The notes below the pieces were generated by a model, which was not told where the DNA came from, made no database searches, and was given only the letters and a program-made list of their open reading frames with translations. A DNA stretch of 64,000 nucleotides from Candidatus Saccharimonadota bacterium (lineage in GTDB: Bacteria; Patescibacteriota; Saccharimonadia; Saccharimonadales; Saccharimonadaceae), in assembly GCA_027450165.1 (NCBI GenBank), contig DAIDKE010000001.1, positions 196,373 through 260,372 of the forward strand. Direction: 5' to 3'. The translations under genes were made by a program, and so were the position numbers. Shown piece after piece: positions 1-64,000 of the stretch (within the stretch, counting starts at the first letter, position 1; every line of letters begins with the position of its first letter).

Positions 1-869
1 GTCTTGGTTGGCCGCTGGGTTGTGTTTGGCGGTAATGATTTCAATAGATCACTGACAGTTATCGCAAAGGCGCCTAAAGTAAGGCCGATTACTCCAACAG
101 CATAGATGTTTGCCGGCCAGCTGCGCAATACGCTTGTCTGTTTTGGCGAAGACTGAGTAAAGGCTTCGGTTAAAATACTCGACCTTGAGGCGCCGCGTTT
201 CGTGAGCACCCCCACCATAGGTTTCATAAAAAACGGCGGTCCACATATAAAAAATCGACGGTCTTGGTAGCTATTGCCCGTAACCTTGTCGAGTAGCTCA
301 GCTGTTATATAACCAGTTTCGGCCTGCTGCTGTGGCAGTTTATCGACTGGACCTTTACCAACTACGAATACAACCTTAAGGTTCGGGTGACTAGCCTGGA
401 TCGCCAATAGCTCATCGCCAAACGGTATATCATCTTGGGTCGCACAACTATATAGCAATGTTACGTCATTAGTCGCATTCAAATCGCGCAGGTAGCGCAA
501 TATGCTTATAAAAGGCGTAATGCCGATTCCGCCAGCTAAAAATACCGCTTTTTTATCGTTTGCCGTGTCAAAAACAAAGCCGCCGAATGGACCCGTAACG
601 TTAACGACATCGCCAACTTGCAGCTTGCTTAATGCGGTAGTGAATTGTCCTCGTACTCGCATACTAAACTGCAGGCTGTGCTGATCGGTGGGCGAACTGA
701 CGATTGAAAAACAGCGTGTCGTCGAAGCTTTCCGACGTTTTTCAAAGCTAATTGCCGCATATTGGCCTGGTTGAAACGCCATCGGCCGCTCGGACTCGTC
801 GCGCTTTAAAGTCAAAAGCAACGTCGAGCCTGTAATTTTAGCGCTTTCTTGAACGACATAGGTATGCAT
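1..869 (-). CDS. FAD/NAD(P)-binding oxidoreductase, ferredoxin reductase-like, C-terminus cut by window edge
   Basis: The frame is open from the ATG at 869 to base 1, so the gene continues outside the window. The product resembles ferredoxin-NAD(P)H reductase family flavoproteins, which move electrons between NAD(P)H, FAD and a partner. Visible marks in order are an N-terminal FAD-binding barrel with RCFSIVSSP (like the family RxYS motif), the nucleotide-binding loop AGGIGITPF, and the late CGPPFFMKPMV motif. After the reductase domain comes a hydrophobic stretch (NIYAVGVIGLTLGAFAITV) that looks like a membrane segment, so the enzyme is probably membrane-anchored. A TATAAT at 880-885 lies 10 nt before the ATG. 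The partner is unknown; a ferric or quinone reductase role is possible. The family call is firm, the substrate is not. Confidence 0.8.
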   Translation of the reverse strand, partial: MHTYVVQESAKITGSTLLLTLKRDESERPMAFQPGQYAAISFEKRRKASTTRCFSIVSSPTDQHSLQFSMRVRGQFTTALSKLQVGDVVNVTGPFGGFVFDTANDKKAVFLAGGIGITPFISILRYLRDLNATNDVTLLYSCATQDDIPFGDELLAIQASHPNLKVVFVVGKGPVDKLPQQQAETGYITAELLDKVTGNSYQDRRFFICGPPFFMKPMVGVLTKRGASRSSILTEAFTQSSPKQTSVLRSWPANIYAVGVIGLTLGAFAITVSDLLKSLPPNTTQRPTK

Positions 870-954
870 GCTTATGGTTATTATAACATCTATAGCAATC
901 TTGATTGCTTATCATAAATCAAAGAACTAGAGCTCAAATCCAGGTAATCTGAAA

Positions 955-988
955 CAATAAAATAACCCCAGCTATAAAGGCTGAGGTG
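955..988 (-). terminator. Terminator after tRNA-Asn
   Basis: On the minus strand CCTCAGC pairs with GCTGGGG across a short A/T loop and is followed by a T-rich tract (TTATTTTATT). It lies directly 3' of the tRNA and fits a Rho-independent terminator. Confidence 0.7.
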
Positions 989-995
989 ATTTTTT

Positions 996-1070
996 TGGCT
1001 CCGGAGGCCGGGCTCGAACCGGCGACCTCGAAGTTAACAGCTTCTTGCTCTACCACTGAGCTACTCCGGA
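996..1070 (-). tRNA. tRNA-Asn (anticodon GTT)
   Basis: Reading the minus strand, acceptor arm TCCGGAG pairs with CTCCGGA, followed by discriminator G and an encoded CCA. The D arm (GTAGCTCAGTGGTAGAGC), an anticodon loop CTGTTAA with anticodon GTT, and the T arm with GGTTCGAGCC are all present. The first anticodon-stem pair is an A-G mismatch; the rest pair. CCA is encoded, as in the other tRNAs of this window. Confidence 0.95.
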
Positions 1071-1106
1071 ATACTCGCTGTATTATACCGCCCGCACCAG
1101 GGGTCG

Positions 1107-1559
1107 TCAAGGCTTATGCGACCGATTGGCGGCTTGCAGTCGCGAGCGATACGCGACGTAGGCTTCGTCGAGTCCTAAAATCTTTAGTGCGCCAACTAAC
1201 ACAAACAATTCATCGAGCACTTCACCACTGCCGGTTTGCTCGTATTCGTCAAATTTGCGGTTAACCACACCGGTGATCCATTTTTCTTGGGCCTGGGTCA
1301 CCACGTGATGTTCAGATTTCGTCAGCCGAGTCGTCACAACTTCCAGCGAGCGCGCCGAGTTGTCTCGTTTGCGTAGATATCCCTTGGTAATTAAGCCTTC
1401 GATATGCACCGCTACGGTCGAAACAGACTTGTAGCCTAGCGCCCGCATGATTTCGCGATAACTTGGGCCGTAGCCATGGCCCTGAATAAAAGCATCGACA
1501 AAGCTCAGCAATTCGCGCTGGCGTTTGGTCGATCGTTCGTTAGTTTGCGGTTCGTTCAT
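1107..1559 (-). CDS. LexA-like winged-helix DNA-binding protein without peptidase domain
   Basis: The first ~70 residues match the LexA DNA-binding winged helix: KRQRELLSFVDAFIQGHGY, then PSYREIMRALGYKS and a wing with GLITKGYLRK. The remaining ~80 residues are mostly helical and charged and lack the Ser/Lys dyad of the S24 autoprotease seen in true LexA (about 200 aa). It is therefore probably a repressor that cannot self-cleave and has another effector region. Its ATG overlaps the TGA stop of the upstream polymerase-like gene (ATGA), so the two are translationally coupled. Whether it controls the glycan genes is inference. A truncated SOS repressor is the alternative. Confidence 0.7.
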   Translation of the reverse strand: MNEPQTNERSTKRQRELLSFVDAFIQGHGYGPSYREIMRALGYKSVSTVAVHIEGLITKGYLRKRDNSARSLEVVTTRLTKSEHHVVTQAQEKWITGVVNRKFDEYEQTGSGEVLDELFVLVGALKILGLDEAYVAYRSRLQAANRSHKP

Positions 1560-2878
1560 AACAGTTCATGTTTACCCTTCGATAATACCACCGGCTGAGC
1601 CACGACTAACCCAGCCAGCCCCCACCAGACAATCGCCACGGTATCGTCGACGAATACTGGCAGCAGCACGCCAATCACCGCTAAACAAACACCGCCAGCT
1701 AGCACGCCGATCGCTAGCCAGTCGCGCCGCCGTTCATATAGCCGCCACAACACCAGGCCGAAAATCGCCAAGAATAGCGCCAAGCCCAGCCAGCCACTTT
1801 CATGCGCCACGAACAAATATTGATTCTCGATAATCGTCGGTGCGCCGGTGTACAGCGACGCCGAGCCGGTACTGCCCACGCCGGTGCCAAGCGGTTCATG
1901 TACCAAAGCCTTCATGCCGGCCGCCAGCGAACTAATGTGTCCACTGTCCGACTTGCTGGCGCTGCCGCCATCTGGGTTGCTGTGATAGATCACATTTTGG
2001 ACAAACGAGTTGCCCGAAAAGACCGTCACGCTAATCAGTCCAACCACAAAGGCCGCGCCCACCACTGACCAAATCGCATAACGTGCCTTGCGATTCACCG
2101 ACAAACTAACCGCCACCAGCACCGCCAACACGGCACCGATTAAAGCGCTCCGTGAATAACTAGCCCACAAGGCCACCGCCGCGCCCAAAAACAACAGTAA
2201 AATTCCATAAACCTGCCAAAACTTTTTCGGCAAACGCACGTTCATGACCCGCGCCACCAGTAGCGCCAAAATCATCGCCGCATAAGCCCCTAATGGGTTG
2301 GGCCCGCGCAAAGTGCTGTTGATTCGCACGAACGAATTATTTAAATCAACCGTTAAGTACGGCTGAATCGTGCTGGCGCTGTAGCCTAGGTATTTTAAAA
2401 TATCGCGCGGCAAAACAAAGACTTGTAGCAGCGCAAATCCCAGCACCGTCGCTGCCCCTGCGCCACCAACTATCAAAAACGGCCGCCTAAACTCCGGATA
2501 CAATTTAACCGCCGCATATACCAGACCGAAAAACAGCAAAAACCTTAGATCAATAATCAAACCAGCTAACACAGCCGCTGGACCCTGAAACTTATAGCCC
2601 AGCAGCAAGATATGCAGCAGCGCGAACCCGGCCACCATCAACATCAACGGCTCACGCAAGATATTAAACCGTTGCTTTTTGTACAACAAATAGGTAAGTA
2701 ACAAACCGGCAATTACCATCAAAATCTCGGCCCAAGCTTTAATCGCCAACGCCGCGCCAGGCCACAATGTGCCAAAACCCACACTAATCGGCGCCTGCAA
2801 GACAATCCCCCCGAAAATAATCAGCAACAGCCAAATATACAGTTGGTCAACAAAGGGCAAGTCCCGCATAGCTTTCAT
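1556..2878 (-). CDS. O-antigen ligase/polymerase-like membrane protein (Wzy/WaaL type)
   Basis: A 440-aa protein with about 10-12 hydrophobic segments over its length. The central segment has the sequence style of the O-antigen ligase domain: a large extracytoplasmic loop with NSTLRGPNPLGAY, then SYSRSALIG and a late GTGVGSTG loop. Members join or polymerise lipid-linked glycan units at the outer face of the membrane. The start at 2878 has a TAAACT -10-like box 6 nt upstream, consistent with a leaderless start. It is divergent from the sugar-phosphate transferase at 2919, and both share the short intergenic region. Ligase versus polymerase cannot be told apart from sequence. Confidence 0.75.
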   Translation of the reverse strand: MKAMRDLPFVDQLYIWLLLIIFGGIVLQAPISVGFGTLWPGAALAIKAWAEILMVIAGLLLTYLLYKKQRFNILREPLMLMVAGFALLHILLLGYKFQGPAAVLAGLIIDLRFLLFFGLVYAAVKLYPEFRRPFLIVGGAGAATVLGFALLQVFVLPRDILKYLGYSASTIQPYLTVDLNNSFVRINSTLRGPNPLGAYAAMILALLVARVMNVRLPKKFWQVYGILLLFLGAAVALWASYSRSALIGAVLAVLVAVSLSVNRKARYAIWSVVGAAFVVGLISVTVFSGNSFVQNVIYHSNPDGGSASKSDSGHISSLAAGMKALVHEPLGTGVGSTGSASLYTGAPTIIENQYLFVAHESGWLGLALFLAIFGLVLWRLYERRRDWLAIGVLAGGVCLAVIGVLLPVFVDDTVAIVWWGLAGLVVAQPVVLSKGKHELL

Positions 2879-2884
2879 ACCCCT

Positions 2885-2890
2885 AGTTTA
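2885..2890 (-). promoter_or_regulatory. -10 box of the polymerase-like gene
   Basis: TAAACT on the minus strand, 6 nt before the ATG at 2878. This spacing places the predicted transcription start at the start codon. Confidence 0.45.
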
Positions 2891-2918
2891 GCTGAAAATG
2901 GTATACTTATATATACTT

Positions 2919-4355
2919 ATGCCGAGTCGAAATCCTAAGTTTTACAGTTTTATCCTAATTATCATCGATTTCTTTGTCTTACTCGCCGCCTTTGTTATTG
3001 CCTACATCATTCGCGTCCAGTACGACCCACGCCCGCTGGTCACCAATATTTACGCCTACGACTATCTGCTGTCGTTCCTGCTGATCGTGCCGTTTTGGAT
3101 TTTGATTTTTGCCCTACTCGGCCTCTATAAACCAAGTACTTATAATCGCCGCCTCATGGAATGGTTCATGATCGTTGTCGGTACCTTTATCGGCATTTTG
3201 TTCGTAATTGGCTGGCAATATGTGGCCGGCAAAAATCTCTTCCCGGCTCGCCTGGTCGCCGCTTATGCGTTTGTCGGATCATTTGTGCTGATGATTATCG
3301 AGCGTGAAATCATGCGCGCCATTCGCTCGTACATGTTCAAGTACGGCCGCGGTATTCGACGGGTACTTTTGATCGGTTCGTCGGGCGTCACCAGCGACAT
3401 CGCCACCGCCTTGGCCGACACCGCCCATTCTGGCTACCACGTGATTGCCATTGCCGGCCAAAAACGTTTCTTGCCAGAAGACATTCGGGTCAAACATTAC
3501 TCACACGTCGAATCAGCGCTCAAAGAAATCCACAACGATGGCATTACGACCATTATTCAAACCGACCTTTACGAAGACCACACCCGCAACCAGAAAATCA
3601 TGTCAGCCGCCCTGGACAATCATGTTGAGTACAACTTTATTCCTAGCGAATCAGAATTCTATTCTGGCAAAAACACCATCGACGTCTTTTTGGGCTACCC
3701 AATGATCACCATTTACCAGACACCGCTGGTTGGCTGGGGCTCAATTTTAAAGCGCATTTTTGATTTTATAGTTAGCTCAATTTTGATTGCTATTTTGTTT
3801 ATCCCAGGTTTGATTATTTATCTTATTAAAAAGATCGCCGATCCGGGTCCGGCCTTTTACGTTAGCAAACGCCTGAGCCGTTTTTCGGAGCCTATTGGCA
3901 TGATTAAATTCCGTAGCATGGGCGCTCAATATGGTGGTAAAGACGCTGCCGATGAATTCCGCGACATGGGCCGCGACGATCTAGCCGCTGAATACGATAA
4001 GAATCGCAAGGTCGAAAACGACCCGCGCATTACTAGGTTTGGTGCCTGGCTGCGCAAAACCTCAATCGACGAATTACCGCAGATTTTCAACGTCTGGAAA
4101 GGTGATATTAGCCTAGTTGGGCCACGTCCGATTTTGCCGCAAGAAGTCCGCATGGTGCAAAAAAGCGCCTCACTACTGCACAGTGTCAAGTCTGGTATGA
4201 CCGGTCTTTGGCAAGTCTCGGGCCGCAGCGAACTGGACTTCAATGAGCGCATCGACCTGGAACTTTTCTACGCTCAAAACTGGACTTTCTGGCTCGATAT
4301 CAAGATTCTGTTCAAAACTATTCCGGCCGTTTTTCGTCGTCGCGGAGCCAAATAA
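2919..4355 (+). CDS. Polyprenyl-phosphate sugar-1-phosphate transferase (WbaP/exopolysaccharide sugar transferase family)
   Basis: This family starts glycan assembly by moving a sugar-1-phosphate from a UDP-sugar onto undecaprenyl phosphate. The N-terminal ~130 residues form four membrane segments, followed by a Rossmann-like domain with VLLIGSSGVTSD, one more hydrophobic segment, and the C-terminal catalytic Bac_transf domain. Catalytic landmarks are MIKFRSM, TSIDELPQIFNVWKGD and LVGPRPILPQE, all conserved in the family. An in-frame ATG at 2898 exists, but it overlaps a TGG-TATACT extended -10 box, so the ATG at 2919 is preferred. It begins the plus-strand glycan run. The sugar is not identifiable. 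Confidence 0.9.
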   Translation: MPSRNPKFYSFILIIIDFFVLLAAFVIAYIIRVQYDPRPLVTNIYAYDYLLSFLLIVPFWILIFALLGLYKPSTYNRRLMEWFMIVVGTFIGILFVIGWQYVAGKNLFPARLVAAYAFVGSFVLMIIEREIMRAIRSYMFKYGRGIRRVLLIGSSGVTSDIATALADTAHSGYHVIAIAGQKRFLPEDIRVKHYSHVESALKEIHNDGITTIIQTDLYEDHTRNQKIMSAALDNHVEYNFIPSESEFYSGKNTIDVFLGYPMITIYQTPLVGWGSILKRIFDFIVSSILIAILFIPGLIIYLIKKIADPGPAFYVSKRLSRFSEPIGMIKFRSMGAQYGGKDAADEFRDMGRDDLAAEYDKNRKVENDPRITRFGAWLRKTSIDELPQIFNVWKGDISLVGPRPILPQEVRMVQKSASLLHSVKSGMTGLWQVSGRSELDFNERIDLELFYAQNWTFWLDIKILFKTIPAVFRRRGAK

Positions 4356-4934
4356 GTGAAACTAACTATTGCTCGCCATGGCGAGACAACTCACAATCGT
4401 GATCACAAAGTTCAAGGTTGGTATAATTCGGAGCTCTCTGAGACCGGCATAGAGCAGGCTCAAGAATTGGCCGCTAAAATCACCGACAAGCCCGATATGG
4501 TTTTCGCGTCCGACCTTAAGCGCTGCCAGCAAACAGCTGCCCCAATCATCGAAAAGTTCCCCGACCTACAGGTTCTACTGGATTGGCGACTGCGCGAAAG
4601 ATATTTTGCAAAACTCCAAGATCAACCTAGTAAAAATGTCGACTGGGCTAGCTTTCAAGGCGCCGCTCCGTCCGACAGTCCAGACGGCGCAGAGCCAGAG
4701 CTATATTTCGAAGAGCGTGTAAAATCGTTCATTCGTGACCTTAGTTTATATAACCCAAAAACCGTTTTGATTATCACCCATGGCGGAGTTATTAACCGCC
4801 TCGGTTTCATACTTGATCCAAATTACGAAGCGCGCTGGTATGAAAATGTTGAATTTGTCGAGCTTGATATCGACCCCGATGACGTGCGTTTTGTGGCCGC
4901 CAAAAGATCAATCCCATGGAGCCCACTGTCATGA
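4356..4934 (+). CDS. Histidine phosphatase superfamily protein (phosphoglycerate mutase-like)
   Basis: A 192-aa protein starting with a GTG directly after the TAA of the previous gene. It opens with the phosphohistidine motif LTIARHGETTHNR, has SDLKRCQQTA about 50 residues later and the second catalytic histidine in LIITHGGVINRL. These are the hallmarks of the branch that dephosphorylates small metabolites or proteins. Location inside the glycosyltransferase run suggests a sugar-phosphate or lipid-phosphate substrate, but that is inference. Its stop overlaps the next start (ATGA at 4931), so expression is coupled. Confidence 0.85.
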   Translation: MKLTIARHGETTHNRDHKVQGWYNSELSETGIEQAQELAAKITDKPDMVFASDLKRCQQTAAPIIEKFPDLQVLLDWRLRERYFAKLQDQPSKNVDWASFQGAAPSDSPDGAEPELYFEERVKSFIRDLSLYNPKTVLIITHGGVINRLGFILDPNYEARWYENVEFVELDIDPDDVRFVAAKRSIPWSPLS

Positions 4935-6064
4935 CCCAGCCAAAAATCGCCATTGTCGCCGATTGGTTAACCAACATGGGCGGTGCCGAAAAAGTCGTGC
5001 TAGCTATGCACGAAGCTTTCCCGGACGCGCCGATATATACCTCGGTTTTCACGCCAGAAACAATGCCCGATTTTGCCAATTTAGACGTTCACACCACTTG
5101 GATTCAGAAATTTCCACGCGCGCTGCGCCGACTTCACCGCTGGTTCCCGGTAGTTCGTGTTTGGGCGTTTCGCTCGCTTGATTTATCGGACTACGACATT
5201 ATTTTGGCCAGCACCATCGCCGAGTCAAAGCACGTCCGCAAGACTCGCCCGGGCCAAATTTTGATTTCATACTGCCACACGCCAGTGCGCTATTACTGGA
5301 GCCATTACGCCGAGTACAAAAAGCACCCTGGCTTCGGCAAACTAGATTGGTTAGTTAAGCTTTTGATTCCAATCTTTATGCCAAGCCAAAAACGACTCGA
5401 CTTTAAGGCCGCTCAAAAAGTCGATTTATTTATTGCCAACAGCACAACCGTGCAAGAGCGCATCAAAAAATACTATCATCAAAACTCGATTGTCATTCAC
5501 CCGCCAGTTGATACCAAGCGCTTTGCGCCAGCGCGCAATCGTCAGGATTTTTACGTAGCACTCGGCCGGCAACTACCATATAAACGAATTGATTTAGCCG
5601 TCGCTGCCGCCACTAAACTCGGCGTTAAACTAAAGGTTTTTGGTAGCGGCCCACAACATGAAAAACTACTAGCCATGGCCGGTCCAAACGTTGAATTTCA
5701 TACCGACCGTTATGGTGATGCTTCAGACCAAGCGGTTACGAAGGCATTAAATAATGCCAAAGCTTTTTTGTTTCCAGCCGAAGAGGATTTCGGCATTGTC
5801 CAGGTCGAGGCCCTGGCGGCCGGTGCACCGGTCATTGCTTACAGCAGAGGCGGCGCGTTAGATATTGTTGATGACGAGGAAAGTGGGGTCTTATTTAATG
5901 AGCAGACCGTTGATTCATTAGCGAACGCCATTCAAAAAGCCCAAACCATTGACTTCATGCCAAGCCTACTAGCCCGTCGCGCCAAGCGCTTCGACAAAGG
6001 TTTATTTATTACTAAAATTCGCAAAGTTGTCAGCGACGCTTACACCAAAAGCTCAGATAGATAG
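4931..6064 (+). CDS. Glycosyltransferase family 4 (GT-B fold)
   Basis: The start is taken at the ATG at 4931, which overlaps the upstream TGA; a longer reading from 4916 would invade the phosphatase. The N-terminal half begins with KIAIVADWLTNMGGAEKVV, the donor-side glycine loop of GT4 enzymes, and the C-terminal half carries the E-x7-E type nucleotide-sugar site in EEDFGIVQVEALAAGAPVIA. Length (about 377 aa) is typical. Enzymes close to WbaZ and mannosyltransferases share this pattern. It probably acts at the cytoplasmic face of the membrane on a lipid-linked glycan. Donor and acceptor are unknown. Confidence 0.88.
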   Translation: MTQPKIAIVADWLTNMGGAEKVVLAMHEAFPDAPIYTSVFTPETMPDFANLDVHTTWIQKFPRALRRLHRWFPVVRVWAFRSLDLSDYDIILASTIAESKHVRKTRPGQILISYCHTPVRYYWSHYAEYKKHPGFGKLDWLVKLLIPIFMPSQKRLDFKAAQKVDLFIANSTTVQERIKKYYHQNSIVIHPPVDTKRFAPARNRQDFYVALGRQLPYKRIDLAVAAATKLGVKLKVFGSGPQHEKLLAMAGPNVEFHTDRYGDASDQAVTKALNNAKAFLFPAEEDFGIVQVEALAAGAPVIAYSRGGALDIVDDEESGVLFNEQTVDSLANAIQKAQTIDFMPSLLARRAKRFDKGLFITKIRKVVSDAYTKSSDR

Positions 6065-6082
6065 AGTATAGTGGTTGGTAGT

Positions 6083-7051
6083 ATGAAGCTATTTATTCAA
6101 ATTCCGTGCCTCAACGAAGAAACAACCCTACCGCTCGTCCTCGAAAAAATGCCTAAAAAAATAGCTGGCATTGACGATATCGAGCTATTAATAATTGACG
6201 ATGGTTCAACCGACAAAACGATTGCCGTTGCCAAAAAACTTGGTGTCAAACACATTGTTAAACACCCCTATAACATGGGACTGGCGCGCTCTTTCCGCGA
6301 TGGTGTTGACTACGCCCTGGCTCATGGCGCCGATGTTGTTGTTAATACCGATGGTGACAACCAATACCCGCAGGAGCGTATTGCCGACCTAGTCAAACCA
6401 ATTGTTGATGGCCAGGCCGATATCGTGATTGGCGACCGCCAAACTCACAAAATTGCTCACTTCTCGCGTTTCAAAAAGTTTATGCAGCGCTTTGGCACGG
6501 CCGTAGTTAACCAAGCCGCCGGCACTAAATTACCCGACGCCCCGAGCGGTTTTCGCGCCTATTCCCGCCAAGCCCTGTACCGCTTGAACATCATTACCCA
6601 GTTCAGCTACACCATGGAAACAATCATTCAAGCTGGCAACAAACGCCTGCATTCAATTAGCATCCCAATCGACACCAATGCCAAAACCCGCGAGTCGCGC
6701 CTGTTCAAGAGCAGCTGGCAGCACATGCGCAAATCAGCCGACGCCATCATCCGCAGCTATGTCATGTTCAAACCGGTCACATTTTTCGGCACCTTTGGCG
6801 GCATTTTGCTGGTACTGGGTGCCATTCCGTTTATCCGCTATGCCTATTTCTTTTTTACCGAGGGTGGGCGCGGACATTTGCAGTCGCTGGTGATTGGCGT
6901 CACTCTAGTTACGGCTGGCTTGCTGTCATTTGCGCTTAGTGTGATCGCTGATCTACTGCGCACCAATCGTGTCTTAACCGAAGATTTATTAGAGCGTGTC
7001 AAAAAACTGCAATACGAAAAACCAACCCAAGAGACCAAGTCCAAGAAGTAA
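6083..7051 (+). CDS. Glycosyltransferase family 2 with C-terminal membrane segments (DPM1-like)
   Basis: The catalytic domain begins with LFIQIPCLNEETTLPLVLE and has IDDGSTDKT and NTDGDNQYP (the DxD metal site), as in polyprenyl-phosphate hexose synthases and related GT2 enzymes. Two hydrophobic segments follow near residues 235-260 and 270-295. The ATG at 6083 is preferred over the upstream in-frame GTG at 6071, which sits inside a TATAGT -10-like box. The product could make the polyprenyl-linked donor used by the next gene's GT-C enzyme. Its stop overlaps the next start (TAATG at 7049-7053). Confidence 0.87.
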   Translation: MKLFIQIPCLNEETTLPLVLEKMPKKIAGIDDIELLIIDDGSTDKTIAVAKKLGVKHIVKHPYNMGLARSFRDGVDYALAHGADVVVNTDGDNQYPQERIADLVKPIVDGQADIVIGDRQTHKIAHFSRFKKFMQRFGTAVVNQAAGTKLPDAPSGFRAYSRQALYRLNIITQFSYTMETIIQAGNKRLHSISIPIDTNAKTRESRLFKSSWQHMRKSADAIIRSYVMFKPVTFFGTFGGILLVLGAIPFIRYAYFFFTEGGRGHLQSLVIGVTLVTAGLLSFALSVIADLLRTNRVLTEDLLERVKKLQYEKPTQETKSKK

Positions 7052-8574
7052 TGATTGAAAAAGTCAGCCGTAAAATATTCAAATTTCTAGGCTCCGACCT
7101 GTTTTTCAAGCTCATCATCGGCTGGTTTATACTCGAGACGCTTTGGGCGGCCTTTAGTTTGGCCTACCCGATGGCCTTCGATGAAAACTATCACCTGGGT
7201 ATTATCCAGGTTTATGCCAATCAATGGAGTCCGATTATTGCTCACCAGCCAGCCGGAACCTCTAGCCTTGGCGAGTTGCCATACCTGCCGTCTTTCCTTT
7301 ACCACTACCTGATGAGTTTTCCTTATCGACTGATTCACCTGTTCACGGCCGACCAAACGACAATCGTCATCATCTTGCGCCTGCTCGATATCGCCATGTT
7401 CACAGGCGGACTGGTTATCTTTAAACGTCTGCTGCAAAAACTTGGCGTATCCAAATTGATCATTAATTTATCAACTCTAATGATGACCTTTGCGCCATCG
7501 GTTGTACTGCTGGGGGCCGAGATAAATTATGACAACCTGCTATTCTTGGCGACGCCAATCTTCTTAATCTTTACCTTAAATATCGTTAATTCTTTGCGCA
7601 AAAACCAGACTATCAACTTCAAAGACCTAGCCTGGCTGATCATCATTGGCACCCTGGCTAGTCTAGTAAAATACCCGTTCTTGCCAATTTTCGCTGCCGC
7701 CGTGGTCGTTCTTTTGGTGTTATGGCTCAAAAACAAGCAGCGCCGTAAAACGTGGGATTCAATCTGGCAATCGTTCACTAAACTCTCAACTATCCTCAAA
7801 ACAACGCTAATTGTTTTGCTAGTTGTTAGTGTTGGCTTTTTCACCTATCGTTACGGCACCAACCTGGTCGTTTTGCACGACATCGACCCAAGCTGCGACA
7901 AAGTCCTATCGACCAACGACTGCTCCGACTACGGTCCCTGGATACGAGACTACACGCTTAAGCAAAGTAATCTCGCTAACGGCACAGTTATTCATGCCAA
8001 CTCGCCACTATTTGAAGCTGCCTGGATTTGGGGAATGATTCACCGGCTGTATTTTTCGATCAACTCCACTTATGACAATCATGGTCCAATACCAATTCAA
8101 CTAATTTTGGTAACCCTAATCGCCTTGTTTGGTGTGATTTTTACGGCTATCTTTTGGCGCAAAATTAGGCGGCGGTCGCGGGCGTTATGGGTCATGCTAG
8201 TCATAATCTTGGCCTATATAGTCAGTCTGCAATACGTTAACTACTCCAGCTACGCCAAGCTCGGCGCCTTTATGGCGATTAACGGCCGCTACTTAATTCC
8301 GCTGCTGCCAATCATCTTTGCCACCGTTGCCCTGGGCTTTAGTGAATTCTTTAACCGAGTCGCACCACACCGAACACTCCAGGCCAAAGCTATTTTCGTA
8401 GTTGTCGTGCTATTCTTGTCACTCTTTGGCGCCGGCATGTTTAGCTATATAATTTACGCAAGCAGCAGTTGGTATTGGCCACACTCACCACTCATTGGCT
8501 TTAACCACTGGCTGCATACCATTATTACGCCGCTAACACTCGGCGGCACTCAACAAATTTTATGGTGGGAATAG
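7051..8574 (+). CDS. Polytopic membrane protein, probable GT-C type glycosyltransferase
   Basis: A 507-aa protein with about 10-12 membrane segments. The first extracytoplasmic loop contains the acidic pair MAFDENYHLG, placed just after the first membrane segment as in GT39/ArnT-type enzymes, where an acidic residue in this loop is catalytic. Such enzymes use polyprenyl-phosphate sugars to glycosylate proteins or lipids on the outer face. The overlap with the preceding GT2 (a possible donor synthase) supports a joint pathway. A large loop between residues 280 and 325 contains two cysteines. A definite family cannot be assigned by eye. Confidence 0.65.
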   Translation: MIEKVSRKIFKFLGSDLFFKLIIGWFILETLWAAFSLAYPMAFDENYHLGIIQVYANQWSPIIAHQPAGTSSLGELPYLPSFLYHYLMSFPYRLIHLFTADQTTIVIILRLLDIAMFTGGLVIFKRLLQKLGVSKLIINLSTLMMTFAPSVVLLGAEINYDNLLFLATPIFLIFTLNIVNSLRKNQTINFKDLAWLIIIGTLASLVKYPFLPIFAAAVVVLLVLWLKNKQRRKTWDSIWQSFTKLSTILKTTLIVLLVVSVGFFTYRYGTNLVVLHDIDPSCDKVLSTNDCSDYGPWIRDYTLKQSNLANGTVIHANSPLFEAAWIWGMIHRLYFSINSTYDNHGPIPIQLILVTLIALFGVIFTAIFWRKIRRRSRALWVMLVIILAYIVSLQYVNYSSYAKLGAFMAINGRYLIPLLPIIFATVALGFSEFFNRVAPHRTLQAKAIFVVVVLFLSLFGAGMFSYIIYASSSWYWPHSPLIGFNHWLHTIITPLTLGGTQQILWWE

Positions 8575-8577
8575 GCC

Positions 8578-9459
8578 ATGGAACGAATCAAAAAACTTGC
8601 ACTGGTCGCCTGGATCCTCAAGCGTAGGCGAGCGCTCGGCATTGCTATTATCGTCATTACAATTGGCCTACTAATTTGGTACGTCAGTGTTCATCCGGAA
8701 ATTTTGCATAGTGTTTTAAATACCAGCCCGTGGGTACTGCTAGCGCTACTAGTACTTTATAGCGGCATGATCGGGGTCAATGTTTTAATAACTTACTACA
8801 CCATCAAACTTTGTCGCAAAACTCTGCCACTTAAAAATACGCTCTACCTGTCGGCCTACTCGTCGGTGATTAATTTCTTCGGTCCACTGCAGTCTGGGCC
8901 AGCCGTGCGGGCGGCCTATCTTAAAACCAAAATTGGTCTGCGCATTCGCGACTACACCTACACCATGTTGTTTTATTATTTCGCATTTGCCGCCATCAAC
9001 GTCGCGCTGCTTTTACTCACAACCATACCGATTCTTACAGTTTTAGGCATCGTCCTGGGCGTAGCGTTAATAGTACTTGGAACGCGCCGCTTCAAGTTTG
9101 CCGATCGCTCACGCTACGTTTTAGCAATTTATATTGTCGCCGTTATCCAAGTTATTTTAACAGCCATTATCTATCTAATCGAACTGCATGCCACCGGCAC
9201 AGCGGCCAGCTTTGGTCAAAGCCTGGTTTACGCTGGCAGCGCCAACTTATCACTGTTTGTCGCTCTGACACCAGGCGCCATAGGTATACGCGAAGCCTTC
9301 CTGTTATTTACCCAATCGTTACACGGAATTCCAGCAACCGCCATTGTGAGCGCCGGTATTCTAGACCGCGCATTTTACGTCGTCTTCCTGATAGCAATCT
9401 TCTTAGTTGCTTCGGCTTTTCACGTTCGCGATGCCGTGCTGCCGAAACAATCGCGCTAA
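8578..9459 (+). CDS. Flippase-like domain membrane protein (YbhN / LPG synthase TM family)
   Basis: A 293-aa protein with about eight membrane segments. It has the family's pattern: NFFGPLQSGPAVRAAYLK near the first third and LTPGAIGIREAFLLF near residues 225-240. These motifs occur in UPF0104/YbhN proteins and in the membrane half of lysylphosphatidylglycerol synthases. Members are often found with glycosyltransferases. It lies 3 bases after the GT-C gene. Its last 57 bases overlap the 3' end of the convergent minus-strand glycosyltransferase. Biochemical role unknown. Confidence 0.8.
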   Translation: MERIKKLALVAWILKRRRALGIAIIVITIGLLIWYVSVHPEILHSVLNTSPWVLLALLVLYSGMIGVNVLITYYTIKLCRKTLPLKNTLYLSAYSSVINFFGPLQSGPAVRAAYLKTKIGLRIRDYTYTMLFYYFAFAAINVALLLLTTIPILTVLGIVLGVALIVLGTRRFKFADRSRYVLAIYIVAVIQVILTAIIYLIELHATGTAASFGQSLVYAGSANLSLFVALTPGAIGIREAFLLFTQSLHGIPATAIVSAGILDRAFYVVFLIAIFLVASAFHVRDAVLPKQSR

Positions 9460-10503
9460 ATCACCGGCAATGCGTTTAGATGAAAATTCTTGTTCATAAA
9501 GTTTACGACCAGCCTCGCCAATTTTAACCAACTTGCTCGGGTTATTAGCCGCCCATAAAATAACGTCTTTCAGCGCTTCGCCGTCGGCTTGTGGAATTAC
9601 CAGGGCGTTCTTTTTATCTTTAAAGACATGCGTTTCATGATTTTCGCCAACCACCACTGGGCGAGCCGCCGCCATAAATTGGTAGGTCTTGCCGGTCACA
9701 ACAAACTGCGACTGCACAGTACCGCCAAACGGACCACCCAGGCACAAATCACTCTTGGCGAACACCTTTGGCAGCTCACCATAATCAACCCATTTGTCAT
9801 AGTCGATGTGCGCGCCAGCAGCTTTTGCCTGCTCAATTAACTTTTCAACTTGGTGTTTACCGCCAATCAAATGAAAAACAATGTCGTCGCGGCTAGCCAG
9901 TTGGGTGGCAGCATCAACCACGTATTCCACGCCGTGCAGCGGCAGCATGTTGCCGTAATACAACACCCGAAAACCAGCATGCTTTTTGACTTTTATAGGC
10001 TTAAAGGTCAGTTCATCGGTGCCAACCGGAATCGACGCGTACTTTTCGATCGGCAGCTTCATCAAGTCGGCCGAAAAATCAGCGTGCGACTGGGTGTCGG
10101 TTAAAATCGACGCCGCGCGGCGCCCATACCAGCGAAATACGCCACCCATCAGCCTGGCCGGCAAGCTATCTGGCGTAAATTTGTGATGTTCGTAGACAAA
10201 CCATTCCACCGGATTAATAAACTCGTCGTAAAATAACTTTTTGCCAGCCGTAATCAAACGAACGAACGGCAAAGTTTCGTAGCCACGAAATGTCAGCACG
10301 TAAACATCTGGGTTTTTCGTCAGCCGCACTTTGGTCAGGCGCCATAAAGTCTCAAAATATCGCTTCACACCACTGCTGGTATTTTTTACAACAATTACAT
10401 TGTCGAACAGGTGAGTGTCGCGCAGGCCTTGGCGCAAAGCCACCGCCCGCACGTAGTTTGGCTGCTTGTAACAAGTTATGATACAGACCGAAGGTTTAGG
10501 CAT
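9403..10503 (-). CDS. Glycosyltransferase, GT4-like
   Basis: A 366-aa GT-B type protein. The start region reads VCIITCYKQPNYVRAVALR, the middle has FRVLYYGNMLPLHGVEYVVDAA, a typical beginning of the C-terminal nucleotide-binding domain, and GKTYQFMAAARPVVVGEN follows as the donor-contact region. The usual E-x7-E motif is not obvious here, so it is a divergent member. GGAG 6 nt before the ATG is a clear ribosome site and overlaps the end of the upstream nucleotidyltransferase gene, so the two form an operon. It is convergent with, and overlaps, the YbhN-like gene. Confidence 0.8.
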   Translation of the reverse strand: MPKPSVCIITCYKQPNYVRAVALRQGLRDTHLFDNVIVVKNTSSGVKRYFETLWRLTKVRLTKNPDVYVLTFRGYETLPFVRLITAGKKLFYDEFINPVEWFVYEHHKFTPDSLPARLMGGVFRWYGRRAASILTDTQSHADFSADLMKLPIEKYASIPVGTDELTFKPIKVKKHAGFRVLYYGNMLPLHGVEYVVDAATQLASRDDIVFHLIGGKHQVEKLIEQAKAAGAHIDYDKWVDYGELPKVFAKSDLCLGGPFGGTVQSQFVVTGKTYQFMAAARPVVVGENHETHVFKDKKNALVIPQADGEALKDVILWAANNPSKLVKIGEAGRKLYEQEFSSKRIAGDLARLFRQHGIANVKSRSN

Positions 10504-10506
10504 AGA

Positions 10507-10947
10507 CTACTCCGATTCGTGACCAGTCGCCTGGTTGATTCTGGTTGATGAATCTGACTTTTGGTCGCCACCAACCCCGAACACCATTTCGATGCCATAT
10601 TGACGACAGATGTCGGCCTCGGGGATCTCTTGTTCGCTGTTGCGGTCACCGCCGTTAGCGAAAATCAGCTCGTCGCCCGGGTGATTTTTAGCGATCATCT
10701 CAAGTGTTTTAATCACTGGCGGATCGTCGTCCATCGACAATACTACTTCGTCGACGCCCTTTAGCGCACGCATCAGCCGCAAGCGGTTAACTTCACTCAG
10801 AATAATTTTGCCCTTTTTAAGTAGTTGTTGGCGATCGTTATTAACAATCACAATCAGCTTGTCGCCAAGCGCACGCGCCGACTCAATCATATCTAAATGC
10901 CCACCATGCAACGGATTAAAATAGCCACTGACAATTACAACTTTCAT
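10507..10947 (-). CDS. Cytidylyltransferase-like nucleotidyltransferase (RfaE2/TagD type)
   Basis: A short (146-aa) Rossmann nucleotidyltransferase with the family signature VSGYFNPLHGGHLDMI; HGGH is the HxGH nucleotide-binding motif. The late segment FGVGGDQKSDSSTRI resembles the ISSTxI-like motif. Relatives activate glycerol phosphate, ribitol phosphate, ethanolamine phosphate or heptose phosphate with CTP/ATP. The start at 10947 is chosen because TGG-TATACT (an extended -10 box) ends 7 nt before it. It could supply an activated non-sugar decoration for the glycan; the substrate is not readable. Confidence 0.8.
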   Translation of the reverse strand: MKVVIVSGYFNPLHGGHLDMIESARALGDKLIVIVNNDRQQLLKKGKIILSEVNRLRLMRALKGVDEVVLSMDDDPPVIKTLEMIAKNHPGDELIFANGGDRNSEQEIPEADICRQYGIEMVFGVGGDQKSDSSTRINQATGHESE

Positions 10948-10954
10948 GGTCACC

Positions 10955-10963
10955 AGTATACCA
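10955..10963 (-). promoter_or_regulatory. Extended -10 promoter of the nucleotidyltransferase gene
   Basis: TGG-TATACT on the minus strand with 7 nt to the ATG at 10947. Transcription should start at or next to the start codon. Confidence 0.55.
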
Positions 10964-10980
10964 CGCCAAACCGCTGCTGG

Positions 10981-11008
10981 TTGGCGACTTAGCAGTCTGA
11001 CGTATAAT
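10981..11008 (+). promoter_or_regulatory. Promoter of ugd
   Basis: TTGGCG (10981-10986), a 16-nt spacer and a perfect TATAAT (11003-11008). The ATG at 11018 is 9 nt beyond, leaving almost no leader. Confidence 0.65.
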
Positions 11009-11017
11009 AGTAAAGAT

Positions 11018-12367
11018 ATGAGAGATACTACGATTACCGTTTTAGGGGCGGGTTATGTTGGGCTCACCTCGGCTGTTTTGTTCGCCCACGCCGGCTACAA
11101 AGTTTATTTAATCGAACCAAATTCATTGCGACTGGATGTTATTAAACAAGGCCGGTCGTTTTTTTATGAACAAGGTATCGACAATCTGATTGCACCGGTT
11201 GTCGCCAGCGGTCAGCTGATTCCAACCAATTCTTACGAAGACAGCATCCCAAACAGCACGATTGTCTTTTCGTGCGTTGGCACACCAGATAACCCAGACG
11301 GCAGCTCTAACCTATCTTATGTCTTTGGCGCCGCTAATAAAGCCGCCGCCCTCATGCAAGATGGCACGGTTTACGTTCAAAAAAGTACCGTTCCGGTTGG
11401 CACCGGCCAAAAGATTGAAGACATCTTTGCTGCGACCAACAAAACAATTTACTATTCATCTAATCCCGAATTTCTGCGCGAAGGCACCGCCCTTTACGAC
11501 ACGCTTTACTTCGATCGCATTGTGGTTGGCGGCAATCATCAGCCGGCCGACGAGCGTGTGCTAGCGGTCTATAAAAAACTGCAATCGGGGCGCGACCAAA
11601 TCGCCAAATTAGCCGGCATCAAAACCAGCGACCGCGACGGCGAATATATCGACACCGACCGTAACAGCGCCGAGTTGATCAAGGTCACATCGAACGCCTT
11701 TTTGGCGCTCAAGATTTCGTTCGCCAATTCCATTGCCAAGCTGGCCGATGCCGCTGATGCTGATGTCAAAGCCGTCATGAACGCCGTTGGCGCCGACGCC
11801 CGCATTGGCCGATCTTTCTTAAACGCCGGTCGTGGTTACGGTGGCGGCTGTTTTCCGAAGGACGTTAGCGGACTCATCGCCAGTGGTCTGAGCTACGGCG
11901 TTGACATGGAAATCATGCAGGCCGCCCAAAACGTTAACAGCAGTATGCCGGGCTATATCATTCAAAAATTACGCGAACATCACGGCCAAGAATTAATCGG
12001 CCGCCACATTACAGTCCTAGGCCTGGCCTTTAAAGCCGGTACTAGCGATGTCCGCAAGTCACCTGGCGTGGCCCTAGCCAACCGTCTGGCGGCCGATGGC
12101 GCCATTGTTACCGCCTGGGACCCAGCCGCCAACAAAGAGGCTCGCGAAGAGCTTAAAAACGTTAAAATCGCCAACAGCAAAGCCGCCGCTATCAAGGGCG
12201 CCGACGCTATTGTGATCGCCACCGAATGGCCAGAATTATCAGACGACAAAGCAATCGAACTCTACAAAAAATCCGGCGCCCGAGTGGTGGTTGACGCCAT
12301 CAATCAACTCGAGCCAGCCAAGATTAAAGATTCTGACCTGACTTACCTAGCTATCGGCCGGCGCTAG
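11018..12367 (+). CDS. ugd: UDP-glucose/GDP-mannose 6-dehydrogenase family protein
   Basis: Oxidises a nucleotide sugar at C6 to the uronic acid with two NAD+. The N-terminal NAD site is ITVLGAGYVGLTSAVLFAHAG, the catalytic cysteine sits in NAGRGYGGGCFPKDV, and the C-terminal UDP-binding domain contains VLGLAFKAGTSDVRKSP. Length of about 449 aa is normal. The track-independent longer reading from 10946 runs through the promoter, so the ATG at 11018 is used. It precedes the rhamnose genes and supplies UDP-glucuronate or a related sugar. UDP-glucose is the likeliest substrate, but GDP-mannose or UDP-HexNAc cannot be excluded. Confidence 0.93.
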   Translation: MRDTTITVLGAGYVGLTSAVLFAHAGYKVYLIEPNSLRLDVIKQGRSFFYEQGIDNLIAPVVASGQLIPTNSYEDSIPNSTIVFSCVGTPDNPDGSSNLSYVFGAANKAAALMQDGTVYVQKSTVPVGTGQKIEDIFAATNKTIYYSSNPEFLREGTALYDTLYFDRIVVGGNHQPADERVLAVYKKLQSGRDQIAKLAGIKTSDRDGEYIDTDRNSAELIKVTSNAFLALKISFANSIAKLADAADADVKAVMNAVGADARIGRSFLNAGRGYGGGCFPKDVSGLIASGLSYGVDMEIMQAAQNVNSSMPGYIIQKLREHHGQELIGRHITVLGLAFKAGTSDVRKSPGVALANRLAADGAIVTAWDPAANKEAREELKNVKIANSKAAAIKGADAIVIATEWPELSDDKAIELYKKSGARVVVDAINQLEPAKIKDSDLTYLAIGRR

Positions 12368-12374
12368 ATCCTCA

Positions 12375-13388
<1,014 letters not shown>

Positions 13389-13396
13389 GAGACTAT

Positions 13397-14830
13397 ATGA
13401 CAGAACAACATTCGCAACCGGCAGGAATAGAATTCAGCAAAGACCTAAAGGTCCAAACCACAGCTATACCAGGTTTATTAATTCTTGACTTGCCAGTCCA
13501 TGGTGACAATCGCGGCTGGTTCAAAGAAAATTGGCAAAACGCCAAAATGAGCGCCCTGGGACTACCAGAATTTGGCCCAGTCCAAAACAATATTTCATTC
13601 AACGCCAAACGCGGCGTTACCCGCGGCATCCACGCCGAACCTTGGGACAAATATATTTCAGTTGGCTATGGCCGAATTTTTGGTGCCTGGGTCGACCTGC
13701 GTGAAGGCGATAGCTTTGGCAATGTCTTTACCGCTGAAATCGATCCCTCAAAAGCCGTCTTTGTGCCACGCGGCGTCGGTAACTCTTTTCAGGCGCTCGA
13801 AGACAACACCGTCTACACCTACCTGGTGAACGATCACTGGAGCCAAGAAGCACAGTCGCAGTATGTGGCGCTGAATCTGGCCGACAAAACCGTCGCCATT
13901 GATTGGCCAATTTCACTTGCCGATGCCGAATTGTCCGACAAAGACAAACTCAACCCTAGCCTGAACGACGTTACGCCAATGAAACCGCGCAAAACCCTAA
14001 TTGTCGGTGCCTATGGCCAATTGGGCCGCGCCCTCCAGGTTGAATTCCCCCAGGCCGAATGTGTCGACCGCGACACGCTCGATATTAGCGACCCAGCCGC
14101 CCTAACGGCACGCAACTGGCGTGATTACGGCTTAATCCTCAACGCTGCCGCGTATACTGCCGTTGACCAGGCCGAGACACCCGAAGGCCGCCGCGACGCT
14201 TGGCTGGCTAACGTTAAGGCCGTAGAAAACTTAGCCGTCATTGCCGCCAAAAACAATCTGACCCTGGTGCACGTCTCGTCCGACTATGTCTTTGACGGCA
14301 CCACCGCACCGCACACCGAAGATGAATCATTTAGCCCGCTCAGTGTTTACGGCCAAACCAAAGCCGCTGGTGATGCTCTAGTGGCTACAGCGCCACGCCA
14401 CTACCTGCTCCGCACTAGCTGGGTGGTTGGTGATGGCAAAAATTTCGTCCGCACCATGAAAGAGTTAGCTGAAAAAGGCGTCAAACCGAGTGTCGTCAAC
14501 GACCAAATCGGCCGCCTAACATTTACCACCGACCTAGCGGCCGGTATTAAACATCTCATTGGCACTGAATCACCATACGGCACCTATAACCTAACCAACG
14601 ATGGCGCTAGCGTCAGCTGGGCCGACATCGCCGCCAAAGTCTACGAACTAACCGGCCACAACCCGAGTGACGTCACTGGCGTTTCAACCGAACAATATTA
14701 CGCCGGCAAAGAAGGCATCGCGCCGCGACCACTACAAAGCACACTCGATCTGACCAAAGTTAAGGCCACCGGTTTTACGCCGCGGGACTGGCAAGATGCC
14801 CTAGCCGACTACTTAAAGAAGGTTCAATAA
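13397..14830 (+). CDS. rmlCD: Fused dTDP-4-dehydrorhamnose 3,5-epimerase / dTDP-4-dehydrorhamnose reductase
   Basis: A 477-aa single frame holding the last two steps of dTDP-rhamnose synthesis. Residues ~20-190 are RmlC-like: [28 protein letters not shown] (catalytic His region), [13 protein letters not shown] and [14 protein letters not shown]. Residues ~193-477 are RmlD-like: [15 protein letters not shown] (NAD(P) loop), [23 protein letters not shown] (Tyr-x3-Lys) and RTSWVVGDG. The linker is only a few residues long (VTPMKPRK). A clear AGGAG ribosome site 5 nt before the ATG supports the start. The fusion may channel the unstable keto intermediate; that is inference. Confidence 0.94.
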
Positions 14831-14831
14831 C

Positions 14832-15677
14832 ATGAAGGGTATAATTCTAGCCGGCGGTTCCGGCACCCGCCTATGGCCAATCACCAAAGCCATTAGTAAA
14901 CAATTGATGCCGATTTACGACAAGCCGATGGTCTATTACCCGCTATCGACGCTCATGCAGGCCGGCATTCGTGATATTTTGATTATCACCACGCCCGACG
15001 ACCAGTCACAATTTCAAAACCTGCTTGGCGGCGGCTCGCAGTGGGGCGTTCAGCTCACCTACGCCGTTCAGCCCAGCCCGGATGGACTTGCTCAGGCCTT
15101 TATTATCGGCGAGAAATTTATTGGCAGCGATAAAGTAGCGCTAGTTCTTGGCGATAACATCTTTCACGGCAACGCCCTCGACGATTCGCTTAAACAGTGT
15201 ACAGATCCAGACGGCGGCGTGGTCTTCGCCTACGAAGTTTCCGACCCAGAACGTTACGGCGTCGTTGAATTTGATGCCGATAACCGCGCCATCTCAATCG
15301 AAGAAAAACCAGCCGAGCCCAAGTCTAACTTTGCTGTCGTCGGTTTATATTTTTACGATAATGACGTGGTTGAAATCGCCAAAAACATTAAGCCAAGTGC
15401 CCGCGGCGAACTCGAAATCACCGCCGTCAACGCCGAGTATCTCAAACGGGGCAAACTCAAAGTCCAAACCCTCGAGCAAGGCGACGTCTGGCTCGACACC
15501 GGTACTATCGACAGCTTGGTCGACGCCAGCGACTTCGTCCGCGTCATGGAGCGCCGCACCGGCCAAATCATCGGCAGCCCGGAGGCGATCGCCGCCCGCG
15601 AAGGCTATATTACAAAAGAACAATTGCAAGAATTGGCCGAACCTTTAAGGAAATCCGGCTACGGGCTGTATCTATAG
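14832..15677 (+). CDS. rmlA: Glucose-1-phosphate thymidylyltransferase
   Basis: First step of dTDP-rhamnose synthesis: glucose-1-phosphate plus dTTP gives dTDP-glucose. The 281-aa protein has the signature [16 protein letters not shown] followed by [27 protein letters not shown] for metal and phosphate contact, and [19 protein letters not shown]. It ends with the usual [11 protein letters not shown] tail. It starts one base after the stop of rmlCD. Gene order rmlB-rmlCD-rmlA is compact and no other feedback element is seen. Confidence 0.96.
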
Positions 15678-15706
15678 TTAACGACTGTAACTAAATCTGT
15701 TAAAAT
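15678..15706 (+). promoter_or_regulatory. Promoter of the GT2 gene at 15714
   Basis: TTAACG (15678-15683), 17-nt spacer, TAAAAT (15701-15706) preceded by TGT. The ATG at 15714 follows after 7 nt, so the transcript should be leaderless. Confidence 0.6.
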
Positions 15707-15713
15707 GTGTGGG

Positions 15714-16427
15714 ATGAGTGTGAGCAAAAACCAACGTATCGCGGTGGTAATTCCGGCCTACAACGAAGCTAAGGTTATTGGTGATGTCATAAAAGATATC
15801 CGAAAAGAGATAAAAAATGCCAATCTAAATGGTGACGTTGTCGTTATTAACGACGGCTCCAAGGACAATACCTCGCAGGAAGCTCGAAACGCCGGTGCGA
15901 TTGTTATTGATCATATTTTAAATTCTGGCGCGGGCAGCGCCACGGCAACTGGCTTAAGCTACGCCAACCAAAACGGCTATGATATAGCCGCCACCATGGA
16001 CGCCGACGGTCAGCATGCATCTGTTGATGTTATCAAAGGTATTCGCAAACTTCAAAAAGGCGATGTTGACCTATTGATTGGTAGTCGCCTCATTGATGCT
16101 CGAGGTATGTCTAGGGTAAAACGCCTAGGCAACAACGGATTAAGTTTTATAACCTATGTGTTGTTCGGTGTCCGATCGACCGACTCACAGTCTGGCCTGC
16201 GTATTTTTTCGCGACGAACCCTTGAGAGCTTACGCTGGAAAACTAGTGGCTTTGAGTTTTGTTCAGAAATGATTTGGCGTGCCAAGCAACTTGGTTTGAC
16301 TATTGATGAGTACCCGATAAAGGCAATTTACACCGACTATTCACGCTCTAAGGGTCAAAACAACTGGAATGCCGTGAATATCTTAAAAAGCTTAATCAAG
16401 CGCCGGTTAGTGGAGTTGTTTGAATGA
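15714..16427 (+). CDS. Glycosyltransferase family 2 (polyprenol-phosphate hexosyltransferase-like)
   Basis: A soluble-looking 237-aa GT2 domain: RIAVVIPAYNEAKVIGDVI, VVINDGSKDNTSQEA, then ATMDADGQHASVDV as DxD site and DSQSGLRIFSRRTLESL as acceptor-side motif. This pattern is shared with DPM1-like and PgaC-like proteins found next to DUF2304 genes. The ATG at 15714 is chosen over 15705, because the latter overlaps the -10 box. Its last four bases overlap the next gene (ATGA), giving a GT2-DUF2304 pair, a common arrangement. Product probably a polyprenyl-phosphate sugar. Confidence 0.88.
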   Translation: MSVSKNQRIAVVIPAYNEAKVIGDVIKDIRKEIKNANLNGDVVVINDGSKDNTSQEARNAGAIVIDHILNSGAGSATATGLSYANQNGYDIAATMDADGQHASVDVIKGIRKLQKGDVDLLIGSRLIDARGMSRVKRLGNNGLSFITYVLFGVRSTDSQSGLRIFSRRTLESLRWKTSGFEFCSEMIWRAKQLGLTIDEYPIKAIYTDYSRSKGQNNWNAVNILKSLIKRRLVELFE

Positions 16428-16813
16428 GATATATCGTTTTAGTCTTACTCAATTTACCAATTATTCTCTTGGCATTAGTAAACATTATTACCCAGTATAA
16501 AATGCGACGCGTCAGCAAAGCGCGCTTTCGTCACCAAATAATTTTATGGGTGGTAATATTGGTTGTTTTGATTAGTTCTTTCCCTGTCTACAACGCAATC
16601 AACAACCGACCCCCACTGGACTCCGCCGAGCTGAGCGCTTTTGATATAGTTGAGATCGTGTCTATAGTATTTTTGATCTATGTTGTTAACAACCAACGAC
16701 AGCAACTTGAGCGCACAGAGCGCCTGGTAAGAGATCTCCATCAAGAGATTTCGATAAGGCTATCAACTGGCCGGAGTAGTGTCGTTTCTGAAGATAAATT
16801 TGAAGAAAAATAA
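16424..16813 (+). CDS. DUF2304 family small membrane protein
   Basis: A 129-aa protein with three hydrophobic segments (about 2-22, 39-58 and 74-92) and a C-terminal charged coiled-coil-like stretch (NNQRQQLERTERLVRDLHQE). Size, topology and coupling to an upstream GT2 gene match DUF2304. These proteins probably tether or assist the transferase at the membrane, but no activity is known. The 3' end overlaps the convergent GtrA gene by 51 bases. Confidence 0.75.
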   Translation: MRYIVLVLLNLPIILLALVNIITQYKMRRVSKARFRHQIILWVVILVVLISSFPVYNAINNRPPLDSAELSAFDIVEIVSIVFLIYVVNNQRQQLERTERLVRDLHQEISIRLSTGRSSVVSEDKFEEK

Positions 16814-17176
16814 ATAGTTCCAAGCAGCTACACAGGCCATGGCCATCAACTTGGCTATAAACGACGTTATCCCGAGATTTACACTAAAAATGTGTATCAA
16901 CAGGTCACTAATAAATAGATTGACTATCGCTAGACCCAAGTATGGCAAAAACTGATGCGTGACTTTTTTGTGTTTTGCCTCAAAGACCCAGTTTCGATTT
17001 AAAGCAAAACTTATTAGTAGACCTATCGAAAAACTAAAGCTGTTGGCCAATAAGAGTGTGAGTCCTAGTCGTTCAAAAACTAAAAACGTACCGTATTCCG
17101 CTACCGCGGCACTCCCACCAGATATTACATATCTAGTGAATCTTTTATAGTTAAAACTAACTCTATCTAAAACCAT
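16763..17176 (-). CDS. GtrA family membrane protein
   Basis: A 137-aa protein with four hydrophobic segments and the GtrA signature RFTRYVISGGSAAVAEYGTF at the start and SFALNRNWVFEAK in the middle. GtrA proteins are thought to translocate polyprenyl-phosphate sugars across the membrane for GT-C enzymes. It follows the DUF2142 protein on the minus strand with a 10-base overlap, and faces the GT2/DUF2304 pair, so the four genes together plausibly make, flip and use a lipid-linked sugar. Confidence 0.88.
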   Translation of the reverse strand: MVLDRVSFNYKRFTRYVISGGSAAVAEYGTFLVFERLGLTLLLANSFSFSIGLLISFALNRNWVFEAKHKKVTHQFLPYLGLAIVNLFISDLLIHIFSVNLGITSFIAKLMAMACVAAWNYLFFFKFIFRNDTTPAS

Positions 17177-18597
17177 TTGATAGTAAGCACAATCATAGCT
17201 ATTAAATTCATCCCAGATATTAATGTGGTTATAGTCCCCATGGTGTATTCATTTTTTAGGTTCAACGATACGTAACGCCTAGCCATAACAAAAAGTGGCA
17301 CAAGTAGCGGAATAATTGGTATAAAATACCTCCCTTGGATTCCATTGATCACAGCTAGACCAACGGGCGTCCACTCTAGATATAGTGCCGCGGCGACTGC
17401 GATGATCGAAAGTAAAAATAAAACCAGACTAACAGCAGTTAGTCGCGACAGCTTTTTTCTATTAATCGGCTGCCGGTTATGGTCGTAAAGAAAAGATAAA
17501 ATCAATCCGAAATATCCAATTATACATAAAGCCAGGGGTAATTTATATGAAAAGTTTGAGAAAAAGCTATGCATTGAAACCAAAATGAAATCAGATATCG
17601 TATTGTTTGAGCTGTAGAAGTAAGTATGTACTAATGCACTAGCAAACGATAGAGGCGAATGTATTATATGTGCCAATTGCGCAGACGGATTAATTGTCGG
17701 GTCGTCCAGATTTATACCCATATTGTAATGGTTGAGCTTCATAACCATATACCACAAGGCCGCAGATAATAAACCTATTCCAAGGATAGATAAGACAACG
17801 CCAGCTCTTTGCTTTGTATTCGTAAATATTTGCCTCGGCAAAAATAGTACACCAGAGAGTAGTAGTAAATTGGTTTGTTTTGTCAAAGCTAAAGCTATCG
17901 CAAGTGCTGCCATTAATACGTAGTCTCTTCTCGTAATCTTATTAATACCAATATACATACGACTTATTAGTGCGATCCACAGCAAACACACGCCTATGGT
18001 CATAACGTCGCTAGAAAGCGACGCGGCCTGCTGGATTGCAACCGGAAAGAGGCCGATTACAACATAGGTCCATTTGCCAATCTTGGCCTCTTTTATTGCA
18101 AAAAATATCAACAGAACAAATGCTATTAAATTAAGTGTTCTCCCAAATATTACCATCGAGTAAATCGAAGGTGATATTTCACTACTTATCGCTACCCCAA
18201 TAGTCTGGGGTATGTAGGCGACCGGACTATATAGGGCGCTTGAGCTAAAATCTATAAAGTGCTTTTTTGATAGATCATTATATCTATAGTAACATTCCTT
18301 GTCGTTACCCGATATCTTAAGGCAAGTCAGTATGGATTCTGGTAGCTTACCTCCAGTTTTGTGATTTTCGGTTTCACTGGTAAATCCACCTTGACTAATC
18401 TGAACTATTCTAAGAAAGTGGTTGGCTTCGTCTGGCGGAGTAAATATTGGCACAGAAAAAATCATCACAAGACCAGCGACAGATGAAAGCGACAGAAAGA
18501 CGAATTCTGGTTTTTTGATGATAGTTAGTGTCGTCTTTTTGAAGGAGACTAAAAAGCTCCCCAAACCATCTCGCATGACACACAAGCCTCTATGCAT
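17167..18597 (-). CDS. DUF2142 family polytopic membrane protein, probable GT-C type transferase
   Basis: About 12 membrane segments. The first extracytoplasmic loop contains IFTPPDEANHFLRIVQISQG, the DUF2142 motif with its conserved acidic pair, as in GT-C enzymes. A later loop, RYFIPIIPLLVP, is also typical. Three in-frame ATGs exist; 18597 is preferred because a TATAAT (18607-18612) ends 9 nt upstream and the longest version would run into the divergent gene at 18687. Its base composition is visibly more AT-rich than the ugd-rml genes. Likely transfers a lipid-linked sugar on the outer face. Confidence 0.78.
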   Translation of the reverse strand: MHRGLCVMRDGLGSFLVSFKKTTLTIIKKPEFVFLSLSSVAGLVMIFSVPIFTPPDEANHFLRIVQISQGGFTSETENHKTGGKLPESILTCLKISGNDKECYYRYNDLSKKHFIDFSSSALYSPVAYIPQTIGVAISSEISPSIYSMVIFGRTLNLIAFVLLIFFAIKEAKIGKWTYVVIGLFPVAIQQAASLSSDVMTIGVCLLWIALISRMYIGINKITRRDYVLMAALAIALALTKQTNLLLLSGVLFLPRQIFTNTKQRAGVVLSILGIGLLSAALWYMVMKLNHYNMGINLDDPTINPSAQLAHIIHSPLSFASALVHTYFYSSNNTISDFILVSMHSFFSNFSYKLPLALCIIGYFGLILSFLYDHNRQPINRKKLSRLTAVSLVLFLLSIIAVAAALYLEWTPVGLAVINGIQGRYFIPIIPLLVPLFVMARRYVSLNLKNEYTMGTITTLISGMNLIAMIVLTIKWF

Positions 18598-18686
18598 ATG
18601 GCTAGAATTATACACCACAAAGCTCCAGCCAAAAAATACATAAGCAAAACGTGTTATTATAGAATAGGGATTTTCCAAAACAAACC

Positions 18687-19256
18687 ATGAAAGTTTATCA
18701 AAAACATCGTTCAAAATTTATCATATCCACGGTCGCTTTAGTCGTGATCGCTTTGTTGGTAATTTCATATTTATCTTTTGTTAATAAACCTTTGTCAAAA
18801 ACTAGTGACCAGTCAGCAAAGACTACAAGCACTAGCAAAACGGCTCAATCCGATTACTCGAGTGGCGGCACCCACAGCCAGTCAACATCAAACAACAGCA
18901 CCAGCACAGCTATTGATAAAGGCGGCCAGACTACAGACACCACCGTCAATACACCGTCCGACCAGTGGTCCACCTCTAAATCCGGTGTTATTACTGTTAA
19001 ACAGCCGGTGCTCAACTCTATTCTAAAGTCCGGCGACACACTGCGCGGATCATCGCAAACCAGCAGTATAAACTACACCTTGGCTGATAATGTAAGTGGC
19101 TTAATATCCGAAGGTACCTTGTCTGTGGTCAACGGTAACTTTTCAGGCGTTTTAAGCTTTACCAGTAAGGGAACCTCCGGCCAACTAAGTGTCTTTACCT
19201 TTGACCCATCTAATGGCGCAGAAACAAATGTTATAAATATACCAGTGAATTTTTAA
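18687..19256 (+). CDS. Membrane-anchored extracytoplasmic protein of unknown function
   Basis: Not a recognised family. The 189-aa product has a basic N-terminus, one hydrophobic anchor (about residues 12-31), a long Ser/Thr/Gln-rich low-complexity linker (about 33-100), and a C-terminal ~85 residues with alternating hydrophobic pattern that looks like a beta-sandwich. The layout is that of a surface domain held away from the membrane on a flexible stalk. It ends 3 bases before the 918-aa secreted protein, so the two are probably co-expressed. The linker would be a natural site for O-glycosylation by the neighbouring transferases; this is inference. Confidence 0.6.
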   Translation: MKVYQKHRSKFIISTVALVVIALLVISYLSFVNKPLSKTSDQSAKTTSTSKTAQSDYSSGGTHSQSTSNNSTSTAIDKGGQTTDTTVNTPSDQWSTSKSGVITVKQPVLNSILKSGDTLRGSSQTSSINYTLADNVSGLISEGTLSVVNGNFSGVLSFTSKGTSGQLSVFTFDPSNGAETNVINIPVNF

Positions 19257-19259
19257 CCC

Positions 19260-22016
19260 ATGGGTAGTCGATTACAGAATAAAAAACTATTATCGCACCT
19301 ATTAGTTATGTCCGCTTTTATGGTAGCGGCGCTGTTTGTTGTCGTGCTACCTAAAACTGCATTCGCAGATTACCATCAAGATGATTTAATTGACGACTCC
19401 CTATTCTTAAAATCTAATACGATGTCGCAGTCAGACATCCAAACATTTTTATCAACAAAGGGTAGCTACTTAGCTAGCTATTCGTCATATAGCGGACGCG
19501 ATAGCACCAATGTATTAGCGTCACAGATTATTTATGAAGCGGCACAAGATTACGGTGTCAATCCTCAAGTTATTTTAGCAACGATGCAGAAAGAACAAAG
19601 CCTAGTCACCGCTCAAAACCCACTACCGTCGCAGATTAATTATGCTATGGGTTACGGCTGCCCGGATAGCGGCGGCTGCAGCTATCCTGGATTCTACAAC
19701 CAGGTTGCTAACGCTACCTGGCAACTAAGGTTTAATTATGAAAGAGCTAACGGAAACAACACGTGGTGGAATACTAATACGGGCTACGCCTGCTCCGCAC
19801 CAAGCACGTATTATAACAACGGGCTATACCCGGGTAATACAGTAGGCTTTATTGACGGTTCGGGCACTGTTTATGCAACATTCACTATTGCCAATGCCGC
19901 AACAGCATCACTTTATTGCTATACACCACACGCTTATTCAACCACATCAAGCCCGCCATACTCTGGTAGTTATAATTTTGTCACATCATTTGAAAACTGG
20001 TTTGGACCAAGCACCAACTCTCACCTGTCGTATTCTGTCATCCAAGACCCTACGTCAGTAAACCTTTATCTTCAAACTTCAACGCCGTCCGGTAACTATA
20101 AGTATTACCTGCCGTCACACGCTATTATGCAAGACTGGGGGATAGATAGCTTGCCCGTTGAGCAAGTTACCCAGGCCTATTTTAACTCTTTAACAACGGG
20201 TCCTCAGGTGAGTCATTTGGTTAAAGACGATTGGAATAATCTATTTATTGTTGAAGGTGGCTCTCTGCATTACATTCAGAGTAGCTCATACGCCAAGATT
20301 TGGGGACTAGATCAGTCTACTGCCGTTCAATCCCTGGGCATAACCTATTCCATGCCAAGTACAACATGGGCTGGTAGGTTTGTTAGAGATGTATCTCAGC
20401 CAACCGGTCAGATATGGCTAGTGGACGGCGGTAATAAACGAGCTGTCAGCGACGGCAATATGTTATACGAATGGGGGTATACACCCAATCAGCTAACCAC
20501 GGTCACCTCCGCATTTCTCGATAGTATGCCGACCCTCTCCCCGACATCTCAATATGTTAGCGACGGGACTAATCATTATATCGTAGATACCAACAAAAAG
20601 TTCTCTTTTGCGAGCGCTAATGTAGAGAATGATTTTGCTGGTGTCCAAACACCGTCAACATACAACCCGGCGGTTTTAGGCTATTTCCAGACTTCAAAAA
20701 CATGGCAATTTGTTATTGATTCATCAAACGGGTGCTGGTATATGCTAGAAGGCGGCAAAAGACACTACATCAGCAATGGCAACCTAGCAGCCACCTGGGG
20801 AATGTATAACGGAAAATCATTAACAAGCGTCAGCCATGGACTCATAGCCAGTATGCCGGATGGTGGAAACTTATCTTACGTAATACAAACGCAAAACCCA
20901 TCCATGTATTGGGTTATAGACAATGGAACAAAGCGTTACATTCCAGACGCCAGCACAAACACAGCCTGGAACGGAACCGTGACGCCGCCGGTATACAGTA
21001 CTCAGAGTATAGGCGACCTGCCGCAAGGCGCAAATATGACTAGCATTATCAATGCTACGGGTTCACCTTATACATACATAATGGATAATGGTGTAAAACG
21101 CTATCTATCCAGCACCTCAGCTATGCAAGCATGGGATATTGACGCTAGTATATCGAGTACGTCGTCTCAGTTAGTAGGTGTCATACCAGAAGGCAGCTTC
21201 CTGGGTTATAAAGTTAAAGATGCGTCCGGCAATGGCTATTTAATGATGAACGACGTCGCCTATCCTATAGACAGCACATTTTATGATGCATGGGGTATTA
21301 ATAGTGGAACCCCATCAGTAGCAAACACAACAATTGCTCGATACCCCACTGGATCAAAAATAGGTGGTTTTATAAAGATTAACAATACACCATATATTAT
21401 CTCTGGCGGCAACAAGATTCCTATTAAGAGTTATTCTGACGCCTACCCAAGTAACTCCCTTAATGGTGTTAGTCTGCCAAGTGACTATTTTAATACCGCA
21501 CCGGAAGCTAGCTACCTAATAAAATCAACTGATTCATCCGATAACCGTGTATGGTTAATGGCTAACGGCACGAAGCTTTTACTGGGCGGTTTCACAGAAC
21601 AGGTAAGCTATGGGTATATAAGCTCCGGTATACAGCCAACTCCATTGGCGCCGTCTGTATTAAACTCCATACCAGACAGTACCCAGGTGTTCTCGCAGCT
21701 GATTCAAACTGGCACATCTGGTATAAAATTTGTTAACTTTGGCTACTCGTTAGGATTTCCAGACGGAGATACGCTACTAAATTATGTGGGTACCGGTCAA
21801 ATCCTACAGGTATCACCATCTGTATTTAACGCATTTAAATTATCTCGTTACGCATCTCGGTTGATTGTTGACGACCACGGCAACTATTATTTTATGGAAA
21901 ATGGCTATAAGCGGCCAATTACATCAGGTAAGGTGCTAGATAACTATAAGTCATACCCAACATCATATCTCGAGGGTATAACAATGGCTCTTATACCAAC
22001 AGGTGCGCCGTTATAG
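19260..22016 (+). CDS. Secreted lysozyme-like protein with tandem surface repeats
   Basis: A 918-aa exported protein. Residues 1-36 are a signal peptide ending around TAFADYHQD. Residues ~75-245 look like a lytic transglycosylase/glucosaminidase-type domain: SQIIYEAAQDYGVNPQVILA, then TMQKEQSLVT with a candidate catalytic Glu, and a YPGFYNQVANATWQLRFNYE stretch. From ~265 to the end there are roughly nine degenerate repeats of 60-75 residues with the pattern (W/Y)x(V/M)(D/E)xGxKRxI, then a WG-containing segment and a (I/M)PxG turn. The repeats probably form a wall-bound or beta-propeller-like array. It may act in wall remodelling or host-cell contact. The enzyme activity is unproven. Confidence 0.7.
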   Translation: MGSRLQNKKLLSHLLVMSAFMVAALFVVVLPKTAFADYHQDDLIDDSLFLKSNTMSQSDIQTFLSTKGSYLASYSSYSGRDSTNVLASQIIYEAAQDYGVNPQVILATMQKEQSLVTAQNPLPSQINYAMGYGCPDSGGCSYPGFYNQVANATWQLRFNYERANGNNTWWNTNTGYACSAPSTYYNNGLYPGNTVGFIDGSGTVYATFTIANAATASLYCYTPHAYSTTSSPPYSGSYNFVTSFENWFGPSTNSHLSYSVIQDPTSVNLYLQTSTPSGNYKYYLPSHAIMQDWGIDSLPVEQVTQAYFNSLTTGPQVSHLVKDDWNNLFIVEGGSLHYIQSSSYAKIWGLDQSTAVQSLGITYSMPSTTWAGRFVRDVSQPTGQIWLVDGGNKRAVSDGNMLYEWGYTPNQLTTVTSAFLDSMPTLSPTSQYVSDGTNHYIVDTNKKFSFASANVENDFAGVQTPSTYNPAVLGYFQTSKTWQFVIDSSNGCWYMLEGGKRHYISNGNLAATWGMYNGKSLTSVSHGLIASMPDGGNLSYVIQTQNPSMYWVIDNGTKRYIPDASTNTAWNGTVTPPVYSTQSIGDLPQGANMTSIINATGSPYTYIMDNGVKRYLSSTSAMQAWDIDASISSTSSQLVGVIPEGSFLGYKVKDASGNGYLMMNDVAYPIDSTFYDAWGINSGTPSVANTTIARYPTGSKIGGFIKINNTPYIISGGNKIPIKSYSDAYPSNSLNGVSLPSDYFNTAPEASYLIKSTDSSDNRVWLMANGTKLLLGGFTEQVSYGYISSGIQPTPLAPSVLNSIPDSTQVFSQLIQTGTSGIKFVNFGYSLGFPDGDTLLNYVGTGQILQVSPSVFNAFKLSRYASRLIVDDHGNYYFMENGYKRPITSGKVLDNYKSYPTSYLEGITMALIPTGAPL

Positions 22017-22018
22017 CC

Positions 22019-25000
22019 TTAATGTTTTAAGATATACTTGACTGCTCGTTCGCAGGATTCTTCATAACCACCGTAGAAGCTTTTGGTAACCTCTAGTCCG
22101 CCGGTGATAAGTTTTTGACGAAGGTTCTGGTCCTCAAGTAGTCGCCTAATATTTCTAGCAACCTCTGAAGCTGTCGCTATGGTTATTAGACACGTCTCGC
22201 CGTTCTTGTATAGCTCATGCCATGTAACATCGTCGTATTCGTTCACAACTACCGGACAGCCGCTTGCCATAAGCTCAGACGCGGTGACGCCAGGGTGGCC
22301 ACTAAACATAAACATCAACCCGGCATCGACTGATCGATAGAGTTTTGGTACCGCTTCATAATTAATCTTGCCCAGATTTGTAAACATACCACCGACGCCA
22401 TATTGGTCCGCATCCCAACTCTCGCCCGCCGTGATAACCTCTAATTTATCTCCCATGTCTTGTTTTAGTTTCTTTAATCCGGCTATACCAAGTTCAAAGG
22501 CATTGCGCGGCATATTAGGACGCGCGTAAAAGAATACTTTGTAAGGTGACTTTGGCTTATAAAACATGTCCTCGCGCGGAGTATAGTTACTTAGATCTAC
22601 GTAAGATTTAACGACAAAACCCTTGCCTCCGTATTTTTGCTCATATAAATCTAGTAAGCCCTGCGTATTGGCTATGGCCGTGAAGCCGAACTTATAGCTA
22701 AGTTCTACCAAAGACGATATCGTTCCCTTGGGATAGAAATTTACCTCATTATCTTGTATGAAGTAGCATTTTCGAGGAATCTTATCGGTTTTTGCCAGTG
22801 GGTAGGCGGTCGCCCAAAGCGTAGCTATACCCAAATCGTGGTCCTTAATAGCGCCGATCTGATCAGGCTGAATACCAACAAACCGTGCTGATTTTAAAGA
22901 TGGAAAGGCTTTTACTGCGCGCTCCTTTTCCGTAGAAAGGTCGTCGGTATTTTTGAGTATATAAAAGGTTGTTTTCATACCCTTTGTTTCGTGCAGGTAA
23001 TTAGCGAACCGAAAGATATTCATCAAGCCGGCATAGACCGCCTCATATGATGGCAAAAACCATGCAACACTTTGAAGCTTTTCTATTTTTGGTGCATTTT
23101 TTAATAGCTCAATATTTCTAGCGATTTCTTCTTCTGTGATATCGAAGCTACCGGCTAAAATTGTTGCATCGTTTTGATATTTATCAGCTGAGATCGCTGG
23201 CACATTTGTTGTTTCGCTACTCTCGCCTGCAAGCAGTAATGGGTTGCTTTGGTTGATATTAGGATTACTATATTTATCGATTCGCCCATCATAAGATTTG
23301 GGGAGATTTAGTTCATGTGCGCCATTATGGTCGCCGCTTACAGTACCTGTGACTTGTGGTACTAAAACTAAACGCTGTTGATTAGAGGTTGCCCATAAAA
23401 AGTAGTCGTCCAACAACTGATTTTTTTGCTTGGATTTTTTGGCTATAAATTTAGCCAACATTTCTGTTTTTGTAACAAAAAATCCAGACGATATAATCGA
23501 TAGATCTCTTACCCATTCAGAGTTTCCTATATAACCCTGATAAAACCGCGGACGTTGATAAAATATGGGCTGATAACTGCCATTACCAATGACTCCACCG
23601 CTATCAACAATTAAGTCATTCTGGCTGAGTGTTCGTCCGCTTACCGCGGCTACACCTTTGACGGTCAACCACCCCGCCAGGTTATTGTACCAGTCGCTTC
23701 TCGGAAGTTTTATATCATCTCTTATGAATAGAGTGTTCTGATGTTTTGAGTGGTCACCTGTGTTTACTTTTAGAGACTCGCTTATGGCGTCTTTTTTGTA
23801 TGATACAACTTTAATGTTTTTCGCATATCTCTCTAATCTTCGAGCTAAATCGTCACTGTACATTTCATTCTCAACCAACACCACAGGATTAACATCGGGC
23901 AGCTCCTGGCGGATATTACGAATGGTTTTTTGGGCGTTAAATGTATTGCTGAAATATATATATACCAATGGTTTTTTATCGATTGATTTATTATCCCAAC
24001 GTAGAAGCAGTTCGGTTTTTTGGTGATAAGACTTGGCTGGTATTTTGTTTGCAGTAAGATACTTATCTATGGCTCGCCGTTGCCCGGCTAAGGCGTATGG
24101 TTTTGTCTCAATAGATGATGCGGTTGAAGTTGCAATTACCCTCCAGTGATACAGAACTTTTGGTATGTGGGCTATCTTTTTAGACTGCTCAATTACTCTC
24201 AAAAACAGGTCCCAATCCTGAGCGCCGTCTGTCTCAGAATCCCAACCATTAATCTTATTTAAGATGCTGGTCTTCATGACATTCAGGTGTGTTAGGTAGT
24301 TAATATTTAATAACATTTCCGGAGACCATTCCGGCTTAAACAAAGGCTCAAAACGGTTACCATCAATATCTATCTTGTCTTTATCGGAGTAAATAAAGTC
24401 GTAATCGTCTTCGTTTAGTTTTTTTACATTCTCATATAGTGCATCTGGAGATAGCGCATCGTCGTGATCAAGTAGGGCTACGTAGTCGCCTTCAACGGTT
24501 GCTAATATTTGGTTTGAGTTACCGGCTATCCCCTTGTTAGTATCAAACTCCCTGTATTTTATACGGGTATCCAACTTCGCGTATTTTTTTAACAATTCAA
24601 CAACCTCACTTGAGTCACCAAAGTTGCCTAAGCATAGTTCAAAGTGTGGATAGGTTTGCTCCAAGACCGACTCAATCATATCCTCAAGTACCTTAACGGG
24701 CGGATTAAATACAGGTACAACAAGACTAATAGTCGGCTTTTTTTTGAAAGACTCGCAGTTTAATTTCTGCTGATCCAACTCGTTGTTGTCTGGTTCATTT
24801 AGAATAATCCATTCCTGGTATTTCGCATTTTGCTCTGATATTTGTTGTGTACTAGTATTTAAACGATTGACCGTCCGCATAGGGTGAATTAATCGCTTGG
24901 GGTTGGAGGCTGCAATATTGATAATTTTTTTTGCCAATCCAACTGGATCAGATTTTACCTTATTGCGAACCGTACCAACAATTTTTAAAAGCTTATATGA

Positions 25001-25096
25001 TTTTGAGCTTCTTACGGCATTTAGCTCAGCCTCGGCCATCTCTGCACGGTGTGTGGTTTGTTGTATTTGTTTATGTAAATCATCAGTGTCTGACAT
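22019..25096 (-). CDS. Large bifunctional glycosyltransferase (GT2 plus GT4/WsaF-like)
   Basis: A 1025-aa protein. Residues 1-30 form a coiled coil (TTHRAEMAEAELNAVRSSKS). Residues ~120-340 are a GT2 domain with TISLVVPVFNPPVKVLEDMI, LLDHDDALSP (DxD) and WDLFLRVIE. A middle part of ~300 residues is of unclear family. Residues ~690-1025 are a GT-B domain with YKVFFYARPNMPRNAFELG and GHPGVTASELMASGCPVVVN, resembling WsaF-type rhamnosyltransferases. Two active sites in one chain suggest a polymerising or capping enzyme. It is the last gene of the ABC-export operon, with AAGGAG before its ATG inside the methyltransferase end (TAATG overlap). Confidence 0.85.
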   Translation of the reverse strand: MSDTDDLHKQIQQTTHRAEMAEAELNAVRSSKSYKLLKIVGTVRNKVKSDPVGLAKKIINIAASNPKRLIHPMRTVNRLNTSTQQISEQNAKYQEWIILNEPDNNELDQQKLNCESFKKKPTISLVVPVFNPPVKVLEDMIESVLEQTYPHFELCLGNFGDSSEVVELLKKYAKLDTRIKYREFDTNKGIAGNSNQILATVEGDYVALLDHDDALSPDALYENVKKLNEDDYDFIYSDKDKIDIDGNRFEPLFKPEWSPEMLLNINYLTHLNVMKTSILNKINGWDSETDGAQDWDLFLRVIEQSKKIAHIPKVLYHWRVIATSTASSIETKPYALAGQRRAIDKYLTANKIPAKSYHQKTELLLRWDNKSIDKKPLVYIYFSNTFNAQKTIRNIRQELPDVNPVVLVENEMYSDDLARRLERYAKNIKVVSYKKDAISESLKVNTGDHSKHQNTLFIRDDIKLPRSDWYNNLAGWLTVKGVAAVSGRTLSQNDLIVDSGGVIGNGSYQPIFYQRPRFYQGYIGNSEWVRDLSIISSGFFVTKTEMLAKFIAKKSKQKNQLLDDYFLWATSNQQRLVLVPQVTGTVSGDHNGAHELNLPKSYDGRIDKYSNPNINQSNPLLLAGESSETTNVPAISADKYQNDATILAGSFDITEEEIARNIELLKNAPKIEKLQSVAWFLPSYEAVYAGLMNIFRFANYLHETKGMKTTFYILKNTDDLSTEKERAVKAFPSLKSARFVGIQPDQIGAIKDHDLGIATLWATAYPLAKTDKIPRKCYFIQDNEVNFYPKGTISSLVELSYKFGFTAIANTQGLLDLYEQKYGGKGFVVKSYVDLSNYTPREDMFYKPKSPYKVFFYARPNMPRNAFELGIAGLKKLKQDMGDKLEVITAGESWDADQYGVGGMFTNLGKINYEAVPKLYRSVDAGLMFMFSGHPGVTASELMASGCPVVVNEYDDVTWHELYKNGETCLITIATASEVARNIRRLLEDQNLRQKLITGGLEVTKSFYGGYEESCERAVKYILKH

Positions 25097-26139
25097 TATT
25101 TCTCCTTGAGATTAGATTTGCGAAATACTCCAACGATCTTACGAAGTGGTATAGACAAGTTTATATTATGGACCGAAAAGTTGTTAAACTTCTCGATCTC
25201 TTGGCGGTAAATATATTCCTGGCGGGCTTTTTCATTACTTAATATTGAAATTTGTTTTATATACTTCTTATTATATCTGTTTAGTTCGGCTATCCGGTCG
25301 GCTAGTATGCTCATTGTTTCGTTAAGATATTCAACAACAGCACCATCGTCAGTATCATATTGACCTAGCTCTAATATTTTATCCTTTGTAGACTGGTCGA
25401 TACCCTTCTTAAAAACTACAATCGTTTGGCGATAGTAAGGTGGTCGCATATCGCCAGACCGTAAGATATTGGTATTTTGTTTACTATTTAATTTAAGTAA
25501 CCTTGTGTGATCCACTCCAAGGCCAGCATCAATCAGATTAAGGTGTGTTGATAGTGTCCATAGGTATACATTGTTACTACCTAAAACCACATAATCGTAG
25601 CCCGATTTTTCAATAAACCTAACGACTCCTCCGAGTTTTGGTTTATGGTTTTTAAAATGATCCTCCAGCCACTCTTGTCCGTGCTTGAATATCGTTTTAT
25701 TAAACCCGTTAGTTAATTCTTCGGCTTCATTTACAGTAGGTTCGTCAAAAGGAGCACTAATAATAACAAATTCTCTTGCGACCCTCAAACATTCCCTTAC
25801 AAATGCGATTTTCTTATTATCTGGCACGTGCTCTAGCACGTCGGTAGATATAGATGCATCAAAGCTACCGTTCTCAAACTCCATATCCGTGGCGTCGCCC
25901 ACAACATATTTACCGTGAAAATCTGACGGCTTCGGTACAATATCAATACTTGTCAGGTCGTATTTAATAGTCTTGTTTTTTAACGCCAGTGTCATGTATG
26001 GACTTCCGCCGCCAACATCAAGTAGGCTAACGGGCTTTTGGGCTCCTGTGTATAAAATATCAAGAATATTTCTTATAACATAAAAACGACCATAGCCGTC
26101 AGCTGTTAGTGCTTTAATGTCTAGTCGCTTGTTTGCCAT
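25096..26139 (-). CDS. SAM-dependent methyltransferase with C-terminal coiled coil
   Basis: Class I methyltransferase: SLLDVGGGSPYMTLALK is motif I, TSIDIVPKPS the acidic end of strand 2, and DASISTDVLEHVPDNKK motifs II/III. The C-terminal ~80 residues are charged and helical, probably a coiled coil. It lies between the ABC ATPase (19-base overlap) and the large glycosyltransferase. In ABC-exported glycans of the Wzt type, a methyl or phosphate cap on the chain end stops elongation and is read by the Wzt tail; this gene is a candidate for that cap, by inference. Confidence 0.82.
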   Translation of the reverse strand: MANKRLDIKALTADGYGRFYVIRNILDILYTGAQKPVSLLDVGGGSPYMTLALKNKTIKYDLTSIDIVPKPSDFHGKYVVGDATDMEFENGSFDASISTDVLEHVPDNKKIAFVRECLRVAREFVIISAPFDEPTVNEAEELTNGFNKTIFKHGQEWLEDHFKNHKPKLGGVVRFIEKSGYDYVVLGSNNVYLWTLSTHLNLIDAGLGVDHTRLLKLNSKQNTNILRSGDMRPPYYRQTIVVFKKGIDQSTKDKILELGQYDTDDGAVVEYLNETMSILADRIAELNRYNKKYIKQISILSNEKARQEYIYRQEIEKFNNFSVHNINLSIPLRKIVGVFRKSNLKEK

Positions 26140-27326
26140 ACACCGTTTTCCAAAGCCACAACACCCTGTGCGGGTTGATCAGATATAACATGAAAAGATA
26201 AGGCTCGATCATAGAAATCAAATGGCTCGTCTGTTTCTGGGTCAATCACAGCAACCGTAACCTTATAGTCGCCCGGCTGAAGAGGAGAGCTTGGTAGGTG
26301 GTAGCGTATTTTATAGTCATTCTTGCCAAACCGTTTTTCTGAGCTATTGGGACCAGCTACCGTAACGCCGTCTTGGTTAAAAAACGCTAGGCCAACCTCA
26401 AAGTCTTTATTTAAGCCATCGACGCTTTTTTCTAACTCGATATCTATATCGATATCCTCTTTGAAATCAAAGATTGATCCGTCTTTTTCAGGAGATTGGA
26501 TCGACAGTTTTTTTATGGTAATATCGCCGCTTCCCCAACGATTCTGGCTATTATTACTCACGTCTGTTACTGATTCATCTATATTGAGTCGTGCATAAAT
26601 AGTCGATGCTTTTTGTGGGGTAGTGTCCGCCATCAGGCGCCCATCACTAATAACAAGGGCTCGGTCGCAGAATTTCTCGACATTACTCATGTCGTGAGTC
26701 ACTAAAATTATCGTTCGCCCTTCCTTTTTCATAGAACGAAAAACACTTAGGCATTTCTTTTGAAAATCCGCATCACCAACCGCCAGTACCTCGTCGATTA
26801 ATAATATGTCGCTACGAGCACGAATCGCGATCGAAAAAGCCAGCCGAACCTGCATGCCTGATGAATAGTTTTTTAACTTCTGATCCATAAACTTTTCAAG
26901 TTCCGCGAAGTCAACAATTTCATCATACATCTCAGCCATGTCATCGCGACTAAAGCCTAGTAATGCACCATTTAGAAAGACGTTCTCTCGACCGGTTAAC
27001 TCTGGGTTAAATCCTACACCTAGCTCAATAAATGGGGTTAAACTACCATTAACTTGTACCAACCCTTTGTCGGGAACATAAATACCAGCCAATAGTTTTA
27101 ATAGAGTGCTTTTTCCGCTACCGTTGCGCCCTACGATACCCAAAAATTCACCTTTTTTTATATCGAAAGACACGTCGTTTAAGACTTTTTGTGTAGTATA
27201 CCCTCGGTTTCGTCTAAAAATATTTACGACAACCTGCTTAAGCCCACTATATTGTTCGGTTGGTAGTCTGAAGCTCTTATATAAATCCTTGACTACGATC
27301 GCAGGCTGTTCTGTTAAATCCGCCAT
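26121..27326 (-). CDS. wzt: Polysaccharide ABC transporter ATP-binding protein with Wzt-like C-terminal domain
   Basis: The ~240-residue N-terminal ATPase has Walker A GIVGRNGSGKSTLLKLLAG, signature YSSGMQVRLAFSIAIRA, and Walker B ILLIDEVLAVGD. A further ~150 residues form a beta-rich tail like the Wzt carbohydrate-binding domain (KDGSIFDFKEDIDIDIELE ... LQPGDYKVTVAVIDPET). It would energise export of a lipid-linked glycan and read its terminal cap. It overlaps the permease stop by TAATG, so the pair is coupled. The gene symbol reflects function rather than proven orthology. Confidence 0.9.
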   Translation of the reverse strand: MADLTEQPAIVVKDLYKSFRLPTEQYSGLKQVVVNIFRRNRGYTTQKVLNDVSFDIKKGEFLGIVGRNGSGKSTLLKLLAGIYVPDKGLVQVNGSLTPFIELGVGFNPELTGRENVFLNGALLGFSRDDMAEMYDEIVDFAELEKFMDQKLKNYSSGMQVRLAFSIAIRARSDILLIDEVLAVGDADFQKKCLSVFRSMKKEGRTIILVTHDMSNVEKFCDRALVISDGRLMADTTPQKASTIYARLNIDESVTDVSNNSQNRWGSGDITIKKLSIQSPEKDGSIFDFKEDIDIDIELEKSVDGLNKDFEVGLAFFNQDGVTVAGPNSSEKRFGKNDYKIRYHLPSSPLQPGDYKVTVAVIDPETDEPFDFYDRALSFHVISDQPAQGVVALENGVWQTSD

Positions 27327-28138
27327 TAAACATTCTCCGCAAAATAACGTTGGTTTTTACGAAAATACCATGAAGCCCATACTATTAATAGGATAACTAA
27401 TGTATATGGAATTAATGCTATAAAAGTATTATGAATAAGTCCGAAAACAGTATCCGTTTGGTGAGTAACTATACTGAATCGAGCATCTTGTATTATTTGA
27501 GCCATTGGGTTCATCATTAAGACTTTTGCCATGACAGGGCTTACTTTTATGACTAATGACAGTGCGTATATAATCGGAGTTGCGTAAAATACTGCCTGTA
27601 AAATAATTTCCCATATATGCGATATGTCACGAAACTTAACATACAAAGCCGACAGCAAAAACGCTATCGCAAGACCTAAAACATATAGCTCGATAACAAA
27701 CACGGGCAGCAACAGGGCACTCGCATGAAGCTGAACGCCGTTTATAATCATGAAAACAAAAACAACGAACAGGTTAATAAGAAAGTTGATCAAGGCCGAT
27801 ATAGTCCCAGACACGACTATGATGTATTTAGGGAAATTGATCTTCCGTATTAAACCACCGTTTGACACAATAGCCGCCATACCCTGGCTGGTGGCTTCAG
27901 TAAAGAACGTCCACATAACTATACCTAGCAATAAATAAACCGGATAATGATCAATGCCTTTACCTAGGTTTAGAACGACAGCAAACACAACATACAAAAT
28001 AGCAAACAGCATCAATGGTTTGAGTAGCGACCATAAATATCCCAACACCGAACCTTGATACCGTAACTTGAAATCTGTGATCACGAGCTCGCGCAACAAT
28101 ACGCGATTTCGCTTACTGAATATATTCGAAAGTTTCAT
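27326..28138 (-). CDS. wzm: Polysaccharide ABC transporter permease (ABC-2 type)
   Basis: About 270 aa with six membrane segments, starting with the cytoplasmic amphipathic region RVLLRELVITDFKLRYQGSV that precedes the first segment in Wzm/TagG proteins, and LGYLWSLLKPLMLFAILYVV. Forms the membrane channel with the adjacent ATPase. The ATG at 28138 is preferred over 28153, because the latter overlaps a TATAAT at 28152-28157. First gene of a four-gene minus-strand operon (permease, ATPase, methyltransferase, large transferase). Confidence 0.9.
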   Translation of the reverse strand: MKLSNIFSKRNRVLLRELVITDFKLRYQGSVLGYLWSLLKPLMLFAILYVVFAVVLNLGKGIDHYPVYLLLGIVMWTFFTEATSQGMAAIVSNGGLIRKINFPKYIIVVSGTISALINFLINLFVVFVFMIINGVQLHASALLLPVFVIELYVLGLAIAFLLSALYVKFRDISHIWEIILQAVFYATPIIYALSLVIKVSPVMAKVLMMNPMAQIIQDARFSIVTHQTDTVFGLIHNTFIALIPYTLVILLIVWASWYFRKNQRYFAENV

Positions 28139-28151
28139 AAATCTACCGTCC

Positions 28152-28161
28152 ATTATATGAT
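28152..28161. promoter_or_regulatory. Overlapping divergent -10 boxes
   Basis: A minus-strand TATAAT (28152-28157) for the ABC export operon and a plus-strand TATGAT (28156-28161) for the glycosyltransferase at 28174 overlap by two bases. Start codons are 13 and 12 nt away. Polymerase cannot occupy both at once. Confidence 0.5.
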
Positions 28162-28173
28162 AGTGGGTAGATT

Positions 28174-29175
28174 ATGAACAGAGTTGCAATCGTTGTTTTG
28201 AATTGGAATGGTATTGATGACACCTTAGAATGCCTTGATTCTTTGCAACAACAAACCTACAAAAACTACTCGATTGTCGTGATCGATAACGGTTCTAAGG
28301 ATGGTTCGGTTGCCAAATTAAAGGATTACGCCGCTAATCACGACAACACGACTATCTTATATAACAAAGTCAACCAGGGTTTCGCTGGCGGCGTAAACAC
28401 TGGTATTCACTGGGCTCTAGATCACGATTTCGACGGCGTCGCCCTATTTAATAACGATGCTATTGCCGATAAAGATTGGCTCAAGGAGCTGATTAAGGCT
28501 ATGAAAGGTGATATCGGTATCACAACCGGCCTATTGTTGCACCGCGACGGCCAGACAATCGATAGCACCGGTGACTGGTATTCGGTCTGGGGGCTGCCCT
28601 TTCCGCGCAACCGCGGCGACGCAGCCGACAAGGCACCAAAGAGTGAGTTTGTCTTCTCTGGCTCTGGTGGTGCCAGTTTATACCGCTTAGATATGTTAAG
28701 CGAGATTGGTTTTTTCGACGACGACTTTTTTGCTTACTACGAAGATGTTGATGTCAGCTTTCGCGCGCAACTGGCTGGCTATAAAGTATATTACACACCA
28801 AAAGCCATCGCTTACCACAAGCAAGGCGCCACCAGCGCTAAAATCCCCGGTTTTGCGGTTTACCAGACCATGAAGAACCTGCCGCTGTTATATGCCAAAG
28901 ATGTGCCCCGCGGGCTGCGACACGTGATTGGTGGTCGGTTTTATTTCGCATACTTACTAATCATTCTTAACGCCATTAAAAACGGCAATGGCAAAATGGC
29001 CCTAAGGGGAGTCAAGGATAGCTGGCGGCTGCGGCCAAAAGCTTGGCGCGCCCGACGTCGTATTCAGTCGCGCAAGCAAGTTTCAAATGATTACCTGCAG
29101 AGCCTGCTCTGGATGGATCTACCGCCCGACCAAACTGGTATCCGTAAGTTGCGTAAATTCTTTACTGGAAAGTAG
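28174..29175 (+). CDS. Glycosyltransferase family 2, rhamnosyltransferase-like
   Basis: A 333-aa GT2 enzyme: VAIVVLNWNGIDDTLECLDS, VVIDNGSKDGSV, NQGFAGGVNTGIHWAL and ALFNNDAIADKDWL (metal site of the NND type), with FFAYYEDVDVSFRAQLAGY as acceptor motif. This combination is typical of rhamnosyltransferases of the WbbL/RfbF type, fitting the dTDP-rhamnose genes nearby. It is 13 bases upstream of a second transferase gene with its own -10 box. It is more GC-rich than the ABC operon on its left. Confidence 0.85.
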   Translation: MNRVAIVVLNWNGIDDTLECLDSLQQQTYKNYSIVVIDNGSKDGSVAKLKDYAANHDNTTILYNKVNQGFAGGVNTGIHWALDHDFDGVALFNNDAIADKDWLKELIKAMKGDIGITTGLLLHRDGQTIDSTGDWYSVWGLPFPRNRGDAADKAPKSEFVFSGSGGASLYRLDMLSEIGFFDDDFFAYYEDVDVSFRAQLAGYKVYYTPKAIAYHKQGATSAKIPGFAVYQTMKNLPLLYAKDVPRGLRHVIGGRFYFAYLLIILNAIKNGNGKMALRGVKDSWRLRPKAWRARRRIQSRKQVSNDYLQSLLWMDLPPDQTGIRKLRKFFTGK

Positions 29176-29176
29176 G

Positions 29177-29182
29177 TATACT
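29177..29182 (+). promoter_or_regulatory. -10 box of the GT4 gene at 29189
   Basis: TATACT with 6 nt to the ATG. Same leaderless spacing as elsewhere in the window. Confidence 0.5.
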
Positions 29183-29188
29183 AAAACC

Positions 29189-30280
29189 ATGTCCCACATC
29201 GCCATCGACGCCCGCATTATCAACTCCAGTACCGGCCGCTATGTCGAGCGCCTGCTTCACTACCTACAACAGATTGATCACACCAATAACTACACCGTTT
29301 TAGTCCGCAAAAAGGACAAGAATTACTGGCAGCCAACCGCCGCCAACTTCACCGTCAAAGTCGCTGATTTCGATAATTATTCGTTTGCTGAGCAGTTTGG
29401 CTTTAATAAATTCCTTAAGCAGCTGCGGCCTGATTTGGTGCATTTTTGCATGCCGCAGCAGCCGATTTTATACCACGGCCGCAAGGTTACAACTTTTCAT
29501 GATTTAACACTTGTCCGGACTTATAATTCCGACAAAAACTGGCTTATTTATCACGCCAAACAGGTGGTCGGCAAGTTTGTTTTTAAGCGTGTTGCGCGCT
29601 CGAACGACCACATAATCACTCCTAGTAAATTCACCCGCCAAGACTTGCATGATTTCGCTGGTATACCGCTCGATAAAATGACGGTTACTTACGAGTCAGC
29701 CGACATCACACCCGCCTCACCCAAGGCCTACAAATTACCTTACAAAAAATATTTGTTGTACGTTGGACAACAGTCTGATTACAAAAACATCAAACGTCTG
29801 GGCGATGCGCATCAAAAGCTATTGACCAAATATCCGGACCTGGGTTTGGTGTTGGTTGGCAATAAAAACGCCAGTGCCAAACTAAACGAGCGCTATTTTA
29901 AAGAGAAGAAATACAAGAACATTACCTATACCGGTTTTGCCGACGATACCGAACTAAGCTGGCTGTATTCGCACGCCGCCGCCTATGTCTTTCCGTCACT
30001 CATGGAAGGGTTTGGCTTGCCTGGACTTGAGGCTATGAATTACGGCGCGCCAGTTATCAGCAGTAATACCACTTGCCTGCCCGAGGTTTATGGCGACGCC
30101 GCCATCTACTTTAACCCGAACGACACCAACAACATTGCCGGTACCATCGACCACTTATTAAGTGATGACAAACTGCGCGCTGATTTGATTAAAAAAGGTT
30201 ACCAGCAAGTCAAAAAATACTCGTGGCACCGTATGGCCGAGCAAACTTTGGCGATTTACGAGCACGTTTTACGTAAATAA
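29189..30280 (+). CDS. Glycosyltransferase family 4
   Basis: GT-B enzyme of 363 aa. The N-terminal half begins IAIDARIINSSTGRYVERLL, and the C-terminal donor site is PSLMEGFGLPGLEAMNYGAP, the E-x7-E motif. Related to mannosyl/rhamnosyl transferases of O-chain assembly. The reading from 29087 overlaps the upstream gene and is rejected in favour of 29189. The stop at 30280 is directly followed by the 3' end of the convergent Bro-N gene with no spacer. Confidence 0.88.
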   Translation: MSHIAIDARIINSSTGRYVERLLHYLQQIDHTNNYTVLVRKKDKNYWQPTAANFTVKVADFDNYSFAEQFGFNKFLKQLRPDLVHFCMPQQPILYHGRKVTTFHDLTLVRTYNSDKNWLIYHAKQVVGKFVFKRVARSNDHIITPSKFTRQDLHDFAGIPLDKMTVTYESADITPASPKAYKLPYKKYLLYVGQQSDYKNIKRLGDAHQKLLTKYPDLGLVLVGNKNASAKLNERYFKEKKYKNITYTGFADDTELSWLYSHAAAYVFPSLMEGFGLPGLEAMNYGAPVISSNTTCLPEVYGDAAIYFNPNDTNNIAGTIDHLLSDDKLRADLIKKGYQQVKKYSWHRMAEQTLAIYEHVLRK

Positions 30281-31132
30281 TTATTTATCAATTCGCTTTT
30301 TATCTGATTTTGGCAAATAATTATCGTTGCTGACAACCTTTCTACCGGTTTCACCCTCTAGTTGTTTACGTGCCGTACCGGCCACTGCGCCACCACGCTT
30401 TGCGGCATCACGATTACCAGTCATACCAGCGACATCGTCAGTCCGAGCAATCTCGGTTGTAGCGGCTTCACCTAATTGTGTGAATAGTAACTCCAGATCA
30501 TTCATATGATCACGCAGGTTTTCACGCTTTAAACCTTTTAGCTTCTTGTATTCGCCAGGTGTAATACCAAATGTCGCTCTTGATATTTCAGCTGTCAAAA
30601 TAGCAAAATCCTGCTTTTCGGTCACACCGCGCTTTTCCCACTCATCCGTCAGTTCATTGCGAATCGCAATGCCGCGAACCCGGCGCTCAATCCAAGCCTC
30701 GTCATAACCCTTGGCTTTATAAATTGCCTTCATTCGTTTTTGGGCAAGCTCTGGGTTCTCGATCTCCTGTATTCTTTCGTAACCAACCCGCGCCAACCAA
30801 CGTTTAAATGGCTCGGCTTTTCGGCTAGGTATTGATTGAATCAAACGAAAAATACCTTCGGTGTTCCATGATAGTAATCTCTGTCGGCCGCCAGACGTAT
30901 CAAAAGGTAGAGCGAGGGGGGGTTCAATTTGAACCACCCCTTTTTCCACAGGTTCGAAAAATTTTGATAATTCTTCATCGCGATTTCGTAAGTTGCGTAA
31001 ATATTGAGATGGATTATCGGAATCCGTTAGTGCACCAATAACATCATTTATCACAAACCACCATTCGCCGCCATATAATTGTTTGCGAATTTCTTTGTTT
31101 TGGAAGATAGCTATTTTTTCTATGTCGCCCAT
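30281..31132 (-). CDS. Bro-N domain protein with DinD-like C-terminal part
   Basis: Residues ~8-115 match the Bro-N fold of viral antirepressors: EIRKQLYGGEWWFVINDVIGAL, then RQRLLSWNTEGIFRLIQSIP and PFKRWLARVGYERIQEI. The C-terminal half resembles the DinD group: ITPGEYKKLKGLKRENLRDH, and a late basic, Gly-rich stretch. The N-terminal domain binds DNA in phage relatives; DinD-type proteins are DNA-damage inducible and inhibit RecA function in E. coli. Here the gene borders the origin region and has an apparently leaderless promoter. It may be a domesticated phage gene. Role not established. Confidence 0.75.
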   Translation of the reverse strand: MGDIEKIAIFQNKEIRKQLYGGEWWFVINDVIGALTDSDNPSQYLRNLRNRDEELSKFFEPVEKGVVQIEPPLALPFDTSGGRQRLLSWNTEGIFRLIQSIPSRKAEPFKRWLARVGYERIQEIENPELAQKRMKAIYKAKGYDEAWIERRVRGIAIRNELTDEWEKRGVTEKQDFAILTAEISRATFGITPGEYKKLKGLKRENLRDHMNDLELLFTQLGEAATTEIARTDDVAGMTGNRDAAKRGGAVAGTARKQLEGETGRKVVSNDNYLPKSDKKRIDK

Positions 31133-31138
31133 AGGTTA

Positions 31139-31147
31139 ATTATAGCA
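31139..31147 (-). promoter_or_regulatory. Extended -10 promoter of the Bro-N gene
   Basis: TGC-TATAAT on the minus strand with exactly 6 nt to the ATG at 31132. The identical arrangement occurs before the FemA/B-like gene at 61903. Confidence 0.6.
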
Positions 31148-31186
31148 GGTCTTGCTTTAAATATTTAAAAATAGCTTAAGCGTTTT

Positions 31187-31648
31187 CTAGCTTGAAACTT
31201 GAGCGATCGTAATGTGACGATCGCGGCCTTCACCCTCAGAAAAGGTGTGAATGTCACTGTATTCACTTGCCACGCGGTGGACGACTCGGCGGTCGGCGGC
31301 GTTCAAATTCTCGACGTGTGAGTTACCGGTGCGACGAACTTCTTCGATCCATTCACGAGCTTGTTTAGCCAATCGTTCGGCGCGTTGCTTCTTATAGTCG
31401 GCAATGTCGACATTAACCCGCGTCAGGGCGGCGTTTTGAGTGCGCAGGACGTTTGAAATCATATACTGCAAGCTGCGCAGCGTTTCAGCGCCGCGGCCAA
31501 TTAGTAAGCTATTAACACTGGTTGAAGGTACCGATAATTCGATCACGTCGTCTTCGGTGGTACTAGCAACCGACACATTAACACCAAAAAACGAGAGTAG
31601 GTCTTCTAGATATTTGACGGCGAATTGAATTGATTCTTCTTTGTCCAT
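31187..31648 (-). CDS. jag: Jag/KhpB-type RNA-binding protein (KH plus R3H)
   Basis: A 153-aa protein. Residues ~30-80 form a KH-like domain with LLIGRGAETLRSLQYMISNV, and the end is an R3H domain with NLNAADRRVVHRVASEYSDI and HTFSEGEGRDRHITI. The Jag-N domain of Firmicutes proteins is absent, so this is the short form. GAGGAG before the ATG is a good ribosome site. It follows yidC by 2 bases, the conserved order rpmH-rnpA-yidC-jag near the origin. Known relatives bind RNA and influence cell division and wall synthesis. Confidence 0.9.
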   Translation of the reverse strand: MDKEESIQFAVKYLEDLLSFFGVNVSVASTTEDDVIELSVPSTSVNSLLIGRGAETLRSLQYMISNVLRTQNAALTRVNVDIADYKKQRAERLAKQAREWIEEVRRTGNSHVENLNAADRRVVHRVASEYSDIHTFSEGEGRDRHITIAQVSS

Positions 31649-31650
31649 AG

Positions 31651-32616
31651 CTACTCCTCTTGTTTGCTATTTGATGAATTATCTTTGGCGGTAATTCGCG
31701 TAATATTAACCCCACTCGTTGTAACCTGAGCTTCACGGGCTTGCTTGGCCCTGGCTTTGGCGGTTGCCTTTTTACCTTGTTTAACTGGTTGATCGGCTAG
31801 CGCTTCAAGCTGCTCTTCGTCTTGGCGCAAGATAAAGTACTGCTGCAGATAACCAATTAGGTTAGATACCGCGTAGTACAACACCAAAGCACCCGGCAAG
31901 TTAATCATAATTAAGAAGGTGAAGATTGGCATTACCTTGGTCATCTTACCCATAACAATCGCGTTCAGTTCTGACTGGTCGGCCTGTTTGCCGTCGGCGG
32001 CTTCGGTCATAACATCACGAATTCGCCGACCGTTGGTTTCAGGCGCTGTCTGACGCGACATTAGGTACTGCGTAAAGGCCGCTAGTCCACCAAGTATGAT
32101 CAGGAAGATATTAACACCGTTGGCACTAATTGCCTGGGCGGTTAAGTCAATAAAGCCTAAGAAGTTTTCATTAAAGTGCGATGGGTTAGCGATTAGGTTG
32201 TGAATTGGCTGGATGTGTTCAAAAATATTGTAGGTGTACTTCGATAATAGATCGCGGTTGGTCGTAAAGATACGAATCGTCTGGTAAAGGGCGATAAAGA
32301 TTGGTAGTTGAATTAACAGAGTAACGATTGATCGGAATGGACTAATGCCGTGCTCTTTGTAGAGCTCCATCATGCGCATACTTTCAATTTGCTTGTTACC
32401 CTTGGCTTCTTTTTTAATCTGCGCCAACTTTGGCTGCAGCTTGCGCATTGCCTTAACCTGGTGAAGTTGACGTTTAATCAACGGCCACAAACACAGGCGA
32501 ACTAGCACCGTAAAGATAACAATCGCAATACCAAAATCACCGCCAGGAATGGCGCTATAAATCAAAACCAACAGGTTAAAAATCGGCTGGACAATGACAA
32601 GTTCAAAGATATTCAC
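31651..32616 (-). CDS. yidC: YidC/Oxa1 family membrane protein insertase
   Basis: Inserts membrane proteins alone or with the Sec translocon. The 321-aa protein has the core fold of five hydrophobic segments: GIAIVIFTVLVRLCLWPL with the conserved Arg in the hydrophilic groove, the coiled-coil hairpin (QLHQVKAMRKLQPKLAQIKK), LIQLPIFIALYQTIR, and NLPGALVLYYAVSNLIGYLQ. The basic C-terminal tail may contact the ribosome. The start is GTG at 32616. With several hundred membrane-protein residues per kilobase in this window, demand on this insertase must be high. Confidence 0.95.
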   Translation of the reverse strand: MNIFELVIVQPIFNLLVLIYSAIPGGDFGIAIVIFTVLVRLCLWPLIKRQLHQVKAMRKLQPKLAQIKKEAKGNKQIESMRMMELYKEHGISPFRSIVTLLIQLPIFIALYQTIRIFTTNRDLLSKYTYNIFEHIQPIHNLIANPSHFNENFLGFIDLTAQAISANGVNIFLIILGGLAAFTQYLMSRQTAPETNGRRIRDVMTEAADGKQADQSELNAIVMGKMTKVMPIFTFLIMINLPGALVLYYAVSNLIGYLQQYFILRQDEEQLEALADQPVKQGKKATAKARAKQAREAQVTTSGVNITRITAKDNSSNSKQEE

Positions 32617-32678
32617 TGGGAACCAAAACTCCTTGGCTGGCCCGTATGGTAGGCCTTAACTATCTAACGTTAATTATA

Positions 32679-33038
32679 TCAGTTCTTGTCAAACTTCACC
32701 AGATGAGCGGCCTCAAGTAAACTATCGAGTTGAGAACAAAGTTCACTATATGGCATGTTTTGCAGCTCAGCCGATGATGCAATTAACACAACATCATATA
32801 TGTTATTTAGGTCACTTAAACGCAGTCGCATATATTCATATAATCGGCGGCGAATCCGGTTACGACCAACGGCGCTTTTGATGATTTTTTTACTCACCAC
32901 CACAGCGATTCGCGGGTTTTTACGGTGTGTATTAATAACATATTTAACAGTTAGTAGGTGCGAGCGCTCCGATTTACCGTGTGAATACACGTAGCGCAGA
33001 CTACTATGACCATGGAAACGATATTTATAAGCAATCAT
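32679..33038 (-). CDS. rnpA: Ribonuclease P protein component
   Basis: A 119-aa basic protein that binds the RNase P RNA and helps it process tRNA 5' ends. Key motifs are YKYRFHGHSSLRYVYSHG, VVSKKIIKSAVGRNRIRRRL (the RNR motif) and DVVLIASSA. Length is normal. The TACAAT box at 33046-33051 ends 7 nt before the ATG, and only five bases separate it from the U-tract of the rpmH terminator. So rnpA has its own promoter instead of being read from rpmH alone. Confidence 0.93.
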   Translation of the reverse strand: MIAYKYRFHGHSSLRYVYSHGKSERSHLLTVKYVINTHRKNPRIAVVVSKKIIKSAVGRNRIRRRLYEYMRLRLSDLNNIYDVVLIASSAELQNMPYSELCSQLDSLLEAAHLVKFDKN

Positions 33039-33045
33039 TGTTTAT

Positions 33046-33051
33046 ATTGTA
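33046..33051 (-). promoter_or_regulatory. -10 box of rnpA
   Basis: TACAAT on the minus strand, 7 nt before the ATG. Its -35 position falls inside the terminator hairpin of rpmH. Confidence 0.45.
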
Positions 33052-33055
33052 TAAG

Positions 33056-33087
33056 AAAAAACTGCTTAGTCGTTAAACTAAGCAGTT
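33056..33087 (-). terminator. Terminator of rpmH, overlapping its stop codon
   Basis: An 11-bp perfect stem (33060-33070 with 33077-33087) and 6-nt loop, followed on the minus strand by a run of T. The TAG stop of rpmH (33078-33080) lies within the stem. Confidence 0.8.
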
Positions 33088-33215
33088 AATTTGGCTCGGC
33101 CCTTGAAGCGGCGGCGGCTTAAGACAGCGCGACCAGCTTTAGAAGCAACTCGGGCGCGAAAGCCATGAGTCCTAGCACGATGCCGAGTGTGTGGTTGAAA
33201 AGTTCGTTTTGGCAT
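33078..33215 (-). CDS. rpmH: 50S ribosomal protein L34
   Basis: Too short for most gene callers: 45 aa, [19 protein letters not shown] at the start, then [20 protein letters not shown], the classic L34 sequence. The ATG is at 33213-33215 on the minus strand. It is next to dnaA in divergent orientation, the conserved origin layout of bacteria. The stop codon is inside the terminator stem, an unusually tight 3' end. Confidence 0.95.
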
Positions 33216-33485
33216 ATCTAGGCTATTTTAACAGATGTGAGATCAATTAACAAGCGTAAGTAGTTGAAATTTGGGTTGATAAATTGTCTTGTATATAAAC
33301 TTATCCACATTTATCACCTGATTATCCACACATTAACAGAGGTAGCGCTGTTTTGTGTATAAGTCGCACCCCTATCTCCCCTACTTTCGTCACGTTTATT
33401 TATAATCTATTTATGGTTGTGGAAAACTCCCCGATTGGTTATAGTTAATAGAGATAAACAAAGGTTTGAGGGAGCTAGACCGGCT
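33216..33485. other. Replication origin, upstream half (rpmH-dnaA intergenic)
   Basis: Two perfect DnaA boxes TTATCCACA (33301-33309, 33322-33330), one reverse box TTATACACA (33354-33362) and one reverse TTTTCCACA (33418-33426). An AT-rich stretch lies at 33261-33300. A TATAAT at 33401-33406 probably serves dnaA, so DnaA bound at the last box could repress its own gene. This is the usual rpmH-dnaA origin position. Unwinding site not determined. Confidence 0.85.
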
Positions 33486-34871
33486 ATGGAACACGCCTTG
33501 TGGCAGAGTGTATTAGGTGAAATCGAATTAACTGTCTCATCAGCTGCCTTTAAAACCTGGTTCGCGAGTACTGAGTTACTCAAAAACACTACTGACGAAG
33601 TGGTAATCGCTGTACCTAATATTTTTACCCAAACTCAATTTGAAGGTAAATATAACGATCTAATTAAAAAAGTGCTCGAAAAGAACGGCGTTAAAACCGC
33701 TAAAATCACCTACTCGATTATTATGTCCGGCAAAAAAACCCGCGTAAATCGCGAGACAACACTTAATAATGATTTGCCAACGGCTGATGAATTGATTGCT
33801 AAGCCAAATACAAAAGCAGTTCGATCAAACGCTTCATCTAATACGGCTAGTCAAAACGGCGGTTTGAATCCGCGTTACACATTTGAAAACTTTATTGTTG
33901 GCTCGAGTAACGACCTTGCCTACACCGCCAGCCAGGCCGTCGCCGCCAACCCGGGGGTTAAATATAATCCGATTTATTTATACGGTGGCGTTGGACTTGG
34001 TAAAACTCACCTTATGCAGGCGATTGGTAATGAGATTATTAAAACTAACCCAAGCGCGCGCATTTTATACATTAGTTCCGAAACTTTCGTAAATGAGTTT
34101 CTGGATCACATTCGATTTAAAACAAAAGGTTTTGCCGATAAATATCGTAATGTCGATGTCTTAATTGTCGACGATATGCAGTTTATTGCTGGTAAGGAAA
34201 AGACTCAAGAGGAGTTCTTCCATACTTTTAATCACCTACACCAGAATAATAAGCAAATTATTATCAGTAGTGATAAACCACCAAAGAGTATTCCAACTCT
34301 AACCGAGCGTTTACGTAGCCGTTTTGAAATGGGTATGACGATCGATATCCAAATGCCGGATTTCGAAACTCGCTGTGCTATTTTGACCGCCAAGGCTGCT
34401 TTATCTGGTATTGAATTAAATCGTGAAACGGTTGAATATTTAGCGAATAATATTAAAACAAATGTTCGCGAACTTGAGGGTGCTTTAAACCAGTTACTTG
34501 CTTATGCCGAAATGCGCGGTATTGAACCAGACGTTACTACCGCCGAAGGTTTGCTTGGTAATGTCCGCCGCTCACGGCCGCAACACATTACATCAAAACA
34601 AATCATTGACCGCACCGCTAAACATTTCCAGGTGCCGGTTGAAGAAATTTGTAGCGCTAAACGTGATAAATATATTGTCGTGCCGCGCCAAATCGCCATG
34701 TACCTACTTCGTAGCGAGTTACATCTTAGTTTTCCGAAGATCTCGGCCGAACTTGGCCGTAAAGACCACACTACTGCTATTCACTCGGTTGAGAAGATCG
34801 AAAAAGCCATCAAGCTAGATTATGTAATTCGTGAACAAGTCGCTTCAATCCGAGAGAAACTATATGCCTAA
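33486..34871 (+). CDS. dnaA: Chromosomal replication initiator protein DnaA
   Basis: Binds DnaA boxes and opens the origin. The 461-aa protein starts at the ATG 33486 (HALWQSVLGEIELTVSSAAF, domain I), supported by AGGGAG about 13 nt upstream; a longer reading from 33417 has no typical DnaA sequence. Domain II is a short variable linker. Domain III has Walker A YGGVGLGKTHLMQAIGNE and Walker B VLIVDDMQFIAGKEKT. Domain IV ends with the DNA-binding signature AELGRKDHTTAIHSVEKIEK. Boxes flank the gene on both sides. Confidence 0.98.
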   Translation: MEHALWQSVLGEIELTVSSAAFKTWFASTELLKNTTDEVVIAVPNIFTQTQFEGKYNDLIKKVLEKNGVKTAKITYSIIMSGKKTRVNRETTLNNDLPTADELIAKPNTKAVRSNASSNTASQNGGLNPRYTFENFIVGSSNDLAYTASQAVAANPGVKYNPIYLYGGVGLGKTHLMQAIGNEIIKTNPSARILYISSETFVNEFLDHIRFKTKGFADKYRNVDVLIVDDMQFIAGKEKTQEEFFHTFNHLHQNNKQIIISSDKPPKSIPTLTERLRSRFEMGMTIDIQMPDFETRCAILTAKAALSGIELNRETVEYLANNIKTNVRELEGALNQLLAYAEMRGIEPDVTTAEGLLGNVRRSRPQHITSKQIIDRTAKHFQVPVEEICSAKRDKYIVVPRQIAMYLLRSELHLSFPKISAELGRKDHTTAIHSVEKIEKAIKLDYVIREQVASIREKLYA

Positions 34872-35148
34872 TTTTCGACAAATTGCCTGGGTAAAAAATG
34901 TGTACAACCTGCGAATGAATGGTAGTAAAAATAGTGCATCATTATCCACCAAAAGCTACATAAGCTCATTAAAACACGATGGCTTAGTGAATAAATCACA
35001 ATCAATCCACCAAAAAATAAACCGTTTTACCACTAATTTATTCACAACAAAAACAGCTATTTTACCTCTGTTTGAATACAAGTTTTACCCAGTTTCCACA
35101 GCACCTATTATTAAGACTAATAAGGAAAGAAATTAAAAAGGTATAATA
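34872..35148. other. Replication origin, downstream half (dnaA-dnaN intergenic)
   Basis: A 277-base AT-rich gap with several near-consensus DnaA boxes: TTGTACACA (reverse, 34899-34907), TTATCCACC (34942-34950), TTATTCACT (reverse, 34986-34994), TTATTCACA (35038-35046) and GTTTCCACA (35092-35100). The strongest AT-rich part is around 34960-35080. An open frame across it begins inside dnaA and is not gene-like. The position corresponds to the unwinding half of bipartite origins such as that of Bacillus subtilis. Confidence 0.7.
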
Positions 35149-36249
35149 ATGGAACTTTCAGTCACCCAAGAAAACCTCGCTCGAGCCTTAACCGCCGTTA
35201 GTCGAGTAACAAGTACAAAAACTCAACTACCTATTTTAGGTAATATCCTACTTCGTACTGATAATAATCGCCTTTTAGTCGCTGCAACCAACCTCGAAAT
35301 CGCCACCACTCAATATATCGGCGCTAAAGTCGTTAAGCCAGGTGCTATTACGATTCCTGCCCGCCTTGTGACTGAATTTGTATCTAACCTACCAAAAGAC
35401 CAAATTGAACTAAAAGTTGTTCACGATAACCTTCATATTAAAAGCGGCACCTATAACTCGGTAATTAACGGTGTGATCGCTGATGACTTCCCTGAACTGC
35501 CGACCATTAACGAAAAATCATCGATTCAATACAGCATTAAGACCGAAGATTTCAAACAGGCTGTTTCGCAAACTATTATTACCGCCAGTAACGACTCAAC
35601 TCGTCCGGTTTTAACTGGTGTATACTGGCATTCCTTCGAAGGTCAGCTGTTTTTGGCTGCTACTGATGGGTATCGCCTTTCAGAAAGGCGTCTTGTTGAA
35701 ACGAATTCCGAAGTATCGGCTATTATTCCGGTTCAAACCCTTCAAGAGGTACTTCGTACAATCGTTGACGACGAGAGCGCGGTTGATATTCTATTTGACG
35801 AAACCCAGGTCCGTTTTCGAATTAACGATGCCGAGGTAATTAGTCGCTTAATCGATGGTAACTTCCCTGATTACCGCCAACTTATTCCTAAAAAGAATGA
35901 CGTTAAAGTCGTGCTCGACAAACAAGAGTTTACTAGGATTGTTAAAATTGCCAGCTTATTTGCCCGTGAATCTGGCGGTAGTATAACCTTAAGTGCTGAC
36001 AGCGAAAAAAACGCACTATCAATTCATTCGATCGCCTCAGAACTTGGCGAAAACACTTCTGAAGTCGGCGCTAATGTCACTGGCGAAGGTCAAATTACCC
36101 TTAACTCGCGCTACCTACTCGAAGCTTTATCGGTTGTCGACGGCGACACAGTTGAATTTGGTTTTAGTGGTAAGTTAGCCCCGTCAATTATTCGTTCAAT
36201 CGATAAAGATGCCAATTACTACCATATTATTATGCCTTTGAAGAGTTAA
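35149..36249 (+). CDS. dnaN: DNA polymerase III sliding clamp (beta subunit)
   Basis: Forms the ring clamp that tethers DNA polymerase. The 366-aa protein shows the three-domain repeat: LSVTQENLARALTAVSRVTS, then LPILGNILLRTDNNRLLVAA, TRPVLTGVYWHSFEGQLFL at the second domain and a C-terminal IMPLKS tail (like the MPMR ending). AAAAAGG 7 nt upstream is the ribosome site; a TATAAT lies within this spacer but is too close to be its -10. The next gene recF follows after two bases. Confidence 0.96.
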   Translation: MELSVTQENLARALTAVSRVTSTKTQLPILGNILLRTDNNRLLVAATNLEIATTQYIGAKVVKPGAITIPARLVTEFVSNLPKDQIELKVVHDNLHIKSGTYNSVINGVIADDFPELPTINEKSSIQYSIKTEDFKQAVSQTIITASNDSTRPVLTGVYWHSFEGQLFLAATDGYRLSERRLVETNSEVSAIIPVQTLQEVLRTIVDDESAVDILFDETQVRFRINDAEVISRLIDGNFPDYRQLIPKKNDVKVVLDKQEFTRIVKIASLFARESGGSITLSADSEKNALSIHSIASELGENTSEVGANVTGEGQITLNSRYLLEALSVVDGDTVEFGFSGKLAPSIIRSIDKDANYYHIIMPLKS

Positions 36250-36251
36250 TA

Positions 36252-37295
36252 ATGGCCGCGATTAAAAAAATCGCCGTCACTAATATCCGGTCTCATAGTA
36301 ACTTTGAGATGGATTTATCGCCGCATGTCACGGTTATTACCGGTAGTAACGGTAGCGGTAAAACATCACTAATCGAGGCGGTTTACATTGCCCTGCAAGG
36401 CACCTCATTTAAAGGTGTTGATGGTGATGTTTTACGCCGCGACTCGCCTTGGTGGAAGATCGACCTGCTGTTTGATGATAACCGTAAGTACACTATCAAA
36501 TTCGACCCGTCTCGCGTAACCGGGCGTAAACAATTTATTATAGACGGTAAAACCAACTATCGCCTATTACCAAAAAATAAATACCCAGTTGTCTTATTCG
36601 AGCCCGATGACCTACGTTTATTAAATGGTTCGCCAGAGCGCCGCCGCCGCTTCATTGATCGCTTCATTAGCCAATTAAACCCCGAATACGCCGTGGCAAT
36701 TCGCAAATACGACCGTGCCCTAAAACAACGCAATAAACTTTTAAAACAGCCATTCCTTGAGGTTGACGACCTATTTGCCTGGAATGTAGCTCTAAGTGAA
36801 TATGGTGCCTATATAATTGAGCAGCGTACTGCCTTTATTGAACAAATTAATAGTAAACTTGGTGACGCCTACCGCGATATCTCTAAAGACGACAGCCTGG
36901 TAACGGTTCATTACTCACATACCATTATTGGCGATACCAAACAAAAATTACTCAACGAGCTAAGTGCTCATACCGAACGCGACAAAATCCTCGGCAGTAC
37001 CAGTGTTGGCCCGCACCGTCATGATGTGAATTTTGAATTTAACGGCTCACCTGCTCTAAGCGTATCGTCGCGCGGCGAAGTCCGAACAATTATTTTAGCC
37101 CTTAAATTTTTGGAAGTTGAAATCATCGAACAACTAACCGAGCAAAAACCACTAATCTTACTCGACGACGTCTTTTCGGAGCTCGATATCGCCCGTCAAA
37201 AATCACTCTCTGATACCATTCGCTCTCACCAAATAATTATCACCAGCACCCACGTGCTATCTGATAGCCCTAATTACCAACATATACAACTTTAA
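36252..37295 (+). CDS. recF: DNA replication and repair protein RecF
   Basis: SMC-like ATPase that loads RecA at gaps. Visible are IRSHSNFEMDLSPHVTVITG, Walker A TGSNGSGKTSLIEAVYIAL, the FEPDDLRLLNGSPERRRRFID motif (shown in part here) and the C-terminal signature with LILLDDVFSELDIARQ as Walker B plus D-loop. At 347 aa it is near normal size. It is the third gene of the dnaA-dnaN-recF run, and its last four bases overlap the 3' end of the convergent secretion-locus gene at 37292. Confidence 0.95.
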   Translation: MAAIKKIAVTNIRSHSNFEMDLSPHVTVITGSNGSGKTSLIEAVYIALQGTSFKGVDGDVLRRDSPWWKIDLLFDDNRKYTIKFDPSRVTGRKQFIIDGKTNYRLLPKNKYPVVLFEPDDLRLLNGSPERRRRFIDRFISQLNPEYAVAIRKYDRALKQRNKLLKQPFLEVDDLFAWNVALSEYGAYIIEQRTAFIEQINSKLGDAYRDISKDDSLVTVHYSHTIIGDTKQKLLNELSAHTERDKILGSTSVGPHRHDVNFEFNGSPALSVSSRGEVRTIILALKFLEVEIIEQLTEQKPLILLDDVFSELDIARQKSLSDTIRSHQIIITSTHVLSDSPNYQHIQL

Positions 37296-37930
37296 TAAGT
37301 GCCATCTTGTTTATTAACAGCATCTAATACCTGGTGAGGAATATTTGGGTAGTCATATTTATTGAGGGCTAGGGCTGGTCGAGCGGCGATCTGCCATTGT
37401 CCATTAACCTGCTCCAGAATAACTCTATATACATCGCCACGTTCGTTGGGTGCCGTAACCTCTGTTAAAGTCGTACCATACCACTGCCCGCGCATATATA
37501 AGGTGCCATTTGCTAAACGGTAATTGTTGATAATCGGGGCGTATTTAGTCTTAATAACGGACTGCACTGCACTTAGATCATTCGTTAACATGGCTTGTAG
37601 TTTACTCGCCGAATAATCTGGTGTAACTGTTACTGAGATATCTTTATCCTTAACCGTAAAACAGGTTCCATTTGAGGTGTCGTAATTACTGCTATCAGTT
37701 GGATAAATACAGTAATTACCACCGCTAAGCCGAATATTCTCGTTTTTCGAGAACTTCGTAACCAGCTTGTTTTTACTTGTGTTGGGGTCTTGAATTAACT
37801 CAACCGGGGTATTTTGATCAGTTAATCTAATTGATACGACGTGTTGTGATAGATAAAATAAAGTACCCCACACTCCACCGATAATGAGTGCTACGAAAAT
37901 TGATACTAAAATAATAACTTTTTTATTCAT
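37292..37930 (-). CDS. Membrane-anchored extracytoplasmic protein, last gene of the secretion run
   Basis: Family not recognised. The preferred start is MNKKVIILVSIFVALIIGG at 37930, which overlaps the end of the upstream gene by 8 bases. One N-terminal membrane segment (about residues 4-27) is followed by ~185 extracytoplasmic residues with two cysteines (GNYCIYPTD and NGTCFTV). The end (RVILEQVNGQWQIAARPALAL) has a pattern seen in VirB8/NTF2-like and lumenal domains, so a VirB8-like role is possible but weakly supported. Convergent with recF. Confidence 0.55.
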   Translation of the reverse strand: MNKKVIILVSIFVALIIGGVWGTLFYLSQHVVSIRLTDQNTPVELIQDPNTSKNKLVTKFSKNENIRLSGGNYCIYPTDSSNYDTSNGTCFTVKDKDISVTVTPDYSASKLQAMLTNDLSAVQSVIKTKYAPIINNYRLANGTLYMRGQWYGTTLTEVTAPNERGDVYRVILEQVNGQWQIAARPALALNKYDYPNIPHQVLDAVNKQDGTY

Positions 37931-38264
37931 AACTATCAAAAGGATTTGTGTAATCCATAAAATTAATTTTGTAATCTGTCGGATCGATACCCACACCGAC
38001 TAAGTAATTGACGGCCGGAGTTCGATAACCACTATAGGCTTTAATTATAATTGTATTGCTGTTGGGTTTAGTAATACTGTAAAGGTAGTTTTGATATGGT
38101 AAAGACGAATTAGACTCACCATTACCATCCAGACTAACGCCTGTATTACTGTTTGGCTGGCTAGAAAAGCTAGTTACAACCAACCATATAAATAAACCTA
38201 TTACCAACACAATACTGAGTACCATACTCAATTTTCGGTGTTGATTGATAAAATTTTCAAGCAT
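37923..38264 (-). CDS. Small membrane-anchored protein of the secretion run
   Basis: A 113-aa protein (start MLENFINQHRKLSMVLS) with one membrane segment near residues 13-32 and an ~80-residue exported part containing IIIKAYSGYRTPAVNYLVGV. No family is recognised. A longer reading from 38303 would enter the preceding gene, so 38264 is used. Its size and position between the lysozyme-like and the 212-aa anchored gene suggest a structural accessory of the secretion machine. Confidence 0.55.
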   Translation of the reverse strand: MLENFINQHRKLSMVLSIVLVIGLFIWLVVTSFSSQPNSNTGVSLDGNGESNSSLPYQNYLYSITKPNSNTIIIKAYSGYRTPAVNYLVGVGIDPTDYKINFMDYTNPFDSYE

Positions 38265-38271
38265 AATCTTA

Positions 38272-39663
38272 TTATTGTACCTGCTGCGAAGCATCGCAAG
38301 CATTATCGTAAACTGGTAGCTTACATTTTAGACTCGGATCGGCGTTTGGTGGAAAATCAACATGTAAGTGGTTACAGAGATCGTTAAAGTGGTTAATTTT
38401 AATACCACTAGGCATAGTCGAGATATTTGGCACACAATCCGACTGTGACTGACCGATACCAGAATTATTAACCAGATATGGCGCAATGCCGCCAATTATC
38501 TGGTTTGCACCAGCCTGACTATAAGCTGGTAATCCATCAATCGAACCAAAGTCGATAGCACTTCCATTACCATCGTAGTGCAAACTTGAATAGTCACTAG
38601 TCATAGTATTGGAACAAGCGCGATTAAAACTATTAACTGCTATTTTATGGGTTTTAGTAAGTGCGGCTAATGATTTAAGAACTAAGATGTTAACACCACA
38701 AGGCCAGTCATTACCATTGTTTGTGCCATTAGCAACACCCTCGATAATCTGTTTAGCTGAATTAAGGTTACCAAGGTTGTATGAAATATTACCGCTATTA
38801 ACAATCTCTTGAGCTAACTGCTGTTTATTGCCATCAACAATCGTCGGACAACTTCCGCTTGTTCCGGCGGTACTAGCCTGTGTCATGGCGCTTAAAATAG
38901 CATTACCGTTATTTGCGCGGGTGACGGCTGTGGTATTAATATCTGCCGGAACCTCAAAGCTATATACCCAGACATTAGATGCCCCAGCTACGGTTGTTTG
39001 TTGCTTTACAGCGTCCCACTCGGTTGTATTAGCGGAAACCTGGGTATCAGCGTGAGATATGCCATCACTACTCACCTGGCGCGACTGAGCTTCCTGTAAA
39101 AGAAAGTTCAACTCAATCAAAAGTAACTTGTCGTTATCTGCCACTGGCATTAACTGACCGGTCGAAGCGCTCTTTGGTACATAACCTTGATCAGAATTAC
39201 TGTACGAGGCCGGATTTGTACTATAGTCAGCATTATAATATTTTGCCATTAGATCACTAGCGCTTGTATTTAAAGCATTAACTACTGCGTCGCGGCGTCC
39301 GCCGGTCCATTGGACGATTCCATATCCACCCTTACCGAAAGGTTGGCTAAATTCATTTACGGTTGGACTAAATGTTCCACCCGACTCACTTTGAATATTG
39401 CCTAGCACTCCTGCTGCTTGATTATCTGACAACCCTGTCGCGCGTAAATAATTCCATATCTTTTCTTTATTATTTGCCCCAACTAAACTGCTAACACCGG
39501 CGTCGCTAGCCCCACAGATAGATGAGCCGGTGTCGTCTGGGTTATAGAACAAGATATTATTATTACTATAAAACTGCTCGTCGTAGGTAGCGAAAACTTT
39601 AATAGGGGCAGTAACTACTACCGCGATTATTACAAACGAAAGAAACTTTATAAATCTTTTCAC
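38272..39663 (-). CDS. Secreted peptidoglycan hydrolase with phage-type lysozyme domain (VirB1-like role)
   Basis: The signal peptide spans residues ~1-25 (ending KVFATYD). Residues ~60-200 fit the phage tail lysozyme family: KIWNYLRATGLSDNQAAGVL, then GNIQSESGGTFSPTVNE with a candidate catalytic Glu and GYGIVQWTGGRRDAV. A C-terminal ~180-residue domain has HYDGNGSAIDFGSIDG and CNHLHVDFPP, a pattern of the D-Ala-D-Ala carboxypeptidase/peptidase M15-like His-x-Asp type, although this is less sure. Such an enzyme would open the wall for the machine. The start is GTG, overlapping the upstream TGA (GTGA). Confidence 0.75.
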   Translation of the reverse strand: MKRFIKFLSFVIIAVVVTAPIKVFATYDEQFYSNNNILFYNPDDTGSSICGASDAGVSSLVGANNKEKIWNYLRATGLSDNQAAGVLGNIQSESGGTFSPTVNEFSQPFGKGGYGIVQWTGGRRDAVVNALNTSASDLMAKYYNADYSTNPASYSNSDQGYVPKSASTGQLMPVADNDKLLLIELNFLLQEAQSRQVSSDGISHADTQVSANTTEWDAVKQQTTVAGASNVWVYSFEVPADINTTAVTRANNGNAILSAMTQASTAGTSGSCPTIVDGNKQQLAQEIVNSGNISYNLGNLNSAKQIIEGVANGTNNGNDWPCGVNILVLKSLAALTKTHKIAVNSFNRACSNTMTSDYSSLHYDGNGSAIDFGSIDGLPAYSQAGANQIIGGIAPYLVNNSGIGQSQSDCVPNISTMPSGIKINHFNDLCNHLHVDFPPNADPSLKCKLPVYDNACDASQQVQ

Positions 39664-41942
39664 GACTGCGTATTGTCCGTTCCATCCATATCAACCTGGA
39701 TACGTGAATCCATCATATAGATAGCATAACTAGCCGATGTGTTGTTATTAATAACACAAGTTGCGGCATAATCGGTCGATCCGTTAGTACATCTGTCAAC
39801 CCAATCTTGTAGGGCGCTACCTTCAACTGGAGCACCAGTTTCCGGATCAACGTCACCTGAAGCTATTAGACTATTTAGGTTATCGACTGGATCGATATTT
39901 AGATATTGAGTCGGTATACCATATTGAATATTACAGAATGGACCGGCCGCAATACCACTATTTGTTATTGCCGGGTCAATACATCCAGTATACTGTGCGG
40001 CCGGGTCTGCGGCATTAGCGACCGGAAATAGACTAAACGGACTCGATGCAACCATGCTGCCAATTGACGTTAATACGGTACTAAAAGATCCCATTTGAGT
40101 CGCAAAAGGCACTAGTTTATCAATAAAACTTCCTAGGAAGGTGTTAGAACTCATGGGGTCTAACGGACTTAACGTAGCTTGATCTTCCTTTGCGTAAGCG
40201 AGTTGAACTTTTTGTGTTAAATTATCGTATGCAACTGCTTGATCAATAGTCATTGGCATATTAGAACCAGCGTTGGCTGTTTGCCCCAACGCGAGACTAA
40301 CCGCACTTGGTACTGCATTGCCAACGTCATTACCTACTAAATTCTGAGTGAGGTCTCCTAGGAAAGAGGCTAAAATATCTTTCGCAACACCACTTGAAGC
40401 TATTACTTTAACCCCGGCGCTAACCAATGGAGCGGCGAATTGCTCTATTGCCTTACTAGCAACCAGACCGCCCAAGAAGTTGATAACTGGTAATACTAGT
40501 GATTCTGAAGTCGCTACGTCTATTGCTGCTCCAGTTGCTGGGTTTGTAAGAAAGCTACAGGCCTGTTTTTTAAATCCACTATCAGTATATAAAGCCAGTC
40601 CGCCGACCGATTTTATAGCACTACCACCCGGTATAAATTTCTGATAAGTCGTATCACCTTTTGAAACCGTATCGTTAAATAGCGAATACTTCATTCCAAA
40701 GGCGTCCATGGCTGACTTACCATTGACTACTGAAGTCAGTAATCCACCCAATACGGCCACCTCTTCCGGTGATGCATGGCCCGCTTTGATTGCGTCGGCC
40801 GTTGTTAAAAATATCATTCCATATTTAATTAGTTGGGCCATTTGATAGGCTCTAGCGGTTCTTATTATAATTCCCGGCACATCCCCAACAAGGCAAACAG
40901 CCCCCGCTGTTAAGCCAACAGCATTGCCTTTTCCAGATTTCGCCAACGTCTTTACCTCATTTTCAGCCTCCGCCTCTAGCGGCTTCTCGAGTAGATCAGC
41001 GGCTGCTTGATCGGTCTCCTTTAAAGCGGTATTGGTTATACCGTTATCAGCCCCCTTGACCTCATCGTTCATAGCTTGTGTTATTTTATCTGGGTTATCG
41101 ATATTACTTAAACTATCGCTAGTTTTAAAACCGAACCTAGCCTTTATGGCGCTAAAGGCTTTATCTAATAAACTATAAGCTCTCCACCTTGGATTAAAAG
41201 CGTCGTGAAAGGCCGCGCGGAACGCGTCATCATTTGTTAGTTTGTTATAAAAATCTTTCGGTAGAACAGTCGTCTTATTACCGGCGGCATCTGTAAATTC
41301 GTATGCAGCAGGTTGTTTATTAGGAAAACCAAGTTTTGTTTTTGCTATTTCATTACCACTTGAGTCGAGTGCTTTGATTCCATTTTCATTAAGGGAGCTT
41401 AACAAACTGTTAGACGGTCTAGTAAAACGACAAGCCACCTTTATCGTCTTGCACGACCCACTAGTTACGTCGTCGGTCATTTTTTTGGCTATGATTTTAT
41501 TAGTTCTAATTGTATAACTAGTATTCTGTGAGTCGAATTTATTGACGAAACTCTCTTCGAGGTGAACCAAAAGTAAACTAGGTGAAAATAATGTAGCCAC
41601 GCCAAAGCCACCAATTCCCAAAATCCCAATAATCGCACCAATAGGTCCGCCTCTTCGCCAATTAAACTTGGACTTGGTGGGGTTTTGGTTATTCTTGCCA
41701 GTAAAGTTATTACTAAACCCTGTATTGCCGCTCTCTTGGTCGCTGAGTTCTTGTGACTGATCAACACCACCCTTGGCGGCCGCTTTTTCTACGTCGGCTA
41801 GCCCGTTCGCCGGATCGTTGACCATACTATCAAACTCGCTGTTATTCTCGTGGCGAGCGATATCATTAAACTTCTGATCGTAATCAGACTGTCCGGGATT
41901 CAGTTTTGAATCGGCATTATTTTCGTCTAAACGTAGCGGCAT
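39660..41942 (-). CDS. Large multi-segment membrane protein of the secretion locus
   Basis: Not assigned to a named family. The 760-aa protein has a polar N-terminal ~105 residues (rich in Asn, Asp, Gln), a first membrane segment with GPIGAIIGILGIGGFGVATL, a long mixed region (130-330), then further hydrophobic segments around 350-470 and 540-570, and a C-terminal extracytoplasmic part with several Cys residues. It sits between the lysozyme-like gene and VirB4, where VirB6-like or channel components occur. It might be a second VirB6/TrbL-like subunit. Confidence 0.6.
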   Translation of the reverse strand: MPLRLDENNADSKLNPGQSDYDQKFNDIARHENNSEFDSMVNDPANGLADVEKAAAKGGVDQSQELSDQESGNTGFSNNFTGKNNQNPTKSKFNWRRGGPIGAIIGILGIGGFGVATLFSPSLLLVHLEESFVNKFDSQNTSYTIRTNKIIAKKMTDDVTSGSCKTIKVACRFTRPSNSLLSSLNENGIKALDSSGNEIAKTKLGFPNKQPAAYEFTDAAGNKTTVLPKDFYNKLTNDDAFRAAFHDAFNPRWRAYSLLDKAFSAIKARFGFKTSDSLSNIDNPDKITQAMNDEVKGADNGITNTALKETDQAAADLLEKPLEAEAENEVKTLAKSGKGNAVGLTAGAVCLVGDVPGIIIRTARAYQMAQLIKYGMIFLTTADAIKAGHASPEEVAVLGGLLTSVVNGKSAMDAFGMKYSLFNDTVSKGDTTYQKFIPGGSAIKSVGGLALYTDSGFKKQACSFLTNPATGAAIDVATSESLVLPVINFLGGLVASKAIEQFAAPLVSAGVKVIASSGVAKDILASFLGDLTQNLVGNDVGNAVPSAVSLALGQTANAGSNMPMTIDQAVAYDNLTQKVQLAYAKEDQATLSPLDPMSSNTFLGSFIDKLVPFATQMGSFSTVLTSIGSMVASSPFSLFPVANAADPAAQYTGCIDPAITNSGIAAGPFCNIQYGIPTQYLNIDPVDNLNSLIASGDVDPETGAPVEGSALQDWVDRCTNGSTDYAATCVINNNTSASYAIYMMDSRIQVDMDGTDNTQS

Positions 41943-41982
41943 AATCTGTCTCTATTATACTCTACACTACCAATAAATTAGC

Positions 41983-43845
41983 CTATTGTAACGGTGGTGC
42001 GGTTGGCGGGGTTGCGTTTGGGGCTGATGGCTGCTGAACTGCTAGCGGTGTCGTTGAAATTAACTGCTGTTCGGTTGGACTGGCCTGGATTTGAATATGG
42101 ACATGATTTTGACCGGCAAAGAATAGGCCTTGGCCAATCGGAAAGTTCGCCAGACGCTTCTTCTCTTCTTCGGTTAGTTTAAAGACATCCGATAATACAT
42201 CGACAGCAGTTGGCGATTGCTTCAAAAGTAGCTGCATGGAACTGTTGGCGACAATCGCCCGGCCCATTTTACTACCCATAAAGTCTTCAACATCCTGGCT
42301 AATAGTTGTTAAGCCCAGGGCGTACTTGCGGGCACGCTTGGCAAGACTAAACATAAAGTTAGCCGAGTCGTCGTACTTCATTAACTGCCAGGCCTCATCG
42401 ACGATTAGCATACGTTTTTTCTGAATAGTACGCGTAATATTCCAAATATGGCTCAATACAATATACATCGCCACCGGCCTTAGCTCGTCTTCTAGGTCGC
42501 GAATATTAAACACCACCATCGAGTTGTTGATGTCGATATTTGACTGCTGTGAGAAGATGCCGGCAAACGTACCGGTAGTATATTTACGCAGCCGCTGAGC
42601 TAGTGACGGACCGCTGCCGCCCATATGTAGCAAAGTGTCGTATAGGTCAGAGACGGTTGGCGGCACTGAATTGTGAGTTAACGGGTCGCTGGTAATACCA
42701 ACCCGGGCGTAGGTGTCGATTAGTGCCTGGTCAAGGTCGGCCTCTTCGGTCGGCGTCAGGGCGGCCAGCGGCACACCGTTAGCTGAAACCTGCGAACCAC
42801 CAAGCATTAAGCGCAACAAACCATGCAGAGTTACCAGGTTGGCGCGCAAAGCGTCGTCAGCCTCGTCGCTATCGATCACCCGCGGCAAATCAAACGGATT
42901 AATTCGAGTATCAGAACTCAAACTCAAACGAATATAAGCGCCACCGACGGCGTCGGCTAGCTTTTGATATTCGTTTTCGGGGTCGATAATTAGAATATCC
43001 GAGCCCAACATCATACTACGTAGCGCCTCAAGCTTAACGGTGAACGACTTACCAGCACCAGATTTAGCGAAGACCACCATATTGGCGTTTTCTAGGCTAA
43101 AGCGGTCAAAAATCACCAGGCCATTATTATGCATATTGATACCGTACAAAATGCCCTTGTCTTGGGTTAGGTCGGCACTTGTAAACGGAAAACTAGTTGA
43201 AACAGCGCCGGTATTCATGTTGCGGCGAATCTGCAACTCATCCATCATCTGCGGAATCGTACTATTCAGCCCCTGCTCTTGCTGGCTGCTAGCGACCTTG
43301 CTAAAGACCATTTGCTGGCCAAACAGTGTCTCAATTTTATGTTCAACGAAATTAAGCTCGTCCAGACTATCGGCATAAAGCGTGACATATAAACCAAAAC
43401 GGAAGAAGCGCTCGGCCCCAACCTGAATCTGGTCACGCAATTCCTCGGCGTCATTAATAGCTGCTTCAAGCGCTGGGTCGCGGGTACGGCCCTTTTCGGC
43501 GTTGATGTTTGTACTAGCCTCAAGCTGGGTAACTTTTTTGCGCAAGTTATTCAAAATAACCTGGCTGTCGACCGGATAAATAAACATACTAACATCTAGC
43601 ACCTCGTCGATGTTAATCAACGAACTTAGCCAGCCAGTGTAAATCGTACGCGGATACCCATAGACATAAATCGTGCGGCCGTACTTGGTACCCAAGCGGA
43701 AATATGACGAAGTGATTTCGATACTGCTTGGCGCAATCAGGTCGCGCAGTGTGGTAACACCTTTTAGAAAAGCCTGCTCTACTTCAGCCTGCTCGCGGGC
43801 GCGTTGTTCGGCGGCAATATCAACCGCAGTCTGTTTTTTAGCCAT
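41983..43845 (-). CDS. virB4: VirB4-family ATPase of type IV secretion
   Basis: Powers assembly and substrate transfer in type IV secretion. The 620-aa protein has the FAKSGAGKSFTVKLEALRS Walker A near residue 265, DILIIDPENEYQKL, the Walker B RMLIVDEAWQLMKYDD near 475, and TTISQDVEDFMGSK typical of VirB4/TraC. An N-terminal VirB4-type domain precedes the ATPase. The C-terminus is Pro/Ala-rich. Its ATG overlaps the upstream gene's TAA (TAATG). It is shorter than Gram-negative VirB4 (~800 aa). Confidence 0.93.
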   Translation of the reverse strand: MAKKQTAVDIAAEQRAREQAEVEQAFLKGVTTLRDLIAPSSIEITSSYFRLGTKYGRTIYVYGYPRTIYTGWLSSLINIDEVLDVSMFIYPVDSQVILNNLRKKVTQLEASTNINAEKGRTRDPALEAAINDAEELRDQIQVGAERFFRFGLYVTLYADSLDELNFVEHKIETLFGQQMVFSKVASSQQEQGLNSTIPQMMDELQIRRNMNTGAVSTSFPFTSADLTQDKGILYGINMHNNGLVIFDRFSLENANMVVFAKSGAGKSFTVKLEALRSMMLGSDILIIDPENEYQKLADAVGGAYIRLSLSSDTRINPFDLPRVIDSDEADDALRANLVTLHGLLRLMLGGSQVSANGVPLAALTPTEEADLDQALIDTYARVGITSDPLTHNSVPPTVSDLYDTLLHMGGSGPSLAQRLRKYTTGTFAGIFSQQSNIDINNSMVVFNIRDLEDELRPVAMYIVLSHIWNITRTIQKKRMLIVDEAWQLMKYDDSANFMFSLAKRARKYALGLTTISQDVEDFMGSKMGRAIVANSSMQLLLKQSPTAVDVLSDVFKLTEEEKKRLANFPIGQGLFFAGQNHVHIQIQASPTEQQLISTTPLAVQQPSAPNATPPTAPPLQ

Positions 43846-44672
43846 TACTGAAATACCCCCGGTTGTGGTGTTGGAGCTGGCGGTTGTGTAGCGCCTGGCG
43901 TTCCACCGCGCACATAAGTTGCTGTGACGTCTTCAAAGTTACCTAGCGGTTGACGGACGGCCGTGTCTGGATTGTAAAAGCTATAGTAAAGCTCGCCCAA
44001 CTCTTTAGTATTGAGCTGCACACTCTGAACGCCAATCTGAAACAAACCCGCCATCACACTGTCGACGCGGTTTTTGATTTCATCTTTTGCTTTGGCGTAG
44101 GTGTTGTTGTCTATCTTAGTAACAACATTTGGCCGAGCGAATAATTTGCCAAAAAATCCCTTACCCTGCTCGATAAAGTTCGAAGCATCCCCCATCGGAA
44201 AGTACGGAATCGCAATAAAGAAACTCTTATCCATAATGTTAGCCTCTTGGCTAAGAACGTCGATAAAGTTAATGTAATCGTCCATTAAAACACCTAGCAA
44301 CATATTGTCTTCGGTACGGCGGATATCGAGCAACTTATCAATATAAGGCGCAATATCAACCCGCTGCGACCGAACAAGGATTTGAATCGGAAAGTTCAAT
44401 GAATTCAAAAAGTTTTGGTAACTAAACTCGATACCCTCACGCTCGCGGTCGCTCATCAAATCGAAATTGATTGACTTGCAGGCTACGACGGCGCGAAAAG
44501 TACCATCAGCCATAATGACCATGTTATCGCGGACCTCTGATAGCTTGAGGCTGTTTTGAGTCGAATTAGGGTTAGTACGCTTTGGAGGGGTTGGAGTTTG
44601 CGGGCCCGAAGCGACAACACCAGTTTGCTGGGTACCCATTGGTGCGGCAAAATTAGGATTATTTGGTTGCAT
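43845..44672 (-). CDS. TraC/VirB4 N-terminal-like protein, companion of VirB4
   Basis: A 275-aa cytoplasmic-looking protein. An N-terminal proline/threonine-rich tail is followed by VRDNMVIMADGTFRAVVACK, FQNFLNSLNFPIQI-type sequence (here YQNFLNSLNFPIQILVRSQR) and a helical middle (YTKKAKDEIKNR-like, seen as NTYAKAKDEIKNRV). This resembles the N-terminal domain found in TraC/VirB4-type proteins but without an ATPase part. It is translationally coupled to virB4. A split or duplicated VirB4 N-domain is the simplest view; direct function unknown. Confidence 0.6.
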   Translation of the reverse strand: MQPNNPNFAAPMGTQQTGVVASGPQTPTPPKRTNPNSTQNSLKLSEVRDNMVIMADGTFRAVVACKSINFDLMSDREREGIEFSYQNFLNSLNFPIQILVRSQRVDIAPYIDKLLDIRRTEDNMLLGVLMDDYINFIDVLSQEANIMDKSFFIAIPYFPMGDASNFIEQGKGFFGKLFARPNVVTKIDNNTYAKAKDEIKNRVDSVMAGLFQIGVQSVQLNTKELGELYYSFYNPDTAVRQPLGNFEDVTATYVRGGTPGATQPPAPTPQPGVFQ

Positions 44673-44705
44673 GCGCTGTTTGGTTTCCCACTCCTTAAGT
44701 ACCGA

Positions 44706-45746
44706 CTATCTTAACGAAACGTAAACCTCGTCTGAGCCAGACTCTTCTTTGTGTTGAATCCGATTCGCCTCACGAGCAATAGTCTCTATCGACAGGTCGG
44801 AGTTGGTTGCAAGGTTAATTATATCAGCTGAAAGTGGTTTTTCGCTAGTGGTTGTGCTAGGAGTTTGTGGTGCTGGACTAGCGGTGTTTGAAGCTGCCTG
44901 GGGCTGGGCAGGAGCGGCAGGATGTGCAACATGAGACGGGTCGTTAATTGGGTTAATAACCGTCTGCTGGAAGCTTGGGTAAGGGTTGTAAACCGGTGCT
45001 GACAAATTCGGCAAAGCCTGGGCCTGTGTTGTTGAAAATACATCTTCACCAGGAACGATCGGCTGATTGACAGGAGCTGCGACTGGAGTAGTCGGTATGC
45101 TATAAGTACTAGCCGGTGTTGGCTGGGCCACGGGCACAGCTGGAGCCGGGGCCGGCACTGGACTACGCATAAGGTTAACCAAATCTTGGCGACGCTTTTC
45201 ATCGCTTGCCGCCAACTTCTGATCAAGAGTTAACGAAACCTCGTTAGTATTATCGAGCACATCCTCGGTTTGCTGCGCCGAATAATAGACATCACTATTC
45301 ATGCTGCTATTTGGAGCCTGTACACCGCGTACCGCCCACCCCTGACTGTCGACAATTTGCGCCAAGTAGCCAAAACGCTGCTCGGCCTCATCTTGCGAAA
45401 TATTCTTGGTTAAAATTTCTTCAGGTGTCTTAGGCGCTGTGACCTCAATCAAACTCTCGATGCCATCCGGATCCCATTTGCGTTGATGCGGTTTTAGGGC
45501 GAATGAAATCAAGGCTGCCAAATAAATCTCCATTGGCTGGTCTTTGCGCAGCGGCAGGGCCAAGGTTCCGAACAGTAAAATTACTGGCAAAGGAATAACC
45601 GCCAGGCCTATAAAAATACGCGACAAAACCCAAGCAATACCAATAGCCGCGGCCACAATCAAAAGATAAATAAACTGCCGAAAAGTAAACGGCCCAATTA
45701 ACTTATCTTCCGCCTCAACATCCTGAGGCACCTTGTACATCGCCAT
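44706..45746 (-). CDS. PrgI family protein with long cytoplasmic tail
   Basis: The first ~85 residues fit the PrgI family of Gram-positive type IV systems: MYKVPQDVEAEDKLIGPFT, then FRQFIYLLIVAAAIGIAWVL and a second membrane segment (IPLPVILLFGTLAL), followed by MEIYLAALISFALKPHQRKW. After that a 250-residue tail is Pro/Ala/Thr/Gln-rich and likely disordered, ending in a helical segment. PrgI is a small VirB3-like channel subunit. It precedes the TraC-like and VirB4 genes, as in other PrgI/VirB4 modules. Confidence 0.85.
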   Translation of the reverse strand: MAMYKVPQDVEAEDKLIGPFTFRQFIYLLIVAAAIGIAWVLSRIFIGLAVIPLPVILLFGTLALPLRKDQPMEIYLAALISFALKPHQRKWDPDGIESLIEVTAPKTPEEILTKNISQDEAEQRFGYLAQIVDSQGWAVRGVQAPNSSMNSDVYYSAQQTEDVLDNTNEVSLTLDQKLAASDEKRRQDLVNLMRSPVPAPAPAVPVAQPTPASTYSIPTTPVAAPVNQPIVPGEDVFSTTQAQALPNLSAPVYNPYPSFQQTVINPINDPSHVAHPAAPAQPQAASNTASPAPQTPSTTTSEKPLSADIINLATNSDLSIETIAREANRIQHKEESGSDEVYVSLR

Positions 45747-45783
45747 ACTGGTTATAGTATAACAGGTTTAGAGTTTAAGATAA

Positions 45784-48700
45784 CTACTGTTGCATGCGAT
45801 CGTGATAGTCGCCGGGGGCTGTGTTTGGTGTCTGTCGTCCCTGCTCGTCCACGTGACTACCAGCCGTGCTCGGTGTTGCTGCTTGTCGTGCTTGTCGCTC
45901 TGCCTCTTGTTTGTGCCATTCTTGCCATTCGGGTGACATTGGTGGGGTCTGTTGGCTGGTTGACCGAGACGCTGCCTCGGCGTTTCGTTGATCATAGACA
46001 TCTCCAGTATCAGAATGATCTACTTCTAGAGTTTCACCCCCACTTATTCCTGTGCTTTGAGTGGTGGCTGCGCTGGCTTGTTCTTGTATAGTGCTTAAGA
46101 ATTCGCGTTGCTCGTTGCTTAAGCCTTGACTTAAACTAGGGTTAGACAGTATTCGCTTAGCCATATCTGAGTTTAGTGTGCCGTGTTGGTGGGCTTGTCG
46201 CATATTCTCTAATCTCTGCCCCGCCATATCGGCGTCTGACAGACCACTATAGGTGCCTGGGCTAGTCTGATGACCAGACAATGTAGCACCGCTATCATAA
46301 CCCCATCTAGCAATCGAAGCATCCTTGCCCTTCATATCTGGATGATTGCTGTTGACGTTCGTACGCAAAATTGACTCCATTGCACCCAGATTGGTTGCGG
46401 CAATGCCTTTCTCGGCGTTACCCTCTATGGCATTATGAAACTCTTCCCGGCCGGGAGCTGTTTTGAGGAGCATATTCTGAGCGGCTCGAGCACGTACACT
46501 ATCCTTAGCGGCAACTGCTTCAGTAAATTGCTCGCGAAGCTTTTCTGGAGATAGGTTCTGAGAAGCAAACTGCTGTTCGGCGGCCTTAACATCCTTCGCG
46601 TCTGCCTCTGTAGCGGCACTTGTCGCCGATAAATCGAGAGCACTTTTAGCATATTGCTGGGCCCCTGTTATAGCCGGTCCGCCCATAGCGGCCTTGCGCC
46701 TAAGGGACGCCCAGCGACCACTGTTCTGACCGGAGACGGCGTCTGCAAATTTTCTGTTACGATAGTTCTGCCGTGCGCCGGCTCGTGCCTGTCGCCCACG
46801 CTCTAAGGCTGAATTTCCGTAAACCTTTGAAGCGCCTTTGCCGGCCATACCACCAAATCCCTTGCCAACCTTATTCATTAAGTTGCCTATGCCGTTGACG
46901 CCATCGAGCGACTTCTTTAAGAATACTGGTACTATAAATAACGGTAAGGTCATAATGGCCGCTGCTACAACTTGTTGCAGTGCGCCTCCCGCACCTTGGT
47001 ATGCCGATCTTAGAATTATCGAAGCAAGCATTGAACCACCGTATATAAGAGATACTATTGGAAAAACTAACAACAGAGCCGTAAAGGTTTTACGCCACTT
47101 GGTAAATAGGGAGCTTGTGTTAGGCAGAATAAAAGCAACGAATGCTAACGGAGATAGCACAACCATTAAAACTATTAACATTTCTCGCAAAATAAGCATA
47201 AGAAATATCATCAATACCGCAACCATTCCAGCAACCAATACGGGTACTAGTGCTGCTAAGTTAAACCATATTAACGCCGCTCCACCCGCTATGGCTGCAC
47301 CAGCCAATATATTACTTGTTAAGCCACTAAAGAAGCTCGCGTTTCCATTAATACCAGTTTCATAGTAGCCGGACTGACTATTTATATTGCCAGACACCGA
47401 GTCCAATAAGGATTTAATACCGTAGCCTAATATATTACTTAAGTCGACAGCAAGCTGAGCGATATAAAACGATAAGTTTACAAGGATAGCTGCCATAATA
47501 AGCCTAGGTAGCATCTTCTTTACGCCGTAATTGGTTACGCCATATCCAGTTACCTGCGAGAAAATTATTATCATAAAAACAATCACAAAAGCAATATTTG
47601 CTAGGTTGCGCACTGTCGACCATGCGGTGAACGTAGGACTGTCTGTCTGTACAATAGCCACATTTGTGTTGAGAAACTGCCCCGCAAGAAAACCGAACAT
47701 GCCGTCGCTAATTTTTGATAAGCCAACAAGTACAGGACATACAATCCAGCCTATACCATCAACAGCACACGATGTTGTGCTTGTGTCGGCTGGTTTTTTG
47801 GTGACACTACCTGGCTGGGCCACCGTAGCAACCCTAACATCTCCAACCTGTAGAGTCGCTCCCGTTTGACAGGCCTCCCTAGCCACCTTGTTGGTGTCTG
47901 TGGGTAATTTGCCGGTTGAGGCGCTCAAATTGTCTGGCGCCGGATAAGTTGCGTTACAATAATTCGGGTTTTTTTTGTTAAGCGACCCATTAATACAAGC
48001 CGTCTCTTGAGAGAGGTTGCCGCTAAATTGATTAAGACACAACTCCCCCGAGGTTACGCCGTTACCATCAACCGGTAATCCTTGGCCGTTAAAGCAGGCC
48101 TTTTCAACTGTTGGGTTTGAGTTTTGGTTACTTAAGCAATACGATGCATCTTTTTGGTGCATCCATCCATAAGCACATGCAACCGAACCGCTGGTGTCTA
48201 GGGCTAATCCGTAAGTATTCAAACACACCGACTCACCCGACCACAACTGAAAACTACTTGCATTCTTATTTATAATGTCAATTAGTCCCGAACAACTAGT
48301 TGAGATGCTAGTGGTGTCGACTGTATGAAAGGTATCGGTAGCTTGATCCAATGTAACATACGAGTCAACGTCGCCACCAGTCAGATCAAGGGCACCAGAA
48401 TGGTAAACGCCGCTACTGTCCGTATAGGTCCATTTGGATGTTGTTAGATTGCCGTTGGTGTCGACCGTCTTTACGTCTACCAGGTTTTGGTAACCACCCT
48501 GTTGCGCCTTACAGATACTCGTAAAGCCTGTTAGTGCCGCATTGTAACTTGCGGCCGCATAGGTTACGTGGTTTATTGATATGTCGGCGCCTTTAAAGTA
48601 TGGCAAGGCCTTAATCTTGCCCATAAGGCTATTTGAATTCGATTCGGGATCATTAACACTGCTATTGCGACAATGTATTTTGCCGTCCTGCTCTGGTGTG

Positions 48701-49152
48701 CTCGGACAGTTGTAGCCCAACGCCTGAAGGGCGCCGATTTTATTACCGGTGTCAATGCCGAAAACCTGTAGCGCATCACTAAACCACCCCTGGTCGTTAG
48801 TTTCTCCGTAACAATATGTTCTACCGTTCTTATCTCCCCAGTTATCGAATATAGTTCCTATCTGAACAGGTGTATTATTCATCCACTTAGATGTACCAGT
48901 AGATATTTGGTCGCCTGCTATATTATCACTGAAAGCGCCAAGATAGGCACAATATTTCATCATATAATAGTACTTAATTGCTCTGGTAACTGTATTGATA
49001 TCGGTTGACTGCGTTAGGGTAGAAGCGTCGGCGGCTGCCGGCTGAACAAAATCACCAAACAGATTAACGACTGGCGCGAAGACTAATAAGGCAAGACTGA
49101 CAATAATCAGCAGAGATTGTGCGGGTTTTGAGGCATGTTTTCGCCAAAGCAT
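45784..49152 (-). CDS. Giant VirB6/TrbL-like membrane protein with Cys-rich ectodomain
   Basis: A 1122-aa protein with an N-terminal signal sequence (SLLIIVSLALLVFAPVVNLF). Residues ~45-480 are exported and hold about 16 cysteines in short motifs such as SYCLSNQN, EACQTG and TACING. From ~500 to 760 there are 6-8 membrane segments, including IAFVIVFMIIIFSQVTGYGV and VLMIFLMLILREMLIVLMVV, in the pattern of VirB6/TrbL-type channel proteins. The last ~350 residues are polar, Gln/Ala-rich and cytoplasmic. First gene of the core operon. It is the largest gene of the window and likely the channel scaffold. Confidence 0.75.
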   Translation of the reverse strand: MLWRKHASKPAQSLLIIVSLALLVFAPVVNLFGDFVQPAAADASTLTQSTDINTVTRAIKYYYMMKYCAYLGAFSDNIAGDQISTGTSKWMNNTPVQIGTIFDNWGDKNGRTYCYGETNDQGWFSDALQVFGIDTGNKIGALQALGYNCPSTPEQDGKIHCRNSSVNDPESNSNSLMGKIKALPYFKGADISINHVTYAAASYNAALTGFTSICKAQQGGYQNLVDVKTVDTNGNLTTSKWTYTDSSGVYHSGALDLTGGDVDSYVTLDQATDTFHTVDTTSISTSCSGLIDIINKNASSFQLWSGESVCLNTYGLALDTSGSVACAYGWMHQKDASYCLSNQNSNPTVEKACFNGQGLPVDGNGVTSGELCLNQFSGNLSQETACINGSLNKKNPNYCNATYPAPDNLSASTGKLPTDTNKVAREACQTGATLQVGDVRVATVAQPGSVTKKPADTSTTSCAVDGIGWIVCPVLVGLSKISDGMFGFLAGQFLNTNVAIVQTDSPTFTAWSTVRNLANIAFVIVFMIIIFSQVTGYGVTNYGVKKMLPRLIMAAILVNLSFYIAQLAVDLSNILGYGIKSLLDSVSGNINSQSGYYETGINGNASFFSGLTSNILAGAAIAGGAALIWFNLAALVPVLVAGMVAVLMIFLMLILREMLIVLMVVLSPLAFVAFILPNTSSLFTKWRKTFTALLLVFPIVSLIYGGSMLASIILRSAYQGAGGALQQVVAAAIMTLPLFIVPVFLKKSLDGVNGIGNLMNKVGKGFGGMAGKGASKVYGNSALERGRQARAGARQNYRNRKFADAVSGQNSGRWASLRRKAAMGGPAITGAQQYAKSALDLSATSAATEADAKDVKAAEQQFASQNLSPEKLREQFTEAVAAKDSVRARAAQNMLLKTAPGREEFHNAIEGNAEKGIAATNLGAMESILRTNVNSNHPDMKGKDASIARWGYDSGATLSGHQTSPGTYSGLSDADMAGQRLENMRQAHQHGTLNSDMAKRILSNPSLSQGLSNEQREFLSTIQEQASAATTQSTGISGGETLEVDHSDTGDVYDQRNAEAASRSTSQQTPPMSPEWQEWHKQEAERQARQAATPSTAGSHVDEQGRQTPNTAPGDYHDRMQQ

Positions 49153-49201
49153 AGCTAATGCTATTAAAGCATAAACACAAGCTTGATCGCAATGTTGCTA
49201 C

Positions 49202-49229
49202 AAAAAAGAACCTGGCTAGGCCAGGTTCT
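49202..49229 (-). terminator. Terminator between two secretion-locus genes
   Basis: A 9-bp perfect stem (AGAACCTGG with CCAGGTTCT) with loop of 5 and a run of six T on the minus strand. It ends the transcript of the gene at 49248 and separates it from the large VirB6-like gene. Confidence 0.85.
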
Positions 49230-49247
49230 GTGTGTCCTTATTTTGAC

Positions 49248-50255
49248 CTATTGATAAGGTACCCAAACGCCTTCGCCATTAGAGGCGACAACCCAACTAA
49301 CTATTATGTCTTTCGGCTGCCCCGTGGCGGAGTCGTTGAAGTTAATCTTGTAGGCCTTGTGTCCTAGTGAGTCTGTTATGGCTTCCGAGCTATTTATTTG
49401 TGTTGGCATTTTTAGCGCGCCTTCATAACCATTGCTGTATGCGTTTATAATCATACCATTGTTGGAGCCGACAGACTGTTTAGCATCGTTGATAAGTGCC
49501 GGTATATCGTTGCTACCATTCATAACACTTGTACCCCAGAACGCTTTATCGGCTAGGTTTTCATCCCAACTTACGCCGTCGCTTTTGGTAACCAAAAACG
49601 GAACCCTACGCATATACATGGCAACGTGCAAAGCCTCTTCGGCAGTGTTGTTTGAAGATATGGTTTCCGGGAGTTTGTCGGCCTCATTCTTAGAACCCTT
49701 GTACCAATCATTCGCAACCTGATTTAGTGTACCTTCGCCATCGCCAAAATGTGTCATGCTGATAGCATACAAAGACACCATCACTCGCTGTTCGTCTGGC
49801 ATTGCACGAAAGTCATCATCTGATTCAGCCAAGTATTTTTGTACATCAGCTTGTGTAACACTATACTCCGTCGTGCTCGCTTGCTCAGATGACGGCGCCG
49901 TTTCTGTTGGTGTAGCTGTAATAGTATTCGCCGGGTTAGTTGGGTCCTCGCTCGGGCTCGGGCTTTGAGCTGGGGTAGTTTCTGTCACTTGACCAGGAAC
50001 AACACCTGCTTCGGCTGTTTTGTCCGAGTTCACTGGAGCCTGGCTATTATGCTCGCCATTAGCCTTTCCTGCACCCAGGCCAAGTGCAGCACCGACTCCA
50101 ATAGCCGTTACTGCTATGCCGCCGGCAATGCCTAAGTATGCGCCGCGACCTAGTCTGCGGACGTTTTTAGCATCAGGATCAACCGCTCGCCTTACTTCGT
50201 TGACATCTGGAGTTTCAATATTGATTTTTGGTGTTGGTTCGGTGTCGTGACTCAT
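49248..50255 (-). CDS. Membrane-anchored protein of unknown function at the head of the secretion run
   Basis: Family not recognised. 335 aa with a polar cytoplasmic head (1-38), one Gly/Ala-rich membrane segment (GAYLGIAGGIAVTAIGVGAAL), a Pro/Thr/Ser-rich linker (about 65-130) and an exported ~200-residue domain rich in acidic and polar residues with no cysteine. The linker-plus-domain layout resembles the 18687 protein. A strong terminator follows it, so it is its own transcription unit. It could be an adhesin-like or wall-associated partner of the machine. Confidence 0.55.
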   Translation of the reverse strand: MSHDTEPTPKINIETPDVNEVRRAVDPDAKNVRRLGRGAYLGIAGGIAVTAIGVGAALGLGAGKANGEHNSQAPVNSDKTAEAGVVPGQVTETTPAQSPSPSEDPTNPANTITATPTETAPSSEQASTTEYSVTQADVQKYLAESDDDFRAMPDEQRVMVSLYAISMTHFGDGEGTLNQVANDWYKGSKNEADKLPETISSNNTAEEALHVAMYMRRVPFLVTKSDGVSWDENLADKAFWGTSVMNGSNDIPALINDAKQSVGSNNGMIINAYSNGYEGALKMPTQINSSEAITDSLGHKAYKINFNDSATGQPKDIIVSWVVASNGEGVWVPYQ

Positions 50256-50393
50256 ATGATCTAATACTTCCTTGCGTCAAAAGGCGCTTACATATGAATA
50301 ATTGTTATGATTAAACCATAGCATAAATTGGTAAAAAATGCAATACTTAAGCATAATCATTGGGTATAATTAATAGTGTATAGGCCTTAAATA

Positions 50394-50422
50394 TTGCGAC
50401 ATCTGCTAAATTGTCGTATGGT
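50394..50422 (+). promoter_or_regulatory. Promoter of the pilin run
   Basis: TTGCGA (50394-50399), 17-nt spacer, TATGGT (50417-50422). The ATG at 50433 is 10 nt beyond. Confidence 0.5.
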
Positions 50423-50432
50423 ATTAGTAGTT

Positions 50433-50846
50433 ATGAAGATAAAACAAAAAATCAAGATGACACTTACCGCAACCTTGGCGGTTTTTGCGTTAGGCGCATT
50501 GCCTGTTAATAGTGTTTTTGCGGCTAACGACGGATGTAATTACAATGGGGCGATCCTAAACGGCAGCACGCTCTGTAACACAAATTCGAGCGATCCGGCA
50601 CAAAAAAGTGCTGTTTGGGGCTTGCTGTTGTTGGTCATCAACATCCTTACCGCTGGTGTCGGTGTTGCGGCGGTTGGTGGGCTAATTTATGGCGCTATAC
50701 TGTGGTCGGCGGCTGGTGGCAACCCAGGCCAAGTGCAAAAGGCGCGCCAAATTATCACAAACGTCGTAATCGGTATTATTGCCTACGCTTTGATGTTTTC
50801 GTTCCTCAACTTCTTAGTGCCTGGCGGTATATTTAATAAAGGCTAG
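50433..50846 (+). CDS. Type IV secretion pilin-like protein (TrbC/VirB2-like), copy 1
   Basis: 137 aa. Signal peptide about residues 1-30 (ends SVFAAND), a short exported part with two cysteines (GCNYNGA, TLCNTN), then two membrane segments: AVWGLLLLVINILTAGVGVA and VVIGIIAYALMFSFLNFLV, joined by a short basic loop (GNPGQVQKARQ). This is the VirB2/TrbC pilin plan. The start at 50433 is chosen over 50394, because a promoter lies between. First of a run of five such genes. Confidence 0.75.
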   Translation: MKIKQKIKMTLTATLAVFALGALPVNSVFAANDGCNYNGAILNGSTLCNTNSSDPAQKSAVWGLLLLVINILTAGVGVAAVGGLIYGAILWSAAGGNPGQVQKARQIITNVVIGIIAYALMFSFLNFLVPGGIFNKG

Positions 50847-50857
50847 GAATTAAACTG

Positions 50858-51313
50858 ATGATATCGAAACTTAAACAAATAGTATCAATGGCAATACTGG
50901 TGGTTGCGTCGTCGGCGCTGGTTGGTTTAGCGGTTACCCCAGCAACTTATGCCGCAACCGCTGATGCAAGTTGTGATGCTACTTTTATAACCTTTCCGGC
51001 CTGGTATAATGGCCTGTCGACCAAGGTTAATGGCGAGTGTGCGATCATGTCGCCTAGTGATGCTGGCGGTTTGTCGACCTTTATTTGGCACGTCGTCTTA
51101 AATGTGCTGGCGATTTTACTGCAAGTGGTTGTTTATGTAACGGTTGCCATGATTATTTATGGCGGCTACATGCTACTGGCTAACGGCGGCAGCCCGGAAT
51201 CTGTATCCAAAGGTAAAACGACTATTCGACACGCAATCACTGGCCTTATTATTGCCCTGCTGGCGGTTGCGATTGTAAATGTACTTCTGGGCATTACGGC
51301 GGCACCAAAATAA
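50858..51313 (+). CDS. Pilin-like protein, copy 2
   Basis: 151 aa with signal peptide (about 1-31, ATYAATADAS), an exported part with two cysteines (DASCDATF, GECAIMS), and two membrane segments, WHVVLNVLAILLQVVVYVTV and ITGLIIALLAVAIVNVLLG, linked by NGGSPESVSKGKTTIRH. Clear VirB2/TrbC-like topology but the loop differs from the other copies. It follows copy 1 after 11 bases, and its TAA overlaps the next ATG (TAATG). Confidence 0.75.
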   Translation: MISKLKQIVSMAILVVASSALVGLAVTPATYAATADASCDATFITFPAWYNGLSTKVNGECAIMSPSDAGGLSTFIWHVVLNVLAILLQVVVYVTVAMIIYGGYMLLANGGSPESVSKGKTTIRHAITGLIIALLAVAIVNVLLGITAAPK

Positions 51314-51615
51314 TGAAATACTTACATACTTTTGCAGCTTTGATTAACGTTGGGGATAAGACCGGCGAGGTTAATATTCCGAATACCGACCCAACTATCG
51401 TTTGGCAAAATATACTGAATACCACCTACTTTTTTGCAGGTGTTGTGGCGGTTTTCGTGATTATTTACGCCGGGATGCGCTATATTTTGGCGCGCGGCAA
51501 AGAGGAAAACATTGTCAAAGCCAAAAACACGATTATTTATGCCATTTCGGGCCTGATTGTTATTTTACTGGCGTTTGTAATTACTAACTTTATCCTAGGG
51601 AGTTTCTCGAAATGA
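51313..51615 (+). CDS. Pilin-like protein, copy 3, no signal peptide
   Basis: 100 aa. It lacks the N-terminal signal segment of the other copies and begins MKYLHTFAALINVGDKTGE. Two membrane segments follow: LNTTYFFAGVVAVFVIIYAG and AISGLIVILLAFVITNFILG, with the shared loop YILARGKEENIVKAKNTI. No cysteine. It may be inserted by YidC without Sec signal cleavage or act as an assembly inhibitor; both are inference. Overlaps copies 2 and 4 at both ends. Confidence 0.7.
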   Translation: MKYLHTFAALINVGDKTGEVNIPNTDPTIVWQNILNTTYFFAGVVAVFVIIYAGMRYILARGKEENIVKAKNTIIYAISGLIVILLAFVITNFILGSFSK

Positions 51616-52010
51616 AAAAGCTAAAAACAATTATTCTATCAATCGTGACGGTTCTGGCACTTGGTTTGGTGCTCGTCCCCCAGCCGGTTGGGGCTGTCGA
51701 CACCGGCTTTGGTACCTGTGACACCACTAATTCCACCAGCACAATCTGTACTGGTGCCAAAAACGACACACTTAATCCATTCCTTCAAACCGGGGTTAGG
51801 GTTATGTTTTTCATAGTTGGAGCCCTAGCGGTGATTATGATTATTTACTCCGGTATCCAATACGTTATTTCAGCTGGTGATAGCGGTAAGGTGGCTAAAG
51901 CCAAGAACACTCTGACCTATTCAATAGTTGGTCTGGTGATCGCCTTTTTGGCCTACGCCATCGTCAACTGGATTCTTGGGCAACTCCAAAATGGTGGTAC
52001 GGGTAAGTAA
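51612..52010 (+). CDS. Pilin-like protein, copy 4
   Basis: 132 aa with a signal peptide (about 1-28, QPVGAVDTG), two cysteines (GTCDTTN, TICTGAK), and two membrane segments VMFFIVGALAVIMIIYSGIQ and IVGLVIAFLAYAIVNWILG, joined by YVISAGDSGKVAKAKNTLTY. Sequence is closest to copies 5 and 6. It overlaps copy 3 by ATGA and ends the first contiguous set. Confidence 0.78.
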   Translation: MKKLKTIILSIVTVLALGLVLVPQPVGAVDTGFGTCDTTNSTSTICTGAKNDTLNPFLQTGVRVMFFIVGALAVIMIIYSGIQYVISAGDSGKVAKAKNTLTYSIVGLVIAFLAYAIVNWILGQLQNGGTGK

Positions 52011-52078
52011 CACTTAACAAATAATAAAGAATCTGCTATAAAATATACTAGTTAGTTCAAAGAAAGGAATTTAATTAA

Positions 52079-52483
52079 ATGAAAAAAACCATCAAACAAG
52101 TACTCGCCGGCCTGCTGCTTGTGCCTGTGCTTGCACTTGGCGTTAGTGCGGTTGTGCCATCTGGTTCAGCTGCGGCCGACCCAGCCAGTCAGATCACTAG
52201 CGGTATTAACTCTACTAATGACAACACCGGTACAACCACTAGCCTGTCGAGTGTCTTTAAGACTGTCGTCAATGTCTTGCTATTCGTGATTGGTGCCGTT
52301 AGCGTTGTGATGCTGATCGTTGGTGGTATTCGCTACACCCTATCAGCTGGCAATAGCTCGGCAGTTACGGCTGCAAAGAACACCATTATGTATGCCATCA
52401 TTGGTTTGGTGGTAGCTTTCCTAGCCTATGCCATTGTCAACTGGGTGCTCGGCGCACTTCAGGGCAACGCAGCTACATCTTAA
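52079..52483 (+). CDS. Pilin-like protein, copy 5
   Basis: 134 aa with signal peptide (about 1-34, SGSAAADPA), a short exported stretch without cysteine, and two membrane segments VFKTVVNVLLFVIGAVSVVM and IIGLVVAFLAYAIVNWVLG, with loop RYTLSAGNSSAVTAAKNTIM. It has its own AT-rich promoter region (TATAAA near 52036) and an AAAGGAA ribosome site, set off by 68 bases from copy 4. It might be the major pilin because of this separate control. Confidence 0.78.
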   Translation: MKKTIKQVLAGLLLVPVLALGVSAVVPSGSAAADPASQITSGINSTNDNTGTTTSLSSVFKTVVNVLLFVIGAVSVVMLIVGGIRYTLSAGNSSAVTAAKNTIMYAIIGLVVAFLAYAIVNWVLGALQGNAATS

Positions 52484-52500
52484 TCGATTTAGTTGATAAT

Positions 52501-52530
52501 AAAATCACCCGGTATTTGCCGGGTGATTTT
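52501..52530. terminator. Bidirectional terminator between pilin 5 and hsp20
   Basis: AAAATCACCCGG pairs with CCGGGTGATTTT (loop TATTTG region), with A and T flanks on both sides, so it can end both convergent genes. Confidence 0.85.
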
Positions 52531-52548
52531 AGTTTGGTTATTTGTGAT

Positions 52549-53019
52549 TTAAAGAACCTGGATCTTCTTTGCTTGCTCTTGCTTGATCTTAGCAAAGCTG
52601 ATGGTCAGAACGCCGTCTTTTAGAACAGCTTCAACTTCATCTTCCTTGACACTAACTGGCAAGGCTAACGTTCGGCTGAACTCGCCCCAGTAGCATTCTT
52701 GAATGTGCCAGTTGGTAGCGTCAGTCTCGTCACCGCTGGATAGCGTGCCGCTGATGGTTAAAATACCGTCACTGATGCTAACATCCAAATCTTCTTTGTT
52801 AACGCCAGCGGTGCGGGCTTTAACAACCAATTTTTCGTCGGTCTCGTAAACGTCAACTGCTAACTCACCCGGAAAGCCACTGTCGTCACCGTCCCAGGCT
52901 TCTTCAGCTGCTGGTGCCGGAGCTGCAGTTTGGTTGTCCGCAGTTAGGTCGTCGTCGTTGAGGAAGGCTGCTGCCAGTTCGTCCTCGATTAGTAAATCGT
53001 CATTTTGTTTGCGGGCCAT
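52549..53019 (-). CDS. Hsp20/alpha-crystallin family small heat-shock protein
   Basis: An ATP-independent holdase chaperone. 156 aa: acidic N-terminal region (DDLLIEDELAAAFLNDDDLT), then the alpha-crystallin domain from about residue 55 with VDVYETDEKLVVKARTAGV, DISDGILTISGTLS-type sequence (seen as DVSISDGILTISGTL) and the end VLKDGVLTISFAKI. The I-x-I anchor at the end is missing or degenerate (KKIQVL). GGAGG with a 5-nt spacer fixes the ATG at 53019 rather than the in-frame GTG at 53031. Confidence 0.93.
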   Translation of the reverse strand: MARKQNDDLLIEDELAAAFLNDDDLTADNQTAAPAPAAEEAWDGDDSGFPGELAVDVYETDEKLVVKARTAGVNKEDLDVSISDGILTISGTLSSGDETDATNWHIQECYWGEFSRTLALPVSVKEDEVEAVLKDGVLTISFAKIKQEQAKKIQVL

Positions 53020-53125
53020 GATATCCTCCACTTTTCTCTAGGCTCTTTGACAAGTTGTCTTTCATATTATAAATCGCATTTGTCGTATAATCAATTCTAA
53101 AGGGTAGTAAAACGTAAAAAAAACA

Positions 53126-53791
53126 ATGCTTGATAACCTACTGTCAATTGTGGCTCCGCACCTCTGTTATGGATGCGGTAAAACCGGCACATTATTATGC
53201 CAAAGTTGTAAATACGACATCGTTAATGACAAAAATGAGGCATGTTTGGTGTGCCTTGGGCCGGCTCGGAGCGGCGAGATTTGCAGCCGTTGTGACGTAG
53301 CTTACGAAAAGGGTTGGTTTATTGCTGAGCGTGAAGGTCCACTAAAGGATTTGATCGATGCTTATAAATTTCAACGCGCTAAAGCGGGTTATGCGGTGCT
53401 GGCCGAGCTTTTGGGTTCTAGTTTGCCTGAACTAACCCCCGAGACGTTTATTGTGCCAATACCGACCGCCGGCGATCATATTCGTCAGCGTGGTTACGAC
53501 CACTTGGCGCTTATCGCCAAGGAGTTCGGTCGCCTGCGACACTTGCCCGTTCTGCCAGTAGTTAAGCGTTTAACAAATTTAACCCAACATGACTTAAGCG
53601 CTGAAGAACGCGAACTGGCCGCCAGTCGGGCGTTCATTGTTGAAGCCAAACTCGATCCGGGAGCCACTTACCTGCTACTTGACGACATTATGACCACTGG
53701 CGCCACTTTAAAATATGCCGCCGAGGCAATGCGCGCGGCCGGAGCCGAGCATATATTTGCGGCAGTTATCGCCAGACAGGCTCTCGACTGA
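53126..53791 (+). CDS. comF: ComF family phosphoribosyltransferase-like protein
   Basis: A 221-aa protein with an N-terminal double zinc-ribbon (CYGCGKTGTLLCQSC, CLVCLGPARSGEICSRC) and a phosphoribosyltransferase domain ending with the PRPP loop TYLLLDDIMTTGATLK. IVPIPTAGDHIRQRGYDHLA is the ComF/GntX hallmark. ComF helps single-stranded DNA uptake in naturally competent bacteria. With a type IV machine nearby and no relaxase, a role in DNA uptake is worth testing but is inference. The start is at 53126; a TATAAT lies ~35 bases before it. Confidence 0.9.
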   Translation: MLDNLLSIVAPHLCYGCGKTGTLLCQSCKYDIVNDKNEACLVCLGPARSGEICSRCDVAYEKGWFIAEREGPLKDLIDAYKFQRAKAGYAVLAELLGSSLPELTPETFIVPIPTAGDHIRQRGYDHLALIAKEFGRLRHLPVLPVVKRLTNLTQHDLSAEERELAASRAFIVEAKLDPGATYLLLDDIMTTGATLKYAAEAMRAAGAEHIFAAVIARQALD

Positions 53792-53821
53792 TAATATACT
53801 GTATATAAACTTAAAATAGTT

Positions 53822-53827
53822 TATAAT
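53822..53827 (+). promoter_or_regulatory. -10 box of the homing endonuclease gene
   Basis: TATAAT with exactly 6 nt to the ATG at 53834. Confidence 0.55.
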
Positions 53828-53833
53828 TGCCTT

Positions 53834-54466
53834 ATGTCGAGCAGAAAAACGGTAACTATCCCAGCTCACTCTGAAGATTTAGCCGAGTTTTTTGGAATTA
53901 TGATTGGGGATGGTTGCATAACCAAATATCAGATCTCAGTTACCCTAGATAGGCTTACTGACTCAAAATTTTGCGAATACGTAGCCTCGCTCATAGGCAG
54001 GCTTTTTGACGTAAGGGTGTCGATAAGAGATCGTCCGAACAGGGGCTGTGTTGTGATAGTCGTGTCGTCGATTGCGGTGGTTGATTTTTTAACAAGCAAC
54101 GGGTTGTCGATTGGCAATAAAATTCGCGCCGGTGTTGATATACCTCGGTGGATTAGTGATAACTCGGTATTTGCGAAGGCTTGCATAAGGGGCATTTTTG
54201 ATACCGACGGCTGTATTTATCTCGAAACACACAGATTAGGCAGTGGCGTATATAGATACCCCAGAATGGCTATAGTTAGTGCTTCGGCTAACCTAAGATA
54301 CCCTCTTAACTTAATTATGCGCGATATGGGATTAAGCTCAAAAATCAGGAACAATCGAAGTGTAACGATAGAAAGATTTACAGATATAGAAGAATACTTT
54401 AAAATGGTTGGCAGTAGTAATCCAAAGCACATAGGTAGATTTACTGCTTTTGGAGGGGTCGGATAG
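53834..54466 (+). CDS. LAGLIDADG homing endonuclease, free-standing
   Basis: A 210-aa protein with the two LAGLIDADG-type helices of a single-chain enzyme: LAEFFGIMIGDGCI near residue 13 and ACIRGIFDTDGCIYL near residue 117, each with the catalytic acidic residue. These enzymes cut a long target site and copy their own gene into it. No intron or intein surrounds it: it has its own -10 box and start. Its last 15 bases, including the TAG stop, lie within the 5' end of tRNA-Ser(TGA). The target could be the tRNA region. Codon use looks similar to neighbours. Confidence 0.85.
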   Translation: MSSRKTVTIPAHSEDLAEFFGIMIGDGCITKYQISVTLDRLTDSKFCEYVASLIGRLFDVRVSIRDRPNRGCVVIVVSSIAVVDFLTSNGLSIGNKIRAGVDIPRWISDNSVFAKACIRGIFDTDGCIYLETHRLGSGVYRYPRMAIVSASANLRYPLNLIMRDMGLSSKIRNNRSVTIERFTDIEEYFKMVGSSNPKHIGRFTAFGGVG

Positions 54467-54539
54467 TGGTTTATTCCAGCGGTCTTGAAAACCGCCAAGT
54501 CGCAAGGCTTCGCGAGTTCGAATCTCGCCCCCTCCGCCA
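54452..54539 (+). tRNA. tRNA-Ser (anticodon TGA)
   Basis: Acceptor GGAGGGG pairs with CCCCTCC, discriminator G, encoded CCA. Anticodon stem GCGGT/ACCGC with loop CTTGAAA. A long variable arm (CAAGTCGCAAGGCTTCGCG region) is typical of class II tRNA-Ser. The first 15 bases also encode the end of the homing endonuclease gene. Confidence 0.95.
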
Positions 54540-54572
54540 ATAAAAATAACCGAGTAATCGGTTATTTTTATT
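54539..54572. terminator. Terminator after tRNA-Ser(TGA)
   Basis: AATAAAAATAACCG and CGGTTATTTTTATT form a 14-bp hairpin around a 6-nt loop. It is symmetric, so it can act for both strands. Confidence 0.8.
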
Positions 54573-54591
54573 GCACTGCATGACAATAACT

Positions 54592-54897
54592 TTATTCTTC
54601 TAGATATCTTTTTTGAAGTACATTGACCAGAGCCTTAACACAAGCCCATGCCTCGGTCCTATTAGATGTCATATCTGGGGGCAATTCAAGTGAACCTGCG
54701 AGTTCAAAAATGATTGGATACGCAGGGTGTCCGGCCGCGCCAGACCACTCTTCATCGTGACTATTTGCCACAACTCCAACCATGTGACTCGCCACTATCT
54801 CGTCTTCGGTTCCGTCAGCTAGCTCATCTAAGCACTGTTTCCAATAACGCGTCACCTCCGGCATGCTTGTTAAATCTTGTGGTCGTAATTTATCCAT
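54592..54897 (-). CDS. Hypothetical acidic protein
   Basis: No family recognised. 101 aa, acidic, soluble, without membrane segments. An AGGAGG site 4 nt before the ATG at 54897 is the strongest ribosome site in this neighbourhood and supports a real gene. The C-terminal WACVKALVNVLQKRYLEE looks helical. It lies alone between tRNA-Ser(TGA) and a GC-rich orphan, in the accessory tRNA region. Confidence 0.6.
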   Translation of the reverse strand: MDKLRPQDLTSMPEVTRYWKQCLDELADGTEDEIVASHMVGVVANSHDEEWSGAAGHPAYPIIFELAGSLELPPDMTSNRTEAWACVKALVNVLQKRYLEE

Positions 54898-54968
54898 AAT
54901 ACCTCCTAGGGTTTTGAGTAGTTTATTTTTATCGCTTAGCGAATGGAGTCGTGCTCAGGACTCACGTA

Positions 54969-54989
54969 GAAAGTTCTAGGCGAACTTTC
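54969..54989. terminator. Hairpin after the orphan gene at 54992
   Basis: GAAAGTT and AACTTTC form a 7-bp hairpin around CTAGGCG, directly 3' of the GC-rich orphan on the minus strand. No clear T-run, so it may be only a weak terminator. Confidence 0.4.
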
Positions 54990-54991
54990 GG

Positions 54992-55192
54992 TCAGTGGTT
55001 CGGGTTGATCTGGTCGTAGACCGTGTCGCCGCTCTCGCTGATGACGATGTGGCGGTGGTCGCTCGGGTACCCCGGCTCGGAGATGATGATGTCCGTCTGG
55101 GGTGCTCCGGTCTTGCCGTCGGTTCCGGCGTTGACCTTGACGGTTGCGTCAGGGCCGCTGCTCTGAACGTCGTAGCCCATCCTTGCTCCCAT
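54992..55192 (-). CDS. Small GC-rich orphan gene
   Basis: A 66-aa frame with start at 55192 or 55180; GGGAG at 5 nt before the latter supports 55180. No family recognised. The sequence is visibly richer in G+C and uses different codons from its neighbours, but the upstream region is AT-rich. Two other open frames overlap here, so the choice is moderately sure; this one has the most ordinary amino-acid mix (DIIISEPGYPSDHRHIVISE). Possibly acquired. Confidence 0.4.
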   Translation of the reverse strand: MGARMGYDVQSSGPDATVKVNAGTDGKTGAPQTDIIISEPGYPSDHRHIVISESGDTVYDQINPNH

Positions 55193-55345
55193 GGTTTCAC
55201 CACTGCTGTGGTGGTGCTGGCCCTGTTTGGTGTGGGTAGTCCTATGCGCTGGCCGCCAGCTTAGCTTACACACCCGGTGAACTACCTATATTTATGATAT
55301 AACATATTTTACAATTAGTGCAACGTAAACATATATATCGTACAG

Positions 55346-55374
55346 CAAAAAAGACGACCGAAAGTCGTCTTTTT
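55346..55374 (-). terminator. Terminator after tRNA-Ser(GCT)
   Basis: AAGACGAC / GTCGTCTT stem with loop CGAAA and A-run/T-run flanks. It follows the tRNA on the minus strand. Confidence 0.8.
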
Positions 55375-55378
55375 AGTT

Positions 55379-55471
55379 TGGCGGAGGAGGGGAGATTCGA
55401 ACTCCCGCACCAGATCTCTCCAGTCTAATGATTTAGCAAACCATCCCCTTCAGCCACTTGGGTACTCCTCC
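55379..55471 (-). tRNA. tRNA-Ser (anticodon GCT)
   Basis: Minus strand: acceptor GGAGGAG pairs with CTCCTCC, discriminator G, encoded CCA. Anticodon stem ATGGT/ATCAT with loop TTGCTAA. Long variable arm, as in class II tRNAs. 93 nt. Confidence 0.95.
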
Positions 55472-55585
55472 AGAGTTTTTGGCTGAACTTGATTGATTGT
55501 AGCATAAAACAGATTGAACGCCTAGATTGAAAGCCTTATATTTGCTACAATATGAATATAAGTATCTAATATGTAAGGAGGTGCC

Positions 55586-55987
55586 ATGAAGCGGAAAGTC
55601 CTGGCCTACATCCCTGTTCTTGTTGTTGCCCTGGTGCTGGCTAGCCAGATTTTTGCACCGTTATCGGCGCACGCTTTGTCGATTGTTGATGGCGCCAATG
55701 CTGCGCGCGGCAGCGGTCAGCCGGAATATTTGTTTGGTAATGGCGGTCTAGTTTCGACAATCGTGAACTTTATGCTGTTTGCGGTTGGTGCGCTGAGTGT
55801 GGTTATGATTATGTTCGGTGGCTTGCGCTACGTTCTGTCGGGCGGTAATTCGTCGGCTGTTGCGGCTGCAAAAAACACCATTCTTTATGCAATTATCGGT
55901 TTGGTGGTGGCGTTTTTCGCCTATGCAATCGTGCAATTTATCACCAGTGCCCTAACCGGCTCGATAACGGCGCCAACTAACGTCTAA
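55586..55987 (+). CDS. Pilin-like protein, copy 6 (outlying)
   Basis: 133 aa, most similar to copies 4 and 5: signal peptide (about 1-31, SAHALSIVD), then VNFMLFAVGALSVVMIMFGG and IIGLVVAFFAYAIVQFITSA joined by RYVLSGGNSSAVAAAKNTIL. No cysteine. It stands alone 3.1 kb from the pilin run, beyond hsp20, comF and two tRNAs. It has a near-perfect AAGGAGGT ribosome site 3 nt before the ATG, stronger than the other copies. Followed by a small membrane protein. Confidence 0.78.
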   Translation: MKRKVLAYIPVLVVALVLASQIFAPLSAHALSIVDGANAARGSGQPEYLFGNGGLVSTIVNFMLFAVGALSVVMIMFGGLRYVLSGGNSSAVAAAKNTILYAIIGLVVAFFAYAIVQFITSALTGSITAPTNV

Positions 55988-55999
55988 CGCTTAAGCTTA

Positions 56000-56008
56000 T
56001 GCTATACT
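56000..56008 (+). promoter_or_regulatory. Extended -10 promoter of the gene at 56016
   Basis: TGC-TATACT with 7 nt to the ATG. Confidence 0.55.
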
Positions 56009-56015
56009 GGGTCAC

Positions 56016-56492
56016 ATGGAAAACGATCAAGAGCAGCCGATAACTTGGAGCGCGCAGGAATATTTTCATCTTGAAAAGAACTTTTGGTGGTTCTTGGCGT
56101 TTGTGGCGATTGTTTTAGGGCTGATTGCGCTCGACATATTTTTGATGAAGTCTTACACCTTTTCAGCGCTGGTGATCGTGATGGCCGTGGCGGTAGTGAT
56201 TTACATCCGTCGACCACCAAAAACGCTTAACTACGCCCTTTCGAATAGCCAGGGTCTGTATGTTGGCGAAACTCTGCATAATTTTGATGAGTTCAAGGCT
56301 TTTGGGGTGATTAAAGACGGCGATCACCACTCGATCATGCTGATTCCAACCAAGCGCTTTTCGCCGGGCGTGTCGGTTTATTTTCCAGAGGAAGCTGGCG
56401 AAGCAATTGTCGATATTTTGGGCAATCACCTGCCGATGGAAGACCTAAAACTCGACGCCATCGATATTTTGGTGCGCAAACTTCATTTATAA
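56016..56492 (+). CDS. Small membrane protein with two transmembrane segments and PH-like tail
   Basis: 158 aa: polar head, two adjacent membrane segments (FWWFLAFVAIVLGLIALDIF and ALVIVMAVAVVIYI), then a ~90-residue beta-rich domain with HSIMLIPTKRFSPGVSVYFP. This resembles small membrane proteins of unknown role widespread in Patescibacteria, with a bacterial PH-like fold as the best guess. Apparently leaderless. It follows pilin copy 6 and may be transcribed with it. Confidence 0.6.
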   Translation: MENDQEQPITWSAQEYFHLEKNFWWFLAFVAIVLGLIALDIFLMKSYTFSALVIVMAVAVVIYIRRPPKTLNYALSNSQGLYVGETLHNFDEFKAFGVIKDGDHHSIMLIPTKRFSPGVSVYFPEEAGEAIVDILGNHLPMEDLKLDAIDILVRKLHL

Positions 56493-56525
56493 CAGATTAT
56501 TAGTCTCGCCTTTTGCCACCTGATA

Positions 56526-56534
56526 TGTTACAAT
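56526..56534 (+). promoter_or_regulatory. Extended -10 promoter upstream of tRNA-Arg
   Basis: TGT-TACAAT. About 95 bases of leader separate it from the tRNA, and this leader holds a short GC-rich hairpin (GCGCGTG with CATGCGC). Nothing else is seen between 56493 and 56630. Confidence 0.45.
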
Positions 56535-56629
56535 AATCAGGTTCGCGCCGCGTGGAAACACTTGTGGACGAAAGCACCTTCTAGTTACAGGGCGTGCTGC
56601 GCGTGCTTTACATGCGCGGTACGTCATTT

Positions 56630-56706
56630 GCACCCGTAGCTCAGCTGGATAGAGCGTTGGCTTGCGGAGCCAAAGGTCGTGTGTTCGAATCACGCCGGGT
56701 GTACCA
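56630..56706 (+). tRNA. tRNA-Arg (anticodon GCG)
   Basis: Acceptor GCACCCG with CGGGTGT (first pair G-U), discriminator A, encoded CCA. Anticodon stem TTGGC/GCCAA, loop TTGCGGA, anticodon GCG. Most bacteria use ACG (read as inosine) for this codon box; a GCG form is uncommon. Confidence 0.88.
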
Positions 56707-56715
56707 ATTGAATTT

Positions 56716-56745
56716 AAACCGTCTTTAACAGAGGCGGTTTTTGTT
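56716..56745 (+). terminator. Terminator after tRNA-Arg
   Basis: AAACCGTCTT and GAGGCGGTTT form a stem (with G-U pairs) and are followed by TTTTT. Confidence 0.75.
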
Positions 56746-56771
56746 TGTATATTGACTTATGTCACATAAAA

Positions 56772-56780
56772 TGGTATAAT
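56772..56780 (+). promoter_or_regulatory. Extended -10 promoter of the orphan gene at 56832
   Basis: TGG-TATAAT in an AT-rich stretch directly ahead of the GC-rich coding region; a ~45-base leader follows. Confidence 0.5.
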
Positions 56781-56831
56781 CAAAGTTAGTCGAATCATTT
56801 TCGCTTGTTCCTTCACTTGATCGGAGCCGCA

Positions 56832-57215
56832 ATGTCCACCAAGGCTGCACCGGCTCAGCGTAGCCCGCTGAGCCCCTATGCACTGACGCTCGACGACATG
56901 GTCGAGGGACTCAAGATCGTGCGGTATCACACCCTCTGTGGGGTGCTGGACGACGGAATTATCATCCAGGCACCCCACACGGTAGACGGAAAGCTCGCTG
57001 TGGGTGTTTATAACTACTACAGCGGCGCTGACATCCGATTCCTCGCCGATCTCGGCGTCACCCCCTATCCGAGCGGTAAGTTCAGCGACGTCTGCTACAC
57101 GATCGCCGCCAGCAACAAGAGCCGCATGCCAAGAAGGGTGATACCGATGCCCAATCAGGAACCGCTTGGCGAACCGGTTGCTGGTCGCCGACGAGGCGAC
57201 CGCGTCGGGGCGTGA
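56832..57215 (+). CDS. GC-rich orphan gene
   Basis: 127 aa from the ATG at 56832, with a GGAG ribosome site 7 nt upstream. No family recognised. The middle (HTLCGVLDDGIIIQAPHTVD, VGVYNYYSGADIRFLADLGV) has ordinary mixed composition with alternating hydrophobic residues, and the C-terminal tail is basic. Its G+C content and codon use differ clearly from the neighbouring housekeeping genes. It has its own promoter and terminator, so it looks like a self-contained cassette between tRNA-Arg and tRNA-Ser(CGA). Confidence 0.6.
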   Translation: MSTKAAPAQRSPLSPYALTLDDMVEGLKIVRYHTLCGVLDDGIIIQAPHTVDGKLAVGVYNYYSGADIRFLADLGVTPYPSGKFSDVCYTIAASNKSRMPRRVIPMPNQEPLGEPVAGRRRGDRVGA

Positions 57216-57239
57216 TTCGCGCTCCGCAGTTCCCCGCAA

Positions 57240-57284
57240 AGCAAAGAGCTCTGTCGGGTCGAACCGCGGAGCTTTTTGCTTTTC
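57240..57284 (+). terminator. Terminator of the orphan gene at 56832
   Basis: AGCAAAGAGCT pairs with AGCTTTTTGCT across a 19-nt loop, followed by TTTTC. Confidence 0.6.
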
Positions 57285-57329
57285 AAGGGGTAAGTTGTGT
57301 GATTTTATGCTAAAATAAGGCGACCACTT

Positions 57330-57417
57330 GGAGAGGTGCAGGAGTGGTTGAACTGGCCGCTCTCGAAAAGCGGTATGCCGCAAGGTATCGAGGGTTCGAA
57401 TCCCTCCCTCTCCGCCA
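57330..57417 (+). tRNA. tRNA-Ser (anticodon CGA)
   Basis: Acceptor GGAGAGG pairs with CCTCTCC, discriminator G, encoded CCA. Anticodon stem CCGCT/AGCGG, loop CTCGAAA. Long variable arm. TGC-TAAAAT at 57308-57316 is its probable promoter. Confidence 0.95.
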
Positions 57418-57424
57418 AGCAATG

Positions 57425-57449
57425 ACGATCCCGCGGGGTCGTTTTTGTT
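57425..57449 (+). terminator. Terminator after tRNA-Ser(CGA)
   Basis: ACGATCC / GGGTCGT stem with a short CGCG loop, then TTTTTGTTTT. Confidence 0.75.
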
Positions 57450-57478
57450 TTGACCAAATTTCCTCAATGTTGTATAAT
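57450..57478 (+). promoter_or_regulatory. Strong promoter of the gene at 57538
   Basis: TTGACC (57450-57455), 17-nt spacer, TATAAT (57473-57478): the closest match to a consensus housekeeping promoter in this window. It begins inside the T-run of the preceding terminator. Confidence 0.75.
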
Positions 57479-57537
57479 AGCAAATCTGACGACCTGGGCT
57501 TTGCTCGATCGTTCGCTCCTCGAGATTGGAGAAAAGC

Positions 57538-57855
57538 ATGTGGCTCATCGTGCTGTATATGCTGCTGTCGGCGGCCGGTTTGGCGCTGCTTGTCGGTGCG
57601 GGGCATTACATCGAGCACCACGAGGAGCACAGCCTGCGGGTGCTCATGACAGAGTCGACGCTGTCTAGCGTCGGTGTTGTCGCCTGTTTGACGAGCGTCG
57701 CGCTGGTTTTCATGGCGGCGACGCACACCACCAGCGTTTCCAGCCGCCCGATGGCGTCTGTTGGCGCGATCGTGTACGCACTGCTTGTGTATTCGTCGAG
57801 CGTGCTGATCGTGATGCGCAACCTCACCATCAGGGGCGAGGCGCCCAGCAGCTAG
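57538..57855 (+). CDS. GC-rich orphan membrane protein
   Basis: 105 aa with three predicted membrane segments: LIVLYMLLSAAGLALLVGAG, VGVVACLTSVALVFMAA and ASVGAIVYALLVYSSSVLIV. A short His/Glu-rich stretch (HYIEHHEEHSL) separates the first two. GGAGA before the ATG at 57538 is the ribosome site. No family recognised. It is GC-rich like the genes at 54992 and 56832 and driven by a strong promoter. It may have been acquired from an actinobacterium; composition alone cannot prove that. Confidence 0.6.
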   Translation: MWLIVLYMLLSAAGLALLVGAGHYIEHHEEHSLRVLMTESTLSSVGVVACLTSVALVFMAATHTTSVSSRPMASVGAIVYALLVYSSSVLIVMRNLTIRGEAPSS

Positions 57856-57892
57856 TCGAACGCCCCCTCTTCTCTCGTCTCAGGCAAAGCCC

Positions 57893-57934
57893 ACTGAAAT
57901 AGCCTATCCGGTTGTTTCGGTGGGCTATTTCAGT
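57893..57934 (+). terminator. Long hairpin after the orphan membrane gene
   Basis: A 12-bp perfect stem, ACTGAAATAGCC with GGCTATTTCAGT, plus an inner CCG/CGG pair. An alternative pairing of AGCCCAC with GTGGGCT is possible. No U-tract follows, so termination is less certain. Confidence 0.5.
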
Positions 57935-57963
57935 TGGCGCGGAGTTGACGTAGCGTCTACAAT
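57934..57963 (+). promoter_or_regulatory. Promoter of the HIT gene
   Basis: TTGGCG (57934-57939), 18-nt spacer, TACAAT (57958-57963), then exactly 6 nt to the ATG at 57970. The -35 box overlaps the last base of the preceding hairpin. Confidence 0.55.
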
Positions 57964-57969
57964 AGATGC

Positions 57970-58362
57970 ATGGAACCATCAATCTTTACGCGAATTATAA
58001 GGGGCGAAATACCAGCTCATAAAATTTATGAGGATGATCGGGTGATTGCTTTTTTGGACATTCATCCAATATCCGAGGGCCACACTTTAGTCGTACCTAA
58101 AACTCAAGTGCCATTTGTGTGGGACTTAAGCGACGACGATTACGCCTATTTGATGGCGACGGCGCGCAAGGTGGCGCTACATTTGCGCCAAAAACTGAAC
58201 GTGCCGTACGTTGGTGAGCAAATCATCGGTTATGATGTTCATCACGCTCACATTCACCTAGTGCCGTTTTCGACGCCTTCTGAATTCCATTTTGTGCCTA
58301 ATCCTAATGCCGAACCTGATCACGAGGCGCTGGCGGCTGTGGCTGATTTGCTGAGTTTTTAG
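57970..58362 (+). CDS. HIT family nucleotide-binding hydrolase
   Basis: 130 aa, near full length. FTRIIRGEIPAHKIYEDD and VIAFLDIHPISEGHTLVVPK are family sequence, and VHHAHIHLVPFS is the histidine triad. HIT (Hint-type) proteins hydrolyse AMP-lysine or dinucleotides, or bind adenosine. Transcription seems to begin at the start codon. RlmH follows with no spacer. Confidence 0.94.
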   Translation: MEPSIFTRIIRGEIPAHKIYEDDRVIAFLDIHPISEGHTLVVPKTQVPFVWDLSDDDYAYLMATARKVALHLRQKLNVPYVGEQIIGYDVHHAHIHLVPFSTPSEFHFVPNPNAEPDHEALAAVADLLSF

Positions 58363-58821
58363 ATGAGTTTAAAAGTACTGGCCATCGGCAAAAAGCACGA
58401 GTCCTGGGTGGTTGAGGGTATAAATCGCTTTTCTAAGCGGCTACAGGCGCCCTATGATTTGGAATGGGTAGTTTTAGCACATTCGGCTCTTGAGGGCCTC
58501 AGCGCCCGTCAGGAAGAGTCTGAGCGGCTATTAAATAAGCTTAATGCTAATGATTATGTTGTGCTGCTGGATGAACGTGGCCGTGAGCTTGACTCACCCG
58601 GTTTAGCGCATCTAATCGAGCAGCAGTTGGTCGCCGCTCGAAAAATAGTGTTTATCATTGGTGGGGCTTACGGTGTTGACGAGCGAGTGCGCCAGCGGGC
58701 TAACTACGTTTGGTCGCTTTCGCCACTGGTCTTTCCTCATCAGCTAGTCCGTTTAATTTTGACCGAACAGATATACCGCGCCCAAGAGATCAACAGCGGC
58801 GGACCGTACCACCACGAATGA
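58363..58821 (+). CDS. rlmH: 23S rRNA (pseudouridine1915-N3)-methyltransferase RlmH
   Basis: 152 aa SPOUT methyltransferase. VVLLDERGRELDSPGLAHLI, then IVFIIGGAYGVDERVRQRAN (knotted SAM site) and SLSPLVFPHQLVRLILTEQI with RAQEINSGGPYHHE at the end are all diagnostic. It modifies helix 69 of the large subunit RNA. It starts directly after the TAG of the HIT gene and is probably cotranscribed. Confidence 0.96.
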   Translation: MSLKVLAIGKKHESWVVEGINRFSKRLQAPYDLEWVVLAHSALEGLSARQEESERLLNKLNANDYVVLLDERGRELDSPGLAHLIEQQLVAARKIVFIIGGAYGVDERVRQRANYVWSLSPLVFPHQLVRLILTEQIYRAQEINSGGPYHHE

Positions 58822-58836
58822 TACGTTGACACTAAC

Positions 58837-58887
58837 TTGACATTTTTAAAAGGTTATGCTAAATTACTAGACATAACCTTTTAAAAA
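58837..58887 (+). promoter_or_regulatory. Promoter with embedded 16-bp inverted repeat
   Basis: TTGACA (58837-58842), 17-nt spacer and TAAATT (58860-58865). A perfect 16-bp inverted repeat (58843-58858 with 58872-58887) brackets the -10 box. A second TTGACA lies at 58826-58831. It could be an operator for the gene at 58893, or a terminator for rlmH, since the arm ends are T-rich and A-rich. Confidence 0.5.
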
Positions 58888-58892
58888 CAAAC

Positions 58893-59222
58893 ATGAACCT
58901 TAAAACACTCAACCCTTTACCGATACTAGTAACCGCTGCCATGGTGTTTGGTATTGTCGCTCACGATACCAATATTGACCGTGCAGCGGCGCTTGCTGTT
59001 GCTCTGCCGTCGATCGCCGCCGTTGGCTATGGCGCAATCGAAAACATCGCCCACCTCGGTGAACAACAGGTACACACTCACGTTGAACAGGTCAGTGTCA
59101 ATAATAATTACACCTCAGCTATGCCGCGTTTAATGCCGCGCGAAGACGAAAATACCAACGGTCGCAAACGTAAACAATACGCTTCAGACGCCGATAGCGA
59201 ATATCATTGGCCGTCGATTTAA
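58893..59222 (+). CDS. Small exported or membrane protein of unknown function
   Basis: 109 aa. The N-terminal ~45 residues are hydrophobic in two stretches (LPILVTAAMVFGIVAHD and ALAVALPSIAAVGYGAIENI), and the rest is polar, with a basic run (GRKRKQY) and acidic end. No family recognised. It lies after rlmH, and its promoter carries a striking inverted repeat, so expression may be regulated. Convergent with valS, overlapping by 4 bases. Confidence 0.5.
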   Translation: MNLKTLNPLPILVTAAMVFGIVAHDTNIDRAAALAVALPSIAAVGYGAIENIAHLGEQQVHTHVEQVSVNNNYTSAMPRLMPREDENTNGRKRKQYASDADSEYHWPSI

Positions 59223-61771
59223 CGGATAACTTCAAGCTCGCGCTCTAGTCTTTCGGCTAGAGCTTTTTTGTCGTCCAGTTGCTGGCGACTCTCTTCAACC
59301 AAGTTGGCTGGAGCTTTATTGATATAGTTCTCGTTGTTCAGGCGAGCCTCGAGGTTTTGGATAGCGGCGTGGGTTTCGGCCAAGCGGCCTTCAAGATTGG
59401 TCTCGTGCTGCGACAGCGTCTCTTCGTCGACGTCTAGCCAAGCCTGGCGACCGCTATTAGCAAGGCGCAGACCACGGGCCGTGTCAACCAGACTTACCTG
59501 TTTGAGTTTGGCAAGCTGTTTGATTAGCTCGATGTTGTCTTGAATTAACGAATCATCTTCGTATAGCAGGCCGTAGCGCTCGTTGCCGGGTAGTTCGCTG
59601 GTAACAAAGCGGACCTCTGTAATCAATTGCTGTAGCTGTTCAAACTCGGCGGCAGCAATATCGTTAAAATCGATGGAGCCTGGCCACTGCTCGGTAATCA
59701 GCAGGCTGTTGTGCCAAGGTAAGGTTTGCCAGATGGTCTCGGTTACAAATGGCGCGAATGGATGAGCGATCTTAAGGCTGGTATCGAGCACCCAAGCCAA
59801 AAGCTCCGGGTTGTCCTGATTCTTGCTGGCTTCGACATACCAGTCGGCGACGTCGTCCCAGATAGCGTGATAAACGGCTTCACCGGCCTCGGCAAAACGA
59901 TATTTTTCGACACTCTCACCCACTAGGTTGGCGGCGTCAGTTAATTCGCGCACAATCCAGTGGTCGGCTAGTGTTTTAGCGACCGGCCCGCGATCGGCTT
60001 TGTAGGCCTCGCCGAGCTTGTTTTCGACAAAGCGCGCGATGTTCCAGAGCTTATTGGCAAAGTTGCGCCCAGCAACCACCCGGTTTGAACTAAAGGCTTG
60101 GTTTTGACCGGCCGTACGACTGGCAATAATGCCTAAACGCATGGCGTCGGAACCGTATTCGGCGACGACTTCCATTGGATTGATAACGTTGCCTTTACTT
60201 TTGCTCATTTTTTGGCCATGTTCGTCGAGTACTAGGCCGTGCAGATAAACGTGCTTGAATGGCACCTGATCGGTGGCATAGAGGCCAAGCATGATCATAC
60301 GGGCAATCCACGGATATAAAATATCGTGCCCAGTTTCAAGAACACTGGTCGGGTAATAATGCTTTAAGTCGCCATCGGTTAGGAAGTCGGTGGTGATGAA
60401 TGGCCATTGACCACTTGAGAACCAGGTATCAAAGGTGTCTTCTTCGCGGCGGTACTGCTTGCCGTCAACTTCGATAATTGGCTCGTCGACGCGCTCGTCG
60501 TAAATCCAATCGTCGGGGTCGTTGACGTTCTGAAAGGCTGGAATCGGAATCCCCCACGGGATTTGACGGCTCAAATTCCAGTCTTTGAGATTGTCGTAAT
60601 ACTGGATTAAAGCTTGCTTGCGACTAAGGGGGCTAAAGGTGATTTCGTCGTTTTCAACGGCCTGTTTGGCGCGCTCGGCCAGTGGTCGAACCTTAATGAA
60701 CCATTGGTCCTTGATCAGCGGCTGAATTGGCAAACCTGATTTGTAATCATAACCAACGGTGTGCTCGATTTCTTCTTCGCCGCGCAGTAAATCTTGGGCC
60801 TCAAGGGCAGCGAGAACGCGTTTGCGAGCTACCTCTGGCTCGAGTCCCATAAACTGCGATGGTACGTTGATCATCGTGCCGTTGAAGTCGATCACCTGCA
60901 GGCGATCAAGATCGTGGCGCTGACCAACCTCAAAGTCGTTAGGATCGTGAGCTGGCGTAATCTTGACGGCGCCAGTACCGAAATTCATGTCGACGTATTC
61001 GTCGGCAATAATTGGAATCTCACGGTCAGTTAGTGGCAATAAAACACGTGTGCCGACGAGGTGTTTATAGCGCTCATCGTTAGGGTTAACAGCGATAGCC
61101 ATGTCACCAAACATCGTCTCTGGTCGCGTGGTGGCAACGACAATTTCACCGACACGGTCGTAAGTTGGGTAGGCGATTTTCCAGAGTTTGCCCTTCTCTA
61201 CTTTGTGGTTGACCTCGATATCGGCGTAGCTAGTTTGATACTTGGTGCTGTAGTTAACAATACGCTCACCTCTGTAAATAAGGCCGTCATCCCAAAGTTT
61301 TTTAAAGGTTCCGTAAACGGTTTTAATCACCTTTTCGTCAAGTGTGAAGACCAAATCTTTCCATGAAGCACTGACACCCAGGGCGCGCAGCTGCAGTTCC
61401 ATGTTACCGCGCTGTTTTTCAACAAAGTTCCAGACCTGGCTGTAAAGTTGTTCACGTGAAAAATCGAATCTGCTACGGCCCTCTTTTTGGAGTTCCCTTT
61501 CGTAGACAACCCAAGTCTCAAAACCGGCATGATCGGCGCCCGGAATGTAAATCGTGTCCCGGCCCTTCATGCGGTTGTAGCGAATCATAATATCTTCGAG
61601 CGCCACCGTTAGGGCGTGACCAATGTGCAGATTACCGTTGGCGTTTGGCGGCGGCATAATAATGCTAAAGGGTTCGCCCTTGCCGGTTGGATTAAAGGCG
61701 CCGCTCTGTTCCCACATGGCGTAAATATTCGGTTCGTATTGATTCGGATCGTAGGTCTTAGCTAGTTTCAT
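59219..61771 (-). CDS. valS: Valyl-tRNA synthetase
   Basis: Charges tRNA-Val. 850 aa from the ATG 61771: class I motifs IMPPPNANGNLHIGHALT (HIGH at about residue 50) and DEHGQKMSKSKGNVINPMEV (KMSKS near 522), the editing domain with ATTRPETMFGDMAIAVNP, and a C-terminal coiled coil (LEGRLAETHAAIQNLEARL) as in bacterial ValRS. A longer reading from 61843 is less likely, because a TATAAA box (61793-61798) and a CACGTG palindrome lie between. No T-box leader is seen. Confidence 0.97.
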   Translation of the reverse strand: MKLAKTYDPNQYEPNIYAMWEQSGAFNPTGKGEPFSIIMPPPNANGNLHIGHALTVALEDIMIRYNRMKGRDTIYIPGADHAGFETWVVYERELQKEGRSRFDFSREQLYSQVWNFVEKQRGNMELQLRALGVSASWKDLVFTLDEKVIKTVYGTFKKLWDDGLIYRGERIVNYSTKYQTSYADIEVNHKVEKGKLWKIAYPTYDRVGEIVVATTRPETMFGDMAIAVNPNDERYKHLVGTRVLLPLTDREIPIIADEYVDMNFGTGAVKITPAHDPNDFEVGQRHDLDRLQVIDFNGTMINVPSQFMGLEPEVARKRVLAALEAQDLLRGEEEIEHTVGYDYKSGLPIQPLIKDQWFIKVRPLAERAKQAVENDEITFSPLSRKQALIQYYDNLKDWNLSRQIPWGIPIPAFQNVNDPDDWIYDERVDEPIIEVDGKQYRREEDTFDTWFSSGQWPFITTDFLTDGDLKHYYPTSVLETGHDILYPWIARMIMLGLYATDQVPFKHVYLHGLVLDEHGQKMSKSKGNVINPMEVVAEYGSDAMRLGIIASRTAGQNQAFSSNRVVAGRNFANKLWNIARFVENKLGEAYKADRGPVAKTLADHWIVRELTDAANLVGESVEKYRFAEAGEAVYHAIWDDVADWYVEASKNQDNPELLAWVLDTSLKIAHPFAPFVTETIWQTLPWHNSLLITEQWPGSIDFNDIAAAEFEQLQQLITEVRFVTSELPGNERYGLLYEDDSLIQDNIELIKQLAKLKQVSLVDTARGLRLANSGRQAWLDVDEETLSQHETNLEGRLAETHAAIQNLEARLNNENYINKAPANLVEESRQQLDDKKALAERLERELEVIR

Positions 61772-61778
61772 CTTTGAT

Positions 61779-61798
61779 TTTTCACGTGAAAATTTATA
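61779..61798 (-). promoter_or_regulatory. Palindrome and -10-like box before valS
   Basis: TTTTCACGTGAAAA (61779-61792), a perfect 14-bp palindrome, lies directly after a TATAAA (61793-61798) on the minus strand, 7 nt before the start codon. It could bind a repressor at the transcription start. TTCACGTGAA recurs inside the gene at 61451-61460. Confidence 0.4.
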
Positions 61799-61887
61799 GT
61801 AATGCTCTTGTTTAGCACCTCTGTTAACATTGTAGCACGGCATTTAAATATTGCGAAACAGGGGGACTGATGCAGTTAGCCGGCCAA

Positions 61888-61896
61888 TGCTATAAT
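61888..61896 (+). promoter_or_regulatory. Extended -10 promoter of the FemA/B-like gene
   Basis: TGC-TATAAT with exactly 6 nt to the ATG at 61903. Confidence 0.6.
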
Positions 61897-61902
61897 GGGG
61901 CT

Positions 61903-62886
61903 ATGGTAGAGATTCACAAGGTCAGCGACAAAGAGCAGTGGGACGACTATGCATTAGAAAATGGCGCTCATCCGTTACAGCTGTGGGGATGGGGGCAGTT
62001 GAAGTCGCAGCACGGCTGGATGGTCGACCGGGTGTTTATCTATGACGAAGAAAATTTGGTTGGGGCTGCTCAGCTGTTAATTCGTCGCTTGCCGCAACCG
62101 CTTAAGGCATTTGCCTATGTGCCGCGGGGGCCGATCATGGGCGAGGGCTGGCAGCCGGCTTATCTTGATGAATTGGCGGCCTATGTAAAGCGACACTTCA
62201 AGGCCGTGGCGGTATCGGTTGAACCGGACAGTGAAGAATTTGAGATACCAAAGGGTTGGGTCGAGAGTCGTAATCGAATTTTGCCAGCTCGTACGGTTCT
62301 ACTAGATCTGACTCAGAACGACAGCCAGCTGTTGGCCGATATGGCCAAGAAGACTCGTCAGTATATCCGTAAATCTTCGGCCGATGGGGTGGTGATTCGT
62401 TCGGTTAAAACTAGGGAAGAGCTGGACCGCTGCTTAGATATTTACCGTGAAACAGCTGGTCGGGCGCAGTTTGCGCTGCATGACGAGCAGTATTACATTG
62501 ACGTTTTTAACTCTTTGCAGGATCATTCACCAATTTTTGCGGCATATCATGACAACGAGCCGGTGGCCTTTTTGTGGCTGGCGATCAGCGAGCGAACAGC
62601 TTACGAGCTGTACGGCGGTATGAGCGAGCTAGGTTCTGATCTGCGCGCCAATTACGCCCTGAAGTGGTACGCCATTCGCAAGATGAAAGAGTGGGGGCTG
62701 GAGCGCTACGACTTTGGTGGTTTGATTAACGACGGCATTAACACCTTTAAATTGAGTTGGGCGGTGGGTGATACAAATTTGGCGGGAACGTTTGATAAGC
62801 CGCTATCAAGTTTTTATTCGCTGTGGAGCAGGGGACTGCCGGGCGCCAAAAAATTCATGCAGCGTTTGCGGTCGCTTTTTAAGTAA
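61903..62886 (+). CDS. FemA/FemB-like aminoacyltransferase (peptidoglycan bridge)
   Basis: A 327-aa protein of two GNAT-like domains: LENGAHPLQLWGWGQLKSQH at the start, KTRQYIRKSSADGVVIRSV before the second domain, ERTAYELYGGMSELGSDLRA, and KEWGLERYDFGGLI towards the end. The pattern fits the FemABX family, which attaches amino acids from aminoacyl-tRNA to the stem peptide. The start at 61903 is preferred over 61870 because of the TATAAT between them. In a small wall-bearing organism it would set the crosslink chemistry. Confidence 0.88.
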   Translation: MVEIHKVSDKEQWDDYALENGAHPLQLWGWGQLKSQHGWMVDRVFIYDEENLVGAAQLLIRRLPQPLKAFAYVPRGPIMGEGWQPAYLDELAAYVKRHFKAVAVSVEPDSEEFEIPKGWVESRNRILPARTVLLDLTQNDSQLLADMAKKTRQYIRKSSADGVVIRSVKTREELDRCLDIYRETAGRAQFALHDEQYYIDVFNSLQDHSPIFAAYHDNEPVAFLWLAISERTAYELYGGMSELGSDLRANYALKWYAIRKMKEWGLERYDFGGLINDGINTFKLSWAVGDTNLAGTFDKPLSSFYSLWSRGLPGAKKFMQRLRSLFK

Positions 62887-62894
62887 TTCTTTCA

Positions 62895-63035
62895 TCCTGG
62901 CCGGCGTAACTTCTCTCCAAGGGTACGCTTTTTGATATGACTTCCACAGGAAGTCGATATCAAGCGCTCGGCTGAAATCCGTGGGTACAGCCACGGATTT
63001 CACAGCCCCTTGTCGAAAAGTTACGCCAGCCAGGA
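62895..63035. ncRNA. Structured element, unit 1 of a tandem pair (candidate novel RNA)
   Basis: P1: 62895-62912 pairs with 63018-63035 (17 of 18 bp; only C62902 and A63028 mismatched). P2: CAAGGG (62918-62923) with CCCTTG (63007-63012). Inside are two hairpins: P3, TTGATATGACTTCC with the matching arm to 62963 (one bulged G, ACA loop), and P4, TGAAATCCGTGG (62973-62984) with CCACGGATTTCA (62991-63002), loop of 6. No gene-like frame exceeds about 65 aa here. Strand cannot be decided by folding alone. It does not look like RNase P RNA, tmRNA or SRP RNA. Confidence 0.6.
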
Positions 63036-63165
63036 CCCAAGCTTACCCAAGCAAGGGATTGTAAAATCGGTTGTTATAACCGATTTTAGCCAAACGCTTA
63101 AATAGACCTCCGATGGAGGTCTATTTAAAAAGTGTGCCCTTGCGCGGGTGAGCTTGGGTCCTGGC
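63029..63165. ncRNA. Structured element, unit 2 of a tandem pair (candidate novel RNA)
   Basis: P1: 63029-63048 pairs with 63146-63165, 20 bp including one G-U. P2: GCAAGGG (63051-63057) with CCCTTGC (63137-63143). P3: TAAAATCGGTT (63062-63072) with AACCGATTTTA (63078-63088), loop GTTAT. P4: TTAAATAGACCTCC (63098-63111) with GGAGGTCTATTTAA (63115-63128), loop GAT. Same plan and same P2 core as unit 1, with different helix sequences. Bases 63029-63035 are shared by both P1 helices. Confidence 0.6.
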
Positions 63166-63171
63166 GGTAAT

Positions 63172-64000
63172 CTATTTTGCCCAAGCAGTCTTAGTCATCG
63201 ATAAACTAGGGATAACTTCGACATCAAAGGGACTAGTTGGCTGCATTTTCTGAGCGTAGTAATAACCGAGTGTCGCGATCATGGCGGCGTTGTCGGTGCA
63301 GAGTGACATTGGGGCGTACTCGATTTTAATTGGTAAACGAGCTGATAGCTGACGGCGTAATTCGGCGCTAGCAGCCACACCGCCGGCGATCACAACCGAT
63401 GCTGGCGCGTAATCTTGAAAGGCTTTTTCGGCTTTATCTACCAGAGTCTCAACCGCAATATTCTGAAAACTGGCCGCGAAATCGGCCCGCTGGGCGTCAT
63501 TTAAACGGCCTGCTAGCTCGTGTGATGGAAAGTCTGTGTCGACGCCTACTTCAGCCTGAACGGCCCGCAGAACGGCCGTCTTGAGGCCAGAGAAGCTAAA
63601 ATCATAAGCACCTTGCATGTGGGCTTTTGGTAAATGATAGGCTTTAGGGTTGCCGTTTTCGGCGGCTTTAGCGATTGATGGTCCGCCCGGATAACTCAAG
63701 CCAAGGATCTTAGCAACCTTGTCGAAGGCTTCGCCGACGGCGTCATCTTGGGTCTGACCAAGTAACTCAAAGTTACCGTGATCGTGAAATAGAACAAGTT
63801 GTGAGTGACCGCCGCTGACAATTAAAGCGAGCATTGGAAATTTAGGCTGTTCGGATGGCAGTTGTAGGCTTAAACCATTGCGCTGCTCGGTAATAAAGTT
63901 GGCGTAAACGTGTCCTTCGACGTGATGAACAGGGTAGAGCGGCTTGTTTTTGGTCAAAGCCAGAGTGCGGGCGGCCAGCGTGCCAACCAGCAGGGAACCG
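63172..64000 (-). CDS. tsaD: tRNA N6-threonylcarbamoyladenosine transferase TsaD, N-terminus beyond window
   Basis: Makes t6A37 in tRNAs reading ANN codons with TsaB/TsaE. The frame is open to the window edge, so the start lies outside; the visible part begins GSLLVGTLAARTLALTKN. The metal-binding VHHVEGHVYANF, ALIVSGGHSQLVLF, DDAVGEAFDKVAKILGLSYPG and VVIAGGVAASAELRRQL (all TsaD motifs) are present. The C-terminal end is normal. It converges on the FemA/B-like gene with the structured element between. Confidence 0.95.
   Translation of the reverse strand, partial: GSLLVGTLAARTLALTKNKPLYPVHHVEGHVYANFITEQRNGLSLQLPSEQPKFPMLALIVSGGHSQLVLFHDHGNFELLGQTQDDAVGEAFDKVAKILGLSYPGGPSIAKAAENGNPKAYHLPKAHMQGAYDFSFSGLKTAVLRAVQAEVGVDTDFPSHELAGRLNDAQRADFAASFQNIAVETLVDKAEKAFQDYAPASVVIAGGVAASAELRRQLSARLPIKIEYAPMSLCTDNAAMIATLGYYYAQKMQPTSPFDVEVIPSLSMTKTAWAK

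Follow-up and report, generated by a model that had tools for sequence, protein, structure and literature searches.

A serine tRNA gene with anticodon TGA is preceded, in the 64,000-nucleotide (nt) stretch of DNA analyzed here (the window), by a gene for a LAGLIDADG homing endonuclease (HEG) whose 3' end lies inside the tRNA. We propose, with a probability of roughly 80%, that this locus holds a homing element that consists of a promoter, the LAGLIDADG gene, and a replacement 5' half of the tRNA, and that would act through the cycle set out below. The host is a tiny symbiotic bacterium. Its genome assembly comprises 794 kb in seven contigs, and the nearest named relative at the HEG-tRNA locus is a Candidatus Saccharibacteria assembly (L007). 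The features of the locus are listed in Table 1.

Table 1. Features of the HEG-tRNA locus in the window
Feature	Coordinates	Strand	Description and evidence
Host comF-family gene, upstream of the insertion	53126..53791	+	NCBIfam ComF, E 4.8e-23; synteny
-10 box TATAAT	53822..53827	+	Sequence; 6-nt spacing to the ATG common among relatives
LAGLIDADG HEG	53834..54466	+	Free-standing, ATG start, 210 aa; Pfam, AF2 model, fold match, alignment
HEG/tRNA overlap	54452..54466	+	Last four HEG codons and TAG; tRNA nt 1-15
Element-type replacement tRNA 5' half	54452..54473	+	Acceptor 5' strand, U8-C9, D-arm with T13; sequence comparison
tRNA-Ser(TGA), CCA encoded	54452..54539	+	ARAGORN; Rfam 53.4 bits, E 1e-8
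Terminator-like hairpin directly 3' of the tRNA	54537..54574	+	Fold -19.5 kcal/mol, z -8.3

The initial annotation described an endonuclease gene that shares 15 bases, its TAG stop included, with tRNA-Ser(TGA). The coordinates, ARAGORN, and Rfam all agreed with this overlap. Codons 207 to 210 (GGA GGG GTC GGA, encoding GGVG) and the stop codon (54464-54466) coincide with nt 1 to 15 of the tRNA. The tRNA sequence does double as coding sequence, as had been noted; the bases concerned are those of the 5' half that the element carries, and they are unlike the resident sequence. The Ser(TGA) pattern matched the source genome (G000) only once, at this tRNA. The terminator-like hairpin would close the HEG-tRNA unit. 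Elsewhere in the window, a short GC-rich stretch at 54950-55270 (61% GC versus 40 to 50% around it) carries a 93-aa open reading frame (ORF) on the minus strand. This ORF had no Pfam match, and the stretch is possibly foreign. A run of small ORFs that resemble membrane proteins and have similar C-terminal halves (about 100 to 150 aa) occupies 50394-52483 and 55586-55987; these ORFs look like members of a repeated, pilin-like family.

Two LAGLIDADG motifs, LAEFFGIMIGDG (residues 16 to 27) and CIRGIFDTDG (residues 117 to 126), are present in the HEG protein, which matched Pfam LAGLIDADG_3 with an E value of 1.1e-6. The AF2 model was confident (pLDDT of 92.5 and pTM of 0.90), and its best match in the PDB was I-Tsp061I (2dch; TM of 0.72 to 0.74), with inteins and I-DmoI also matched. 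The earlier description of a two-motif LAGLIDADG endonuclease was thus upheld. Together with a presence/absence polymorphism at a fixed site, the motifs and the fold argue for membership in the LAGLIDADG homing endonucleases, and the protein would be expected to cleave DNA. Residues G25-D26-G27 and D123-T124-D125-G126 were invariant in an alignment of 14 sequences. WhiA folds also resembled the model (rank 5 of the structure matches); a noncatalytic WhiA-like protein was rejected in view of the invariant catalytic aspartates. The window protein is a short form without the approximately 115-aa N-terminal extension of its siblings. The extension is present in most relatives, among them L002, L008, L010, and L015, and combines a weak helix-turn-helix signal with the conserved motif YGxxGT...R..GG..S. 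In the Pfam search, it matched no family above the cutoff, and the helix-turn-helix matches were below the threshold.

Next, we compared the locus in genomes with and without the endonuclease. In most HEG-less genomes of the family, tRNA-Ser(TGA) directly follows comF, the end of which is typically about 35 to 60 nt from the tRNA. The HEG is found exactly between comF and the tRNA in five HEG-bearing genomes of the family, namely, the window, L002, L003, L004, and L007. The HEG is therefore an insertion, since HEG-less family members keep comF adjoining the tRNA. The HEG occurs in 6 of 393 genomes of the order, and this patchy distribution, with the occupied and empty sites, supports a mobile element over a gene constantly inherited by vertical descent. 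The HEGs of L007 and L018 are frameshifted, and that of L005 is reduced to a 50-aa C-terminal remnant; these copies are in keeping with the gain-decay-loss cycle expected of homing endonucleases. A vertically inherited host gene of a tRNA operon, such as a tRNA regulator or a WhiA-like DNA-binding protein, would be in keeping with the WhiA-like fold and with the conserved tRNA association across the phylum. We consider such a host gene very unlikely given its patchiness, its frameshifted and truncated copies, the invariance of the catalytic aspartates, and the fact that the tRNAs and flanks differ between lineages. Two other sources were also rejected. An integrase island at the tRNA was dismissed because the LAGLIDADG gene is the only gene between comF and the tRNA, with no integrase or recombinase at the locus, and because the replaced part is the 5' end of the tRNA, not the 3' end. 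A phage origin of the HEG was rejected on the basis of zero matches among 50,697 phage records and of none confirmed in the viral contigs searched.

The association with tRNA genes recurs across the phylum. When 380 genomes representing the phylum were searched with a family profile, 25 were positive. Eighteen of the matches were strong, with E values below 1e-45, and 17 of these HEGs are positioned immediately 5' of a same-strand tRNA, namely, Ser(TGA), Ser(GGA), Ser(GCT), Ser(CGA), or Tyr(GTA). These 17 HEGs end between -39 and +21 nt from the tRNA start: 13 overlap the tRNA by 14 to 39 nt, and four stop 15 to 21 nt before it. A chance overlap or local accident is excluded, since 17 of 18 strong relatives end no more than 40 nt from the start of a tRNA on the same strand, and the idea of the tRNA as a conserved target gained support from this recurrence at Ser and Tyr tRNAs. 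The exception is L120 (in G713), a strong family member that lies about 18 nt from an antisense tRNA-Ser(GGA) and faces its 3' end. In a tree of 35 proteins, the endonucleases grouped by tRNA (9 label changes, with a minimum of 8; 0 of 200 shuffles were as low), and the SerCGA, SerGCT, and Tyr endonucleases each formed one supported clade. The stop codon is TAG at tRNA nt 13 to 15 in most Ser(TGA) and Tyr elements and is TAA or TGA within the D-arm, D-loop, or anticodon loop in others. L130 (G546) uses the TGA of its Ser(TGA) anticodon as the HEG stop, and the HEGs of L129 (Tyr) and L116 (Ser GCT) terminate at a TAA that overlaps the anticodon. More relatives were present in the genome collection, including in Moranbacteria, Doudnabacteria, an Elusimicrobia metagenome-assembled genome, and DPANN archaea. 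The DPANN relatives L017, L019, L020, L021, L022, and L023 adjoin tRNA genes (His, Gln, and Leu), some apparently intron containing, and L020 has an isolated tRNA 3' half downstream. A differently arranged archaeal branch is likely.

In about a dozen relatives, the HEG is closely preceded by a decayed tRNA 5' half. Examples are GGAAGGATGCGTGAGCGGTTGAC in L009, GGAGAGGTGCCAGAGTGGTAGA in L014, and, at a Tyr locus, GAGATGATACCGAAGTGGTTAAC in L139; at the same comF locus as that of the window, the relics are GGGTGGTTGCTCGAGTAGTATAA (L003) and GGAAAGCTGTCTAAGCAGTTTAA (L004). When scored with a profile built from native 5' halves, 11 loci representing 10 distinct elements exceeded all 400 dinucleotide shuffles (floor P value of 1/401), and these 11 relics sit 8 to 43 nt before the HEG start. 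Every relic ends in the D-loop, and the insertion point is therefore marked there, inside the tRNA gene. As far as sequence can tell, the insertion is within the tRNA gene, with the displaced native end kept beside the element in relatives. These relics argue against the suggestion of the initial annotation that the element homed into the flank 5' of the tRNA. With the same profile, no relic was detectable upstream of the HEG in the window (P = 0.33) or in L002, so that the displaced half of the window is argued from its siblings L003 and L004. One deletion may have removed both the relic and the N-terminal extension in the window copy.

To characterize the half supplied by the element, Ser(TGA) alleles were compared at 113 loci, 107 HEG-less and 6 HEG-linked. 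In 103 of the 107 HEG-less alleles, nt 13 to 15 read GAG and nt 8 to 9 read TG; all 6 HEG-linked alleles have TAG and TC at these positions. The TAG at nt 13 to 15 is the HEG stop; it exists only in the supplied version, and the native version has no stop there in the HEG frame. Over nt 1 to 22, the five HEG-bearing family genomes are 95 to 100% identical. The identity between supplied and native halves averages 68% and reaches at most 79%, versus a mean of 89% among native halves. The D-stem is altered on both strands, for example, from ACC/GGT to GGA/TCC, and the cloverleaf is thus kept. At the same locus, relic and supplied half are 42 to 75% identical over nt 8 to 19. From relic to supplied half, the change is GAG or AAG to TAG for Ser(TGA) and likewise for Tyr, GAG or GAA to AAG for most CGA elements, and TAG to GAG for the GGA elements L011 and L013. 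Searches of the orders to which G633 and G569 belong returned almost no native Ser(CGA) or Ser(GGA) genes; native Ser(CGA) was compared by use of a phylum-wide set. Supplied halves pair with the 3' acceptor strand at 7 of 7 positions, and relics pair at 1 to 6 of 7. The tRNA-Tyr genes provide an independent case, with GGGCGGTTCGTATAGTGG in the HEG-bearing gene versus GGGCAGGTGGTAGAGCGG and others in HEG-less genes. On these comparisons, the element appears to supply a functional, divergent replacement 5' end. Being different from the resident half would be the constant feature, and this difference would prevent recutting.

The same data bear on a simpler reading, in which an ordinary free-standing HEG sits in the intergenic 5' flank, its stop codon has later drifted into the tRNA, and dual coding accounts for the odd D-arm. 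The window without a relic and the four strong relatives that stop short of the tRNA are what this reading would predict. It is nonetheless unlikely, because it leaves the upstream tRNA relics of about a dozen elements without a place, and because the D-arm changes go beyond the stop codon to include the compensating D-stem strand. In addition, the relic and the supplied half of L009 differ even though its HEG does not overlap the tRNA, and the GGA elements swap in the opposite direction. The pairing of the relics also bears on a location of the HEG in a tRNA intron, with the relic as the 5' exon and the HEG segment spliced out. In some DPANN relatives, the gene does closely precede a tRNA in which ARAGORN predicts an intron, and the nearest solved structure is that of an archaeal intron-encoded enzyme. 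Such an intron is barely credible here: the downstream tRNA is complete by itself, the Rfam scan of the window returned only tRNAs, with no intron family and no group I intron match, and relics are missing in several genomes. Where relics are present, their incomplete pairing with the 3' acceptor strand speaks against splicing to the 3' half. Hosting by an intron or intein was rejected on these grounds, in line with the earlier observation that neither was visible. We therefore retain the insertion of an element that replaces the tRNA 5' half.

Some HEG-less genes resemble the supplied version. Four HEG-less Ser(TGA) alleles in two genera have TC/TAG (L062 and L194 in genus g2; L105 and L195 in genus g19), and the two in genus g2 have a 3' half like those of native congeners and a native-looking promoter upstream. 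We read these alleles as recombinants that kept the putatively resistant half or as scars left after loss of the element, but they may be native variants. Several CPR families also have HEG-like D-arms (TC..TAG or TACCGAAGTGGTCATA) in their HEG-less Ser(CGA) and Ser(GGA) tRNAs (L172-L175, L189-L193, L163, and L120); these are possibly scars of past homing or donor types. Since supplied D-arm types are present in HEG-less tRNAs, the sequence does not prove immunity, and this is our main reservation. The 3' halves of L002 and of the scar-like L062 resemble those of congeners. A rule that the tRNA 3' half is always of the host type was dropped, however, because the 3' half of the HEG-bearing tRNA-Tyr matches only one of two native types; co-conversion may thus reach further.

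In 15 of 25 loci, including the window, a -10 box ends precisely 6 nt upstream of the HEG start codon (null mean, 0.41), versus 4 of 61 ORFs of the window with this spacing. The TATAAT box of the window is probably the element's own promoter, as the initial annotation had assumed, with a leaderless start: because the box ends 6 nt before the start codon, transcription would begin at or near that codon and yield a leaderless mRNA. Since the HEG reading frame extends into the tRNA, there is no space for a tRNA promoter of its own, and the HEG and the tRNA should share a precursor; the tRNA-containing precursor predicted earlier is supported to this extent. RNase P would then have to free the tRNA from the joint transcript, also removing the HEG stop codon.

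We propose the following cycle for the element. The enzyme would recognize the intact D-arm and D-loop of the resident tRNA-Ser(TGA) and cut near the D-loop. Repair on the element-bearing allele would insert the element inside the tRNA gene and strand the old promoter and the first 21 to 23 nt or so of the tRNA upstream, where relatives carry the relics that are not detectable in the window. The 3' end of the element, formed by the last HEG codons, would supply the new 5' half; the cloverleaf at the locus is complete. The D-arm differences seen between the supplied and resident halves should stop recutting. From the -10 box, one leaderless transcript would carry both the endonuclease and the tRNA, and RNase P would free the tRNA 5' end. 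After spread, the element would decay and be lost. With a single copy of a presumably essential tRNA, a cell would not survive faulty repair and could hardly delete the element cleanly. More broadly, we lean toward the view that this is a natural home-and-rescue drive, widespread in Patescibacteria, directed at essential class II tRNA genes (Ser and Tyr), which combines a D-loop cut, insertion, a cleavage-resistant 5' half doubling as the HEG end, and competition between mRNA and tRNA via RNase P.

If this is true, bacteria host a widespread selfish element that carries an altered rescue copy of its essential target, and such a copy would solve the main problem of a homing drive, namely, damage and resistance at an essential target. 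It would account for the sudden changes of D-arm seen throughout Patescibacteria in tRNAs for serine and tyrosine and for the placement of a protein stop codon at tRNA nt 13 to 15. It also predicts a conflict between translation of the nuclease and maturation of the tRNA.

Our literature search, the scope of which did not extend to subscription papers and preprints, returned no report of a homing endonuclease replacing a tRNA 5' half. The closest known kind is that of the mORFs of fungal mitochondria, known from Allomyces atp6 and from Glomus atp6, atp9, cox2, and nad3 (PMC3630166). They share an endonuclease ORF inside a host gene, a divergent replacement end, and a displaced native end kept alongside (PMC3630166). 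The mORFs, however, affect the 3' ends of mitochondrial protein genes, whereas the element described here affects the 5' half of bacterial tRNA genes, and here, unlike in mORFs, the replaced part encodes the C terminus and stop of the HEG and the element supplies the promoter. SegB of phages T4 and T6 is likewise a free-standing homing endonuclease that adjoins tRNA genes and cuts within them (PMC13096335, citing Brok-Volchanskaya 2008). It differs in belonging to the GIY-YIG family and in residing in phage tRNA clusters, and the account of it in PMC13096335, as far as available, describes no displaced half or recoded rescue. The insertions in CPR rRNA genes (I-ShaI) come from the same phylum and nuclease superfamily, with LAGLIDADG_3 and a variable N-terminal region, but they are sited in rRNA introns or insertion sequences, and the main text of that report does not mention tRNA (PMC11270868). 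Saccharibacteria are reported to be nearly free of rRNA insertions bearing homing endonucleases (PMC11270868) and would carry such enzymes in a tRNA gene instead. I-Tsp061I (PDB 2dch), the closest solved fold, shares the two LAGLIDADG motifs but is an archaeal intron-encoded enzyme with about 21% identity. In principle, the element resembles the synthetic home-and-rescue drive HomeR, which, as outlined in PMC7968924, homes into an essential gene with a recoded rescue. HomeR is an engineered Cas9 drive in flies (PMC7968924) and is thus an analogy to the element proposed here, not a homologue.
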